From: Strigamia acuminata
Taxonomy: Eukaryota; Arthropoda; Chilopoda; Geophilomorpha; Linotaeniidae
Length of the DNA: 64,000 bases
Reading direction: 5' to 3'
NCBI GenBank assembly: GCA_949358305.1
Contig: OX442318.1
Coordinates: 7,178,501 to 7,242,500, forward strand
Shown: positions 1-64,000 of the stretch, in pieces
Position numbering within the stretch: position 1 is the first letter of the stretch
Layout of the letters: the number at the start of each line of letters is the position of its first letter
Made by a program: the position numbers and the translations under genes
The notes under the pieces: generated by a model
What the model was told of the DNA's origin: nothing
Seen by the model: the letters and a program-made list of their open reading frames with translations, nothing else
Databases searched by the model: none

Positions 1-458
1 AAACTGATCAAATGTAAGTAAATTCGTCTCAGCTGTATAACTCTGAATAAAAAGAATCATTTAAAATTGATTTTGGCAATATAATTCTACTTTGACTGCT
101 CTAAATATTTTTTTTTCATTACAAAATGTATTTTAAAAAGTAAAAAATGAAAAAAAAAATAAAAAAAACATTATTGCAACCATTCCAACATTCCAGTAGC
201 CATTTTATTCTTTATTGCTTGTTCCCTGCCATCATCATTATTGCCCAGTCTCGATTCTTGTTATTACCTAGCAATAATCATTACAAGTGTACATCAACTC
301 CCCCCTGTTGACAAACGAAAGAGCTTCTCCTCCCTCTTGCAACACAAAATCAGTATAACATAGAAACCTTCTCTTGTAGTAATTTATTAAATACTTCATT
401 ACCGTTTACGCCGTTTACAAAAACAGCCAAAATAGTATGCAAAAACGTACCTAACCGA
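1..458. other. No gene seen; AT-rich DNA and repeat edge
   Basis: No reading frame or RNA gene is recognisable here. The last 70 bases or so (about 385-458) match, in the opposite orientation, the repeat at 62545-62650. That copy lacks the MITE that begins at 459, so this segment is the left flank of a repeat into which the MITE inserted. Confidence 0.5.
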
Positions 459-752
459 AATGCTGGGCGCACACATACCGCGATTTCGCATCGCCCTGTG
501 AATCGCGCGCAATGCTACACACATGTAGCTATTCCAGCTTTGCAATTTCAAGGTTATGACGTCATTCCTTCATTTCACACAGCTCACGGATTGGCTGCGA
601 CATGAATCGCGGGCAAAATAGTACTTGTCCCAAGTACTATTTTCAAAAGTACATTTCCAACCGATGCGAAGGAAATGACATCATCTGCGCATGCGCAATG
701 GCAACGCGATTGTGCCGCGATGCAAAATCGCGGTATGTGTGCGCCCAGCATT
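459..752. mobile_element. MITE family A, copy 1 (294 bp, CRE-rich)
   Basis: The ends are inverted repeats of about 34 bp, beginning AATGCTGGGCGCACACATAC on the left and matched with one mismatch on the right. The interior has a TGACGTCAT site (CRE-like) and a palindromic TGCGCATGCGCA (NRF1-like). It carries no coding sequence. A second copy in opposite orientation is at 17343-17710. The target duplication is unclear because the flanks are A/T-rich. The superfamily is not assigned. Confidence 0.85.
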
Positions 753-989
753 AATGTGTTCGTTTTTAGATCCGCTTGTTGTATCGTTTTTGCGTCACAA
801 TCACGCGAGTACATGGCGCATAAAAATTCCATTTCTTTCATTTAACCAACGAATTGAGGTTGTGGCCCCTTATTTAAACATAATTTAGCATTTACTCACA
901 TCTTGGGAGGCGAGTGCTTCGCCTGAAAGTGTTTATGACACTTGAAAGTCTGATCCGTCGATCTAACGTTCGATAGGCTGCCATTTTGA

Positions 990-1150
990 ATTTGGTTGTA
1001 AAAACCAAATCCCGGCATAAACCGATTCATAAACCACTCCAGTCGTGGTTTTGGTTTTTGTGGGTTTTGGTGATGGTTCTTGGCTGTTTTTGATGCCATT
1101 CCATTTATAGAAACGGTAAAACCCATCAAAACCGGAACTTTGAACGGGCC
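990..1150. repeat. Partial copy of the TTAGGYGC-ended repeat
   Basis: This segment, with its run of GGTTTTGG-type motifs, is the reverse complement of the left part of the element at 9835-10180. Shared blocks include CATTCCATTTATAGAAACGG and the stretch around AAAACCATCACC. Only one end of the element is present here. Confidence 0.7.
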
Positions 1151-1680
1151 AGACAAGGATTTTTCAGTTGTCAGACAAAGTATGGGTGAGTGGTAGATGT
1201 TCTTGCCATAGAAACTACCTTGTGTATGGTCGGTCATTCAAGTACTGCCCATGCCTAATTCTGCTCAACCCATGCGTAATAACGGGATCGGTTAGAACTT
1301 GATTTTCAATGCGGGAATTAATTTTTCCCCTCATAATGGGATCGGAGTGATCGGCATGACCGTTAGTTTGGTATCCATTACACCGCAAACTGCGTTCTGC
1401 TTGCGATTAATTAACTCGGAAAAGAAGTACACCGTTATTGTCCAGACAGTAAGCGTTTGTAGGCAGTTGGGACTAAAAATACTCGGATCAAATTGTCGTT
1501 GCATAAATCAACGTTGCGTTCGAAAACTCTAAAACGACCGTTTCTGTCATTTAATGATTTTCCAGGTCGAGCTTCGTATTTTAAAAGGCTCGAATTCATG
1601 CATCTCGTTTTAGGAAACACGCTTAGTTGAAACCGGACCAGTTACCCCAAATAATCGTTATAATCGGACCTAAAATTTAT
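1151..1680. other. No gene seen
   Basis: The sequence is of mixed composition without a convincing open frame, splice-flanked exon or known repeat. Short frames on both strands have no coding character. Confidence 0.4.
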
Positions 1681-2325
1681 TTTTTGAATGAAAAATTCAT
1701 TTATTGGACAAAAAATCATTCTTTTAAACCAAAAATTAATTTTTTTGAACCAATAATTCATTTTTAAACCCAATAATTCATTTTTAAACCCAAAAATTCA
1801 TTTTTAAACCCAAATATTCATTTTTAAACCCAAAAATTCATTTTACGACCAAAAATTCATTTTTAAGACCAAAAATTCATTTTTAAACCCAAAAATTCAT
1901 TTTTAAGCCCAAAAATTCATTTTTAAGCCCAAAAATTCATTTTTAAGCCCAAAAATTCATTTTTAAGCCCAAAAATTCATTTTTAAGCCCAAAAATTCAT
2001 TTTTAAGCCCAAAAAATCATTTTTAAGCCCAAAAATTCATTTTTAAGCCCAAAAATTCATTTTTAAGCCCAAAAAATCATTTTTAAGCCCAAAAATTCAT
2101 TTTCAAGAACAAAAATTCATTTTGAAGATCAAAAATTCATTTTGAAGACCAAAAATTCATTTTGAAGACCATGCAAAAATTCATTTTCAAGACCAAAAAT
2201 TCATTTTCAAGACCAAAAATTCATTTTCAAGACCAAAAATTCATTTTCAAGACCAAAAATTCATTTTCAAGACCAAAAATTCATTTTCAAGACCAAAAAT
2301 TCATTTTTAAGCCCAAAAATCATTT
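1681..2325. repeat. 20-bp minisatellite, about 32 units
   Basis: The unit is AAAAATTCATTTTTAAGCCC. Units in the centre (about 1880-2100) are nearly identical, while variants with AAACCC, AAGACC or CAAGACC dominate toward the two ends. This gradient suits array growth from the middle. Because 20 is not a multiple of 3, the long frame across it cycles through all frames and is not a gene. Confidence 0.95.
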
Positions 2326-2403
2326 TTTCTTGATATTCCAACCGAACCAGCAAACTCCACAAATTCCCTCTGCGATTTCTGCATCAACACATCCAAATCC
2401 ATT

Positions 2404-2916
2404 TAATAAAAAAAAAAAAAAAAAAACAAAAAAAAAACCAACACAAACATTAAGACCCCAGTTGCTTCCCCCACCCAACAAAAAAAAAAAAAAAAAAAAA
2501 ACAACCAAAAAACCTTAATTTGCTTTTAATTAACGCCAAATCCATTGGAGCTTTCCCTAACAAAACGCGATCAAGCAAACTGTTCCCACAGAGGACTTGC
2601 AACATCATCTCATCCGTGACTTTTAACACCTGCCGCAAAGGACCCCGTAGTGGCTCTAAAACCCGTCGATATTTTCCATTTGTTTTTCTCTAAGCTTATT
2701 CAACCCGATTTGAATGCCGACAAAATTGCGCACGCGCAATTCCAACCTCCTCTCTATAGATCGCCACTTACTCCATGCATGATTTGGCAAAACAAACACC
2801 TGATAAAAGTCAAATTGAAAAAAAAAAAAAACCAAAAAAAAACCAAAAAAAAACCATTTTCCCACATTTTCCCTCCATTTTACAAAAGAAAAAAAAAACA
2901 AAAAAAAAAAAACAGC
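2404..2916. other. Poly(A)-rich blocks around an undetermined segment
   Basis: Runs of A broken by single C residues lie at 2405-2440, 2479-2512 and 2817-2915. The segment between them (about 2520-2780) has more normal base composition. On the minus strand it has two short, coding-like frames in different phases that do not join without a shift. This could be a decayed exon or chance; I do not recognise it. Confidence 0.45.
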
Positions 2917-3412
2917 AATTTTCTTTTCATTTCGTTAATGGACCGACCATACGAATAATATTTTCCTCGCCTACGACGTTACAATAAGAGGGCTTTGATT
3001 GAAGCATCGTATTCAGGGGCCTCGAGAGAGGGGGAGGGGTTTGCTACTATGACAACAGACACATCCACTACGTGTTGCAAGGGGGGAAATTGGTTACAAA
3101 ACCCATCCGACCATTTTTTCCCTCCTTGATCGTTATTAATGTTCGTGTCAAAGAGTTTAAATGACACAAACTACAAACTCAGGTATCAATGCAAATCGAA
3201 TTACGTTTTGTCAATTTTTCTCGCAAATACCGCGCCGCGACTGTAAAAAACAAACAAATAAACGTAAACAAGTGTAAATTAAACGATTGGAGACACTTTC
3301 CGTGCCCCCTGACGTTGAAATCAAGTGTTTTTCCCATTTCATCACAATTCGCGCAACCCCCAATTTATCTAATCAATCAATCAAAGAGGAAAAGGGAAGA
3401 AAAAGTACTCAC
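2917..3412. other. No gene seen; presumed start of an intron
   Basis: Nothing recognisable is present. If the exon-like segment at 3413-3650 is real, this is the beginning of its downstream intron on the minus strand. Confidence 0.35.
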
Positions 3413-3650
3413 GCGATGATAGCAGAAAGATGAAATGCGTGCAAAATAATGACCTAAGTTTCATCCTCGATTGCTAATATCCATCGAGACAAGGCCCATA
3501 ATCACAGAGTCTAGAAACTGCGGCGACGACGCATGACTTCTTCTCGCGGAAACCGACACGCCTTTCAACCAGCCGGCACGTGGAACTGAAAACTATCACC
3601 AACCTCCAACTGGCGCTGCGACTGCTCCATTTTGGTCAGCAGGGAGGGTC
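3413..3650 (-). other. Putative non-coding first exon, copy 1
   Basis: Read on the minus strand, this segment ends at a strong splice donor (GC|GTGAGTACTT, at 3412). Its last 80 bases or so align with the segment ending at 8660. Both carry an ATG-GAT start followed by a seven-codon upstream ORF (MDISNRG here, MDTGNRE in the other copy) and both end in TTCTGCT-TCAT-GC|GTGAGT. Other ATGs upstream also run into stops (for example MRRRRSF). The composition is richer in G+C than the flanks. I infer a 5' UTR exon and promoter of a minus-strand gene whose coding exons lie to the left of the window. The gene is unidentified. Confidence 0.45.
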
Positions 3651-3990
3651 TCGACCAATCTATCTGTTATAAATAAATGATTGTTAGCGCGGGTGCAATC
3701 AATTTGTATTTACAAACTGGAAAAGAAAGAAATCGTGCTTGGAATTAAGAATAGAAGGATGGAAATTTAAATGGGAGTGGAATGGTGGAAAAGTGGACTT
3801 GTATCGCCATCTAGTGGCCAGAGTTTAAATTGTCAATTGGACAAAAGTTAAAATATTTTCGACTTTTTTATTAAAATAATCATCTAAATCTTTCTGAATC
3901 CCAACCGAATCCTATCTAAGATTCGAATTACTGACACGCAGATTCTGATTGTCGTACTTCCTGGGTTGACCGATACTGTTAAGAAAAGGT
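3651..3990. other. No gene seen; possible promoter side of the exon at 3413-3650
   Basis: The sequence is AT-rich with no recognisable element, TATA box or frame. Confidence 0.3.
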
Positions 3991-4404
3991 GTTGATACTA
4001 GACTTTGACCGATATCAATATTTTGGAGTATCGCCGATTCCGATAATCGGCAACCGAATATCGGCCGATACCGATACCTGCGCCGATATTAAAATTAAAA
4101 TGTCCAACCCCCCCCCCCCATCCCCCAAAATAAAAAAAATTAAATTAACATTGCGTTTATTAATTTATTTTATGTTTTAGAAACGTTTTTGAAGCAGTAT
4201 CGTTTTAGACTAAAACGATACGCAGTATACATACACTGTATACTGCTTAAAAAGTGTTTCTAAAACATAACGTTTTAGTCTAAAAGATACGTTTTAGAAA
4301 TGTGGCAATATCGGTATCGGCCACGCAAAAAAATATCGGATCCGATATCGGTGAATACCGAAATATCGGCAGATAGCCGATACCGGTCAAAGTCTAGTTG
4401 ATAC
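3991..4404. mobile_element. hAT-type MITE with 8-bp target duplication
   Basis: The element (3999-4396) has inverted ends TAGACTTTGACCGATATC and GATACCGGTCAAAGTCTA. It is flanked on both sides by the identical 8-mer GTTGATAC (3991-3998 and 4397-4404). An 8-bp duplication is the hallmark of the hAT and P superfamilies, and the multiple GATATCGGCCGAT motifs near both ends suit hAT. The centre has a second palindrome built from GTTTTAGACTAAAAC. A short relic of the same family lies at 24156-24219. Confidence 0.88.
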
Positions 4405-4674
4405 CGATATTTCTAATTTATCTAAACACATGGCCAATTTGATTCAAAGTTTATACCGTGCGCTTCTAAAATTGTGTCTTATCGACGTTAACAAAATGAG
4501 CAGATCTGCACGTTTGAAATTTGAAAAAAATGCAAACTATGCATTATTTTTAAAATTACATTAAAAATCTACCCGAGAATTTAAAAAAAAATAACATTGT
4601 CTATTTCAGCAAAAATAAATTGTTTGTATTAAAATAAATTAATTTGACATCTGGTGTCGGATAATTATAGTGTT

Positions 4675-4919
4675 GTTTGAACCATGAACCAAGTATAACA
4701 TGGACACATATCTACATATTCAGTGCGTTTTGCCACAGATGGCGCTACATAATATATAGCTGCACTGTATTCTGGATGACAACTGGTAACAAACGTGCTT
4801 AGTTGGCAAACAATGCATGACACGTGATTGCTGTCATCCAATCAGCGCACATAACGACGAATCAATAGGAAATAACACACAGATACGTTTCCATGTTATT
4901 CTTAGTTCAAGGTTGAACC
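4675..4919. mobile_element. Small inverted-repeat element
   Basis: The ends read GTTTGAACCATGAACCAAGT and, inverted on the right, GGTTCAACCTTGAACTAAGA. Each is followed by ATAACATGGA. Arms are about 33 bp with several mismatches, so it is an older copy. The 245-bp interior has no frame. Confidence 0.6.
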
Positions 4920-5460
4920 CTAGTTTTAAGAAAGAGCAAAAAGCTTTAGATTATATGGATTTGTTGTGTGCGATGTTTTTGCGGAAGCCCTGCTAAAATC
5001 GAGGGACTATTGTCCCAAGTGTTTCCCAATTTCTGTAAGATTTGGTAAAACCATCAGAGCTTTTTATTCCGCCTCAAAAGTTTGACATTTATTCAGCTTG
5101 TTTTGCCTTGCCTAACAAATCTCCACGTTCTTTCATGCTGCTTCAGCTCTGAATAAGAAGTTCATGTTTCTGCCACCAATGGCCTAGTTTTGTGGGAGTT
5201 AGTAAAAGTTTGTGGAATATTTAGGCGCAATCAATAAATGCCGTTTTCAGAGATTTAACATGAGAGTCTTGAGTAAAATCTTATTTTGACCCTCGAAAAG
5301 ACTAGACAAAAATAGCCCAAGCTCTGGAGGGTCATCTTAAGGTCGTGTTACGAATTTCACCGTGTTACCAGGCAATTCCGAGACACTAGAATCTCGTATT
5401 AATAATTACGCCATCTTAAAATAAAAATTAAATTCAAGAACGTCTTATTAACCGGTATAC
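4920..5460. other. No gene seen
   Basis: No supported feature. Frames are short and of AT-rich non-coding character. Confidence 0.35.
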
Positions 5461-5545
5461 TCCAAGTTAGTACAAGGTTGGCCTAACTCCCATTGGTCGA
5501 GCCATTTCACATGTGTAGTGATACATAAAAATATAGTGCTAATTC
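5461..5545. repeat. Relic of the long-TIR CCAAT-box MITE family
   Basis: The block CTCCCATTGGTCGAGCCATT followed by a TGTAGTGATAC motif matches the terminal arm of the elements at 21558-21935 and 62105-62544. The other end is missing. Confidence 0.6.
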
Positions 5546-6000
5546 TCATGTTATGTTAATTCTTTATTGAAGTAATTCTCTGTCTATCCTGGAGATTATC
5601 ACCTTGAAGAAATAATCATTACTCAAGTAAATTTTGAGATAAAATAATTTCTAATATAAAAATTAAAATTTTGTTGAATTCAGTGGCCATAGTGTTTCTC
5701 ATTTGTGCGCCCTGTCACATAAAATGACATTTACCTAAAAAAAAAGGCAAAAGGCTGACAAACAAGATCCAAAATGTGAAGTTGGTAGACCGTTTTACGG
5801 ATTCACCAGCCCATAAAGCAGGGTCCCATTCTCCTTTACACGCATACTTCCATTGCATATGACACATCGAATTGATGACAAAAAAAAAGAGGAAAAATGT
5901 GTTTGATGCAACAATAACCGAGTAAGTTACAGAAGATATCAAGTAATGGTATATCATCATTCCTCTTCATTGTGGTTTTTTGTTGCATTAAATTCATATT
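5546..6000. other. No gene seen
   Basis: There is an 81-codon minus-strand frame at 5715-5960. It has no recognisable motif and no good splice sites, and I treat it as chance. Confidence 0.35.
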
Positions 6001-6074
6001 ACCCTTAACCTTCCCAAGATAGAAAAATTACAGAAGTAGTAAAATAACTGTAATCCTTTTTTCCTGAAAATTAC
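6001..6074. repeat. Fragment of a TTAA-flanked MITE
   Basis: TTAACCTTCCCAAGATAG and the following block with TTACAG...AGGATTACAG-like sequence match, in inverse orientation, the right end of the element at 28770-29165. Confidence 0.6.
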
Positions 6075-6360
6075 CGTATTTCTGCAAATAATGGCCGGGG
6101 CTCTTATTTCAAATCTCTGCTGTCAGATATACCTCACTTTAGCGACGTCGTTTTTCAGCCTACTTAAACCTAACCTAACCTGACCTGACCTGACCTAAAC
6201 TAACCTAATCCAGCTCAATCTAGGCACCCTAAAAATGGCGCCACTAAAATGAGCGTCGCTAAAGTGAAGGAATCCGCTGCTGTCGGCCGCGGCTACTATT
6301 ACGAGGGTGGCTACAATTCAAGAGCGGCTGTTATTTGAAAGTGCGGCCGTTTTAGTTTGT
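6075..6360. mobile_element. ACCGTATTT-ended repeat split by a nested MITE with (CCTAA)n
   Basis: The outer parts (ACCGTATTTCTGCAAATAAT and GGCCGCGGCTACTATTACGA) belong to the family also seen at 16930-17075, 24780-25476 and 47101-47175. Inside, at 6132-6270, an element with inverted ends CCTCACTTTAGCGACGTC / GCGTCGCTAAAGTGAAGG carries a degenerate CCTAA/CCTGA tract (about 6165-6205), the complement of TTAGG telomere repeats. The order of nesting is inferred from the split parent. Confidence 0.6.
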
Positions 6361-6380
6361 TTTACGTTAATTTTGCAATC

Positions 6381-6592
6381 TGCGCAGACGATTTTCTAAT
6401 TCCAGTTGTTATTTAGCAGTATTAAGCCTAATAACGCTAAAATAAAGTAAATAAACTCATTATTAAAAGTAATTTACAGGTAGTACCAACATTTTTTTTA
6501 TTTACCTTATTATTAGCAGTATTAGGCCTAATATTAGGCTTAATACTGCTAAATAACATCTGGAATTAGAAAATCGTCTGCACAGCATGGGA
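6381..6592. repeat. Fold-back repeat (212 bp)
   Basis: The arms TGCGCAGACGATTTTCTAAT and ATTAGAAAATCGTCTGCACA are inverted, with TATTTAGCAGTATTA repeated in inverse order inside. Single-arm copies occur at 41980-42060, and related ends near 38330, 54424 and 55560. Confidence 0.75.
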
Positions 6593-7262
6593 TGTGCATT
6601 GTGCAGTACGAATTTATTATCAAAATACCGGGCGCAAACTGTAGGTTCGTACTCTGTTTTCCGCCCCGCCTAGCACATTCGAAGACTTAGATCTATGTCA
6701 AACTAACCAAACACCCATTCATGCAATTTTTAAAACCAAATCCATCTTGATGGAATAAAAGCAGCACTTCTTTTCCGTTGTTGTGCTCTTATCTTTTTTT
6801 TTTCTTTACTGCATTAGATCTTGGCAGCAATCCGTATTTATCATTGAAAAAGGGATTTCTGATTTAGGCTTCTTTCCGCTTAAATAAAAGAAAACAAACA
6901 ACAAACTGAGACTCCAAAAAAAGTAAAAAAAAAAACAAACACTCCACATTATTTTTTTTCTTCCAATTCTCCAACTCTAGACCGGGAAAATGTGATTAAA
7001 TTGGCCACACTCTGTACTCCAAACAATATTTATATACATTAACCCAACACGCCTTTACCTCTCTCCACTTTTCTATCATAAATTACCCATAAGAAGTTTC
7101 TCCCTTCCTGCAACTTCACACTTTCATTTATGTCCACATGTAATTTCTTCCACAAAATTGCAGCGGCCAAAAGAGATAAGAAAGCATTGGATTCCAGCCA
7201 ATCTCGCTTTAATCTTTCTCGGCAACAACAGTATTAAAAAAAATAAAAAATAATAAAAATAA
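6593..7262. other. No gene seen
   Basis: AT-rich and low-complexity in places (6,795-6,960). No supported feature. Confidence 0.35.
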
Positions 7263-7945
7263 TACAGCCGAACCTCTTTATAACGAACCGCGATATAACG
7301 AATTTCTCGTTGTAATGAATAGTTAAAAAATAGAGAGATTGCGGGATGCATTTTTCCCTTATTTTGTGCCACGTTACACTATTTTAGTGCCATATCGTAA
7401 GGGAAAAATCTTTAGTGTATCGTTTTCAACACTAAATTAAAATATAGCGCAGCCAATCACAATTGAGAACACTATATTGTTAGCTCCGCCCATTGCAAAT
7501 GGCGATTTTGTTGTTGTCCCGATCAAACACATCAGTCATAGGTATGTACATTGAATGATAAGTGAGGCCCAAAATTAAATTTTAGGCCCAAAACCATACT
7601 TTATAGGCGTAATAATGGGATTTTATGCAGAAATTTGCACATTTACGCCCCCAAATTGAAGTTTTAGGCCCAAAATTACTAACTGTCAGAAGTTGGCTGA
7701 AATAGTGTAGTGATAAGGGGAAAGTGCAGCCCGCAAAAACTTAATTTATCATTTTTCCCTTACACTATTTTTATACCGTATAGTCTTTAACTGTAAGGGA
7801 AAAATGCATCCCGCAAACTCTCTAATGGCTTGTTGGCCGTAGAATATCACGTTAAAAAATTTTGATATAACGAACTTTAGTTATAACAAACCGATTTCTC
7901 GGGTCCCTTGCGATTCGTTATAACGAGGCTCGTCTGTGGTTTTGG
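7263..7945. mobile_element. pogo-like MITE, interrupted copy
   Basis: The ends ACAGCCGAACCTCTTTATAA and CGTTATAACGAGGCTCGTCTG are an inverted pair. The interior has many ATAACGAA motifs and a TTGGCCGTA block shared with the copies at 14866-15035, 15033-15631 and 38155-38328. CAGT(C)RAAC-TCTTTATAACGAA ends are typical of Tc1/mariner-pogo (Tigger-type) non-autonomous elements. It is split at 7331 by another MITE. Confidence 0.8.
7331..7824. mobile_element. GAGAGTTTGCGGG MITE, copy 1, nested
   Basis: The ends TAGAGAGATTGCGGGATGCA and TGCATCCCGCAAACTCTCTA form inverted repeats that continue into TTTTTCCCTTA. The 494-bp interior has mirrored TTAGGCCCAAAAT blocks and a CCGCCCATTGCAAATGGCG segment. 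It sits inside the pogo-like MITE at 7263-7945. Sister copies are at 15084-15497 and 47186-47671. TA (or TTA) flanks suggest TA-type targeting, but the exact duplication length cannot be settled by eye. Confidence 0.9.
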
Positions 7946-8659
7946 AAAAAGGAAAAAATCGAATAAATATCAGCTTTGGATGCGATTTAACCAGGGTTAT
8001 CACACCTCAGCACATCAATTGGAGTTGGATTTTTAAAAAAAGAGTGAGTTTTGACTCTTAACAATGGAGGTGTCTTGCACAAAAAGCCATCTGGAGGGGA
8101 TTTTGACGCAGAGGTGACAGTGGCATGAATTCACCTTAATGGGAAAAGCTCCGAGGGGAAAATTCATCAAAAAGTTGCCGTCATCAGGTTCATCAAGTTC
8201 GCAAACACCGAGCTTAGAAAACCATTAGCTCCACCTAAGAAAATTAATTTTTAAAAAAGAAAATTGATTTTATGGCGATCCATAAAAATTAAGGAATCGA
8301 TTTTGTTTGAGTTACCGAAAGTCGTGACACGAAAAAAATAAATTCCGTCGATGTCAAAATTTGGCAATTGCTTCTTTTGTCATTTTTGACAACTTCCGGC
8401 CTCGGTTTTTGGAAGATAACGTCAATCTTTCTGCTTCTTTGGCTGTGTAAGAAGAAAGAAGAAAAAGAAAAAATCTGTACATGACAAGTCAATTTTCTTA
8501 CCACTCAAAATAAAAAATTTCAATTTATGTTCTTTCGAAAAAGTTTTTATTTTTATTCTTTTTTTTAGTATTGTCAATTTCCATTGAAAATGAAATGAAG
8601 TTTTATAAATACGACAAATCAAAACAACATTAATCACTAAGAAGACACGAAATACTCAC
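7946..8659. other. No gene seen; presumed intron start on the minus strand
   Basis: AT-rich, with pyrimidine tracts near 8440-8475. If the exon at 8660-8880 is real this is its downstream intron. Confidence 0.35.
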
Positions 8660-8880
8660 GCTATGAAGCAGAAACACGACCCGATGACCTTAAATAGCTA
8701 AATCTTATTCCCGATTGCCCGTATCCATTGAATAAAGTCGAGAAACAACTGCGAGCTCCACTTTTCACCGACGCCATTAAGCTAGTACCACGTGGTGACG
8801 CCGATACAAATCTACCGCCAAACGTCACTTGGCGCTGCGGCGGGGAAGTTCGAAACGAGATCCCATAAAATCCCGAGAAA
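8660..8880 (-). other. Putative first exon, copy 2
   Basis: On the minus strand this runs to the donor ATAGC|GTGAGTATTT (at 8659), the same donor context as at 3412. The 3' part aligns with the segment at 3413-3490, including the short upstream ORF MDTGNRE. An earlier ATG opens a frame of about 38 codons (beginning MASVKSGARS) that closes with TAG one base before the donor. It therefore cannot read into a downstream exon. The CACGTGG box and G+C-richer sequence upstream are promoter-like. I infer a duplicated or alternative first exon of the same unidentified gene, or of two paralogous genes, lying leftward. Confidence 0.45.
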
Positions 8881-9834
8881 ATTCATTAATTATCCAACAA
8901 AAAAAAAACTAATTTCAAAATATATATTCCCAAACGAAAAAAAAATTCTTGAATAAAAATCTACTGAAAGAAAAGAATTTAATAAAATAAGAAAACCAAA
9001 CAAACTTGTGGCGACATCTGTTGACCAAAGTTCTAAATTCAATTCAATAAAAATATCAAAAATGAAAGATAAAACTTTATCTCAACATTTTATTGATGAA
9101 ATGAATTATTTTAATAATTCTTCTCACGTTATTTACAATCAATAAGTTATGGTACAAAAATCGTGAGTTATATCTTTGTTATCCTTTTAATTCTGTTGTT
9201 ATTTTTTTTTATTTAAAATAAATAAAAGATTTGCATGTAAAATCAAATTACTACTCAGCAATTTTTATTCCTGTTCAGATTATATAAAAAAGTACAAAAC
9301 TCTTCTGTAAAATTGTTTCCTGTCACTTATACAAAGTATTTTTGAGATTACATTTGTAATATTTTCTTTTTAATTTTTTTTTTAACTTTGCTTGCCTCCC
9401 TATATCAATTTTTGCACCAAAAATACATGAGATAATAAACTTGTGCATAGTTTTAATTCACTGCATTGCTTGAGTTTTTATCTGATTAAATTAGATTGAA
9501 AACATACACAAAAAGACAAAAATATCCTTGGTTAGTTTAGTACAGATTAAAACACGTATCCCTTGAACATTTAATTAATTAATCTTGTTTATATAATCTT
9601 ATGTAAGTTTAGCTTGGAGATAAATAAAAAATAAAAGGCACCAGCAACCACCACAACAAACGGGAACAAAATCTGTTTGTGGGATGAAAAATAAGCAGAA
9701 ATTAAATGTTTGATTTCTTCAAAGTTGTACACTGATAAATTAGTAGGCGCATTCATAAATTAGTTTAAACTAAACAGTATTTTAATCTGCTCGTCTCGAC
9801 CTACCCATATAGTTCAAAAATACATTAGGCGCTT
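8881..9834. other. No gene seen; strongly AT-rich
   Basis: Long A/T runs without an open frame or repeat structure. It separates the putative first exon at 8660-8880 from the 3' flank of oaf. Confidence 0.4.
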
Positions 9835-10180
9835 TCAAAGTTTTGGTTTTTATGGTTTTAACCGTTTCTATAAATGGAATGGCGTCAAAAACAGCCAAAA
9901 ACCATCACCAAAAACCACGAAATAAACCAAAACCACGACTAAAGTGGTTTACGAATCGGTTTACGCGGCATAATTCTACTATTCGAGTATTTCAATAAAC
10001 TTAGGCTCATTTTGTTCGTCTTAGCAAGCTGATTCCGAATATGTATAGTAGAAGGGCCAAATGTGTGCGCAAAGACCACAATGCACCATGTACTCGCACG
10101 ATCGCAACACATTCACGGTTAGGCCTACTATTTTAGTTGTTTTTATAAAAGGCATAAACCAAAACTTTGAACGCACCTAA
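9835..10180. mobile_element. TTAGGYGC-ended MITE (346 bp)
   Basis: The ends TTAGGCGCTTTCAAAGTTTT and, inverted on the right, TTAGGTGCGTTCAAAGTTTT are about 28 bp long and extend one step into TACAT/ATGTA. The interior holds AAAACAGCCAAAAACCATCA and CATTCACGG blocks shared with 990-1150 and 62545-62650. Confidence 0.8.
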
Positions 10181-10783
10181 TGTAAAATATACTTTTGAAC
10201 CGTATTATGAATGTGCCTAGTGGTATTTTAAGTGTAAGAGTCTTTTCTTTTCTTTTTTGATATGATATTTCTTGCCAAATAATTGAAAAACCGAAATTAT
10301 TACAGCAAATTCAGGTTAGTTGGACATGACAATGACACAACGAGACACTTGAAGCTGATGCATCACAAAATTGGCTGCAAAAACGAGCAAATATTCCAAA
10401 AATACAAATTTATTCCACTTCTTTCTTACATATATAGCACAACATCAATCATTTTTGCAACCAATTTGTAATGGAAAAATAAATTTGGCACGTAAAATAT
10501 TCAAAAACATTGCTATTCTGGCTAAACTTACTTCATGTCTTTTATGTACATTGCATTGAAATCATGGAAACAATAACTCAATCTGAGCAAACATTTCTCA
10601 ACAGATGGAAGCAGCTGTAAAAATTTAAAATCAACAACAATAAAACCAAAAAAAAAAAAAAAAATTATTTATTCCAAAATAAAAAATATTTTTATTAAAT
10701 ATTTTAAAAAAAAAAAATTATTTAATTAATTTTTTCAAATTTCCAATTTGATTGTCATCAATTTCAATTGAGCACTCGACTCT
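10181..10783. other. 3' flank of oaf; AT-rich
   Basis: Poly(A/T)-rich DNA immediately downstream (minus-strand sense) of the oaf stop codon, likely 3' UTR and its end. No other gene is visible. Confidence 0.45.
10668..10673 (-). promoter_or_regulatory. Candidate poly(A) signal AATAAA for oaf
   Basis: AATAAA on the minus strand, about 110 bases after the oaf stop. The region is so A/T-rich (another AATAAA at 10691-10696) that use of this site is only a guess. Confidence 0.3.
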
Positions 10784-11058
10784 TCATTCATCCCACAAAC
10801 AAATCTGCTTATGAGTGACAAAATAGTCAAAAACGCGACATCTTTTGCAGGTTTTGATGCCACAGCGATAACTTAGGCTTCTTCCCGTGCTGTCCTTTCC
10901 TTTGCAGTATTTCAGTCCACATGGGTACCAACCGACACAAACTTCCAACCGACAGGTGCAAGGTTTCCACGATTCTCCCACGTCTTTGCATCTGCCTGCA
11001 GTGATCGGTGGAAAATGCTTGACAGCCGATGTCAGGGATGTCAAGTCGCGATTTATTC
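10784..11058 (-). CDS. oaf: out at first (OAF), terminal coding exon
   Basis: This exon encodes the cysteine-rich C-terminal domain of the secreted OAF protein. It starts after the acceptor CCTTTTGGCAG (AG at 11060-11059) in phase 1 and ends at TGA (10786-10784). Diagnostic blocks are GWYPCGLKYCKG, YRCGIKTCKRC and the C-terminus QICLWDE, which match insect and vertebrate OAF in order and spacing. Ten cysteines are present. The split glycine codon (G|GA) joins the exon at 12784-12961 to give ...AKGINRDLTS. OAF is a secreted/extracellular protein of poorly known biochemical role, named from a Drosophila developmental gene. The TGA is followed by AGA and 20 more open codons before TAA. Confidence 0.96.
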
Positions 11059-11350
11059 CTGCCAAAAGGAAAAATACATTCAATACATTGCATTTGATTT
11101 CTTCTTTGTCATGTTATGTGCCCGTTGTAATTTCTTGGGAATATTCGTACAGAAATGCAGGTGTTTTGTACAAAACGTTGGGAGAAAAAAAAAATACTGA
11201 TTTTTAAAGATTTTCCAACTCGTATATAGCAGACGATCAATTTAAATTTGGTGCAATGTTTTGCCACTAGATGCCATACCTGCACCTGTGCTGCTCGATT
11301 CTCTGGGACATCGATTATTTTCTATTTTGCAAATCCAGAAAATCAACCAC

Positions 11351-11720
11351 AAATCGTAGCAAATCACAGCAAATCACAGCAAATCATAGCAAATCATAGC
11401 AAATCAAAGCAAATCATAGCAAATCACAGCAAATCATAGCAAATAACAGCAAATCATAGCAAATAACAGCAAATCTTAGCAAAGTTTGCTGGAAAAAACA
11501 GCAAATCTTGATGAAAATCAAAACAAATCATGTTGTATTGTGTTGTGACACTTAGCATGATCTTAGCCCCGTAAGCAGGATGCTCATCTGGACAAATCTT
11601 GTTGGAAATCATAGTAAATTCCAGCAAATCACAGCACATCATAGCAAATCAGAGCAAATGGTAAAAAATCGTAGCAAATCAGAGCAAATGGTAAAAAATC
11701 GTAGCAAATCATAGCAAATT
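11351..11720. repeat. 10-bp minisatellite in oaf intron
   Basis: Units of AAATCATAGC / AAATCACAGC are in tight register at 11351-11480. They recur more loosely at 11600-11720 after an interruption. Lies in the last oaf intron (11059-12783). Confidence 0.9.
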
Positions 11721-11818
11721 TTGAAGTACATTTCATTGCAAATCCCAGAATATCCAGAAATAAAAATCAACAAATGACAAAATTTATAAATCTGAGGAAA
11801 CGTCTACCCTCTGTTAAA

Positions 11819-12070
11819 AAATCGTTAAAAAGCAGTAAAAACCAATCAAAAATGGAAAAAAAATCGTTAAAAAGCAGTAAAAACCAATCAAAAATGGAAA
11901 AAAAATCGTTAAAAAGCAGTAAAAACCAATCAAAAATGGAAAAAAAAATCGTTAAAAAGCAGTAAAAACCAATCAAAAATGGAAAAAAAATCGTTAAAAA
12001 GCAGTAAAAACCAATCAAAAATGGAAAAAAAATCGTTAAAAAGCATTAAAATCTGATCAAAAATGAATAA
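11819..12070. repeat. 42-bp minisatellite in oaf intron
   Basis: About six units, each built around ATCGTTAAAAAGCAGTAAAA followed by CCAATCAAAAATGG. Because 42 is divisible by 3, one plus-strand frame reads a repeating KSLKSSKNQSKMEK. The frame is antisense to oaf and within its intron, so it is not considered a gene. Unit length varies by one A. Confidence 0.92.
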
Positions 12071-12783
12071 AAACTGTTCAAAAACATAAAAATTGATTAA
12101 AAAATCGATAAAAATCGATCACCACTATTCGGATAACCGGTGTTCCAATAATCGATGCTCTACTGTACACGATTTTTCCAATTTACAGAATCCACTAATA
12201 ACTTTTACCCGACAAACTTGACTCATCAGCTCCACAAGCAGTGGCGCCAACTTGTACCAACATTTCCAACCAATCCCCTCGAAAACAAACTCCAACCCCA
12301 CCACTAAAACCCAACACACACAAAAATAATTCAAATCCAAACTCCAAAAAAAAAAAAATAAATAAAAAATAAATAAAAAGTAACAATTACTTCCTCTACA
12401 GTCGCTTTGAATCGCCGACACAACGACAGCAAAATTGATCCGTACTCAACCTGATTTGCACGACAATGGTACTTATGTTACGTGCGCACCAATGCAATAA
12501 GATCAACACGAGCGGAAGTTAGTACTTGAGAAAACCCAAGAGGAGGGAAACGATCAATCACACAAAGGCAGATCGTGTCTGCAGTTATTGACCGTGCCTT
12601 GAACACGAGTTGCTAAGCAACACCGGCAAAAAAATATGAGAATTAAATTTTCATACACTTGGTTTCATCTCGCCCGAATGTACCGTGTGCATAAACAAGC
12701 AGGATTTCATTAACGAAGAATAAAAGCATTTATTTTTTCATATACATTGATGTCAACACGTAATAAATGTTTGATCTACGTAC
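12071..12783. other. Remainder of last oaf intron; nothing recognised
   Basis: Mixed AT-rich sequence with a short A-rich block at 12340-12380. No exon or repeat is supported. Confidence 0.45.
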
Positions 12784-12961
12784 CTTTAGCCCAGGAATCC
12801 AAGTCACTCTCTCTGGCATAAATGGCATCATTTGCTTCTGCGCACATGTTGTGGATGTGGTGGCTGATAACGGAAGACTTTTCCAGGTCGATAAGCATTT
12901 CCATTGACATTTGATCTTTGCCTTTGTCTTCTTCTGGTTGGCGAATTGTGCCAGGGTTTTT
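12784..12961 (-). CDS. oaf: out at first (OAF), internal coding exon
   Basis: A 178-bp exon, phase 0 at its start and phase 1 at its end. The acceptor is ACTTCAG|AAA (AG at 12963-12962) and the donor is AAAG|GTACGTAG (at 12783). It encodes KNPGTIRQPEEDKG and, later, HNMCAEANDAIYARESDL. These correspond to the KNP...PEEDKG...LCAEA-DA-Y segment of OAF that directly follows the LRQ motif of the exon at 29395. The exon is continuous, with no stop. The three exons together give a C-terminal portion of about 196 residues. The phases agree on both sides, which makes the gene model secure despite the 16-kb intron upstream. Confidence 0.96.
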
Positions 12962-13377
12962 CTGAAGTGGTTCAATAAGATTTGTTATTTCAACAAATGT
13001 TGTTCGATTTTTATTTTATATTTTTATTTTTTGTCTAGTTTAATTTTTTTTAAATGTGGTGTTGACTTTGTGCAATAGATGGCGCCACCCAAAAATAAAA
13101 GGAAACCCCATCTGATGACAAAGTTTTCCAGAAACAGCTCCAGAGCCTGAAGTTTGCGTCCGGTAAACTAAAATCCAATTGTACGAGGTAGATTTTGGGC
13201 GTTTTGCGCATTGCAAACAACATGCAACAACCTGTGCATGCGTAAAAGTGCCGTACTAACCGTAATATTTCGTACACCTTATTAAAAATGGCACCGATTA
13301 TAAACAAAAATGATATATTCCTTTGTTTTATAACAAATTTTAATGCTTTTTGCTTTTGGGAAAAGTTCCATGATCTA
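12962..13377. other. Start of the 16.4-kb oaf intron; no further gene
   Basis: The large intron runs from 12962 to 29394 and is filled with nested repeats listed separately. This first part has nothing recognisable. Confidence 0.45.
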
Positions 13378-13578
13378 CCGTATATTATCGATTACTACGC
13401 GGGCCTCTAATAGCCCGCGGAGCAAATTTTATTTTTGCCAATAACGCGCGGACCTCGAATTGCGCGCGGGTACACAATTGGAAGCCCGAAATGTTCCAAA
13501 AAAGGATGACAAATGACACGTTTTGCATACGTTTCGGCAGAAAATTACCGCTCGGGTGCGCTATTTGCAAATATACGG
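13378..13578. mobile_element. TACCGTATAT-ended MITE (201 bp)
   Basis: The ends TACCGTATATTATCGATTAC and, inverted, TACCGTATATTTGCAAATAG share the outer 10 to 12 bases and a following GCGGGC/GCCCGCG pattern. The interior has CCTCGAATTGCGCGCGG. TA flanks are present at both ends. Confidence 0.65.
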
Positions 13579-14734
13579 TAAATTAGATTTGTTTAGTTGC
13601 TGAAATAGATAGACAACCATTTGTTGTTCCAGATAATCAAAATGCTTAATGATGAGTAATTCACATACGACGTCAAGTTTACCAGAAAACTAATGCCATG
13701 TAAATGCACACGATTAACCGGATAAACAAAATCCGAATTTTCCCTTATTTGGAAAACTGTTACCACGAAAACGTAGTAACCGATAATAACAACAAGATAG
13801 CTACAGAAATCCTGTGCGCAAATCATAAGTCTAGTATAAACGTGCGTTTTCATGTACGATTACTTCGCGATAGAAAAAAAACGCACATGAAAACGCACCT
13901 TTATTCCGCTCTTTTTGCCGTCTATCGGTGGTTTACTCTTAAAACAAAAACCCACACACATCGTCACCACTACCATCTTTTATAAATGAAATGTTCAGAA
14001 TTGGCAATGCCAAATACAAAACTGTGCCTGGATATGATTTATTCCTTGATCATATTACTACAGTACTTTATCGGCTGGCGCAAATCCAAATTAAGCTTAC
14101 ACCATGTACATATTCCTTTCTCCAAGATCAAATGACCCAAAACCGTCTAGCCACAGCCACAAATCAAAACAAACACGATTTACAATGAAATGGGCTGGGC
14201 CCGTGTGCAAGTCATGGTAATGGGCCCTCCGGGAGCCTGTGGGTCCAGAAAAAAATGACTTGAAAAATTTGTATCCGCTTGTATTACAAGCGGCAAATTC
14301 TATCCATCTTTTCTTTCGCTACAAAGTTAGAAAATGATTAACATTGGAACTAACCACCAAGGTTAGATTGACTATACCACGAGATATTTTCTGTTTTGTA
14401 GGTACCTATGCCCCCCCCCCCACTCTCTACCCCCCTGTTGCTAAGCATAATGGTGTTAAAAAAATTGTGATAATAATTCATGTTTTTTTTTATTTTAAAG
14501 AAGAAAAGTAGAAGTTAATTCATAACAAACCATAATAACACCACTAAAGACTTTTGCACTTATCAGCAGCACATTTCCTCGGGTATGGTTATGTGCAACA
14601 ACATTCCACAAATGAATAATGCACAGTCGTTTGGTTCCTTTATCGTGTGCCTTATCGCTTTTATTTCATCGCACAACAACTGCCATTACTCACAACTTAG
14701 TGAGGACATTACGATGTCAACTGATTAAAACCTA
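13579..14734. other. oaf intron; nothing recognised
   Basis: Contains a G+C-rich patch at about 14192-14245, with GGGCCC twice, and a C-run near 14411. No frame or repeat partner was found within the window. Confidence 0.4.
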
Positions 14735-14860
14735 GCTACATTCTTAGTAATAATAATAACAAAAGTAATAATAATACCTGGTAATAACAATAATAATAAT
14801 ACCCGGTAATAACAATGATAATAATAAGTAATAAAAATAATAAAAGCAATAACAACCAGT
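14735..14860. repeat. (TAA)n-type microsatellite, imperfect
   Basis: AATAATAATAAC and related trinucleotide variants for about 125 bases. Confidence 0.85.
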
Positions 14861-14865
14861 AAGTA

Positions 14866-15035
14866 CAGTCAAAACTCCTTACAATGAATCGCGATATAAC
14901 GAATTCCTCGTTATAACGAATAGATAAAAATGGCCTATTGGGTTGGTTGGCCGTAAAACACCATGTTAAAAAAATTCGTTATAACGAATCGATTTTTTTC
15001 AGTCGCTTGCAATTCGTTATAAGGAGTTTGGACTG
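14866..15035. mobile_element. pogo-like MITE, short copy
   Basis: Begins CAGTCAAAACTCCTTACAAT and ends ATAAGGAGTTTGGACTG. It has an interior GGTTGGTTGGCCGTAAAACA. This copy is uninterrupted, so it gives an empty-site reference for the insertion at 7331. Its right end shares bases with the next copy. Confidence 0.85.
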
Positions 15036-15631
15036 TCAAAACTCTTTATAACGAATCACAAGGGACCCGAAAAATCAATTCATTAGAGAGTTTGCGGGAT
15101 GCATTTTTCCCTTATCACTACACTATTTCAGCCAACTACTGACAGTTAGTAATTTTGGGCCTAAAAATTCAATTTGGGGGCGTAAATGTGCAAATTTCTG
15201 CATAAAATTCCATTATTATGCCTATAAAGTATGGTTTTGGGCCTAAAATTCAATTTTAGGCCTCACTTATCATTCAATCTACGTACCTATGACTGATGTG
15301 TTTGATCGGGACAACAAAATAATCGCCATTTGCAATGGGCGGAGCTAACAATATAGTGTTCTCAATTCTGATTGGCTACGCTATATTTTAATTTAGTGTT
15401 GAAAACGATACACTAAAGATTTTTCCCTTACGATATGGCACTAAAATAGTGTAACGTAGAGAAAAATAAGGAAAAAATGCATCCCGCAAACTCTCTATTA
15501 TAACGAGAATTTATTATATCAAAATATTTTAACATGGTGTTCTACGGCCAGTCAACCAAGCCAGCCATTTGTAGGTATTCGTTATATCGATAATTCGTTA
15601 TATCACGATTCGTTATAAAGAGTTTCGACTG
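15033..15631. mobile_element. pogo-like MITE, interrupted copy
   Basis: Begins CTGTCAAAACTCTTTATAAC and ends CGTTATAAAGAGTTTCGACTG. It abuts the copy at 14866-15035 and is split by the nested element at 15084-15497. The uninterrupted copy at 38155-38328 shows the pre-insertion sequence (CGATTCATTATAAC). Confidence 0.85.
15084..15497. mobile_element. GAGAGTTTGCGGG MITE, copy 2, nested
   Basis: The ends TAGAGAGTTTGCGGGATGCA and TGCATCCCGCAAACTCTCTA are exact inverted repeats. It lies in opposite orientation to copy 1 and, like it, sits inside a pogo-like MITE. At 414 bp it lacks the block next to one end that copies 1 and 3 keep. Confidence 0.9.
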
Positions 15632-16511
15632 TATTACATTTGTACAATAAAAACCAGTTTATTTTCCAAATTAATTGAGTATTACCAAGCATGGTAAACC
15701 AAAATTCAATTGGCTCACAACTAAGTGAAAGTTTATGCTCATTTCATCACGCTAAAAATTTGATATGAACTTGAATCCAATTTTGTCAGTCACGGCTTTG
15801 CGCAAGTGGCGTCGCATATTCAATTTGAAGATTAAAAATGAATGTTTGTTCATTTTTACTGCGTGAAATTAAATTGGCAAAGTTTAATCTTTCATTGATA
15901 CCTAGAGAAATGTCTTGAATGAACTATTCATCCATCGGCAAATATTCATTTCAAATATTGATTTCATTGCAGTGTATAAAACTCCACAGCTAAATTAATT
16001 TTTCTTAAAAATCCACTGCCACATGTCTCAGGCAGAAACCATTTCAATTAACTATCCGAGTGATTGTATAATGTTTTAAGTGGGTGGAGCAATGCTGTAA
16101 CACCCACCCCACTCCGCCATACATTTTTTATTGTGTGCAAAGTGGAATGAACAACAGAATAAAGTATAGGTGTGTCCAATTTCCACAAGTAAATTACTGC
16201 AGACCCTTCAATTACCATAATCCTAAAGACAACCTCAAGTTGAGCTAATGATTTTGAGTGTAACTTGTTCAAAGAATCCACTAATTCTCATTGGTCAGCG
16301 AGCAAATTACTGCTTGCTTCCTCACGCATTAGAAAAAAATGCCGATAACTTGTTCGCTTTATTGAAAGAGGATGCTGATCATACTTAAAGCGCTCCAACT
16401 ATCAATTAATTCACTTTGAGCAGACATATCTGTTACTCAGACAAACTCATTTCCAAGTGTGTACGCGGTACTGCATCGCAGCATGTACCTTGGTACTTTT
16501 GCTCAGCTGTG
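15632..16511. other. oaf intron; nothing recognised
   Basis: AT-rich, with no supported exon or repeat. Confidence 0.4.
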
Positions 16512-16815
16512 TGCCGGTAGCATATTGGCACAACATACCCGATTTCGGAAACAACAATGCATCAGGAGTGACTAATGATTCAATAACTTGAAAATCATAA
16601 TTCTGCTTTGAAATTTTGAATTTATCGTCTGTTTGCTTGCTAGTTTGATTTGGTTTGCTGTGTTTTGCTTTGTGTCACTCAATTAGGTTAGTTTAGGTCA
16701 GGTTAGGTTAGGTTAGGTCAAGTTGGATGGTGATTTTCAAGTTATTGAGTCATTAGTTACTCCTGGCCACAGTTGTTGCCGAAATCAGGTATGTTCTGCC
16801 AATATGCATACCGGT
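16512..16815. repeat. Fold-back element with TTAGG tract
   Basis: Arms of about 88 bp are inverted: GCCGGTAGCATATTGGCA on the left is matched by TGCCAATATGCATACCGGT on the right, and ACTTGAAAATCA by TGATTTTCAAGT. The loop includes GGTTAGGTTAGGTTAGG at about 16696-16715, a short run of the arthropod-type telomere repeat. Confidence 0.8.
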
Positions 16816-16929
16816 ACTGCTGTACAATTTTCGATGAACCACAGCGCCGTGTACCGGTACCGCAGTACTCTGGGTAATCCAACGTACCGTCGACTGTTTT
16901 TGCGGTACATCTGTTTAATGTAACAAACG

Positions 16930-17075
16930 AAGTCTGAACGTCACGAACAAAGAGTACGTTCATCGTTCATGAGGTTAAATACGGAAACAATATCGTACTT
17001 TTGCAAAAATACGGTATTCTTGGTGTCTCGGCTACTATTCGAGGGCGACTCTTAATCGGTAAAATACGGTAATAC
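16930..17075. repeat. Fragment of ACCGTATTT-ended repeat
   Basis: GACTCTTAATCGGTAAAATA and TTGCAAAAATACGGTATT match both halves of the element at 24780-25476. In that element the same CTCTTAAT sequence is broken by a TTAA-targeted insertion, so this fragment is an empty-site reference. Confidence 0.65.
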
Positions 17076-17164
17076 ATATAACCACCTTATTTTTATATGT
17101 ATCCTTTAGATTTCCTGCACAAAAAACAAATTCTATTAAAATTTAAATTGAAAACCCAGGTGGA

Positions 17165-17293
17165 GACGAACGGCAGTACCAAAGTCAGACAAGGATGCGA
17201 AAAATATTCCCAACCAAGTACTAACCAGACCCAATGCTGCTTAACTGCTGTATTCTTATGGAAACAGATGACCGGCATAGTAAGCCGTTCCTG
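17165..17293 (-). mobile_element. 5S-rRNA-derived SINE, truncated
   Basis: On the minus strand the sequence CAGTTAAGCAGCATTGGGTC then GGTTAGTACTTGGTTGGGAA follows the 5S rRNA internal promoter (A box through C box). It then continues into the body CATCCTTGTCTGACTTTGGT shared with 31263-31588. Only the head and the first part of the body are present. Confidence 0.8.
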
Positions 17294-17342
17294 TTTTGTC
17301 CATATATCAACACACTGGCAAAACAGTCGACCAATGAGAATT

Positions 17343-17710
17343 ATGCTGGGTGCACAGATACCGCGATTTCGCATCGTGTCGTGATCACGTTGCCATTGCG
17401 CATGCGCAAATGACGTCATTTCCTTCGCGCAGGTTTGAAATCTACTTTTGAAAATAGTACTTGTCCCAAGTACTATTTCGCCCGCGATTCATGTCGCAGC
17501 CAATCCGTGAGCTGTATGAAATGACGTCATTTCATCAACATTTTCAACCGAAATGGCGGGCAGGTTTTTCGGATCAGGAATGACGTCATAACATTGAAAT
17601 GGCAAAGCTGGAACAGCTACATGTGTGTAGCATTGCGCGCGATTCACAGGGCTATTTCGCTTGCGAAATCGCGACGAGATGCGAAATCGCGGTATGTGTG
17701 CGCCCAGCAT
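17343..17710. mobile_element. MITE family A, copy 2 (368 bp)
   Basis: The same ends as 459-752 (ATGCTGGGTGCACAGATACC and its inverse) enclose the same internal blocks in reverse order. These include AGTACTTGTCCCAAGTACT and CATGTGTGTAGCATTGCGCG. It has three TGACGTCAT sites (about 17412, 17522 and 17580) and a TTGCGCATGCGCAA site. It carries an extra segment of about 70 bp near 17530-17580 that copy 1 lacks. Confidence 0.88.
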
Positions 17711-19114
17711 TACTAGATTCTCTAGAAATGTATAGATATAGAGTTTAATAGCAAAAAATAAAGCAATAAACCCGCATAGCGCTATGGATATGAAACTACC
17801 TATACAAGTACAAAAAGTAACTGTTGCATAATGTGATGCTAGCACAGTGCACTACTTTGTGTTATTAGCTTCACACACAGATCCATCATTTTTTTTAAGT
17901 GTAAGCAGTCCCAGATGCAACGACTTCAAAAGTGGTAGTAAAAACAAAAGATTATTAAAGTTTAGCTCAATTTAAAGGGCTTAAGTTAAAAACAAAACAA
18001 AAGAAATAATATATGAGCACAAAAACAGCTACTTTGTTGCTCGGCTTGTATCTAATGGAATGTCAGCCTTAATTATTCATGCCAAATCTACATGCTGTAT
18101 GTACTTCACTTATTTTTAAAGTATATCAGTGTTTCTCCTTACAACCATCAGTTATACCTGAACCAACATTTATTCCCTCCTGTCTCTAACCTAGAAAAAC
18201 GAAACTTTTCCACTTGTCAGCACAACTGACTGAAAAATATGCATTAAAACTTCAATCTTTTTCTTTCACACGAAGGATTTTGCATTCCAGAAAAGAAAAA
18301 TTGAATTTTCAGTTTTCTATTTTTTTCTTCTATTTTTTTATTTTACAAATGCCCAGCTACCGTTATCTGCTATTTAAATTTTTATTTCAAATTCATGCAA
18401 CAACAAAACTATAAGAGGCTTATGGTATTCATACACAGCGAAAGAATCGTCCAATTTTTTTTCCTTTTTTAATTTCCTAAAAGTAATTTCCTGTTTTAAA
18501 ATTTAGAAGAATAAAGCTTTAAAATGCAATGCCGTGCAGTGTTGCAATTTTGATAGTAAACCTTAGAAAAAAAATTTAAACAAAGAATATAACAAAAAAC
18601 CTAAATCAGAAGACAAAGTTTAAACGAAAAGGAGAAATGTTTATGTGTATGTTGAAAGGTTTCCAATAATTGCTCCGCTCTCTTCCATTCAATACCACAA
18701 GAATAAGCCGCTATTGGAAACTGCTTCAAAGGGATGTAGGAAAACCACTAGTATTTGGTCAGCCAGTCAAACTTATGAGGGTAGCAAAGGAAAAAAAAAC
18801 ATTCTACAATGTGGTCTACTGAACCAGAAAAAGTTCTCCAGCCAAAGATGGACGTGAACAAAAAGATGATTATTAAATTACAGTAAGCTGAAGATTTTCG
18901 ATTTGGAAAGCTTTGAAAATTTCATTATTTGTTTCCCGTAGTTGCTGAAAAAAGTCGATTTTTGTGCTAAAAATCTTTGAGTTAAAAACGTCGAAGAAAC
19001 GACCCGATATTTCGAATTTTCGAAGAAATGAAATTCGAAGAAGTGATGGGATACCAATCATCCACGCACTAACCCTCCAAGGTACCTCTAAATACCTCAA
19101 AATATCATTTAACA
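17711..19114. other. oaf intron; nothing recognised
   Basis: AT-rich. A small inverted motif (AATTTTCGAAGAAATGAAATTCGAAGAAG, about 19015-19043, only part quoted as structure) is noted. No gene is supported. Confidence 0.35.
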
Positions 19115-19767
19115 ATGAAGTTTCTGCCCCTTAGAAATCCATCATATTTAAAGTTGGCTTCTCCCAATTTAGCAAAAGCGCTTGGTACTTTTCTTTGAAC
19201 TTCCAAATTTTATCAGCAGATGGCATGTGGGGTATATGGTCAAACATGATTCGTCAAATTTTGCCACTACAGCAGCGCCACATGTGACAATTTAAAAAAT
19301 TTACAGAGGGACATAGTAATTATTATACCACAATGTAGAACTACATCCTGCCAAAAGTTGTTGTTGTCGTTTGTTGGGGTTTGCTATCAGTATTGGTCTG
19401 TGGTGAGAGAAGTAAGAAATGTGTCTGTGCGCATTGGGTTATGTTTTGATACAGTGCTGATTCCCGGGGTTGTGAAGCGCCATCTCTTGATGTGAAATGT
19501 TTCCCATTGTGGCATTGTGAGGTTTGCTTGTGAGATTGTGGTTAGGTTAAGGTTTGCCAACAATTGGAGTTGGCACCGGTCGCTATTTCCGTTGCTGGCG
19601 CTGGTTTACGTTTCCGCCAAAAAGGACTGTCCTCTTAAGACGTAGCTCTACGTCAAAAATACACTTCAGCACTTTCGCACATGTCCTCCCAGATTTAATT
19701 TTTATGCAACCAAATAGGTATATTGAATGCACCAAAGTGTCGTCTTCATACCTTGCCCATCTGAGGG
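19115..19767. mobile_element. TTAA-type (piggyBac-like) MITE, interrupted
   Basis: The right end CTTGCCCATCTGAGGG followed by TTAA (19768-19771) and the internal blocks CTGCCCCTTAGAAATCC and GGCTTCTCCCAAT are the reverse complement of the element at 27440-28047. A second repeat (19335-19655) interrupts it. The left terminus is not clear. Confidence 0.6.
19335..19655. mobile_element. GTAGAACTAC-ended repeat, copy 1
   Basis: About 320 bp that match, inverted and with about 80 to 85 percent agreement by eye, the segment at 22035-22400. Shared anchors are CATTTCCGCCAAAAAGGACT-like sequence, CCATCTCTTGATG and TGGTCTGTGGTGAGAGAAGT. Both ends carry a GTAGNNCTACG palindrome. Confidence 0.75.
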
Positions 19768-19771
19768 TTAA

Positions 19772-20003
19772 AATGAAATATGTTACTGCAGCATTTGCAT
19801 TTGGAGTTTCTCTTCTCACTTTTAGTTTCCATCATAAGTAATGCTTAGAGATTCTGTTTACGCGCAACCTAGCACTTGGGGCAGAAATGTTTATTACATT
19901 GCAAATTTATGGTAAGTAACAGTCGAATAAAATGGTGTTGTGAGACATTGTTTAAATCAAATTATTTGAAAGCAGTTTTAGCACAGCAAAAACAAAATAA
20001 TAC

Positions 20004-20047
<44 letters not shown>

Positions 20048-21125
20048 CAATAATAATTAAGAACATTAAAATTTAAAAATTTCACAGCATTGTTGCAGGT
20101 TTTAGCTCTGTTGCAGCTTTGTAGTTTTAGCTTTGTTGCAGCTTCAGGTCTTTTAATTGTGGTTGAGTTTTGATTTCCAGACTGATCCACAATTGGTTAA
20201 AATTGTCAACATTTTGTCAGTGTCATCAACACTGATACTTTGAAGCAAACCCGAGTGCACATGTCTGATGCATTGGAAACTATCCAAAATCACGACTCTT
20301 AACATTTCATTGCTTTTTCCATAAGCTGCTGAATTTAGTCTGCATTGTGAATAAAAAAAAATCTTAAAATTTCCATCAAAATGGCCAGTCAAACTCCCCC
20401 CTTAAAATTAAAAAAAAAAATTTCAGTGACCAAATAAATTTTATCTCTTTAAAAACTATAGAAAACTAATCATTGCAAACCAAAAATAAAGTCATGACTT
20501 TTTATTCCAATATTTAGGTTTGTAATATAAAATGTAAAATTTGTTTTGTAAGAATGTTTTGCATAATTAAAACGGCCCAGAGAAATACAAACTCATTTCA
20601 TTAAAAATAAACATCCATACTTCTTAATTTCCTACTTTTAAAGAGCAGCAGGATCTGCTCTGTTTACATAAAACCACAAAAATTTCTTAATTACGAAACA
20701 ACATCACCAGAGCATGTGGTTTTTTTTACAATAGCAACACTGCATTAAGAAAACAACAAACTTAACAAACTCCATGCAGTAAAGCCATATTTTTTACAAC
20801 AACAACTATTGTATAATAACTGTCTGATAAAATTTAAAATTACTATTAGCTAAGCCGATTAATACATCCGGCAGTGCTTCATGTCTATAAATGAAACAAT
20901 CTTGTCTGGTAATTATGGTGTCAGCTGTAGCAAAAATGCAACAAAATGACGTCATTCTGCTGATAAGCAGCGAATTGCGCAAACAATATGTCAAAGCTTA
21001 GTCATGGTGAGACACCATTTGCCCATAGAAAGTTCTAATATTGCAACACCAGATGGTGCCTGTATCACGTTTAATACTAACACCGCCACTGGTTGTAATT
21101 TTGATGCAGAACTACGTCTATACTC
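19772..21125. other. oaf intron; (ATA)n microsatellite, otherwise nothing
   Basis: A clean AATAAT run lies at about 20005-20058. The 79-codon minus-strand frame at 20153-20392 has no recognisable motif and does not fit OAF. Confidence 0.4.
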
Positions 21126-21560
21126 TTAAGCCTAGTTCACATGGATGCGTTGCTGCATCAGCTTCAACGCGCAAGCATGAAGCAGAACGCGCAAGCATGT
21201 GCCATCGCGCATTGTCAACGCAACAACAAACAACGCATGCCAGTTCACATGTTCACATTGGTTTGACAAACAAAAAGGAATATGCGGGTTGTTTGTATCT
21301 GTAGCCATTTTTGTTGACAATGAATAGTGACATGTAGCAGCGCCGTATCACCTAGCGGGATATTCTGGCAACTAAAGTGCATTGCTGCGTTGAAGTTGAA
21401 AATTGTCAACTCGTGCGTTGTGCGTTACGACATACGAAATCACAACGCGCTTCAGTCAACGCGCGTTGGCGCTGCATACCAGTTCACATGCAACGCATGT
21501 GACGAAGCAGCTTTGGTGCGATAACGCATGCGTTAACGCATCCATGTGAACTAGCCTTAA
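21126..21560. mobile_element. MITE with GGCTAGTTCACATGGATGCG ends
   Basis: TTAAGCCTAGTTCACATGGA on the left and its near-exact inverse (…TCCATGTGAACTAGCCTTAA) on the right define a 430-bp element. The TTAA at each side may be a target duplication or part of the repeat. The interior is rich in GCGTT/AACGC repeats and further CAGTTCACATG copies. The smaller element at 63217-63377 has related ends. Confidence 0.82.
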
Positions 21561-21935
21561 CCAACTACAAGTTGGTCCTTTCTCCCATTGGGCGAGCCAT
21601 TTCACACAAAAAAGTAGACCGAAACACCAGAATTGCACTTGATGTACAGACATTGCAATCGAAAAACAAAATTCAAAAATTGTTTGCTTTCCTGACAAAG
21701 CAACCAATAAACTAAACACACGTGTACATTGAACTAAAATCAAAATAAAACTTAATTATATGAATGGAAAAAACATTTCATTATAAAATACAAATTAAAT
21801 TTTATCATTTTAATCATTAGAACAATCCAAAAAATAGAAAAATAAAAAAAACTACTTTTCCTGGTGGCAGTACAGTAAGAGTAATGAGGCTCGCCCAATG
21901 GGAGAAAGGACCAACTTGTAGTTGGTTAGAGTATA
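21558..21935. mobile_element. Long-TIR CCAAT-box MITE, copy
   Basis: Inverted arms of about 40 bp (TAACCAACTACAAGTTGGTC…, continuing through CCCATTGGGCGAGCC) flank a 290-bp interior with an AACACCAGAATTGCA block. It directly abuts the element at 21126-21560, sharing the TTAA. The family has at least six more traces in the window (5461, 30361, 33925, 43386, 62105, 62930). Confidence 0.85.
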
Positions 21936-22034
21936 ATACCCAGTTTACAATGTTAGCAAAATATAATTGTCGCTCGAAGTTTCTGTTCACAATGCAGCGA
22001 AGCAAATTCAGAACTGTAAATTTTCAATTCACTT

Positions 22035-22400
22035 TAGACGTAGAACTATGTCTTAAAAGAACAGTCCTTTTTGGCGGAAATGTAAACCAGCAACAGAAAT
22101 AGCGACTGGTGCCAACTCCAATTGTTGTCAAACCTTAACCTAACCACAAGCTCACAAGCAAACCTCACAATGCCGTGATGTGAAACATTTCCCATCAAGA
22201 GATGGCGCTCAAACAACCCCAGGAATCAACAATCTAGCAACAACATAACCCAATGTGCACAGACACATTTCTTACTTCTCTCACCACAGACCAATACTGA
22301 CAGCATACGCACCAACAAACGACAACAACTCCTAGCGCCACTCCTGCCAGAATGTAGTTCTGCGCAATCTCTTGTCAAAGATGACGCAACGACACACCCC
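22035..22400. mobile_element. GTAGAACTAC-ended repeat, copy 2
   Basis: Inverse copy of 19335-19655. It runs from GACGTAGAACTATGTCTTAA to CCAGAATGTAGTTCTGCG. Confidence 0.75.
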
Positions 22401-22477
22401 AGACATAGTTCTACGCGTTCCATTTATTTGTACACTAAAAAAAATACATTTTACATTACCCCGCCTTTTTTTTTCTA

Positions 22478-22508
22478 CTTAACTTAACCTAACCTAACCT
22501 AACCTAAA
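22478..22508. repeat. Interstitial (CCTAA)n tract
   Basis: AACCTAACCTAACCTAACCT is an uninterrupted run of the complement of TTAGG, just upstream of the 41-bp array. Confidence 0.85.
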
Positions 22509-22589
22509 CCAGTCCTTGATGTGTATGAATTTATTTTGCGCAAAAATAAGGGAAAATAGTGGTGATATTCACAAATTTAGTGTAAAAGT

Positions 22590-23046
22590 GAGGAATTTTT
22601 AGTGTAAAAAGTAAGGGAAAATAGTGTACATTGCGATTTTTAGTGTAAAAAGTAAGGGAAAATAGTGTACATTGCGATTTTTAGTGTAAAAAGTAAGGGA
22701 AAATAGTGTACATTGCGATTTTTAGTGTAAAAAGTAAGGGAAAATAGTGTACATTGCGATTTTTAGTGTAAAAAGTAAGGGAAAATAGTGTACATTGCGA
22801 TTTTTAGTGTAAAAAGTAAGGGAAAATAGTGTACATTGCGATTTTTAGTGTAAAAAGTAAGGGAAAATAGTGTACATTGCGATTTTTAGTGTAAAAAGTA
22901 AGGGAAAATAGTGTACATTGCGATTTTTAGTGTAAAAAGTAAGGGAAAATAGTGTACATTGCGATTTTTAGTGTAAAAAGTAAGGGAAAATAGTGTACAT
23001 TGCGATTTTTAGTGTAAAAAGTAAGGGAAAATAGTGTACATTGCGG
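22590..23046. repeat. 41-bp minisatellite, about 11 identical units
   Basis: Each unit contains AGTGTAAAAAGTAAGGGAAA followed by ATAGTGTACATTGCGATTTT. Apart from the first and last partial units I see no substitutions across more than ten copies, which points to very recent expansion or homogenisation. The TAAGGGAAAAATAGTGTA-like motif also occurs near the ends of the GAGAGTTTGCGGG MITEs. Confidence 0.96.
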
Positions 23047-24155
23047 TCCAGTAACTACTGTTCCTCTTCACAAATTCTACCGTCTGTAGGATCAATATCC
23101 TACAATTAAGATGATCACAAAACTCTTTGAAAGCAGACAGTAGATACTGCAGAATACAATTAAACAGGGTGCAGGTTCAGCAATGAGGCCTCAATTTATC
23201 TCTACAAAAGAACAGGTCCTTAGTCACCTGGGAATTTGACCGTTAAGAGAATTCTGTCGCTATCAAGAGTTCTTTGAAGTGCAATGTGGAAACCAACACA
23301 TGGGACCAATGACTTTAGTTGCATGCCAACGGCAAAGCTATGCTTTCAGCCTTCAAAAGTGTTGATGTTGGAGCTTTCTCATTCATCTGAGTTAGATGGA
23401 TCTGAATAAGAAGAATGCAACGTTGAAATATATTGGATTTACTTGCCATAAACATAAAGAAATAAAAAATACGTTAAGCTAAAATGATTGATATCTGTTA
23501 AGGTGTAGTTTAGATCAAATTGAGGGACTGTCGGTAAACATTACAATCTTACGTAGCCTGTAATTATTTTCTAGTCTGCAGTTTTCCTTTAAGTTGAATT
23601 TTAATTGCCGGGCAATTAAATTTTGAATATTTTGTTTACAACAGCCATAATTCCAACTGCTGGTTGCTTAAATGTATAAACCATAATGCAAATAAGAGGG
23701 GAAACCCATTTCACATAACCTTAGAGGAGAACATCTTTTATCTCTTTCAAATCGGCTATAAACATAAAGAACAGATAATACACACGACTGTAAGAGATAG
23801 GAAAAGCTCATGGAAATGTTTATTGTACATGTTTTTTTCCAGATCTGAGAATAGCATCACTAGCCGCATTCATAAAGTCATTTAGACTAAACAACATTTT
23901 AAACAACATTTAAACTGCTCGTCTTGTTTTAACTTAAAAAACGGCAGCTGATTTACCTGCAAGTTACGCATGAATTTATTTATTTATTTATTTATTTAAA
24001 ACACTCCAGTGGAGTAAGTTACAGGAAAGTTAAGAGGTTTTTTGTTCGTCAAATGTATATTTGTGGATGCGCCAGTGCAGGTGACGGCAATGATAAATGC
24101 ACATAAAAATGCATTTATGAATGCGTTTATTGCTTTCATCAACCTAAGTAAGCAT
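23047..24155. other. oaf intron; nothing recognised
   Basis: No supported exon. A short (ATTT)n run is at about 23968-23998. Confidence 0.4.
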
Positions 24156-24219
24156 CGCCTATACCAATTATCAACAACTAAATGTCGGCCGATACCGATT
24201 ATCGGCAACCAAATATTAA
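24156..24219. repeat. Relic of the hAT-type MITE
   Basis: GGCCGATACCGATTATCGGC and flanking bases resemble the termini of 3999-4396. No paired end is present. Confidence 0.5.
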
Positions 24220-24779
24220 GGGGTTTCGTAAATGACTCGCTGAAGGCGCTGAAGTGATTGTTCCGATAATCACAATCACTGCATTATTGAGGACACACAC
24301 CAAGTCCAAGTGATTATTCTGTATGTAACATGACTTGTTTTTCTTTCTTATTTATTTTATTTATTTATTTATTTTTTTTTAAAATTAAATTAATCATTTA
24401 TTTTAATTTTTTTAAATATTTACAACCTGCTCTTTTCCTTAGCTTAAGCACTCTTCAGCACTGAAAACTCCTTTTCAGACAATTATAAATAATATTATAA
24501 GATTCTTAATAAAGAATAATATCATCTTCTGGATTGAAGCCAATAGAACAATTCAGCAACAACAAAAAGTTCATACATACGGGTACAATGTATGAAACTT
24601 TAAATAAGCGAACAAAGCAAACAAAATCCAGCAACCGAATAATCCTACAAATGCAAACGAAATCAAACAACCGAATAACCCAAGCCGAGCACCTCTTCCT
24701 TTTCCCAAGCTGGTACTGATAACAGTTTAAAAACAAATCCCATTAGAGTAGAAACAGTGATTTTGGAACAACTTCGCAG

Positions 24780-25476
24780 TTACCATATTTCACCGATTAA
24801 GAGTTGCCCTCGAATAGTAGCCGCGGCCGAGACACCAAAAATACCGTATTTTTGCAAAAGGACGCTTCGTTCGAGACGTTCAGACTTCGTTTGGTACATT
24901 AAACAAATGTGACAAACAAAAAACCGAAATTGTAATTGCTGACAAAAATGGCAGTTTTGAATAAAAGCCGCGGCTCTTAACCCTCGAAGGCATAACTAAA
25001 GGCAAAATGTGCCGTTCTGGTATAAGGCATTACGGATTTATGGACAATTTTCAGGTCAATTAGTTAAAGCGCCTTTTCAATTTTTGAAAGTTTGCAACTA
25101 ATTTTATAGAGGGCGCTAGTTGTGAACAGTAAAAAAAAATATTTCTTTTACCAACTAGTGGTTGGTTTAAACACTACTGGTAAATGCGAAAAGCTGTTAA
25201 CTGAAGCGCTCTTTCTTAGGCAGCAAAGCCAGCATAATTGTTTTGCTGAAGTTTTAAGCGACAAAAAATTTGCATTTAGCATAATTAATTAAATAAATAA
25301 CCAATGACTTAAAATTTCACCCGAGTTAAGGTTCAGTATGATATAAACAAAATCACAAATTTTCAGCAAATAAAATGGATAGGGAAAAAAATTTTCCTAT
25401 TTAAGAAATAGCTTGTCCATAAATCCGTATAGCCATAGCCTTATGCCTCCAAGGGTTAATCGATAAAATACCGTAT
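24780..25476. mobile_element. ACCGTATTT-ended repeat, split by a TTAA insertion
   Basis: The left part (24780-24980) starts TACCATATTTCACCGATTAA. The right tail (25456-25476) is TTAATCGATAAAATACCG, its inverse. Between them sits the MITE at 24981-25455. A 202-bp left part plus the tail reconstitutes a short element with matching ends. Confidence 0.7.
24981..25455. mobile_element. TTAA-type (piggyBac-like) MITE, family 2
   Basis: Bounded by TTAA at 24977-24980 and 25456-25459. The ends are CCCTCGAAGGCATAA and its inverse (TTATGCCTCCAAGGG). A second inverted pair inside reads ACGGATTTATGGACAA / TTGTCCATAAATCCGT. TTAA duplication plus a CCC start is typical of piggyBac elements. There is no transposase frame. 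Confidence 0.85.
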
Positions 25477-25893
25477 ACCGTATAACCTTGCGTACAATGC
25501 GACCCTGCGTATAATGCGACCCCCCATTTTAAGGCGCCATTTTTGTAAAAAATGGTGTACGCGCATATAATGCGAGTTACCGTAATGGTGTGCCACAACA
25601 ATGGAAAAAGACAAAAGTAAAGTTTATTTATTTAGGCGAAAGGAAATTTTAAAATCCAAAAAATCGTTTTTACTGTTGGTTGGATTGTTGTATTGTTGGA
25701 TTCCTGCATTATTCAATTGTTGGATTGCGAAATGCGCACATAGTAAGGACGAAATAAGAAACGTAGTACGTATGTTAGTTAAATTTTTTATTTTGTTACG
25801 CGCGTATAGTGCGACCCCCCCCCCCCCCCGCCCCCAATTCGAAGTCCAAAATCCGCCATAAATATTTCGCACTGTACGCCAGGTTATACGGTA
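25476..25893. mobile_element. TACCGTATAACCTKGCGTAC-ended MITE
   Basis: TACCGTATAACCTTGCGTAC on the left pairs with GTACGCCAGGTTATACGGTA on the right, with TA flanks. The interior has two ATAATGCGAC-type repeats and a C15 run at 25815-25829. It abuts the previous element. Confidence 0.85.
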
Positions 25894-27177
25894 ATTTTTT
25901 TTAAAAAACAAACCCTCTTTAATTACAGACCTTATCACATTTTTTCCCATTAAATCGATCCTTTCGGTACAATTTAAATCACATTCTTCCACCTTATCAA
26001 CAAACATCAACAACGTCAAACCACGAGGCATCCGACCAAATTCGGATATGCCAAGACCCGCGAGAAAATTGCAGCCTGCCAACAACAGCTGCATCTGAAG
26101 TCGCAGCGTAATTCTAAAGAAAATTTTTCATCAAGTCAACTTGATTAAACTTGGCAAACACGACCCCGGGTATGTGGCAAAGCAGAATGCTCTTTAATTA
26201 ATTGCCGCGCCCTTTAAACCAAACCAGCTGATGATGACTGCGACCAGACTCGGAGCAGATAACTTTCAATTTAACGCGAGAGAATATAAAGAGAGAATAT
26301 ATTGGCCAACAGAATCGGTCGTGTCTACCGTTCCGCATTAGCCGCCGCGCGATCTAATCCAGTGCAACTACGGCCAAGATTCATCTTTCCTTTAAAAACA
26401 TGAGGCATTCGGAAAGGAAGGAATCACAAATCTCCCTCTAAAAAGCGATGCATCACGGCAGGAGTGAAATACGGGCAGAAATGAATTGAAAAATCGCGCT
26501 AACATTCACCAAAGGGAGTTGAGATTCCTCTTTCGGAGTGCCACGGAGAAGAAATAAGGTTTTGCAAGTGGAATTAAGGTTCCATTGACCGGGTCTCACC
26601 TGCATTTGAATATTGGAAGACATCTGGCAGTGATGAAAGTCGTGAGTGAGGAGGGCATGAAAGATGTGCAATCTAATTGGAATAAGGTTCCCCGAGTTGA
26701 AGGGGAAAAGTGTGTCTGAACATTTTTCCTCGCGTGTCATTTATTTTGTAATATTCAAAATGAAATTTAGTCGACATTTCAATCTAAAGGCGAGTGCTGC
26801 TTTGAATGGGGAATATAGTGGGGGAAAGAAATGAGTGTGATAAGTTAAGCAGAAATGAGAAATTGTGGCTAGGATATAAGTTCAACTAAATTGAATTTTA
26901 GTAAAATGTAGTTGGAAGTCGAAAAGTGGTCATGCTGGAGTTAGGCCCATTTTTGTTTGGTCAAGTTGGTGTGCCTCAGCTCCCGACAAACCATTTTCTG
27001 AGAAATAAATTCATTTTCAGGCCAAACAAATGTATTTTCAAACAAAAATAAGGCATTTTAGGACGAAAATATATTTTTGGGCCAGAAAACGCTTTATTCG
27101 GTAAAAACATACATTTTCCATCCGTATTTCTAAATCCGTCGCTCGGATTGTAATGAAACTTTGTTTGGGGGTTTCTA
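25894..27177. other. oaf intron; possible unassigned minus-strand ORF
   Basis: At about 25935-26095 a minus-strand frame begins MQLLLAGCNFLAGLG and includes VDKVEECDLNCTER. It is preceded by an acceptor-like CGACTTCAG and followed by a weak donor-like AAG|GTCTGT. It does not match any part of OAF that I know. The rest, 26100-27177, is of ordinary composition without a feature. Confidence 0.3.
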
Positions 27178-27422
27178 ACAGTGTTGTTTCTCGTTCACCA
27201 AATGCTGAAATAGTTCAAGTTCCCGTTCATCACTGTGTGATAGCGTTTGCGTTCACGTTCACTATGATTTTTTTCAAAGTGAACTAAGTTCAAGTTCACG
27301 AACTTCAACCAATAGTTCAGTTCACTTTTCCAAATTTTTTTGATAACTACAGTCAAAATTACGTCGCATTATGTCATTTCATATTCACAACGACGTTCCT
27401 GTAACGATTACGCATGCAACAC
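27178..27422. mobile_element. hAT-like CAGTGTTG-ended element
   Basis: CAGTGTTGTTTCTCGTTCAC on the left and GCATGCAACACTG on the right share an inverted 8-bp end, followed by many GTTCACGTTCAC / GTGAAC motifs. The flanking 8-mers do not match, so the assignment rests on the ends alone. Confidence 0.5.
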
Positions 27423-27439
27423 TGGTAGTTTCCATTTAA

Positions 27440-28047
27440 CCCTCAGATGGACAATCTCCAAAGACGACACTTTGGTGTCCATAATGTACCAAATTTGGGA
27501 CAAAATAATTAAATCCGGAAGGCCGTTAGCTTAAGCGCTGTTAGGATAGTGCGAAAAATTGTCGCACTTGGGGCTACTGTTGTTGAGCCAAGAAAATTAA
27601 TTTTTAGTTACGAAAATTAATTTTAAGTGAAAAAGTTTAATTTATCCTAAAAAATTTAATTTTAAGTGAAAAACTTTATTTTATCCCAAAAAATTTAATT
27701 TTAAATGTATATTTTAGCCAGAAATGGAACCGTGTAATCACTTGTGTTGGACTACTAGCGCCACACGGTGTCTGCTGATAAAAATTGGAAGCACTATGTA
27801 GAAGCGCTTTTAAAAGATTGGGAGAAGCCAACTTAAATTTAAGCTGGAATTTCTAAGGGGCAGAATTTTCAAAGGTGAATAAATAAATAAATAATGTTCA
27901 GAACACGCCAATTTTTTTTTTAAACAAACACTATTGTTGTGTGAACAAAGTCAGAAATTTTCAGAAAATTATATTAAACCAAAAAAAAGTTTTCCTATTC
28001 AAGAAGAGTGTTGTCCCAAAATTGGTATAGGGTTGCCCATCTGAGGG
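27440..28047. mobile_element. TTAA-type (piggyBac-like) MITE, family 1
   Basis: Bounded by TTAA at 27436-27439 and 28048-28051. The ends are CCCTCAGATGGACAA and TTGCCCATCTGAGGG. The 608-bp interior has no transposase. Three AAATTTAATTTTAAGTGAAA-like tandem blocks lie at about 27600-27710. Confidence 0.85.
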
Positions 28048-28051
28048 TTAA

Positions 28052-28765
28052 GCAGCCTATAAACAGCTTTTGTTGAAGATAAACCCGACTAAATGACTTT
28101 TCGAATGTAGCTGTACTGAAATCCACTTCTACGTTTACATCAGCAAAGTTTAGAGTGTGACAAGTTGATGGTAACTTTTGCCTGCTTCGAGCACTTTGTC
28201 CCTTTCACTTAAGCTGGAAGTGACACCAATATTGGTGAAAGCAAAATTGTGTCACAACATGTTTGGCTTTCGGTCATTTTACACTTCAGTTTCGGCCAAG
28301 CAAAGCTGCTACAACTTTACTAACTGCTCCCCCTATAGCAGATCATTTATAATGATCGTTTCCCCATAACTTTGTCAAATTACTTGCACAGTAAATCGCT
28401 AAGCATCACACCAACTTTAACATAAAGCTGATGGAAACAGGAAGCAGAAGATCAAGTATAAAAAAAATTGTTGGTTATGGTAATATTTCACCATTATCTA
28501 GAGAATTCAACTTCAATTTGACAAGTTGCACCCAGAATATACATATTTTAGTGAAAAAAATCAAGAAATATTGCAAAAAAAAATTTGTTTTGACATTTTT
28601 TAGAATTGTAGATGGTATTTGTCTGCAGCCATTGCAATTTCCTGGAAGAATAAGTGATTTGTACTCTTTAAATGCCTTATAAAAGATGGAAGTGATAAAA
28701 ATTCCATCATAACTTGTAAACGTCATGCCCTTCAGAGTCACTTATACATACAGTATTACCCCGCT
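28052..28765. other. oaf intron; part of a dispersed repeat
   Basis: The segment 28640-28750 (AAATGCCTTATAAAAG, then CATAACTTG…CAC, then GTCACTTATA) is similar to 35120-35200, so both are copies of an undefined repeat. Nothing else was recognised. Confidence 0.4.
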
Positions 28766-28769
28766 TTAA

Positions 28770-29165
28770 CCTTCCCATAGCCATGGCTAATACTTCACAT
28801 GGGCAGCCATGGTCGGTCATTTCTGCCTTCTTTTCAAAAATCCTTCTGCACAATCACATTTTTCCTGGTGCAATCGCATTTTTCCTGGTAAAAGCACCTG
28901 TTTTAGGACTAATTTTAATACGCCACCTAGTGCAAACAGATGGCAAAGCAGTGTACGGCGCTCCCATTAAGGGTGTTTTATGTTATAAATATTAAATTAT
29001 CTTAATAATAATTGAAAAACTATTCGTATTTAGACATTATAAAATAGGAAAAAAAAGTTTTTTAGGAATAAAAGTTAACCTCATTACTTAATTTTCAGGA
29101 AAAAAAGGATTACAGTGATTTTTCCACTTCTGTAAATTTTTTGACCCACCATGGCTATGGGAAGG
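28770..29165. mobile_element. TTAA-type (piggyBac-like) MITE, family 3
   Basis: Bounded by TTAA at 28766-28769 and 29166-29169. The ends are CCTTCCCATAGCCATGG and its exact inverse CCATGGCTATGGGAAGG. The 396-bp interior is non-coding. A relic of one end is at 6001-6074. Confidence 0.9.
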
Positions 29166-29169
29166 TTAA

Positions 29170-29241
29170 GCCGCATGCCGGTATAGTGCGAGTTTTACCG
29201 GCATGCCGATAAACCCCGTTTTTACCGGCATGCCGGTGTAG
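29170..29241. repeat. Triple ACCGGCATGCCGGT palindromes
   Basis: Three near-copies of the 14-bp palindrome ACCGGCATGCCGGT (the first lacks its leading ACCG) are spaced about 28 and 26 bp apart. They lie directly downstream of a TTAA insertion site. Confidence 0.7.
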
Positions 29242-29394
29242 ATGAGTTCGAATTTTTCAAAAAGTGGTGTTTTTTTTTGTAAAAATCACCAAATAATGAT
29301 AGATAAACTTAAAACAGCTAAACAAAAGGAAAGTTTTTTTTTGTCCAGAAGAAAGAAAGAAGAGAAGAAACATAGCTTTGTAGCCTTTTCCTAC

Positions 29395-29529
29395 CTGGCG
29401 TAACTTAGACATGGCATCGGAAGAAATGAACTCGTTTTTCGACAAGCTAGCAACAAAGCACATGACCTGATACTGGCTTTGCCCTCTCTCTTCTTCACCC
29501 AAAACAACGGCGCGGAAGATCTGAGTGTC
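29395..29529 (-). CDS. oaf: out at first (OAF), first visible coding exon
   Basis: A 135-bp exon in phase 0 at both ends. The acceptor is TTATTTACAG (AG at 29531-29530) and the donor is CAG|GTAGGAAA (at 29394). The 45 encoded residues include QIFRAVVLGEEERGQSQY, then QVMCFVASLSKNEF and SSDAMSKLRQ. These match the best conserved block of OAF from insects and vertebrates. The preceding exons, with the signal peptide and the N-terminal beta-rich segment, were searched for by motif in 29.5-64 kb and not seen. The gene therefore probably extends past the window's right edge, with a first visible intron of more than 34 kb. Confidence 0.97.
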
Positions 29530-30360
29530 CTGTAAATAACAAAAAAGAAGGGATTTTTTATAATAAAATTTAGCTAGCAATTGAAAAAAGAAATAATTTT
29601 TCTAAAATGATACAAATTGCATTTCTCTGAGACCGTAAATCAATCCCACGGAATCACCAAATCGTAAATTTTCCACTTTACTACATTTTATTCGAGCATT
29701 TAATATCCCCAACACTCAACATTTTATGGCAATTCACAATTCTGGATTCTCTACATTTATGTTGCAATAAAACAAGCTAATAAATTGACGTCCTACAAAA
29801 GTTTAAAAATACGGTTTAATTATCTGTTCTTCTAATTAAATTACTAGGTGGGTTCATTAAATAACTTAGACGAGCAAATATTCAAATAACGTCATGATCG
29901 CACATTTCGGCGGAGATTAGTCTTCGTCTTGGTTGACTCTAATCGGATTGCTGCAGCCAAGATGAAAGACAAAATCCGTCCAAATGAAGCCTACCGTCTT
30001 TCCCTGAAAACAAGACCATGGTCTTGTATTTGAATATAACACAACCCTGGTTTTGTATTCGAATACAACACTATGGTGTTATACTACCCGCACCCATGTG
30101 TATTGGGCCGCTTGTATTTTTTTATGTTAAAAAAATAAAATCGTAAAATTCAAACCCTAAAAAATGTTTTTAATCAAAATAAATAAGTGCAACTTATACT
30201 AGTAGAACAAACATTGGGCTTTATTTAAAAAAAAAAAATTTTTTTTTTAACTTAAATGGGCCAAAAGTTATGGCTATTTGAATTTGCGCCACCACGCTAA
30301 TTGCCTCAGGTGAGTTGGGCCGACAGAAAAAGCTTAGCACCACATCCAAAAAATCACACA
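29530..30360. other. No gene seen; presumed oaf intron
   Basis: Contains a perfect 16-bp palindrome CAAGACCATGGTCTTG near 30010-30026 and A/T runs at 30220-30250. No exon is supported. Confidence 0.4.
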
Positions 30361-30735
30361 AAAAACTCCAGACTGTATACTACTACTAGGAGAAGTAGTT
30401 TTGATTTTTTTTTATTGTTGTGATTGTTATGACTAGTTTAGTTAATGTTATTTTGATTTTATTTATTAAAAAATGTTATTTCCATCATTAAAATGAAGTT
30501 TTACACATTAAAAAATGTCAAACTCATGTTTGTTGTGTTTATTGCTTACATCGTCTGGAAGTTTAAATTTTAGGCCGTTGCCTAGGCAATCGATTGCAAT
30601 GTCTGTACATTGTAATGCAATTTTGGTGTTTGGGTCTACTTTTGTGGATCACTACACCAGTAAACTGGCTCAACCAATGGGAGTACACATTGTGAGGTGT
30701 CTTTTTGAGTGCAACTCGAGTATAGTGGCGGCGTG
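30361..30735. mobile_element. Long-TIR CCAAT-box MITE, left arm missing
   Basis: The interior from CTCCAGACTGTATACTACTA to the right arm (GTAAACTGGCTCAACCAATG, ending GCAACTCGAGTATAG) matches 62165-62544 closely. The left arm is absent. Confidence 0.8.
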
Positions 30736-31262
30736 ATGCACTATAAAAGCTTTTACCTAAATCATACTTTTTTATATTTACACGTCACCGACATGACATT
30801 GTAGATAATTTTTATTTCTTCTCTTATTTCAATGTAAATTTCTATTTAAATTTACAGACAATAAATGTGCCGCAATAAAATTAACTTTTGAAAAAACAAC
30901 AAAACATCTAGTTGATCCATTAAAAATCGATTTCCAAGTTTTTTTTGGTGCTGTTTACACACGCAATTCGGTTAACCTTCCGTCACCTGACAAAATAGAC
31001 ATTTGTGCACACCTTCCCTATTGAATTGGAAATTTCTCTCCCTTGAATATAGAGCTCTGATTTCTTTTGAACTCAGATTCCCTGGTTTCTATCAGATAAG
31101 AGTTTTCTATATTTTGCAAGACGACATAATGTGGCGGTTACGCCACCTGCTAACAGCAAATGTTTACTGCACGTGCTCAGTTCTGCTATTAACTACTACA
31201 TTTGCATTTAATGAGAACTTGTGGAATGTTGCTTTCGATTGCCGATTAACATTTATATTTCC

Positions 31263-31588
31263 GGAACGGCTCATCATGCCGGTCACCCGTTTTCATTAGA
31301 ACACAGAAGTTAAGCAGCATTGGGCCTAGTCAGTATTTGGATTGGCGACTGGCTGGGAATCTCAGTTGTTTCTCATCCTTGTCTGACTAAGGTACTGTTT
31401 CTAGGGCAAGAACATCTGCCACCCGCCTCCAATTGGCTTTTCTGTGGTTTTCCCAGCTGTCGGTGCAAATGCAAGGTTGGGGCCTTAACAAAGTCGTCCC
31501 ACAGATTGCGGCTTGCATGGCTTAAATCCACACACAAGTATTCCACTTATGGGGCCATAACCATGCTAAGAGTCACACTACTTATACT
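31263..31588 (+). mobile_element. 5S-rRNA-derived SINE (SINE3 type), longest copy
   Basis: The head follows 5S rRNA: AGAAGTTAAGCAGCATTGGG (A box/intermediate element) then GTCAGTATTTGGATTGGCGA and CTGGGAA (C box). These are the positions an RNA polymerase III type 1 promoter would use. The body (TTGTCTGACTAAGGTACTG, then AGAACATCTGCCACC) is shared with 41638-41915. The end (CCATGCTAAGAGTCACACTA) recurs at about 44170-44215. No A-rich tail or clear target duplication is visible. Copies diverge enough to be old. Confidence 0.85.
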
Positions 31589-31672
31589 AAGTACTGACTA
31601 GGCCCTATGCTGCTTAGCTAGTGTGTTCTGATGGAAACAGATGACCAGCACAGTGCACCATTCACACAGTTT
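31589..31672 (-). mobile_element. 5S-derived SINE head, inverted copy
   Basis: Minus-strand CTAAGCAGCATAGGGCCTAG then TCAGTACTTAG is another 5S-like head. It faces the end of the copy at 31263-31588 tail to tail and is truncated within the C box. Confidence 0.8.
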
Positions 31673-31764
31673 TTGTTAAATTACGTAACGCCTTAGAGAG
31701 GGGGGGGGGGGCAGTTTCAAATTTTGGTATGGGTTGTTACAATGGGGGAGGAGGGTTTGCAATA

Positions 31765-32210
31765 ATTAGAGATGCGATTTTTGCGGACTTAAAACAGTGA
31801 AATTGCGGGTGGAAAGCGGCATTAAAAAACAGCATTTTGCGGACTTATTGCGGACGTATTGCGGGCTCATCCGGGAAGTTTTTGACCAAAATTTCAAGGT
31901 TTTATACGAAATTTGAAGTTTTTAAAAGAAATTTAAAGTTTTTAAAAGAAATTTGAAGTTTTTAAAGGAAATTTGAAGTTTTTAAAGAAAATTTGAAGTT
32001 TTTAAAGGAAATTTGAAGTTTTTAAAGGAAATTTGAAGTTTTTAAACGAAATTATTACGTGATATATCACACAATAAGCACGTTCACTCTAACGTTCACT
32101 CGATTTTCGTAAGAAACCCCCCAAAATTGGCAAATTGCGGATTATCCGCAAAATTTGCAGTATAACGATCGGATTGCGACAATTGCGGACTTAAAAGTAT
32201 CTCCAATTGC
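31765..32210. repeat. 20-bp tandem array inside a TTGCGGAC-motif repeat
   Basis: About nine units of GAAATTTGAAGTTTTTAAAG lie at 31905-32050. Both sides carry repeated ATTGCGGACTTAAAA motifs and an ATTGCGGATTATCCGCAAAA palindrome, as in some hAT-type ends. The exact boundaries are not resolved. Confidence 0.7.
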
Positions 32211-33541
32211 AAAAATTATGCTTTAAAAATGCTCCATTTGCATTATCCACAACTAAGAAAACATTTTGGAGGCCCCTGAGTTAGGATATAACTTCTAATA
32301 GACACTTACTAGTGGACATTTATCTGCAGTTCAACTTGTTTCATATGCATTACTTAGTATAATTGATGACACTGATGAGTTACAATTATTCAGGTTGTAA
32401 TGGTATTACCTTTGGTCACCGGTTAATATTTAATCGCATTTCAAAACAGTGAAATTCAATTTATTCAATAATTCAAGCACAACTTGTTTACTAATTTCTA
32501 AATAAACATTTGCTTAATATACAACCACTAATGAGAATTTTTTCTCCAAATCAACATTTATTTCACATGCACCTTGCATTAACCATTAATATTTCATTAG
32601 CATTTATTTTTAAAACTTTTAAGTATTAAAAATTAAAGGGAGGAAAAAAGTTAGAAAAAAAAATATATAGTGGCTAAAAATGTTTTGAAAAATGTATAAT
32701 GCATTGGCAAAAGAAACTGCCAGCCAACTACAAATTTGTCCCGTAATAGCTTTTTCAATTGACTAATCCATGCGTGAAGGAATTGTTCGCCTAAGCAGCT
32801 GTGAAGAGAAAATGGCGATGACAAAATTGCAAAATTTACATACATAAACAAAAATGTAATTTTCAAAACTGTACAAACATTGATGACACAAGGTAAAACG
32901 ACACGAAGAGAATGGCAAAACAAAATGCAAGCGCACATTAATCCGTTTTTATTAAACCCCATTTCAGGCATAATTGAAACAATGATTTCTATAATCGGAT
33001 GAACAACATTTAAATTTTAATCAACTTTCCACCAAATAATCGTTTCCTCCCTCTGACAATTACTGAAATCTCAACAGCACGCGAGTTTAAAAGCCAAGAA
33101 AGGTCATAAAATGACACAAAATAGGCTAATTACGCACAAGTACTAATCAATTGTACACTGGCTGCCATTTTGAGGCAGATAGTGGTCAGTGAATTGGGAT
33201 CACATAAAATCTGACTTGAAGTGTTGGCCATGTAATAATTTCCAAACTCCGGGCGACACCATGTGAACGTTTAAGCCTAATATCTCCCACGACGAAGAGA
33301 GATCAACAAATCATCTTCTCATCGGGGACTAATTTGCAAGTGTTCCTTAGGCAAGAGCAAAAAAAATCCTCCTCTTCTTTCGTACTATATCTCATCTGAT
33401 CTCAATTTTTCAAATGCTAAGCTGTTTACCAGAGTGCAAGCATTGAATCAACATGTCGATAGGACAACACATTTACAAACTGCAGGCGCTACAGGAATCC
33501 CTGTTCTTATTTCGTGGACAGGAATAACTAAGACATCAATA
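32211..33541. other. No gene seen
   Basis: A 106-codon minus-strand frame at 32651-32971 has a hydrophobic, Cys-rich translation but no recognisable motif and no flanking splice logic. I do not call it. Confidence 0.35.
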
Positions 33542-33829
33542 GTTTACATGCACCGAATATTTTGAGTGGTGAATAATTCGAGTGGTGAAAAAATCAAATT
33601 GTTGTGTTTACATGCAGAAAATAATCCGTTCTCACTTTCGGTTTACGACCAATGGGGAAGTGCCAGAAGCGATGCACGCATGCGCAATAAAAATAGTTGG
33701 AGTTCACTCGAATTAAACAACCTTCTGCGAGGGATTATTCACTACTCGAATTATCTTCGTCATCCCTGTTTACATGACAGTTGTGCACACGGAATATTTC
33801 ATCTCACTCGAAATATTCTGTACATGCGT
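33542..33829. mobile_element. GTTTACATGCA-ended MITE, copy 1
   Basis: The ends GTTTACATGCACCGAATATT and AATATTCTGTACATGCGTTA are an inverted pair. The interior has TCGAGTG/CACTCGAA motifs and further TTTACATG blocks. It matches 61838-62104 in inverse orientation. Confidence 0.8.
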
Positions 33830-33924
33830 TATTTGGCGTTGTGGCGTTATTTGTAAATAACGCCTCGCCAAAAAAAAAAAACGCACATGCCTACTCAAAA
33901 CCACCACAACGTTGATCTATTTCA

Positions 33925-34060
33925 CTGGTGTAGGGACACAAAAAAGTAGCTCATAACACCAGAATTGTACTCGAACTCCAGACATTGTGATCGATTACCA
34001 ACATTGTCAAAGGTGATGCTTTGACACAGAACTACTTTTCCACGTAGTAAAACACAGTAC
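33925..34060. repeat. Relic of the long-TIR CCAAT-box MITE family
   Basis: ACACCAGAATTGTACTCGAA, CAGACATTGTGATCGATTAC and AGAACTACTTTT match the interior of 21558-21935 and 30361-30735. Confidence 0.6.
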
Positions 34061-35309
34061 ACAGTTAGGCGTAAACAGGCTGAAATAAATCAACGTTGTA
34101 GTGGTTTTGAGTATAGAAACAAATAGCCCTTTGCCTTCCACCAATAACTGTCATTACTTAGTTTCACAAACAAACGTTACAAACGAGATATCTATTGCTA
34201 AAAACATTTTATTTCTATCTTGGTTGAGACAGCACACATCACTTGTTGCATTTTGAGAGTAAACTGATTTTTGATTTATTTGTTTTGACAATTCCATTCA
34301 TTCCAGTTCAAATGCCACACAAGAATTTATCCAATACAGAATGAATAAACAGCTTTGCTCAAATTCTCCATAATAAAACCTTTTAAACTATTTCTATAAA
34401 TCATACTAAACAAACATAGACAATCTTCATAAATTCAACAAAAAATCAGCATTGCTAATGCAAAATTTAACGTTATATCACTATCACAAAGCAAATTGCT
34501 GTTGTGTATCCAAACACAATCATGTTGGTGCCATTCAATTTCATATGTATTCTTCCCTAGAGTACAATTTTTGAAATTAATCTTCGCGCTTGGGATCAAA
34601 TTAAACCAGTCAATCCTTTTCTCATTATGAGCAATAATTAAGGCTCAGCTGTTTTAATTTTAGAAATCCATTTATGGCATTTTCTGCACAAACTTGAAGC
34701 TCAGCACTTCAGCAATTTTTCCAAAATATTCTAAAACTCCCAGAATTAATTCTCCATCAATCAATATTGACATTTTATCTATAAACTGATGTTACGTTGA
34801 AAGGAAAGAAGAGACTAGATGACTATCAGACATAATACATTCGGCGACAAGTAGTGACAGGCCATACAATCTCCTTGCTAGAGTGATGGAAAAGGGAATG
34901 AATAGGAAACCTTTCATAATACAAGAAACATTCCATTTTAAAGTTGGTACTGTGTTATTGAATTGCATGAGGTATGCAGAGCTGTCATTTTCAGTTTTAT
35001 ATAAGAAATTAAATTTAGGGGTGTGTGCATACTGTGCAATCACAGACCTCAATTGCATATCGATATATTCTTGACACACAAATTGGATTACTTTTCTCAC
35101 TTAAAGATTTTCTTCTGGGAGGACTCATTCTTCTTAAATGTCTTATAAAAGCCCCAAGTGACGAAAATTTCGTTATGAGTTATGACTGTCACTTATAGAT
35201 AAGGCACCAATTGACCTCCTTGTACCTTGTTATCCTCAAATGAAGCTCTCAGTTAGTTTTACAGACTGATGAACATCAGTGTACAAATGTAAAGTTAGCC
35301 AGTTGACAC
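34061..35309. other. No gene seen
   Basis: AT-rich. The segment 35110-35205 resembles 28640-28750 (dispersed repeat). No exon is supported. Confidence 0.35.
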
Positions 35310-35865
35310 TAGGTGCATTCAATATCGATAAGGAGAAGTGACTTCTCCTTAAGTTGATTAAATAAGTCATTTGAAAGAAGTGACTTATGTTTGAACGCGC
35401 TTAAAACGGAGCAAAACATGGAGAAAATTTGTCAACAAGCAGGCGGCCGCAGCAAATGTCAATCTCGCATTCGTCAAAAAAAAATATGTGCTCTAAAATT
35501 CTAAAAACCACATGCATCTCTTTTTCTTGTGTTAATTAGAAGTTCATGTGGTTTTTAGAATTTTAGAGCACATATTTTTTTGTTTTAGGCAACTTTGCGA
35601 TGAGCGAATTAGATCAGAAAAGATGGCGGCCAAAAATTTCCAAAACGAGGCAAAACCAGGCGATATGCGCATGCACACCATTATTTAAGTGACTTATTCA
35701 AAAGAAGAAGTAACTATTTTTTCACTTCTCCTTACTTCACTTATTTGACTTCTTTTAAAACGACTTATCAGAGATACAGTATGACACAAAAGTCGTCATG
35801 TCCGGTTGTGAGAAGTCAGATTAGTGAAAGAAGTCACTTCTCCTTATCGATATTGAATGCACCTA
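35310..35865. mobile_element. TAGGTGCATTCAATATCGAT-ended MITE (556 bp)
   Basis: Perfect or near-perfect 36-bp inverted ends run TAGGTGCATTCAATATCGAT then AAGGAGAAGTGACTTC. GAAGTGACTT motifs recur inside. A separate hairpin (35478-35582) lies within it. TA flanks are possible, but the left flank is ACTAGG and no duplication is certain. Confidence 0.9.
35478..35582. repeat. Nested hairpin with about 38-bp arms
   Basis: AAAAAATATGTGCTCTAAAA…CCACATG is mirrored by CATGTGG…TTTTAGAGCACATATTTTTT with almost no mismatch, around a loop of about 28 bases. It is better preserved than the surrounding MITE, so it is a younger insertion or is maintained. Confidence 0.85.
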
Positions 35866-37772
35866 TTGTATCCATTAATTTCCATTAATTTCTTTCTATA
35901 CGGGTTTCTTTATTTATACGAAGGAGAATAATATTATAATACGAAGTCATTAAAAATGAATACGAATTTTTTTCAATAAGAATTGAACCTAAGCAAGCTT
36001 TAAAAGCGTTTTTAGATATACCATCGGCAAATCTAGAAAAGATTTAGGAAGAGGGCCCCATCGGAGAGAAGGCAACCAGTCACTGACCATTCGGCACCCC
36101 ACTGAGAGAGTGGGGTCTAGAGAGGGGGCTCCCCCCACCCTGGTAAATTTTCAAAAATTAATGGATATACAGTAAATGCCCCTTAACAACACCACCATTG
36201 GTTGGCTGAAGAAATTATAAAGTAAAAATGAATTGTCCAAAATGAATTTCTAAGATTAGTGATGCAAATCTATAGTGTACAGTAGTTTTTCTTTAAATAT
36301 TTTCTAATTTTTAAATTTAAATTTAAATTTAAGATTTTTATATGACCAGTAGATCCTGTTATGTTTCGAATGTCCAATGAGATGAAGACACGCACACGTT
36401 TAACAGGATGAAATTAGAACAACGTCTTTTACTCTTGAAAAGTTTTACAACAATTGAAAAACATGCACTCAACGTGCTTGCAATATTACAACTTATTTTA
36501 AACGTTAAAAAAAACTCATGACAATTTGTAATGATCAAATCTAACAATCAAATCCAACAGATCCAGTGAGATATACAAAATGTAGGAAATCGGCCTAAAT
36601 GCCTATAAATTTACCCAAATTTTAATAATAACCTTCAGAATATCAAGAAAATTCAAATTTTTGCCCAAATTCCAATATACATAATTATTCATTCGTGCAT
36701 TCGCTTGTCAAATTAATGCATTCATTAAAAAATGACATATAAAAAAGAAAAAAAAATAAGTGTGAATCTTCCTATACTACAAATTGAATACACTAATGAA
36801 AATATACTTTTCAATCTTTACAGCCTTCATGAAGTAAAATCCCCTTCTAAATTTCACATTGCCTGTACATATTGATTACTTCAAGCCGGTAGAATAAATA
36901 ACCGCTTATTTCCACACAAAATCAAGTGCAATAAATTACGTCTGTCAAGTTTGCACCGCAAGATTAAAGAAACAGTCCGGTGGCCACTGGACTTAGACAG
37001 TATGTGGCTTTCAATAGATAAACAAATCGTAAATCCAAACTTGGTGTGAATACAAATCGCAGCTCCACATCTGGATCCAAACAGCATGAAACTTGATTAG
37101 CCACAACCTGTATCAGTTTTATGCATCGAGTTGGCATAATATTTTATCACTCATTTTTTCAAAAGCTTCATTCAATAAAGTGAACATACGACAGCAAATT
37201 CTGACATGCCACGTCAACTTGAAACACGTTAAAGTTAAGCATCGCTAATCCAGACATGACATTGACTCGACTTGACTCCACGTATGTAAATGGGGCCACA
37301 GCGGCTCAAGGCAGCTAGAAATGCAGATTTATTGCCGATTAGAACCGACCTTTTAGATTGGACTTGGTCAGACACCCAACAGTTTGCACTCAGTATCTTG
37401 ATGTCAAATTCAAACTGTGCATGGGAGATTTATTAATTATAAATATTGCAAACATTTATTAATAAAATAAACATATTAACATTGTAAGCATGACTAAACT
37501 TCATTTAATAGCATTAAGATATTATTTTAAACTTTAACTTTTCCCGTTAAATTATTTATTAAATGTTATTAAACATTAAATTTATTATTCAATTTTGGTT
37601 ACAAGTACTCCGTATTAGACATTTTTATTTGCTTTTTTCAGGGCATAAAGAGAGTTCAGATGTATATTTTGTACAGTAATTAATCTTATGCCGCCATTTT
37701 TAATCACAAATGTTTGCAATAATTAGATTAAATTTAATTTCCGGTTCTTTATATTGAAATTTCGTAATAGCA
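35866..37772. other. No gene seen
   Basis: A purine- and G+C-rich patch at 36045-36145 includes the inverted pair CCCCACTGAGAGAGTGGGG. The remainder is AT-rich. Frames on the minus strand at 36359-36547 and 36881-37087 are not supported. Confidence 0.35.
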
Positions 37773-38058
37773 TACCGTAGCGCCTGGGGTTCAGTTAGTC
37801 GCCGATCCCGTTTAAGCGCCGGGCGGTCAGCGGCGATTTCACGAATTGGCGCCGGCCCAGAATAGGCGCCGGGTTCGGTAAAAAAAAAACGTTTTTTTGC
37901 AAAAAATTTATGATTTTAACAAAAAAAACAGCATTTTTCGAAAAAAAATTGGTGATTTTTTGCTTATGCGTTGAGCCCAAATAAGCGCAGTGTTTCAAAT
38001 AAGCGCCGGTGTCGACGCAAAAATTTAAACGCCCGGGCTATTAAACGAAGCGGTACCC
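37773..38058. mobile_element. AAGCGCCGG-rich repeat, probable MITE
   Basis: The segment starts ATACCGTAGCGCCTGGGG and ends with GAAGCGGTACC, with many AAGCGCCGG/GGCGCC motifs on both sides of an A/T-rich centre with mirrored AAAAAACG…TTTTTTGC. The ends match only partly, so the limits are approximate. Confidence 0.55.
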
Positions 38059-38154
38059 TAAGTTCGTTTTATAATGGGGCAGTCAACAAACAGAAATCAG
38101 AAATTCGTTTTCATGAGAAATCCGTCAAAACAAAATTCGGTCTTTGTTGTAAAA

Positions 38155-38328
38155 CAGTCAAACCTCTTTATAACGAATCACAAAGGACCCGAAAAATCGA
38201 TTCATTATAACAAAAGTTCGTTATATCAAATTTTTTTAACATGGTGTTCTATGGCCAACCAACCAACCAAGCCATTTTTAAGTATTCGTTATAACAAATT
38301 TATTATACATCCAGTTCGTTATAACTAG
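38155..38328. mobile_element. pogo-like MITE, uninterrupted copy
   Basis: Starts CAGTCAAACCTCTTTATAAC and carries the ACCCGAAAAATCGATTCATT block and the TGGCCAACCAACC block of the family. The right end has decayed (CGTTATAACTAGATTAG). Confidence 0.8.
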
Positions 38329-39839
38329 ATTAGACCTAACACTGCTAAAACAGAACTTGAATTAAGAAATCACGTGCGTAGTTTGAATTTAGCATCAAGA
38401 AACCAGGCATAAACTGTAGTTAGATTTCCATTCTCCTTAATAACAAGAAAATCCACTTTACCCTAGTTTATCTCTAAATACACCCGTTTATTGCACTACC
38501 TCCAATTGTTTTCCTGTATTAAGCCAAAAATAAACTTAACTATCCATAAAACTTATCTTATCATCATCACTCCATCATATAACTTTCATCCAGCAAGCAG
38601 CCAATTACCTTTTTTCCCTCCACTAAAGAGACAGGCATTAAAGGCTTATAAAGGACAAGTTTATTGGAAAACTAGGAAAACTTTATACCCTAACTTTACA
38701 ATATATCCCCCTGAGGCTCAACTGTACAAGTGACCCGTGCTTTCCCTGCTTGTTTTGGTAGCCTGGAGGCAAAGGCATCAAAAGATAGTCTTTGCAATGA
38801 GAAAGAGGTGAAGTGGGAGTAACAAAATTCGATTTCCAAAAATGACGAAGACGTCGAGTAGTGAAGCACAATATCAACCGGCAGGCATTTTTCGCCCGTG
38901 GCAACAAAATTAATTCAGCACGCACTTGGATGATGGATGGCTCTCTTTGTTACAATAAACAACAATCAGATCATCCATCATTTCTCCTGTCAAAAGTGTC
39001 GATCTCGAATTAATATTGCAAACAAATATAAAGCCAAGTTGGAAGGTGAGAAAAATCTGTTTGCGGTCGTGCTATAGTGTCATATGCAGCAAATCTTATT
39101 GGTGCCTCTGACAGGGGATGATTGACCAAAAGGGTGATCGGCATCCCCCCCAAAGAGCCCAATAGACCATTGGAAAATTATGACATCATGCAGTTTGGCT
39201 CTGCCCACAATACTTGTATGTATTTATTTGTAACGGCGACCTATCTATGGACAAAGGGCCACCAGTGCCCACAATACTGTAAGAACAATAAAAATTAACA
39301 ATGTGCAATGGTTTTTCTCATTTGATCGTATCACATGACCTTATTTTTCCAAAGGTTTATTGGGCCAATTTTTACAAAAATGCTCGTGTCGATATTACTC
39401 GTCAATCTGCCCCTGGTGCCTGATCTGCAATAGCCGCCTGATTCCATTTGGCGCTTGCCAGTCAGATTACTTTTATTGGTTTTTGCAATAACCAAATACT
39501 CAAATAAAAAAATTCATGCTGAGAAAGGAATTCTACTGACAAACTGCAAACTCAAAGATAAACAGAAAAATTGAGTTCCCTTTTGACATTTGTGCAGATA
39601 CTCAATGGAAGTGAACTGAAGTTTTGAAATGTTTACATATGTTCCTATGAAAACTGTCTCCAATGTCAATGAAAAGAGAAAAAAAGTCAGTTTCAGACCA
39701 TTGATTTTAAAAAAAAAAAAAAAAAACAGTTCTAATTCTACGATACAAAAAATATGTTGACTTCAGTCTTACAATTGATGATTCAGTGTGTAAAACAAGT
39801 AACTTAATGCCTACTACAAGGGACACAGCATGTATAGCA
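38329..39839. other. No gene seen
   Basis: About 38330-38440 holds a weak relic of the TGCTAAA…CTTGATGC repeat family. Otherwise nothing is recognisable. Confidence 0.35.
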
Positions 39840-40215
39840 TTTCCATTTTTGCACAGCAGACAATGACTGCTACAAGGGGCAGCAAGTGTAGCATTTCCAG
39901 TTTAGCACAGCAGACAATGCCTGCTACAAAGGGCAGCAATAACATTCCCATATTGTGTAAAGCAGACAATGCCTGCTACAAGGGGCAGCTAATATAGCAT
40001 TTCCAGTTTTGCACAGCAGACAATGCCTGCTACAAGGGGCAGCAATAACATTCCCACATTGTGTAAAGCAGACAATGCCTGCTACAAGGGGCAGCAAATA
40101 TAGCATTTCCAGTTTTGCACAGCAGACAATGCCTGCTACAAGGGGCGGCTATAGCATTTTCATCTTTAGTAAAAGAGACAATGCCAGCAACAAAGGGCAG
40201 CTAGTATAGCATTTC
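39840..40215. repeat. Alternating 52/54-bp tandem array
   Basis: Seven copies of CAGACAATGCCTGCTACAAG are followed by GGGCAGC and two alternating spacers (…ATAGCATTTCCAGTTTTGCA and …AACATTCCCACATTGTGTAA). Spacing from start to start alternates 54 and 52 bp, so the true higher-order unit is a dimer of 106 bp. Frames through it are by-products. Confidence 0.9.
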
Positions 40216-41205
40216 TATTATGCACAGTTTGCTATCCTAACCATTGATCACGCAGCTTGCCATCGGTTTATGACTTTCTTTGAAAACAAATTTTCCTTTG
40301 TTATGCATTCATCTGGTAACACAGAAGATAATGACTTGTATATTCCACATGCCATTAAACAGTAATTTACTTTATCCTCTTTACACATACCTGTCATCAG
40401 AAAGCAATTAAAACTCTCTGCTTTTAACATTCCAGGTAAAACTTTTCAGTCATCAAAGCCTTAATTTCACTTTAAACTTCCACTTTTATTTTTATTAGAA
40501 AAAAAAAACCTCATTAATCCAACAAAAAAATCTCGTCCTTAAAATGCAATTTTAACCCGGGAAAAAATCTCAATAAAATCAAACACACATTTTTTAACTT
40601 TACACCTTTATTGCACATACCAAACCTAAGCATGCAAAAGAAAAAGCCGGTGACGATATCCACCTCTAGGAAAAAGGAGGTGGGTGGAAACAGCTATACA
40701 GCAATGTCAGTAAGGCATCCGAGGTACACGCCAACCAGCCATTACTTTGAAGTACCATGATCAGAACCCATTATTTTTGTTCCTACTCGCGCACACCATT
40801 CACTTCGGTGAAAAACCGATTTTCTGTATGCCGCTTGTGAGCCAAGTTGCATACACCAAGCTAAACAGGAGAGTGGAGAGGAAAGGTTAGAAAAGAGGAA
40901 AGTCTAGTGGGTGTGTTCTGTTTGAAATCCATTGCAACAAAAGTGATAAAGAGGAAATAGAAAGTGTATAAGACCAAACTTTTTACTTAGAGGGATATGA
41001 CAGGTGTGGTGAATGAGATCTTTGAAATGGAAAAAGAAAATTCAAGGTGAACAGAAATGAGTGACATTTCCAATTAAATCCAAGAGATGGCAGCATTTCT
41101 AAAATTATTTCAGAAAAACAACAAAATAAAGTTTCAACAAAAAAAGTAATTAACTGGAATGAAAGCTCGTAAATAAATTTCTTTACCACGTCTACACGTC
41201 TACAA
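40216..41205. other. No gene seen
   Basis: About 40610-40900 is less AT-rich and unique in the window, but no frame or splice site is convincing. Confidence 0.35.
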
Positions 41206-41290
41206 CTTAAAGTTGTAGAAGAGTCGCCATTTTGTTTTGAGTTGTAGAAAACTAGAACAAGTGCGAACACAAGAATTTCTAAAAGTTGGG
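41206..41290. repeat. Relic of the 63217-63377 MITE
   Basis: GTAGAAGAGTCGCCATTTTG and TTGTAGAAAACTAGAA are the reverse complement of the interior of 63217-63377. The ends are lost. Confidence 0.7.
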
Positions 41291-41637
41291 CACGTAAGTA
41301 GATAAATGGTAATCAAGAGTGACTTGTATTCAAAATAATGATTTTTTTTGCCACGACTTATAATAAAGGGCGACTTTAATTCGAAGAAATACGGTATCCA
41401 TGATGTTGACATTTTTGTGGATATAAAATTTGATTACCGTTAAAGCTCTTTTACTGCATAATATTGGAGAAAAAACTTCCCATCAGTTCAGGTTTTAAGT
41501 TTGCCCACCAGATGCATAAAAATCCATATAAAACACACACACACACCCAGACAGAAAAAAAATAATTGAAATGAAAAACATGCGTATCAGAAATCCCATT
41601 CAAATTTATTCAACTGTTGAAAAACAAGAAGAATGAC

Positions 41638-41915
41638 TCATCAAGCTTGTCACCTGTTCATTCGCATTAAAACAGAAATTAAGCAGCACGTGGGCTCGAT
41701 CAGTACTTGGATGAGCAATCTGCTGGCAAATCCAGTTGTTTCTAATTCTTGTCTGATTTACAATACCGTTTCTGTGGTAAGAACATCTGCCACCAGGAGC
41801 CGCCCCCAACAAAGTTTTCTATAGATTACCCAGCCTTCAATGAAAATGCAAATACAAGAATAGGTCCTCAAGAAAGTCGCCTCTACACAGCCTAATAGCT
41901 TCTTTGCATCAAATG
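41638..41915 (+). mobile_element. 5S-rRNA-derived SINE, copy
   Basis: CAGAAATTAAGCAGCACGTG then ATCAGTACTTGGATGAGCAA is the 5S-like head. The body AAGAACATCTGCCACCAGGA and the later TCCTCAAGAAAGTCGCC correspond to 31263-31588. Divergence is substantial. Confidence 0.82.
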
Positions 41916-41924
41916 AAGCCCTAA

Positions 41925-42070
41925 CCTACAGTTTGCGCACGGTGTCTTGATGCTAAATTCATACTGCGCATCCCATTCTGCGCAAACGATTTTCTAATTC
42001 CAGTTATTATTTAGCAGTATAAGCCTATTATTAGACCTAATAATGCTAAAATAAAGTAAATAAACAACAA
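41925..42070. repeat. Copy of the TTTGCGC…CTTGATGC repeat family
   Basis: CTACAGTTTGCGCACGGTGT then TTGATGCTAAATTC, CTGCGCA and GATTTTCTAATTCCAGTT. Related pieces are at 6381-6592, 38330-38440, 54424-54500 and 55560-55625. Confidence 0.65.
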
Positions 42071-43385
42071 TATTTTGGTTGTACGGTGTAAATTACTTTT
42101 ATTGATGAGTTCATTGTCTATGTCTGGGGTTCAAGGGCCCCATCCCAGGCTCATATTTTATTAGATATTCTACTTTTTACTGGCAATGTTGTTTGTTGTT
42201 AATAGTAGGCTTTCTATAACTATAATCTATTAAGCCGATGACTATCCAACGATATTGATTGTCAAGACATGGATAGCTATGAGGTCCTCAGGGTCCCTAC
42301 AGGCCTTAATCCAAGTTAAGTTGACACATATGCACAAAACATTTAAACTATACTGGCTTTACGTTGCCCAAGTAAAAACTTCCAAAAATCACCAACAAAA
42401 AAAAAGAAAAAGAAAACTTAACAATATTCCTCCTTGCAACAAACAAATTGACCAAGGACAACATGTCACCCGGCTGCTGACTGCAATAGTTTTTTTTACA
42501 GTCGTTGTTTGCTGAATTTTGATCACTTGCCAAATTCAGCATATGACAATGTAAACTTTGGCAACTTAAAAGCAACTCATAACCAAAAACATGTATTCAA
42601 TAGTTTGTTTTCGCCCATTTTCACTTAAAACTAAAAATGCAGTGTTCGAAGCGGCTTCGAAGAATTTTGTTTGAAGCGATTGTAAACAACCGGCTTAAAA
42701 TATGCCTTTAAATTTAATTTGTAAGGTATGTAAAGCATATACTAAACCTCAGTCAATAACAACTGCAATTAGTGGCATCCATAACCATGTGATTGCAATT
42801 ATTAAGTTCCACCATATATTAACATAACACTGCAATCATTAATCATTCTTTCCGGGTATTATTCACAACTATCCATGTGAAAATGCATCAGTGACAAAAT
42901 ACAATTGAGTCACAAATAAAAAGTTATAATAGTTTTGCTAAACTGGCAATTATTCAACAAATCATACCGACATCATAGTGCAAACTGAATTAAAAACCAA
43001 AAATTGAACCAGTTTCCGGTTCAGTTTCAAAATCCCTATTTCATAATGGAAAATCTGTGTTCATTATTTAAAAAAACACTTGTATAAACCAATAAACTCT
43101 CCTTCTGTCATTCCAACGCTCAGTGGGACACCAAGAAGTCAATGGAACCATGTTCAAGTCGGGTTGACGATAACACGACACTACCGCAAATGCAAAACTG
43201 CAAAGGTTCTTACCACCGAACCATTACCGTCAATATTTTACAGCAAAGTCAAAACCGCAAATGCTAGAGGCGCCAATGGGATGCAGAGACAATAATAGCA
43301 AATAATAGCAAATAACGTTTTTCAAGTGAGAATTAATTGTCAACTTTTGTTGATTTGCTTTGGCAATTGCTGTACCACTGCAGAT
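42071..43385. other. No gene seen
   Basis: AT-rich without a supported feature. Confidence 0.35.
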
Positions 43386-43445
43386 GCTTCTATACTCTAG
43401 TTGCAGTCAAAAAGGCACTTTACAATCTGTAGTCCCATTGGTCCC
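43386..43445. repeat. Relic: left arm of the long-TIR CCAAT-box MITE
   Basis: TATACTCTAGTTGCAGTCAA to CCCATTGGTC matches 62105-62160. No right arm is present. Confidence 0.7.
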
Positions 43446-45095
43446 ATGTTATCCTTGGTTCATGCTCTAACCCTATTGTTGTCCTCATTCCATTCAATTC
43501 TATTTTTACATACTGATATTAAACCTATACATTATGCAATAGTCACATCACACAAACAACTTCTTCTCAAAGTAAGTTTTTCCAAAAAACAACTAGAAAT
43601 CAAATCCCGACAAATGTTGTTGTCCATTTTCCATTGTCCATTATCTGTCTAATTAAGACTTGAGTTTCTCAAACCATTATTAAATTTACTCCTATATAAA
43701 CTCCAACAACACAACTTTATTGACCCATGATTAATTAATAGTGAAGAGCATATTAAATTAAATATAATCAAAATAAAGTGCAATTGAATAAGCTAGCAAA
43801 CAGGCTGACTTCAGTTATGGCTATTACCATTATGATCGCGCTTGACTTTAAAACAATTTACATGTAAATTGAGATATGGTAATGATGTCCTAAATTAGGT
43901 TTGTGTTTAAAGCTGCCTTAATAAATATTAAGAGATTCAGCTTCATATGGTTTGATGGAAACCACTAAATCCTCTATTCACCTCAACTCCTGGCACGAGT
44001 TGTCCTGCAACACCGAGGTTTAAGGTCCACCAACTGATTACCATTTTTCACTGGCATTGTAGCATGTCCAACAAGTTTGTTGTGCCACACAACAAGTCAC
44101 TTTTGTCACGTTGTATTAAAGGTCAACTGCAATGAGTAATCGCAGAACAATACTTAAGATTTTAATAAATGGCCACACAAGTGGGGCTGTGACCACGCTA
44201 AGTGTCACACTACTACTAAAGATTTAAACTGCTATCGATGAATGTTGATGTCAGTGTCCTCGGTTCGATTCAACTACTCGCTTGTTTTTTCCAGCTATTG
44301 ATCTAGTGCTATTGGTTTTTTTTTCTAGCGGAGAAGGAAAGGGATGGTCTCTAACTTTTCTTGTCAGTCATTGAATCTGTGCCAAATTCTTTCCAATTCC
44401 GTATTAGCTCCGACATAAGATTTTAAAAGAAAAACAATTAACCAAGTGGTTATTCCAATACACTATCGTCTTCCCCCAAAAATTAGACCATGATGTTACT
44501 ACCCATGGCCAAAAGTATTAGACCACACCAGCAAATCAACACAAAATTTTATTCTTCACCCAATAACTTTGGAGTGGTAAATGATAGATACAAAAATAAA
44601 AATGCCAATATCACGTAAGTTTTCGAAAAAGTAAAATTGTTATTTACTCTATTAATTTGTATTCATTACGCTGATTAAAAAGACAAAAAAGATATATAAA
44701 TTAACAAAAACGACGATATACTGTACGTTTTAAATATTTTTATACAAATCTGAATATAACACCACAGTGTTGTACTTTTTTGACATTTTAAAACCTCTTC
44801 TAACGTACGTTAATGCTTTTCATTGACACGCCATTAATAACAAAAACACCACTTTTCAGAATTTTTAAATTCGATTGTTTTGTCTCACTTTTGTGGCATG
44901 CCCTTAAAAACACAACTTAAGGGCAAGACAGGTCACACTCGCTGCTTAATGGCACACCACTAAAAGCACATCAACACAATATAGATTTTATGTAACATTT
45001 TTTTTTCTATCGATAAATTTTATTTTACATTGTGGTGATCTCAAAATATTCACCAACTTAGAAGATAAAATTAATTGTCTTCTAATTAATTTGAC
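43446..45095. other. No gene seen; SINE tail fragment
   Basis: At 44170-44215 the stretch TGACCACGCTAAGTGTCACA matches the 3' end of the 5S-derived SINE. A B-box-like GGTTCGATTC at 44258-44269 has no matching A box or tRNA fold. Confidence 0.4.
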
Positions 45096-45995
45096 TGTGG
45101 CACACGCCAAGTCAGATCATGTGACCGAGGGGAGAAATCCTCTCTAGGCACATATCACCCCAGGTTGTCCGGGGTGAAAACGGTTATTAGCCGTTATGGT
45201 GCAATATGGTGTAATAACCACTAGTTGCACCCATTTGAGCTAAGTGCGCAGGTTTTCTGCGCACTATTGAAGCGTGCTGGGCTCGCGCCTTGGCTCAAAT
45301 CGGGACTCTGAAAAATACAACAACAACCTCAACATCACTGCGATATTTGCTCCGACAATACGTATTGATAGAGGACCGTTGTAACTCAGTTTCGCCTGCT
45401 ATCTTTGTGTCACCCAAAGCACAAAGCCAGCAATTCAGCTTGAATTAGCCGTCGCTAATTCCAGCTATCGAGAAGTAGAAGTTTCCTGATCCAAGTGAAC
45501 CATCGCCATCGTTGCCGCGCGAACGGCAACCATCGCCATCGTACCTGGACCAGACGCCTACAGCCGTCAACCACCGCCGCCGAGCCGTCGCACGAGCCGT
45601 AGAAGGAGCCCACGAGAACCATCGTCTTCGACCATCGTTCGTGAGTTCAGAGAACGAAGACAATTCGCCTTCGCCTAACAACTGTGTGTTGTTTAAGCGC
45701 CATTTTAGCGCTTTGTAGCTTGCAACAGTCGTTGCAAGCCCTTCCATTGTTCCCGCTCATTTATTCTTGCGACTTGTCGCATTCTGTGATATTCATAATC
45801 ATTTTTAATATATATTGTAATTTAAAGAATAAATATTTGTGTGATTTTTATTACCATATTAAATTGTGCCTTTATTTCCATAAACTTAACCCTAGACAAG
45901 TTTCGGCCGCGATATAAGTCTTGTAAAGCATTCACCTGCGGTTTCTGCTTAATTTATTAGAAATTAAGTAGATAAAAACCCGGATCGCAGCAACA
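45096..45995 (+). other. Possible solo LTR or retroelement-derived segment
   Basis: The segment is unlike its AT-rich flanks. It opens TGTGGCACACGCC, holds two short inverted pairs (CCCCAGGTTGTCCGGGG and GTGCGCAGGTTTTCTGCGCAC), and has a G+C-rich CGACCATCGTC-type stretch at 45490-45720. An AATAAA lies at 45826-45831, and GCAACA comes near the end. A TG start, CA end, and a late poly(A) signal suit an LTR. No target duplication, primer-binding site or second LTR is visible, so it could equally be an unrelated repeat. Confidence 0.3.
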
Positions 45996-47100
45996 TTTAT
46001 TTATTTATTCTTTTTTATAAACAAAAAAAAAATTTTGACAGATTTAAATGGTCTGCCCCTTAAATCCATACGTTGGAAGTTTGCACAGCAACTTCAGCTA
46101 GTTGCCCTGAAACGGCTGAAACTGGTCGATCATGCAATGAACTGATTGGAACTGCAATCCATTTTGATTGAATGCCCTTAGTTTTTCAGAGATGGCAATA
46201 GTTGCCAACTTCACACCCAAATGATTAAAACTTAAAAAAAAAATTAAAAAAGAATAATGGAAACCAGTTCATTTTGATTGAATTAATTGACCACACTTCT
46301 GCATCTTAAATTGGCAATCAATCAAGCTTATTTTAATTAGTTGTTGATCAGTCATCAGTCATCAATAATGACTTTCCGATATCTACTGGATGTACTGGTA
46401 AAGAACTTACAAGACAAAACAAGTTGTAAATTTCTTCTTTTCTTTCCAACAATTTTTTCTTTGAAAATACCAAGCTTTGATTGATTATCTGAACTTCCCA
46501 ATTATTCACCAGAGGCCAGACGTGTTCTGTGCGCACAAAAGCAATTTGTTCAAACCGTGGTGAAATTGCATTTCCATCTGAATCTTTGTGTATGTTGGGC
46601 ACAAAATTGTATGAGGGCAATATCTCTGTCAAGATCCTCTCACATTCGCATTGCACTTAGGATTTTGATTCCATCATGCCCCTTTCTAGCTTCCCTTCTG
46701 CCTTTTACCTCCGGCTTTTACAGCCAATTTGTGATCTCATTACAAATGCTTTCCCATTAAGAAGTTACTTTTTTCTTTCCTTTCTCATTTCAACTAAGAG
46801 ACACCGGTCCAACAGTAAAAGGAGAAGCTAGAATTTCAGTTTATGCTCAATTTACACAAACTTTTTTCCTCAACTTTTGAACACTTCTTACACGAGATAA
46901 ATTTTCATTCGTAATGTCATTTCGTACAAGGAAATCCAATTATTCTTCAATCGCTGGTGTTGACATTTCATCCTACTCCGCTTAGTGCGTATAGGAGTCT
47001 CTGAAGTCGTAAGAAAAGCAGAAAGCATACTGCTTAAAACTATAGGTACATGGTGTGTGGTGTATAATTGCAGAATTACACCTTTTGGGGAATAGCGTAA
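45996..47100. other. Unassigned minus-strand ORF, otherwise nothing
   Basis: A minus-strand frame at 46348-46656 reads well as protein (for example FEQIAFVRTEHVWPLVNN then KKKLLERKEEIYNLF). A donor-like TTGTCTT|GTAAGT falls near 46412. I do not recognise it, and it does not match OAF. It may be an exon of an unknown gene, a decayed element frame or chance. Confidence 0.3.
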
Positions 47101-47175
47101 TACCCGGTATTCCTTCGATTAAGAGCCGCCCTCGAATAAGAGCCGCAGCTGAGAGAGCGAACATACCGTATTATC
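47101..47175. repeat. Fragment of ACCGTATTT-ended repeat
   Basis: CGATTAAGAGCCGCCCTCGA then AATAAGAGCCGCAGCTGAGA and ATACCGTATTA match the family at 24780-25476. Confidence 0.65.
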
Positions 47176-47185
47176 ATAGGTAATA

Positions 47186-47671
47186 GAGAGTTTGCGGGAT
47201 GCATTTTTCCCTTATTTTGCTCTACGATACACTATTTTAGTGCCATATCGCAAGGGAAAAATCTTTAGTGTATCGTTTTCAACACTAAATTAAAATATGG
47301 CACAGCCAATCAGAATTGAGAACTATATTGTTAGCTCCGCCCATTGCAAATGGCAATTATTTTGTTGTCCCGATCAAACACATCAGTCATAGGTACGTAG
47401 ATTGAATGATAAGTGAAGCCCAAAATTCAATTTTAGGCCCAAAACCATACTTTATAGGCATAATAATGGAATTTTATGCAGAAATTTGCACATTTACGCC
47501 CCCAAATTGAATTTTTAGGCCCAAAATTACTGTCAGTAGTTGGCTGAAATAGTGTAGTGATAAGGGAAATGTGCGGCCTGCAAAAACTTAATTTATTATT
47601 TTTCCCTTACACTATTTTTATACCGTATAGTCTGTAACTGTAAGGGAAAAATGCATCCCGCAAACTCTCTA
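47186..47671. mobile_element. GAGAGTTTGCGGG MITE, copy 3
   Basis: The ends TAGAGAGTTTGCGGGATGCA and TGCATCCCGCAAACTCTCTA are exact inverted repeats. Its length and internal order agree with copy 1 (7331-7824). It inserted next to the ACCGTATTT-ended fragment at 47101-47175. Confidence 0.92.
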
Positions 47672-48552
47672 TTATACCGAACGCGACGTGTAATTGTCGG
47701 GATAATTAGGTCAGCACGAATCTTCTTGCCTGATAAGATATTGGCGTGTGAAATGGATGGATCTGGTTTGTGTAAAAATTACAAATAAATTTCAAAAAGG
47801 TTTCAAAAGATGTACATCACTGATAGAAATGAATACTAATTAAAGAAAACCAATAGATCTCATTGTCTGTCTGTCTCTGTGTGTGTGTCACACTCAAGGC
47901 AGCAACTTGATTGTCTCTCGGCGATCACTTGATTGGAAAGCCCAATTGAAGAGTCGTAAAAAAAACCTTTTGCTGCAAAATGTGCTCGGCTGCAAGATTC
48001 AAACAACGCAATTCGAACAATGTAAATTCATTTTATTAGTTCATTTATTCGTTAACTAGCAGTTCCCTGTTGAAATTCCACAGAATAATGGCAAGTAGTT
48101 TTTTTTTATATTATTATAGATTTAAAAAAAATCTTTTGTGCATGTTTTATCAGGCAACAGGTACACAAGACTCATCACTATAAAACTTATTGAATTGCTT
48201 GTTGCGTAATTTCTAGGGATGCACCGGATATTCGACAGACATTCGGTCATTTTAGTATTCAGTAAATTTCCGGTATTCGGTATCCGGTAAAATTAATATT
48301 CAATAACTATCCGATATTCAGTATTCGATGATTTCACTAGCTGCAATCAAAAACTAAAATATTTTGTGTTTTACTTCAATTTTAAACAAAAAATGACATC
48401 ATTTCCTGTTTAAACCCATGCTAAAACTTAAAATACACTTAAAGGTCAGGGAAAGAGAAAAATAAAAATTGACAAGAAGATTACTTATGTCATTATCAGA
48501 TGAAACCCGTTGTTCGTGAGTGATCAATTGTTTCCAGATTATTATACCGTTT
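47672..48552. other. No gene seen; one hAT-like end
   Basis: At about 48217-48335 the sequence CTAGGGATGCACCGGATATT with repeated ATTCGGTAT/ATCCGGTA motifs resembles one terminus of a hAT transposon. No partner end is present. A (GTGTGT)-rich bit is at 47876. Confidence 0.4.
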
Positions 48553-48589
48553 GTTTAAACCACAGTATAGAGAAGAGACAGTAGGGCAA
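48553..48589. repeat. P-like element: left target duplication and TIR
   Basis: GTTTAAAC (48553-48560) is the 8-bp target duplication, repeated at 53305-53312. The 29-bp terminal repeat begins CACAGTATAGAGAAGAGACA and is identical to the inverse of the right end. Because GTTTAAAC is itself palindromic, the flank plus TIR reads as a 37-bp inverted repeat. Confidence 0.95.
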
Positions 48590-48745
48590 TGTGTGTTAAT
48601 CCCTGGCCTGTAGTTGCATCTGCGCATGCGTCTAACGCCACCTGGCGGCCATCTAGTATCAACCTCGAGTTTTGTATTGTGCACATGTAGTATTTTTATT
48701 TCGTGTTTCCAAAAAACATAATAAAAACATTATTTGCAACTTATA

Positions 48746-48849
48746 ATGAAACTAAACGGTGGGAGATATTGTGGGGCACTTCATTGCAATAATAATGCAA
48801 TAAGAAATCCAACGTTATCATTTTTTAGATTTCCTAAAAATCCAGACAG
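48746..48849 (+). CDS. P-like/THAP9-like transposase, exon 1
   Basis: Starts at ATG 48746 (context TTATAATGAAA) and encodes residues 1-34 plus two bases of codon 35. It has the first half of a THAP zinc finger: C9 and C14 (YCGALHCNN), followed by the SFFRFPKNPDR segment that precedes the THAP tryptophan. The donor is GACAG|GTAAATAT at 48850. No upstream in-frame ATG is found between it and the TIR. The DNA between TIR and start has a TGCGCATGCG motif and no TATA box. Confidence 0.92.
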
Positions 48850-49378
48850 GTAAATATTATCCAAAACTTGTTCAAACACCATTAAATTTTTAATTTTTTA
48901 TCGTAATTTGTGAAAAAATCGAGATAAATCGTTAAAAATATTGTATTTTCGCACAAAATCATTACTTATCGTTAGAAAATACATTAATTTGTCACAAAAT
49001 TGCAATAAATAGTTAGAATTTATCGTAATTTTTCACAACATATATCGTAATTTGTCAAAATCACATTATTTATCGTTAGAACATACCGTAATTTGTCAAA
49101 CAATTGCGATAAATTGTTGACGAATATTGTAATTTGTCAAAATTATCATATATCGTCGAGAAATCGTAATTTCAAACAAAATCGAAGTAAATTGTGATAA
49201 AATGTTGTAATTTCACACAAAATCGCAGTAAATTGTGATAAAATGTTGTAATTTTACAGAAAATCGCAGTAATTTTTGATAAAATGTTGTAATTTCACTC
49301 AAAATCGAAGTAAATTGTGATAAAATGTTGTTATTTCTTTGCATTACATTTTTTAATTACATTTTTAAAATTAAATAG

Positions 49379-49614
49379 AAGTAAACGATGGTTAATAAAC
49401 ACGCGCCGCTCAGATCTGGATGGGGAAACGACAGATTATTTATATAAAAATATATGCTTGTGCAGCCAACATTTCACTGACAGTATGTTCATGAATGTCA
49501 CGGAACGAAATTCTCTAGTATGGAATGCTATACCAACAGAATTTAGTGTTCCAAACAAGCCAAAAGCTCTTGAAAATAAAAGGAAAACCAAATCTTCACT
49601 TGGTTTGAGAACAG
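49379..49614 (+). CDS. P-like/THAP9-like transposase, exon 2
   Basis: The acceptor is AAATAG (49377-49378) and the donor is ACAG|GTATAT at 49615. It completes the THAP domain: W39 in SKRW, then C63 and H66 in ICLCSQHF, giving a C9-C14-C63-H66 C2CH zinc site, and closes with IPTEFSVP, the usual AVPTxF-like end of the domain. The THAP domain binds subterminal DNA of the transposon in P element. The remainder is a basic linker (NKRKTKSS). Confidence 0.93.
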
Positions 49615-49678
49615 GTATATCTTTTGGTTAAATAATTTTGGTTAAATAATAATTCCTTTAAATTTATAAAAACTACAG

Positions 49679-49777
49679 CTGATAATGAAAATCAAAGTCA
49701 AACCCAAAAAAGAAAAAGAATTGTCAAAACTGACCCAATCAAGAAATTTAAAGAAAACAAGATTCCTTTCATCAACA
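49679..49777 (+). CDS. P-like/THAP9-like transposase, exon 3
   Basis: A 99-bp exon between acceptor AACTACAG (AG at 49677-49678) and donor AACA|GTAATT (at 49778). The phases match both neighbours. It encodes residues 114-146, a lysine-rich linker (QKRKRIVKTDPIKKFKEN). It is the least certain exon, since skipping it would shift the frame into exon 4, but only its inclusion keeps the gene open. Confidence 0.8.
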
Positions 49778-49835
49778 GTAATTATTTAAACAAACAATCT
49801 GACATTTGCTTAATTAAATATAATGATTTCTCCAG

Positions 49836-52105
49836 GCCCTCCATTGGAAAGTAGTAATTATTCTGACATCACTGCAAACAATTCCATTGATTGTTATGTC
49901 AGTGATGACAGTGATGACACTACGAATCAGACGAAATCAGCCGCAACAGAAGTTCAAAGTTGCAAACAATACACGCCAAGAAAAAAGAAACTGCAGATGC
50001 AAATAACCAATTTACGCCGAAAACTTAAACGCTCTGAAGATTCTAAACAAAGGCTGTCATCTACAACAAAACCAGTGTCAACAAATGATGCCTTAAAAGT
50101 TCTTGAAAACAAGCTAACTCCTCTGCAGTATGAACTTTTAAGAGCGCAAGTCAAAACAAGCAATGAAACATCAACATCCAGAAAACATTGGTGCCCAATA
50201 ATGAAAAGTTTTTCTTTAGGTTTAAATTATAAGGGTGCAGGTGCTTACAGGTATGTAAAAAATTATATTCGCTTGCCATCTAAAAGAAGTCTTCATAACT
50301 TTTTACCTCAACAAATCCTAGATTGTGGATTGTGTGAGATAGTAATAAACTCTTTGCAAAAACCTAAACCAAACGAATCTATACTCTGCTCACTGTGTAT
50401 AGATGAAATGAGTTTAAAAGAACATTTATTCTACTGCAGTAAGAGAGATATAGTAGTAGGCTTTGAGGATAATGGTATTGTAAATGGGCACAAAAAAGCT
50501 AACTCAGCATTAGTTGTAATGTGCCAAGGTTTATTAAAGAAATTTAAGCAGCCTGTTGCATATTCTCTATGCAATGCATGTACTAAAACAGAGAATGTTA
50601 TAGCAATAATTAATAAGTGTGTCCATTCTCTTGACAAGGTTGGGTATTGTGTGGTGGCAGTGATTACGGATCAAGGCCCTAATTTCTTATCAATGGCTAA
50701 TGAATTAGGAGTAACAACAGAAAAACCATATTTCTTTATTAATTCAAAAAAAATATTTTATATGTACGACCCCCCCCATCTCTTGAAAAGTATTAGAAAT
50801 AATTTTATGAAATATACAGTGCATTTTGAGGGAAAGACTGCTTCATGGGATATAATTAAATCTGTGTATTTGGAGGACAAAAAAAGAAATTTTCGCCTTA
50901 TGCCTCGAGTCACTGAAAAACACATCAATGTAACAAATTTTGGAAAAATGAAAGTTAAACTGGCTAGTCAAATTTTTAGTCACTCTGTTGCTGCAGCAAT
51001 TGAAACGGAAGTGGCTAAAGGTTTTTTACCTGCTAAGGCATTAGAAACAGCTGATTTTGTTGGGAGAATGGACAAATTGTTTGATTGCTTTAACAGCAGT
51101 AACATAAGTTCAAATAAACGTTTCAGACGAGCTATTGGTGGGAAAAATGGGCAAATTGAGGATTTTATAAAACGGGGATTGTTATGGATGGGTTCTCTTC
51201 AGTTCAGAGACACAAAAACAAATAAAAATGCAAAAAGTATAAAATGTGTACGTGGATGGCTCACAACAATGAATGCTTTGCTTCAGTTAAAAAAGTATTT
51301 AGGAGAAGAACCAAACAATGTTACTTTTTTGTTTACACGAAGGCTTAACCAAGATTCTCTTGAAAATTTTTTCGGCATAATTCGAAGTAAGGGGGGATTT
51401 AATGACAGACCTACACCCATACAATTTCAACGTAGCTTTCGTCAAGTTTGTATGAACAACATGTTACAACCTGGTATTAATGGAAATTGTCTTGATTTTT
51501 GTGAGGATTTAGCCACAGATTTAACTACATTAAACAATGTTGACTCGTCTTTGGATTCAGGAAATAAAATTCACTTGCTTTCAATGACATCAAATATGAA
51601 CACATCTGAATATATTTTTCCGGAATTAAAAGTTGAGTCGCCATTTCTTAATGAAAAGGAATCTTTCTTTTATTTTAGTGGATATTGCTTGAAAAAAATT
51701 TTATTAGAACATGAGTGTAATCAATGTCAAATTGAGCTAAATGGGACTAGGGAATTGGACATGCCAGAAAAGTTATTCTGTTTTTTTAAGGCATATGATA
51801 ATAGTGTTGATACATTTGCTAATTTAAAAATTCCTTCTAATTTATTTGTAGAATTTTTAATGGAATGGGAAAAAATTTTTTCGCTGTTGTTTGGTTTGCA
51901 TGGCAACAAACCAAATATTAAAAAGTGTATAACTTATAAACTTAAAGAAGTCCCTTGTACATTCAGTTGCACTGATTTTCCAATATTTAAATTATGTGAA
52001 TATTTTTTGAAAGTGAGAATTTACTACACCATCAAATTTCATAATAATAGCCATAATATTAAAAAACCAACTAATTCAAAATTAAGCAAATTAATTCATG
52101 CTTAA
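49836..52105 (+). CDS. P-like/THAP9-like transposase, exon 4 (catalytic)
   Basis: The acceptor is TTTCTCCAG (AG at 49834-49835), and the exon runs to TAA at 52103-52105. It gives a protein of 902 residues, against about 751 for Drosophila P transposase and about 903 for human THAP9. Residues 195-220 form a short basic coiled coil (KKKLQMQITNLRRKLKR). The RNase H-like catalytic acids appear to be D336 (CIDEMSL), D425 (VITDQGPN) and E656 (QDSLENFFG). The spacing of 89 and 231 is close to that in P and THAP9, with the GTP-binding insertion expected between the second and third. DPPHLLK (458-464) is another family block. No stops, shifts or lost acids are visible. Confidence 0.95.
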
Positions 52106-52548
52106 ATTATTCACAACAAATTAAATCCTGATTGAATTTTTTAATTTAGCAAATGTAAGATTATTCTAATATTTAATATATTGATTTTTAATAAGTTTTT
52201 AATCCGTGATTGGAATTAAGTTTGAGTTTTTAATGTTAATTTTTTTAGAAATGGATAAGTCTAGTGAACTTTTTGTTGCGAGACTTGCAGTTTCTGCCTG
52301 TTTATTGCCTGTAGATACAGTGAAGCAGAGGAATTGTGAGTTCTAGTACAAAATGTTGAATCACGCCGCTTCAGCAGTCTAAAAAGAAGTTGCTAAATGA
52401 TGGAATCTACCAATTCTTGATCCCAACTTATCTAATTTGTCTGCTAGAAAAAACAAATTTTGGGGATAGCAAATCCAACTCTCTACCTCCTCGTGGTTAT
52501 CTCTGGTGAAAACAAAATGAGAGCAATGGTACTTTAAAATGATTTAAT

Positions 52549-52554
52549 AATAAA
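52549..52554 (+). promoter_or_regulatory. Candidate poly(A) signal of the transposase gene
   Basis: AATAAA 444 bases after the stop, within an otherwise frame-less 3' region of the element. Confidence 0.45.
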
Positions 52555-52687
52555 ATGGTGAATTGAAATAATTACAACACATGGTGCTCGTCATTCGTAA
52601 TTTGCAAAGATGTGTATTTTTGCAAATTGATTTAAAAGAAGAGAAAAATAAGTAAAATTGAATTTAGAATGTACTTAAAACATTCCT

Positions 52688-53047
52688 ATGAAGCATAAAA
52701 ACAAAGATTTCACATCGTTGAATGATCAACTCGTTGAACTTGTTCGGTGTGTATTTTTCTGGGACGTACAACGGTGTTTTTCCGGTTCGTTTAGCCGGCG
52801 ATCAAACAATCGATTACGATTTTTCTTTGGTTGGGATTCGCACTCACGGTTCATTCAACTCGTACACTTCGTTCGGGAATGTACGGTCGATTCGCAGTGT
52901 CATCGTCGTCGTTTCCTTCAACTGCATGCGTGCTGTGACGCGGGTGCAACGGTGATCATGACGGGAATTTACGGACGATTCGCAATGAGTCTTCGTCGTC
53001 TTCGTCTTCGTCTTCGTCGCTGCTGTGGCAGGATTTTAAAATTTTAA
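52688..53047 (+). other. G+C-richer segment with overlapping ORFs in the P-like element
   Basis: Between the transposase and the right TIR lies a segment with clearly higher G+C. It holds two overlapping plus-strand frames: 119 codons from 52688, and 77 codons from 52722 (LFGVYFSGTYNGVFPV then YDFSLVGIRTHGSF). It also has a repeated GGTCGATTCGCA / GGACGATTCGCA motif and CGTCTT triplets. The second frame reads like a real protein, but I recognise no family. It could be captured host sequence or transposase-binding DNA. Confidence 0.3.
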
Positions 53048-53275
53048 CTATTTTCATCAGTTTTCATTTTTAAATTAAGAAATCAGTGTGCTTTTTTCTT
53101 TCTTTTCATAACTGTTCCATTCTGTGAAAAGAAATGGAATTTTCAAGGAGAAATCCAATGGTGTTCTAATTAACTGTACTCGACCACCACTAGAGGCGCA
53201 ACACTATTTCTTGACATTTTATGACGTTTCGTGACGTCAGCTACATGCCACCAACATCAAAGGAACCGCGCAACG

Positions 53276-53312
53276 TTGCCCTACTGTCTCTTCTCTATAC
53301 TGTGGTTTAAAC
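53276..53312. repeat. P-like element: right TIR and target duplication
   Basis: The inverse of the left TIR (ending TTCTCTATACTGTG, 53276-53304) is followed by GTTTAAAC (53305-53312). Confidence 0.95.
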
Positions 53313-53388
53313 TTTGAAAAATTATTAAACGTCCTCCATTTTTAGTTTACAAAAGTTTCAAAAACTGGCCGTTGGTGGCACTTTTTAT

Positions 53389-53627
53389 GACGTCATCGGC
53401 GACAAACAAACAGCTTTTTAGCATGGGCTTGACTTCATTTAAGAGTTCTGAAATTTTTTCTCATTAATTTGACAGTACTGTTAGGTTATTGGGCTTTTAA
53501 TATTCAGTAAATAATTATTTACTATTTGGTGCATGCGTATATGTTCAAAATAACTAATAAAAAATTTTCATAGCCCTTAACGAAGTCAAGCCCATGCTAA
53601 AAAGCTGCTCGTTTGTCGCCGATGCCA
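53389..53627. repeat. Fold-back element next to the P-like insertion
   Basis: GGCGACAAACAAACAGCTTT and TTAGCATGGGCTTGACTTC on the left are mirrored by GAAGTCAAGCCCATGCTAA and CGTTTGTCGCC on the right. The arms are about 52 bp with few mismatches and the loop about 130 bp. It has no frame. It may be a separate small element. Confidence 0.85.
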
Positions 53628-54423
53628 TTAACCAAAAAATTTTCAGATTAACTAAGATGCCCGGTGTAGATTTGTCCGTACCGCTAAGCAATTTGATTGG
53701 CTTATTCGGTTGATCTAATTGGCTAGGCCAATTCATGCTGTTAAAAACCCCTTGATGCAAAAGAAAGTGCTGTCCTGCAGGAGAAAGGGGATTAATGTGA
53801 GGGGATTTAAGGAGAAAGATAAAAGATTAGAAATCTGATGAAATTCTGCAAGATTCTCCACAGAAAGCCCAAGAAACGTGTACTTGCCTATCTTAATTAC
53901 ACTTTTGTAATGTTCCACTACTTACAGCAAAATAAACCAAGCTAGTACCTTTAAGGTGGACTGTAGAAGAAAATCTGTAAACACTTCAACCCTTAATACT
54001 CTGAGAGTAGTCATTAGAAGGACAGAAAAATATCAACTAAATTATTCTGCAAATGTGCAGTTACTTGGAAAATCTACCACATGTTGGTTAACTAGAGATA
54101 AAAATTTAATCGGATTTGTGGAAGTTAAAAAAAGCTGACAACTTATTGATTATTAAAGAGGCAGTTGACATTTAAACCAGAAATGCTGCTCAATAACTTT
54201 TCATGCTATCAAGCAACACAGAAACACATAAGCTGATGGTTAATCAACTTAAAAAGTTTCATTACATAAATGAAGAATGACATTTTGTAATTTACGCTAT
54301 TTCTTTCTGTGCTTTGGTTCTGCCCGATATAATGGAAAATTCTAGACAAACTGCCAACCAATAGATTTTTAAATCAAATTATTTCAATGGGGGACTTTAA
54401 CAATACCGATAAGCTTTCATGTA
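53628..54423. other. No gene seen
   Basis: Ordinary AT-rich sequence. Short frames on both strands lack support. Confidence 0.35.
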
Positions 54424-54500
54424 ATGAATTTAGCATTTGCACCCGGTGTCTTGATGCCAAATTCAAACTACGCATCACATTCTGCGCATGCATTTAACAT
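54424..54500. repeat. TTTGCGC…CTTGATGC repeat family, copy
   Basis: GCACCCGGTGTCTTGATGCC then AAATTCAAACTACGCATCAC. The adjoining 116-codon frame (54424-54774) starts inside this repeat and is not considered a gene. A third copy is at 55560-55625. Confidence 0.65.
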
Positions 54501-55559
54501 GGCGGTTGTCAAGAATTTTGCACACAAAGGAAATAAAGCAACAATATTGTTGTTAATAGTCGGAAGAAGATTGCATCGATTATTGAAGATAAAGTCGTTT
54601 AATCGTACCCGAACTGCAAGTTATCGTAACGTAACCGGAAGTGCCGTTACACGTGTTGGGTCTGCAAGACTACAGTACAACTTCCCCTGGTGGTGGAGAC
54701 CCTCATACGAGATTTGGAATACATTTGGCCAAGTGACACAAAATAACTACAAATACTTCGATACCAAGCTGTAAATTACTTCCATTAATGAGTTTATTGT
54801 TCTTTATTTACTTTATTTTAGCATTATTAGGCCAAACACTATTATTGTTTCTTTTTCTTACTTAATCACCTTTTAAACAATGTTTTAATCATTGTTTAAG
54901 TAATAAGTGAAAGCTAATATTTCTGATTGTTGTAAAATAAAAATGCAGGTAAGATCAAGCAAACAATTACATCTAAAATCCTATTGTCAGCAGCAAACAA
55001 AAGCTCATTTTTTTCGACTTTACTGTAATGGGTTTACAGTATTAAGTTTAATGATTCAACAAAAGTCTTAGATTTTCCTCCTTTTTTTGTTAGTTACAGA
55101 GTGAAAAGACTATTAAGAAGTGTGAATGGCTCTTCCTCTTATATCTCTTTTTCTCTCGAAAAAGAATTTCTTGAAATGAAAAAAAAATCCCAACGGCACC
55201 GTGGAGAATTAAGAAACTAGTCGACTGCACACAAGTGATGAGTGGGTGCAAGTCAAACAGAAAGATTACTGCAAAACCCATCAGCAGAATGTATTAAATG
55301 GCCAAATTAAGAGCATAAAATAAAAAAGAAACTAGTTTAGCAACCTGGATGTGTCTGTATAAAGTGTGTGGATGGGTATTACACTCGCGACAACAATTTG
55401 ATTGGATCTCGGTATCACCTGACTGCAAGGACCAATCAAACTATCGGACAAACCCCTTTTACTGCAGAGAAGCCTCAGCTGCAAAGTAAGAACAATGCGA
55501 TGCAAAAACGGCTCGACTGCAATACATTAACCATGCAAATGAAACATTTAACCAACCCT
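54501..55559. other. No gene seen
   Basis: AT-rich. No supported exon or repeat besides the family just mentioned. Confidence 0.35.
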
Positions 55560-55625
55560 AGAGTTTGCGCCCGGTAGCTTGATGCCTAATTCAAACTGCG
55601 CATCACATTCTTCACATGTATTTAA
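55560..55625. repeat. TTTGCGC…CTTGATGC repeat family, copy
   Basis: AGAGTTTGCGCCCGGTAGCT then TTGATGCCTAATTCAAACTG. Single-ended fragment. Confidence 0.6.
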
Positions 55626-55663
55626 ATAAATATCTGTAATGCATGGAAGCATTACATTACATA

Positions 55664-56251
55664 TTAGACTTCTAAACCCCTTCTACACTTTTCTGTGATA
55701 TATTTTCCAGTTATTGTCGCCTGCTGATTAAAAAGAAAACAATTTCTGTCAGGAAACAGCATGCATTCATTAAACAAGACCATAGGTTTGGTACGGAAAT
55801 TGTTTTTCGCTTCGGCCGGCTGAACTCTCAAACTCGACAAAGAGCAGCTGAAGCTAATTTCCGTACCAACTATGGATTTTTTTATTATTATTAAATCCAC
55901 GAAATACTTTCCTTTTATCACTTTTATCTTCAATACCAACTTTCCATTAGAAAATGTGCAAACTTTAATTTGCTCTATGGCCACACATACACAAGAAATT
56001 GCACTCTGAAATAACCAGCAAAAGGTAGATGCAGAGTGGAAAATGAGGACCCAAAGAGACACCTTTAGAAGTGATAAGAACTTCATTTCGGAAGAGAAGC
56101 GATAAAAAGAACCTAAAGGAAATCTCCTTGCTAGACGATTGCTCGACGCAACAACTCCATTCCAAGTAAAGGCACCACGGGTGGTTTCTACTTCTATCAA
56201 ATCAGTCTCACTTAACAGTTTATAAAGCCTTTGAAATATCGTTGTCATCAA
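55664..56251 (-). other. Unassigned 195-codon open frame with an internal hairpin
   Basis: This is the second longest open frame in the window after the transposase. It includes a hydrophobic stretch (MKFLSLLKVSLWVLIFH) followed by more hydrophobic and Cys residues, then FSNGKLVLKIKVIKGKYF. No family is recognised. A 96-bp hairpin (55780-55875, arms CCATAG…GGTACGGAAATT) lies inside its 3' half, which argues against a conserved protein. A signal-peptide exon was considered, but the sequence does not fit OAF. Confidence 0.25.
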
Positions 56252-56483
56252 CCTAGGCTCTATTCCCTGTTTTGCAAAAGCTAGACCAGCAACTTGTGAT
56301 ATACAGAGTACATCTCAAGATCCATAGATCTATTGGGCGGAAGCATAAGTGGTTTAGAATAAACATCTCTCGACACTTCATGTAATCGAAAAGATGTGTC
56401 TATCCGTACAAGAGAACACCAGTAGACAAATCTACATTGCGTCAATTATTTAGTCAATTGGGAGCCCAGGTAGCACAGATGAT

Positions 56484-57690
56484 CGAATCTACATAGAATC
56501 TGTATAGACCGCTCTGTGTTGAATCTGCATAGACCTGTTGATATAGATGCGATGTTAAATCTATGTCAATGTTCTATCCCAATTTAATTTAACATAGATT
56601 TAACATAGACTGCTCTATGCAGAATCAACAGAGAGCGATTGATGTTGAATCTGTGTAGACCGCTCTGTGTTGAATCTGCATAGGCCTGTTGATATAGATG
56701 CTATGTTAAATCTATGTCACAGTTCTATCCCAATTTAATTTTAACATAGATTTAACATAGACTGCTCTATGTTGAATCAACATAGACGGATTTATGTTGA
56801 ATTAACATAGAAGGCTCTGTGTTGAATCTACGTAGACCGTTAATGTCAATGCGATGCTAAATCTACGTCACTGTTCTATCCCAAAATAAATTTAACATAG
56901 ATTTAACATAGACCGCTCTATGTTGAATCAACATAGACCGATTTATGTTGAATTAACATAGAAGGCTCTGTGTTGAATCTACGTAGACCGTTAATGTCGA
57001 TGCTATGCTAAATCTATGTGATAATTCTATCCCAATTTAATTTTAACATGGATTTAACATAGACCGCTCTATGTTGAATCAACATAGACCGATTTATGTT
57101 GAATTAACATAGAAGGCTCTGTGTTGAATCTACGTAGACCGTTAATGTCGATGCTATGCTAAATCTATGTGATAATTCTATCCCAATTTAATTTTAACAT
57201 GGATTTAACATAGACCGCTCTATGCTGAATCAACATAGACCGATTTATGTTGAATTAACATAGAAGGCTCTGTGTTGAATCTACGTAGACCGTTAATGTC
57301 GATGCTATGCTAAATCTATGTAATAATTCTATCCCAATTTAATTTTAACATGGATTTAACATAGACCGCTCTATGCTGAATCAACATAGACCAATTTATG
57401 TTGAATTAACATGGACCGCTCTGTGTTGAATCGGTGTAGACTGTTAATGTCGATGCTATGCTAAATCTATGTCATAATTCTATCCCAATTTAATTTTAAC
57501 ATGGATTTAACATAGACCGCTCTATGCTGAATTAACAGAGAGCGATTGATGTTGAATCTGTGTAGACCGCTCCGTGTTGAATCTGTGTAGACCGTTAATG
57601 TCGATGCGATGTTAAATCTATGTCAACATTCTATCCCAAAATAAATTTAACATGAATTCAACACTGTGTTGAATCAATAGAGACCGACGG
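56484..57690. repeat. 151-bp tandem array, eight units
   Basis: The anchor CTATCCCAATTTAATTTTAA recurs every 151 bp exactly (anchors near 56578, 56729, 56880, 57031, 57182, 57333 and 57484, with a last one near 57635). Each unit is itself made of short direct and inverted copies of AACATAGA/TCTATGTT. Middle units are nearly identical. It forms the left subterminal part of the mosaic element. Confidence 0.93.
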
Positions 57691-57696
57691 TGACTT

Positions 57697-57750
57697 TGAG
57701 TTGATGTAATTGTTTATTCAAGAAATGCTTGTTTGAATTTGTATATTTTC
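57697..57750. repeat. Left copy of 54-bp direct repeat flanking captured DNA
   Basis: AATTGTTTATTCAAGAAATG followed by CTTGTTTGAATTTGTATATT recurs with few changes at 59262-59316. The intervening 1.5 kb carries the captured fragments, so the two copies mark the edges of an acquired segment. Between 57751 and 58039 a plus-strand exon-like stretch (NNVYKSISTTSAIVEKKFEC) is unassigned. Confidence 0.8.
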
Positions 57751-58039
57751 GAGAAATGAATCACTACAAATAAAGAAATAAAGAAATAATGTCCTACCGT
57801 CAACAATGTATACAAATCTATAAGCACGACTTCGGCGATTGTAGAGAAGAAATTTGAATGCGCTCGTGAATAAAAAATAACAATGATTTGGTAAAAAGGG
57901 CTGAAATATCAAGAGGAACGACCAAACACGATGAAATATTTATATATTACATAACGAGTTAATGTAATAACAAAAAAAAACATAAAACGATGATTTTAAA
58001 AACTTAATTTAAATTTCGGAGTAAACACAAGTCGAGGTG

Positions 58040-58640
58040 CTTGTTCATGTGATTTTCTTCAATCTTAAGCGAGCACACGGGCAGGGACTGGGATGAAGAC
58101 CGATCGAACGATTATTATGAGAATTTCTGCATTACGAAGACACAAAGAATGCGCTAAAAGTTGGACAATTCGAAGTTCCGACCGCACAAGGTGGGTTGTT
58201 GTTTGTATTAATTTTAATGCGTTATTTCGTGTTTTTATTGATTTTATTTGGGTTTTTTTCCTAGTTGCAGCAGTTTACCTCCGTTAAGGAGATTCTGCTC
58301 AAAACGAAAAGCGGGTGGCCGAAAGAAGTGAAGAGAGGAACGCCACAAGCGAAACGAGCCAAGGCGAGGACTGCAACGACGAGAAAGAGGAGAAATTGAG
58401 GAGAACGACTAGAACTCAACGAACAACCATTTCATCTAAACCAACGCACCAAAACGCGATATTTCTGCTTGTGGATCGAAACACTGTTGGTTGATAATGC
58501 GGACGAAACAACATCGTCGCACATTCCGACGTCCGAAAAGATTGAAACGAGCGTCGTTTGATGATGTTACAGCATTCGACACACACACGTGGCAAAGGTT
58601 TTGAAGATTTGCATCGGCAGTGCACACAGGTTTCAATCGT
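58040..58640 (+). pseudogene. Captured exon fragments of an unidentified gene
   Basis: The sequence has higher G+C and CpG than the host background. An exon-like stretch with one in-frame stop (…TQRMR*KLDNSKFRPHK) ends at a good donor (CACAAG|GTGGGT, 58191). After a 74-bp intron-like gap with acceptor TTTTTTCCTAG it continues LQQFTSVKEILLKTKSGW, then a lysine/arginine-rich tail. Another open stretch at 58495-58610 includes RRPKRLKRASFDDVTAFD. I recognise no family. The intron shows that genomic DNA, not mRNA, was captured. Confidence 0.45.
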
Positions 58641-58799
58641 TAAAATATTTATGATTGTAATTGTAATTCAATTTTTATACTTATTTTTATTTTTTTTCAA
58701 ATATTTTTTTTGATTTTGCTAGGATTTTTGCAGTTAGGCCTAAATTTTAGCAACGCTTGATTAAAAATTAGGCCTAACTGCAAAAACTGACTCGTACGT

Positions 58800-59248
58800 C
58801 AAATACACATTCATGTCGAATCCGAATCACCACGAAAACGAATTTAAATCCGAAATCCAGCTTCGAAAGCTTCAACTTAAACGAGTTTCATCCGTTGATC
58901 AGCGTTCTCAGCGACGGAATCGTTCTCGGAGGACGGAAAGACTTTCAAAGCGGCGAATTACAAGATTACGAAAACGGTAAAACGATAAAACAATACAACG
59001 GAACGTTTTGATTTTGATTGATTTCGATTTTCTAGGTTGTTTGGACGACGTGCGCTTCGATCGCATTACGAAGCACCTGCCGATGCCACTGGTCCGATTA
59101 TCCCGAAGTGTTCAACTTTTTGCACGTCGAGTCCGGCTGCGATCCGACGGCGTGTCTGCTGGCCAACTGACCGGACGTATACTGCAAACAACTCTTCTTA
59201 AACCACGATTGCAGGAGCAACGCGGGCTTCGTGACGGGGCTGTGCGGT
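58800..59248 (+). pseudogene. Captured cadherin-type laminin-G/EGF fragment, broken
   Basis: Exon to 58976 encodes SFNLNEFHPLISVLSDGI then VLGGRKDFQSGELQDYEN. A 59-bp intron (58977-59035, GTAAAA…TTCTAG) follows, and the split codon G|GT restores the frame into GCLDDVRFD. That is the end of a laminin-G domain as found in Fat-like, neural and flamingo cadherins. Soon after HLPMP a shift is needed to continue as WSDYPEVFNFLHVESGC, and a TGA (59168-59170) interrupts the Cys-rich, EGF-like remainder (…YCKQLFLNHDC). The segment stops abruptly where element sequence resumes (TAGATTTAACATAGACC, about 59249). It is a non-functional copy; the donor gene is not identified beyond this. Confidence 0.72.
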
Positions 59249-59261
59249 AGATTTAACATAG

Positions 59262-59316
59262 ACCGCTCTGTTGATATAATTGTTTATTCTAGAAATGCTC
59301 GTTTGAATTTGTATAT
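59262..59316. repeat. Right copy of 54-bp direct repeat flanking captured DNA
   Basis: Matches 57697-57750 (AATTGTTTATTCTAGAAATG then CTCGTTTGAATTTGTATATT) and is itself preceded by a partial 151-bp unit (ATTTAACATAGACCGCTC). Confidence 0.8.
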
Positions 59317-59537
59317 TTTTATACTTGCAATTATAATTTTGATAAATTTTACAACTGCAGTCATTTACTCATTACATTTGCACATAACAAGTTAAAATAA
59401 AAGTACAACTATAACTTAATTTATGGGTTTTATTTAAAATGAAAAGAAAATTTTATGTTTTACATTTTTACATTTCGCTGTATGACGACAAGTCAATTTC
59501 AAAACGCTGATATCAACTTCAAAACGGCTTTGAACAC

Positions 59538-59863
59538 TACCGCGGTCCTGGTACAGTACTGGGACTGGGATTTGCGGTACGTCTCGCGGACCATGAGAAA
59601 ACGCGAGAACACTCCAGAATCTCGTGTTTTCTCGCTTTCTCCACTTCCCATTTAAAAAAACCATAAAAAACCATTAAAAAAACCGACTAAAAGTGAAAAA
59701 TAATATTAAAAACCATAATAACACTTTTAATCAGTTTTTTTTTTATGATTCTTTACTTTTTTTTAAAATAGGAAGTGGAAAACGCAAGAAAACACGAGAT
59801 TCTCGTGTTTTCTCGTGTTTTCTCGGGGACCGCGAGATGTACCGCAAGTTCGGTCCGCGGTAC
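59538..59863. mobile_element. Nested fold-back MITE with GTACCGCGG ends
   Basis: TACCGCGGTCC…TTGCGGTACGTCTCGCGG and the inverse CCGCGAGATGTACCGCAA…GGTCCGCGGTA form long imperfect arms. AACACGAGATTCTCGTG is repeated on both sides, with an A/T-rich centre. It lies inside the mosaic element. Confidence 0.75.
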
Positions 59864-60240
59864 ACGAATTTTTAAAAGTACCGGCTTCCGGTTTGTGTGC
59901 TCTAAGCGACCGCGTGGTTAGGTTAATGGTTTTAATGGTTTTAATCAAACATCTTGTTGCTGGAATTAAACCATACAACCATGTAAGCCATGTGTATGGA
60001 AGGTACCGGTAGGTGTTTTGATTTTTACAGGTAGATCGATCAACGATCGATACATGCCGAAGCGATGACAAAAACGCAGTGTATAAAATTAACCTCGGAA
60101 ATCGGAAAATGATAGGAAATAAACGACCCGACTGCCCGAATAACGTAATTCGAATATAAAGTAAATAAATTTCACTTATTACGATCTTTTATGCCGACGT
60201 AAAACTAAACTAAAAATTAATACGAATTTATTTTTAACAG

Positions 60241-60445
60241 ACGAAACGAATCAATACGAACTAGCGGACAGGTCTTTCGCGATAAGGAGCGAACCCGCGA
60301 ACAGACCACAACTCAACAATTAAACAAGGTAGTTTGACTTTACATTTTTCTTAATACTGATTAACCAAACCAAAAACACTAATTTGTAGATGAAAAAACG
60401 CGCGTGGTCTACAGATCCATTTGCGAACCTACCGTAGTCGGATAT
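60241..60445 (+). pseudogene. Captured exon-like pair upstream of the RIOK1 fragment
   Basis: Two short segments are bounded by canonical splice sites. The first, 60241-60328, follows TTTTTAACAG and precedes GTAGTTTG. The second, 60390-60445, follows AATTTGTAG and precedes GTGAGTTA. The gap between them is 61 bp and the next gap is 199 bp. Possible translations (RNESIRTSGQVFRDKERTRE; EKTRVVYRSICEPTVVGY) are not recognised. They may be earlier exons of the same captured RIOK1 gene or of another gene. Confidence 0.4.
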
Positions 60446-60644
60446 GTGAGTTACACGTTAAAATTGATTATTTTTAGGGAAAGTTTTAATTTTTTGGGGG
60501 TTTTTATTGAATTTTTTGGGTTTATATTGAACATTTTTGGTTTACATTGAATTTTTTCATTTAAAATTGAATTTCTGAAATTAAATAAAACCTCTTGCTT
60601 AAAACGAATAAACAAAAATGACAATTTACTCTCATTCCTTTTAG

Positions 60645-61009
60645 TTCAATTCGACGTCCCCGATTTATCCAGTTCCACAACAAACAAACTAACCGAAAAC
60701 GAGCGCCGAACCAAAGACAAATTCGACCGTGCAACAGTCTAACAGGTTCTAGACGTGCGCACTAGAATGATCGTCTTCAAAATAGTTAATTCGCAATTTG
60801 AAGAAATCAACGGCTGCGTCGGCACGGGAAAAGAAGCAAACTTTCACCACGCACTCGGCAAAAACGACGAAGAATACGCAATCAAAGTCTACAAAACCTC
60901 CATTTTGGTCTTCAACGACCGAGATCGATACGTGACCGGCGAATTTCGGCTCCGACACGATTACAACCGGAAAAACAACGGGAAAATGGTGCAAACCTGG
61001 GCCGAATAG
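60645..61009 (+). pseudogene. Captured RIO kinase 1 (RIOK1) fragment, broken
   Basis: After an acceptor (TCCTTTTAG, AG at 60643-60644) the frame reads QFDVPDLSSSTTNKLTEN…KDKFDRATV, then TAA (60740-60742). It continues [65 protein letters not shown] and VQTWAE before TAG (61007-61009). This is the start of the RIO1 atypical kinase domain, with the P-loop-like GTGKEAN and the ATP-binding lysine in [12 protein letters not shown]1 acts in 40S ribosome maturation. Two stops replace residues expected to be E and K, and the catalytic half is missing, so the fragment is non-functional. The intron before it means it came from genomic DNA. Confidence 0.88.
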
Positions 61010-61199
61010 AGATGAGAAATTTAATGAGAATGCACAACAATGGCCTCAACTCTCAAAACCGTTGTTGCTAAGAAGTCACGCGTGAAAAAACTCGTTCTTT
61101 TTGTAAAATATTGTTATTTTTTGAAAAATAAAATTTTTTAAAATTTTAATATTTTGTTTTTTTTATACAAAAAAAGTACATAGAACTATAAGTCGATTT

Positions 61200-61797
61200 T
61201 AATATCAGATCTACTTCAAATTGATGTAGAAGTCTCGATCGAATCTACGTCGATTTGAAGTAGAATCGATCTACAGCTCTATGTCGATGCTATGTTAAAA
61301 TCGCGACCGGGCGACGCTAATTCCATGTCAATGCTATGTTGTTTCGGCATAGTTTCATCCTTATTCTACGTTAAATAGACGTAGAATTTGACGTTGAGTT
61401 TGACGTAGAATTCTATGCAGAGTTTGACGTAGAATTCTACATAGATTTAACATAAAATAAGGATGAAACTATGCCGAAACAGCGTAGCATTGACATGGAA
61501 TTAGCGCATTTTGGTCACGATTTTGACATTGAATCTACATAAAGCGGTAGATCGATTCTATGTTGATCGACATAGAACTCTACGTAGAATTCGACGTCGA
61601 TTTGACGTTGTATTGATGTAGCATCGATCTACAGCTCTATGTAGATGCTATGTCAAAATCGTGACAGAAATGCGCTTATTCCATGTCAATGCTATGTAGT
61701 TTCGGCATAGTTTCTACCTTATTCTATGTTAAATCTATGTACCAAGATAGACGGTTTGCATAGATTCTATCTAGATTTAACATAGTTTTGTTACTTG
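61200..61797. repeat. Palindromic right subterminal block of the mosaic element
   Basis: CCATGTCAATGCTATGTTGT then TTCGGCATAGTTTCATCCTT at about 61322-61363 is inverted at about 61455-61500 (AAGGATGAAACTATGCCGAA) and appears a third time, direct, at 61680-61725. ACGTAGAATTC and GATCTACAGCTCTATGTCGA motifs also recur. The last 50 bp repeat the CATAGATTTAACATAG theme of the left array. Confidence 0.85.
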
Positions 61798-61837
61798 GGA
61801 GGAAGTTATTTGTAATGTTGTCATATCTTTAAGACTA

Positions 61838-62104
61838 TGTTTACGTGCACAGAATATTTCGAGTGAGATGGAATATTCCGTGTGCACAACTGTCATGTAA
61901 ACAGGAATTATTCGAGTAGTGAATAATCCCTCGCAGAAGGTTGTTTAATTCGAGTGAACTCAAATTATTTTTCTTGCGCATGTGCGCATTGCTTCCGGCA
62001 ATTCCCTATTGGTCGAAAACCGAAAGTAATCACGAATTATTTTCTGCATGTAAACACAACAATTCGATTTTTTCACCACTCAAATTATTCAATGCATGTA
62101 AACG
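61838..62104. mobile_element. GTTTACATGCA-ended MITE, copy 2
   Basis: TGTTTACGTGCACAGAATAT on the left and its inverse ending GCATGTAAACG. The interior matches 33542-33829 inverted, including TTGCGCATGTGCGCA (NRF1-like) where copy 1 has GCACGCATGCGCAA. Confidence 0.82.
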
Positions 62105-62544
62105 TATACTCTAGTTGCAGTCAAAAAGGCACTTTACAATCTGTACTCCCATTGGTCGAGCCAGTTTACTACTAACTCCAGACTGTATACTACTACTAGG
62201 AGAAGTAGTTTTGATTTTTATTTATTGTTGTGCTTGTTATAACTAGTTTAGTTAATGTTATTTAGATTTTTCTTATTAAAATATGTTATTTCCATCATTG
62301 AAATGAAGTTTTACGCACATAAAAATGTCAAACTCATGTTTGTTATGTTTATTGGTTACTATGTCTGGATAGTAAACAATTTTGAATTTTTGGTAGTTGC
62401 CTAAGCAATCGATTACAATGTCTATACATTGTAATGCAATTCTGGTGTTTGGGTCTACTTTTCCGGATCACTACACCAGTAAACTGGCTCGACCAATGGG
62501 AGTACAGATTGTAAAGTGCCTTTTGGACTGCAACTAGAGTATAG
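62105..62544. mobile_element. Long-TIR CCAAT-box MITE, best copy
   Basis: Inverted arms of about 64 bp run TATACTCTAGTTGCAGTCAA, then GGCACTTTACAATCTGTACT, then CCCATTGGTCGAGCCAGT. The interior has ATGTCTATACATTGTAATGC and CACTACACCAG. It abuts the element ending at 62104 without spacer, and the left end carries TATA. Confidence 0.9.
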
Positions 62545-62650
62545 TATCAGTCAATCGCAAACGATCCAACAAACAGGCCTAAAAACGACCACATTCACGG
62601 TTTTTGCGTACTATTTTGGCCGTTTTTATAAACGACGTCCCCAATTCAAT
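62545..62650. repeat. Repeat segment that is an empty site for MITE A
   Basis: In reverse complement it reads through AAAACGGCCAAAATAGTACG, then AAAAACCGTGAATGTGGTCG and TTTTTAGG. The corresponding place at about 400-780 has the 294-bp MITE A between the same two flanks. Confidence 0.65.
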
Positions 62651-62929
62651 GCTTATTCACTTCATTCGATTTCAGTTTATGCTACAATTTCACGGAACCA
62701 ATTAATGACACAATCCGATCAATACCTGTATGAATGAATCCAAGAGAAAAAAAAACATTTTATAGAACTAATAGATGATTGGTTTAATGTATGCAGCAGC
62801 AAAATTATTAGTTCTAAGGAATAGAAACCGTCATCAATTCTCAGAACCACGCTGTAACAACGTTGTAGTATGATGGCGCTAAAGTAAGACAACATTGCGA
62901 TGTCATCTCCCAGAGAAACTAGTATACTC

Positions 62930-63165
62930 TGGCCATGTGTAAGTTTGGCCTAAATCCGAGCCTTTTCTCTGGTGTAGTGATACAAGAAAATAGATCCAAA
63001 CACCAGGATTGCAACCAATCTACTGAAAATAGTAAGCGAACGTTCTAAAATTTCTGGAAGAAACAAGCAATAAACTCTGAACTATTTTTTCTGGTGGCAG
63101 CACAGAGTGAGTTATGAGGCTCAGATTTAGGCCAGTAGTTTCAACTACAGTAAAATTCCAATTCT
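62930..63165. mobile_element. Diverged long-TIR MITE related to 21558-21935
   Basis: ACTCTGGCCATGTGTAAGTT, then TTGGCCTAAATCCGAGCC, is paired with GGCTCAGATTTAGGCCAG on the right. The interior has TCTGGTGTAGTGATAC, AACACCAGGATTGCA and TTTTCTGGTGGCAGCAC, as in the family. Confidence 0.7.
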
Positions 63166-63216
63166 AAGACCCACTTTTATGCCTAAAAGCCATGACTAAA
63201 AGTGGTGGTGCATCTA

Positions 63217-63377
63217 ATGCCTAGTTCACACTTGAACCACTTTTCTGCATAACTACCCAACTTTTAGAAACTCGTGTTCACACTTCTTCTAGTTTTCTAC
63301 AACTCAGAACAAAATGGCGACTCTTCTACAAAGTCACAACTTCTACAAAAGCGGTTTAAGTGTGAACTAGGCATTAA
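63217..63377. mobile_element. Small MITE with TAATGCCTAGTTCACACTT ends
   Basis: TAATGCCTAGTTCACACTTG and its inverse (AAGTGTGAACTAGGCATTA) flank a 120-bp interior with further GTTCACACTT and an inverted CTTCTAGTTTTCTACAACT / AAAGTCACAACTTCTACAAA pattern. TAA/TTA at the edges may be the 3-bp duplication of PIF/Harbinger elements. Confidence 0.85.
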
Positions 63378-64000
63378 AATCCGTTGCGTCTTAGAATAAT
63401 AATTTTACGACAGTAGTTTCAAAGTACTTGTACAGGTGAAAATTGCACTGGAAACTGCTTGTAGATTGTTAAGTCGGGTCTCCTTTTCTAAAATAATTCC
63501 AATATTCTAAACAACTGTAAAAAATTCTTCTGAAGTAAACAAAAAAAAACAAGAAAGAAAAAACTTCTCAAACCATATGTCTGATTATACCTAGCACATT
63601 GTTTGCTTTAGATATATCAGTGGTCTGACAGTTAATTGTGCGCACAGTTGATGGTTTTGACAATAAACCAATATCTATTGCCTAATAAAAATTACATGTC
63701 CAACCGAGTCGAGTGGAAAAGCGGTAATGTTCATTGGCAGTGATGACTAAGGGCGTGCGAGCCAAGAAAAAAAGCAACACTGACAAAATAAACAAGTCCA
63801 ATTACCCAGAACGCGTCCAATTCTGGCTCTACTCCAAAGCACCATACACAGCCTGACACTCAAAATTCAGCAACAATCAAGAACAGAAGGAAAAAACTTT
63901 TATCAGACCAAAATAAAAAATAGTAACAACAAAACATTCTGTTGACTATTAGCAGAAGACCAATGAAAATGAAACACCCACTTGTGATTCAGACATAAAA
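63378..64000. other. No gene seen
   Basis: AT-rich end of the window with no supported exon. The missing 5' exons of oaf were looked for and not found here. Confidence 0.4.

Follow-up and report, generated by a model that had tools for sequence, protein, structure and literature searches.

Gene capture by DNA transposons has chiefly been seen as a plant habit, that of the Pack-MULE and Pack-CACTA elements. Plant Pack-CACTA have CACTA ends and 3-bp target-site duplications, and the mechanism proposed for them, in the available part of a review, is the fusion of adjacent insertions. For animals, the accessible portions of Tan et al. 2021 (PMC8277862) give a total of 370 Pack-TIRs from 100 genomes, of which 323 are hAT or Tc1/mariner; the cases are mostly single-copy and short (median capture 224 bp), alongside four multicopy cases and the Ssk-FB4 family, and multicopy spread is attributed to FoSTeST. 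The signature of the TRC branch of CACTA/EnSpm, in the accessible sections of two accounts (PMC1636069, PMC4298943), is CCC termini with a 2-bp target-site duplication, a rule that rests on few published families. Here we describe, within one animal genome (Strigamia acuminata), a multicopy family that has a series of captures and exchanges recorded in its subfamilies and whose donors are still present. One copy lies in the window, a stretch of 64,000 nucleotides of contig OX442318.1 (7,178,501 to 7,242,500). We consider it very probable that this element is a non-autonomous TRC transposon, present in many copies, that captures genes: in effect an animal Pack-CACTA, in which capture and reshuffling occur by template switching and spread depends on a transposase supplied in trans.

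The whole element occupies 56465..61799 (+ strand; 5,335 bp), is non-autonomous and is flanked on both sides by AG (56463..56464 and 61800..61801). Its left terminal repeat, CCCAGGTAGCACAGA (56465..56479, +), and its right terminal repeat, CCCAAGTAACAAAAC when read on the minus strand (61785..61799), both start with CCC; on the forward strand the element thus ends ...GTTACTTGGG at 61799. The first 24 bases occur at 22 exact places in the genome and the last 25 at 31. The two ends are equal at 10/15 bases, a short match with a shuffle P of 0.039. A preliminary description had given a unit of ~5.3 kb with matching CCC-type ends: the unit is real and the ends were read at both termini and in genome copies, but the span given then, 56463..61797, was displaced by 2 bp at each end.

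When up to 3 mismatches were allowed, the left-end 24-mer had 31 genome matches and the right-end 25-mer 39, against 0 for the reversed control of the former and 0 for the control of the latter. Twenty-five of the 31 left ends belong to the element's family; the other six form a related short end family (CCCCAGTAGCAC...), which was set aside as a relevant relative: two of its six places (L044, L045) were read, and these contain very short, MITE-like copies. An inverted right-end partner lies 5.0–20.2 kb from 20 of the 25 family left ends (five have none), and 19 of the 39 right ends have no partner. Four unpaired right ends were considered as a possible transposase-bearing branch: L035–L037 seem to be remnants of truncated right ends, and the end at L034 is of the E type, with a frame resembling that of a retroelement upstream of it. 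The preliminary description had proposed such a search, and had named as evidence against a single element either ends that never pair or inner fragments lying in non-repeated DNA unrelated to it; neither was found, and other copies carry other captured genes.

Sixteen of the 20 pairs were read base by base at both ends, and 15 of these 16 have matching 2-bp duplications (L017 being the sole copy without), where the chance of a match is 0.073 per copy and that of at least 15 in 16 is ~1e-16. The duplicated dinucleotides vary (AT, AG, CT, TA, GT, TG, AA, GG); a 3-bp duplication was seen in 0/16 copies, and no match extended beyond 2 bp in any of the 16. L017 and L019 differ at 1 base in 5,555 bp yet lie at different genomic sites: the family has moved very recently. 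These copies bear directly on the idea that a nest of independent insertions, a satellite and a segmental duplication mimic one element. Such a nest would account for the patchy interior, for the nested LTR-retrotransposon-like frames contained in several copies and for the unpaired right ends, but the same two ends recur 20 times with different flanks, duplications accompany nearly all of the copies checked, and the 5,555-bp pair shows copying of the whole unit. We therefore find the nest scarcely credible.

The duplications also constrain the superfamily. MULE and Pack-MULE elements make 8–11-bp target duplications, which nothing beyond 2 bp in the 16 copies resembles; Tc1/mariner elements duplicate TA, which was found in only 2/16, the other matching copies having AT, AG, CT, GT, TG, AA or GG. 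Helitrons insert between A and T without a target duplication and end in CTRR with a hairpin. Capture of genes during rolling-circle transposition by a Helitron or Helentron would suit the intron-containing, multi-gene inserts and the family mosaics, both typical of those elements; it is contradicted by the paired inverted CCC ends and by the matching duplications in 15/16 copies, which are moreover varied in sequence rather than marking one fixed A/T site, so that we judge this origin extremely improbable. Terminal likeness was scored against the Tribolium TRC end (CCCTAGTAGCACCGA), the one used from among the Tribolium, Schistosoma, Aedes and Hydra ends: the left end is equal at 12/15 bases (shuffle P 0.0009) and the right end at 9/15 (P 0.08, not significant). 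In SmTRC1 itself, according to the accessible text, the duplication is present in 7/14 copies (PMC1636069). Where the superfamily had earlier been left unresolved, the ends now allow the element to be placed with fair confidence in the animal TRC branch of CACTA/EnSpm; the cognate transposase was not found.

In line with the earlier description of a transposase-less element, no transposase was found inside it. Eight Transposase_21 places were listed in the genome; none of the eight lies inside a paired copy, and no transposase gene with the element's ends was found. Flanks were read around six of these loci (C38 and C41 fell outside this reading) with a scan for CCC ends whose first threshold missed the window's own element and whose looser threshold recovered it. 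No convincing CCC ends appeared in the flanks read around L032, L033 and L038–L041, and L032/L033, L038/L039 and L040/L041 were accordingly rejected as transposase partners; some CCC/GGG pairs with matching dinucleotides in the joined C8 stretch were taken for chance. The only Transposase_21 element with readable ends, C8:11414668-11424667, bears CACTGG at its ends, together with a TTA duplication, and on those features is a separate 10-kb EnSpm. The long copies (L011/12, L016, L021/22, L025-27, L028) were likewise rejected as the autonomous form: none of the eight listed Transposase_21 places lies inside them, and among their listed frames are some that read as LTR-retrotransposon-like.

The same capture behaviour could also be that of a different cut-and-paste superfamily that makes 2-bp duplications, for example ISL2EU or one not yet described. 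Such duplications also occur in ISL2EU and so are not unique to TRC, and the cognate transposase did not turn up at the Transposase_21 loci read. Set against this, the accessible accounts give CCC termini together with 2-bp duplications as the mark of TRC elements, the Tribolium end shares 12 of 15 bases with the left end, and subterminal arrays fit CACTA. We consider another superfamily unlikely and retain the TRC assignment.

Subterminal repeats are present at both sides, where the preliminary description had put a 151-bp array and a palindromic block. The left array (56504..57663, +) comprises 7.7 copies of a 151-bp unit with an internal 25-bp motif, and its length differs from copy to copy. 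The right block (61226..61741, +) combines a palindrome (61261-61560, 81% complementary) with a 158-bp direct pair (61226-61383 and 61584-61741); it is present in all 12 mapped copies under 7 kb, though subfamily E has no more than part of it. Between them, module M (57751..58124, +; element 1287-1660) includes a stretch (element 1515-1642) with 91% likeness to L047, a locus of a seven-place genome repeat, and the core2 stretch (59881..60452, +) is 82% like a repeat at seven genome places, with an eighth at 75%. L047 (C6:2.24M) and the element have two stretches in common with their order kept; the ends of L047 lie beyond the sequence examined. This repeat was rejected as the parent element, no transposase-like frame being present among those listed.

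The interior contains broken, intron-containing pieces of unrelated genes, as first proposed, and both of the genes named then have matches elsewhere in the genome. The RIOK1 fragment (60457..61083, +) carries part of an intron, a 3' splice site (AG at 60643-60644) and an exon, and has suffered a 21-bp deletion and a frameshift leading to TAG at 61007; its donor is C3:14001521-14001989 with the upstream intron (L029; 87% DNA identity). The fragment formerly called laminin-G/EGF (58781..59237, +) is the LamG/EGF part of a neural-cadherin-like gene, with an internal jump of ~250 bp relative to its donor, C8:2776743-2777463 (L030; 87–93% DNA identity; LamG, EGF_CA and CADH_Y domains). The same GT...AG stretch (58977..59035, +) is found in donor and element and, read from the donor frames, is probably a retained intron. 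A third captured piece (58121..58345, +) is 92% like C6:2706628-2706808 and continues at C6:2707012; weaker matches (82–84%) occur at C9, C1 and C3, and this choice of similar places makes the assignment of a donor less secure. It had no match at 1e-3 and no Pfam family, and the frame of this region in copy E gave a weak PDB match (E 0.008); by this weak likeness the piece is possibly SRSF1-like. SRSF1 was not accepted as its donor on so slight a hint, and L031 is itself frameshifted.

Sister subfamilies carry a piece of the helicase UAP56/DDX39, again a DNA copy of a host locus. Pfam returned no family in the copy E cadherin frame or in the subfamily D helicase frame, and the names come from the DNA match to the donor and from the PDB match. 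There are nine candidate donors, six of them known only from search tables; for each of the nine, the nearest family end found is 234 kb or more away, so they do not look like element copies. The inserts were copied at the DNA level, introns and exons included, from host loci still present in the genome. The element thus shows the features by which Pack-TIRs are recognized: host sequence enclosed in a TIR element, a parental locus elsewhere and retained introns. Since the RIOK1 and cadherin frames are broken, the spread of the element most likely serves the element itself rather than any encoded proteins. One copy has an open frame extending from the copy's end into coding sequence of zinc-finger type, which gives reason to look for chimeric proteins among transcripts.

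The family comprises five subfamilies with differing module sets, and about twenty shuffled versions in the genome. In the window copy, a 50-bp duplication (57700..57749, +; 94% identical to 59270-59319) brackets a block of module M, the third captured piece and the cadherin fragment; 22 bp of array sequence (59248-59269) precede its right copy, the two together spanning 59248..59319 (+). A further inserted stretch (58346..58704, +) is shared in part with subfamily E. Over 227 bp (59313..59539, +) the window copy departs from its sisters L009, L010 and L011/12 and resembles the core module of subfamilies B–D, which suggests a conversion or template-switch tract. In subfamily E the cadherin order is scrambled (L030 945-1022, 1278-1682, then 598-774). 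One internal jump has an 8-bp repeat, GGAGATTC, at its joint; the RIOK1 deletion has CCGAACC repeats, and the cadherin jump 2 bp (CG). A sample of three joints is too small to test short homology against chance.

The mosaics might have come mainly from nested transposition with internal deletion or recombination and no template switching, or from fusion of two close insertions trapping the DNA between them. Copies have clearly exchanged sequence, and neighbouring insertions that fused could enclose host DNA; however, trapping would yield one contiguous piece in donor order. What the copies show instead is jumps at short homologies and a cadherin in scrambled order, and the family ends found all lie far from the donors. 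We regard these routes as possible but doubtful. Template switching, as we deduce it from the products, would proceed as follows. A transposase made elsewhere in the genome would bind the termini and subterminal repeats and mobilize the element in cut-and-paste fashion. Within the element, possibly where the array or the palindrome lies, gaps would form or forks stall, and a repair polymerase would switch template via short homologies to host loci or other family members. Its return to the element would leave host fragments inserted, the re-entry sequence duplicated and modules reshuffled, and each new mosaic could then be fixed and spread by transposition.

We lean towards a broader view in which this CACTA-type (TRC) family is a continuing exon-shuffling machine: as many as nine host loci, spread over five contigs, have been sampled, pieces have been recombined among copies and movement has been very recent, which would make it a counterpart of Pack-CACTA in animals, with shuffling beyond that of the animal Pack-TIRs in the accessible accounts. 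Because the donors are present alongside the subfamily record, the order of events, the rules at junctions (short homology and re-entry duplications) and the part that subterminal repeats play as sites of switching become readable from sequence.

Amongst known systems, SmTRC1 of Schistosoma, the Tribolium and Aedes TRCs and Hydra Spongebob/EnSpm-4N1 resemble the element in their CCC termini and 2-bp duplications, and SmTRC1 also in its internal tandem repeats, as far as the accessible accounts go. SmTRC1 differs in encoding a Transposase_21 protein, none being found in the element, and captured host genes are not mentioned in the accessible parts of the TRC accounts. Plant Pack-CACTA (Arabidopsis and others) are likewise non-autonomous CACTA-type elements with host gene fragments, but their hosts are plants. 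Turmoil-1 of C. elegans, in the available excerpt, is an animal TIR element with pieces of two protein genes, one of them RRM; unlike here, its captures sit within the inverted repeats. The animal Pack-TIRs, Ssk-FB4 included, share captured host DNA in a TIR element and microhomology at the joints (PMC8277862, accessible portions). Gene capture by an animal TIR element, which the preliminary description had judged unusual for this architecture, was in that sense already known; the unusual features lie in the superfamily, in how many donor loci and copies there are, and in the shuffling from copy to copy. Set beside the Pack-TIRs as the available text presents them, the element stands apart in its CACTA-type ends, its 20 paired copies, its several genes per element and its shuffling among subfamilies.

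The element spans 56465-61799 (5,335 bp) and has AG on each flank. Its left end reads CCCAGGTAGCACAGA... and its right end, on the opposite strand, CCCAAGTAACAAAAC..., the two termini being identical at 10 of their first 15 bases. A tandem array of 7.7 units of 151 bp lies next to the left end (56504-57663), and near the right end are a palindrome (61261-61560) and a 158-bp direct pair. We searched the assembly (237.5 Mb in 157 contigs, with the window at C6:7178501-7242500) using both ends; counts from the search are lower bounds. The left-end 24-mer, allowing up to 3 mismatches, gave at least 31 matches and the right-end 25-mer at least 39, with 0 for each reversed control. Six of the 31 left-end matches represent a related family and 25 that of the window element. 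The related family was found at 6 places by pattern; the two copies read (L044 from 100, L045 90-197) are both very short and MITE-like, and their ends, CCCCAGTAGCACAGATGATCG, are similar in sequence to the left end of the window element's family.

The preliminary description had treated the two ends as a pair, and this is borne out: an inverted right end lies 5.0-20.2 kb from 20 of the 25 family left ends. The other five are partnerless (one, on C98, is ~5.6 kb from the end of the contig), as are 19 of the 39 right-end matches. The target duplications, left to be determined in that description, are of 2 bp. Both ends were read in 16 of the 20 pairs. Matching duplications of 2 bp flank 15 of these, and duplications of 3 bp flank none; with a match expected by chance at 0.073 per copy, the probability of at least 15 of 16 is ~1e-16. 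AT accounts for five of the duplications, AG, CT and TA for two each and AA, GT, TG and GG for one each; only copy L017 lacks a match (AT/TA). The window unit is a transposon with pairing ends, which transposes with 2-bp duplications. Movement has been recent, since L017 and L019, on different contigs, show 1 difference in 5,555 bases.

According to a suggestion of DeMarco et al. (PMC1636069), the TRC elements of animals, which belong to the CACTA superfamily, begin with CCC; the authors also report 2-bp direct repeats adjoining 7 of 14 SmTRC1 copies and elements of Tribolium and Aedes, and give the Tribolium end as CCCTAGTAGCACCGAATATTTGTAAAA. A Hydra family is assigned by the same marks, CCC and 2-bp repeats, in part of PMC4298943. 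The left end of our element agrees with the Tribolium end at 12/15 bases (shuffle P 0.0009, CCC held fixed) and the right end at 9/15 (shuffle P 0.08). Subterminal repeat arrays fit CACTA elements. Because of the CCC ends, the 2-bp duplications, the Tribolium-like end and the subterminal array, the element is, judged by its ends, probably a TRC-type CACTA element.

Transposase_21 (Pfam) occurs at 8 places in the genome, none inside a paired family copy. Long open frames are present at six fetched loci around these places, none of which is joined to family ends within the flanks read; a strict end scan of the flanks missed the window's own element, which a looser scan recovered. The only transposase locus with ends read, C8:11414668-11424667, has CACTGG at its ends and is flanked by a TTA duplication. 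This locus (L040, L042, L043) is an EnSpm element of 10 kb in which several transposase frames are free of stops, and its copy on C63 (L041) is 99.7% identical along 7.65 kb. Presumably, the transposase for the family is supplied in trans.

Two other features of the window were recorded. A P-element-type transposase at 49314-52105 has an intact 763-aa frame with TNP-like RNase H and GTP-binding insertion domains (Pfam), and upstream is a frame that we read as THAP-like (49314-49631). At 22595-23045, a 41-bp unit is repeated 11 times head-to-tail; the 100% match of the copies suggests that the array grew very recently.

Capture was at the DNA level and drew on several donors. The RIOK1 piece (element 3993-4619) matches C3:14001521-14001989 and the upstream intron at 87%. 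Pfam identifies the donor exon as RIO1 (1.9e-33), and the exon matches solved RIO1 kinases at 1.2e-64; the element's own frame is still RIO1 by Pfam (2.2e-10), with 21 bp missing between two CCGAACC repeats and a frameshift leading to a stop. The cadherin piece (LamG/EGF) matches C8:2776743-2777463 and retains a GT...AG intron (58977-59035). As LamG, EGF_CA and a cadherin cytoplasmic motif are encoded within 2.8 kb, we read this donor as a neural-cadherin-like gene. The third piece (58121-58345) is 92% like C6:2706628-2706808 and continues, after a jump at a shared 8-bp GGAGATTC, at C6:2707012; C9, C1 and C3 hold weaker matches (82-84%), and an SRSF1-like origin is only hinted at. Compared with the element, the C6 locus carries an extra A in a short A run (~846 in L031), which shifts its frame by one base; it may be a pseudogene, or the base may stem from a mutation that came later or from an error in the assembly.

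Subfamilies B-E also carry reversed pieces of the UAP56/DDX39 helicase. The D frame has a DDX39 match at 2.3e-35, though no Pfam family; the B and E frames give DEAD (1.3e-8) and Helicase_C (1.1e-10), and a B frame has a weak RAD18-like zinc finger (1.2e-5). The host UAP56 gene (C3:16217122, search table) has a 444-aa open frame without stops. Lookalikes of C and E pieces (77-92%, among the 40 candidates scored per search) lie at C1:11015154, C1:37072965, C10:5179976-5180454, C1:11744900 and C3:30076425. All nine candidate donor loci, three fetched and six from search tables, are at least 234 kb from the family ends found. RIOK1, cadherin and UAP56 have open frames at their host loci (that of UAP56 known from a search table); from these frames and the distance, we infer for the three that capture ran from host to element.

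Module maps were drawn for 12 copies shorter than 7 kb, four longer copies being left out. Subfamily A (the window element, L009 and L010) reads array, M, third piece, cadherin, core, core2, RIOK1 and right end, with a different module in place of the window copy's core in L009 and L010. Subfamilies B, C and D read array, core, helicase pieces, others, core2, RIOK1 and right end; subfamily E (L046) reads array, core, helicase, M, third piece, cadherin and right end, with RIOK1 absent. M and core2 stretches resemble a repeat present at seven places (L047 on C6 plus six on C5, C121, C9 (three) and C1), in which two family stretches keep their order at very different spacings (about 2.6-21 kb). 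Copies have exchanged sequence: the window copy diverges from its sisters at 59313-59539 (227 bp), where it resembles the B-D core (~95%). The cadherin jump is nearly identical in E and A (1022/1278 and 1024/1277 in the donor locus, L030), so the capture probably predates their split. Antisense to the element in L020 (6573-7301), a 243-aa open frame runs from a family-B copy end into C2H2 zinc-finger-like sequence (domain by eye) and continues to where the fetched sequence stops; a chimeric protein is possible. By eye, LTR-retrotransposon-like long open frames lie in or beside copies L011/L012, L016, L021, L025/L026 and L028.

A 50-bp duplication (57700-57749 and 59270-59319, 94%) encloses the M-to-cadherin block of the window copy, and 22 bp belonging to the array (59248-59269) lie immediately before the right copy of the duplication. 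Capture may have occurred by template switching during gap repair or stalled replication: a polymerase would leave the element, copy elsewhere and re-enter at an earlier repeat, producing the duplication and the preceding array sequence. The joints and duplication fit the model of Tan et al. (parts of PMC8277862), the three joints being too few for a chance test. In plants, as outlined in part of a review (PMC13317346), a fusion of neighbouring Pack-CACTA insertions has instead been put forward. Two observations speak against this as the only route here: no family ends were found near the donors, and the cadherin order is scrambled, E having an additional third piece from upstream in the donor (L030 945-1022, 1278-1682, 598-774).

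Among the matches listed for open-access literature, in titles and abstract starts (subscription papers and Repbase reports lie outside this scope), we found no gene-capturing animal CACTA/TRC family. Capture by animal TIR elements is itself already known. Parts of Tan et al. (PMC8277862) give 370 cases, 323 of them hAT or Tc1/mariner, with four multicopy cases plus Ssk-FB4, and Turmoil-1 is another animal TIR element with captured sequence.
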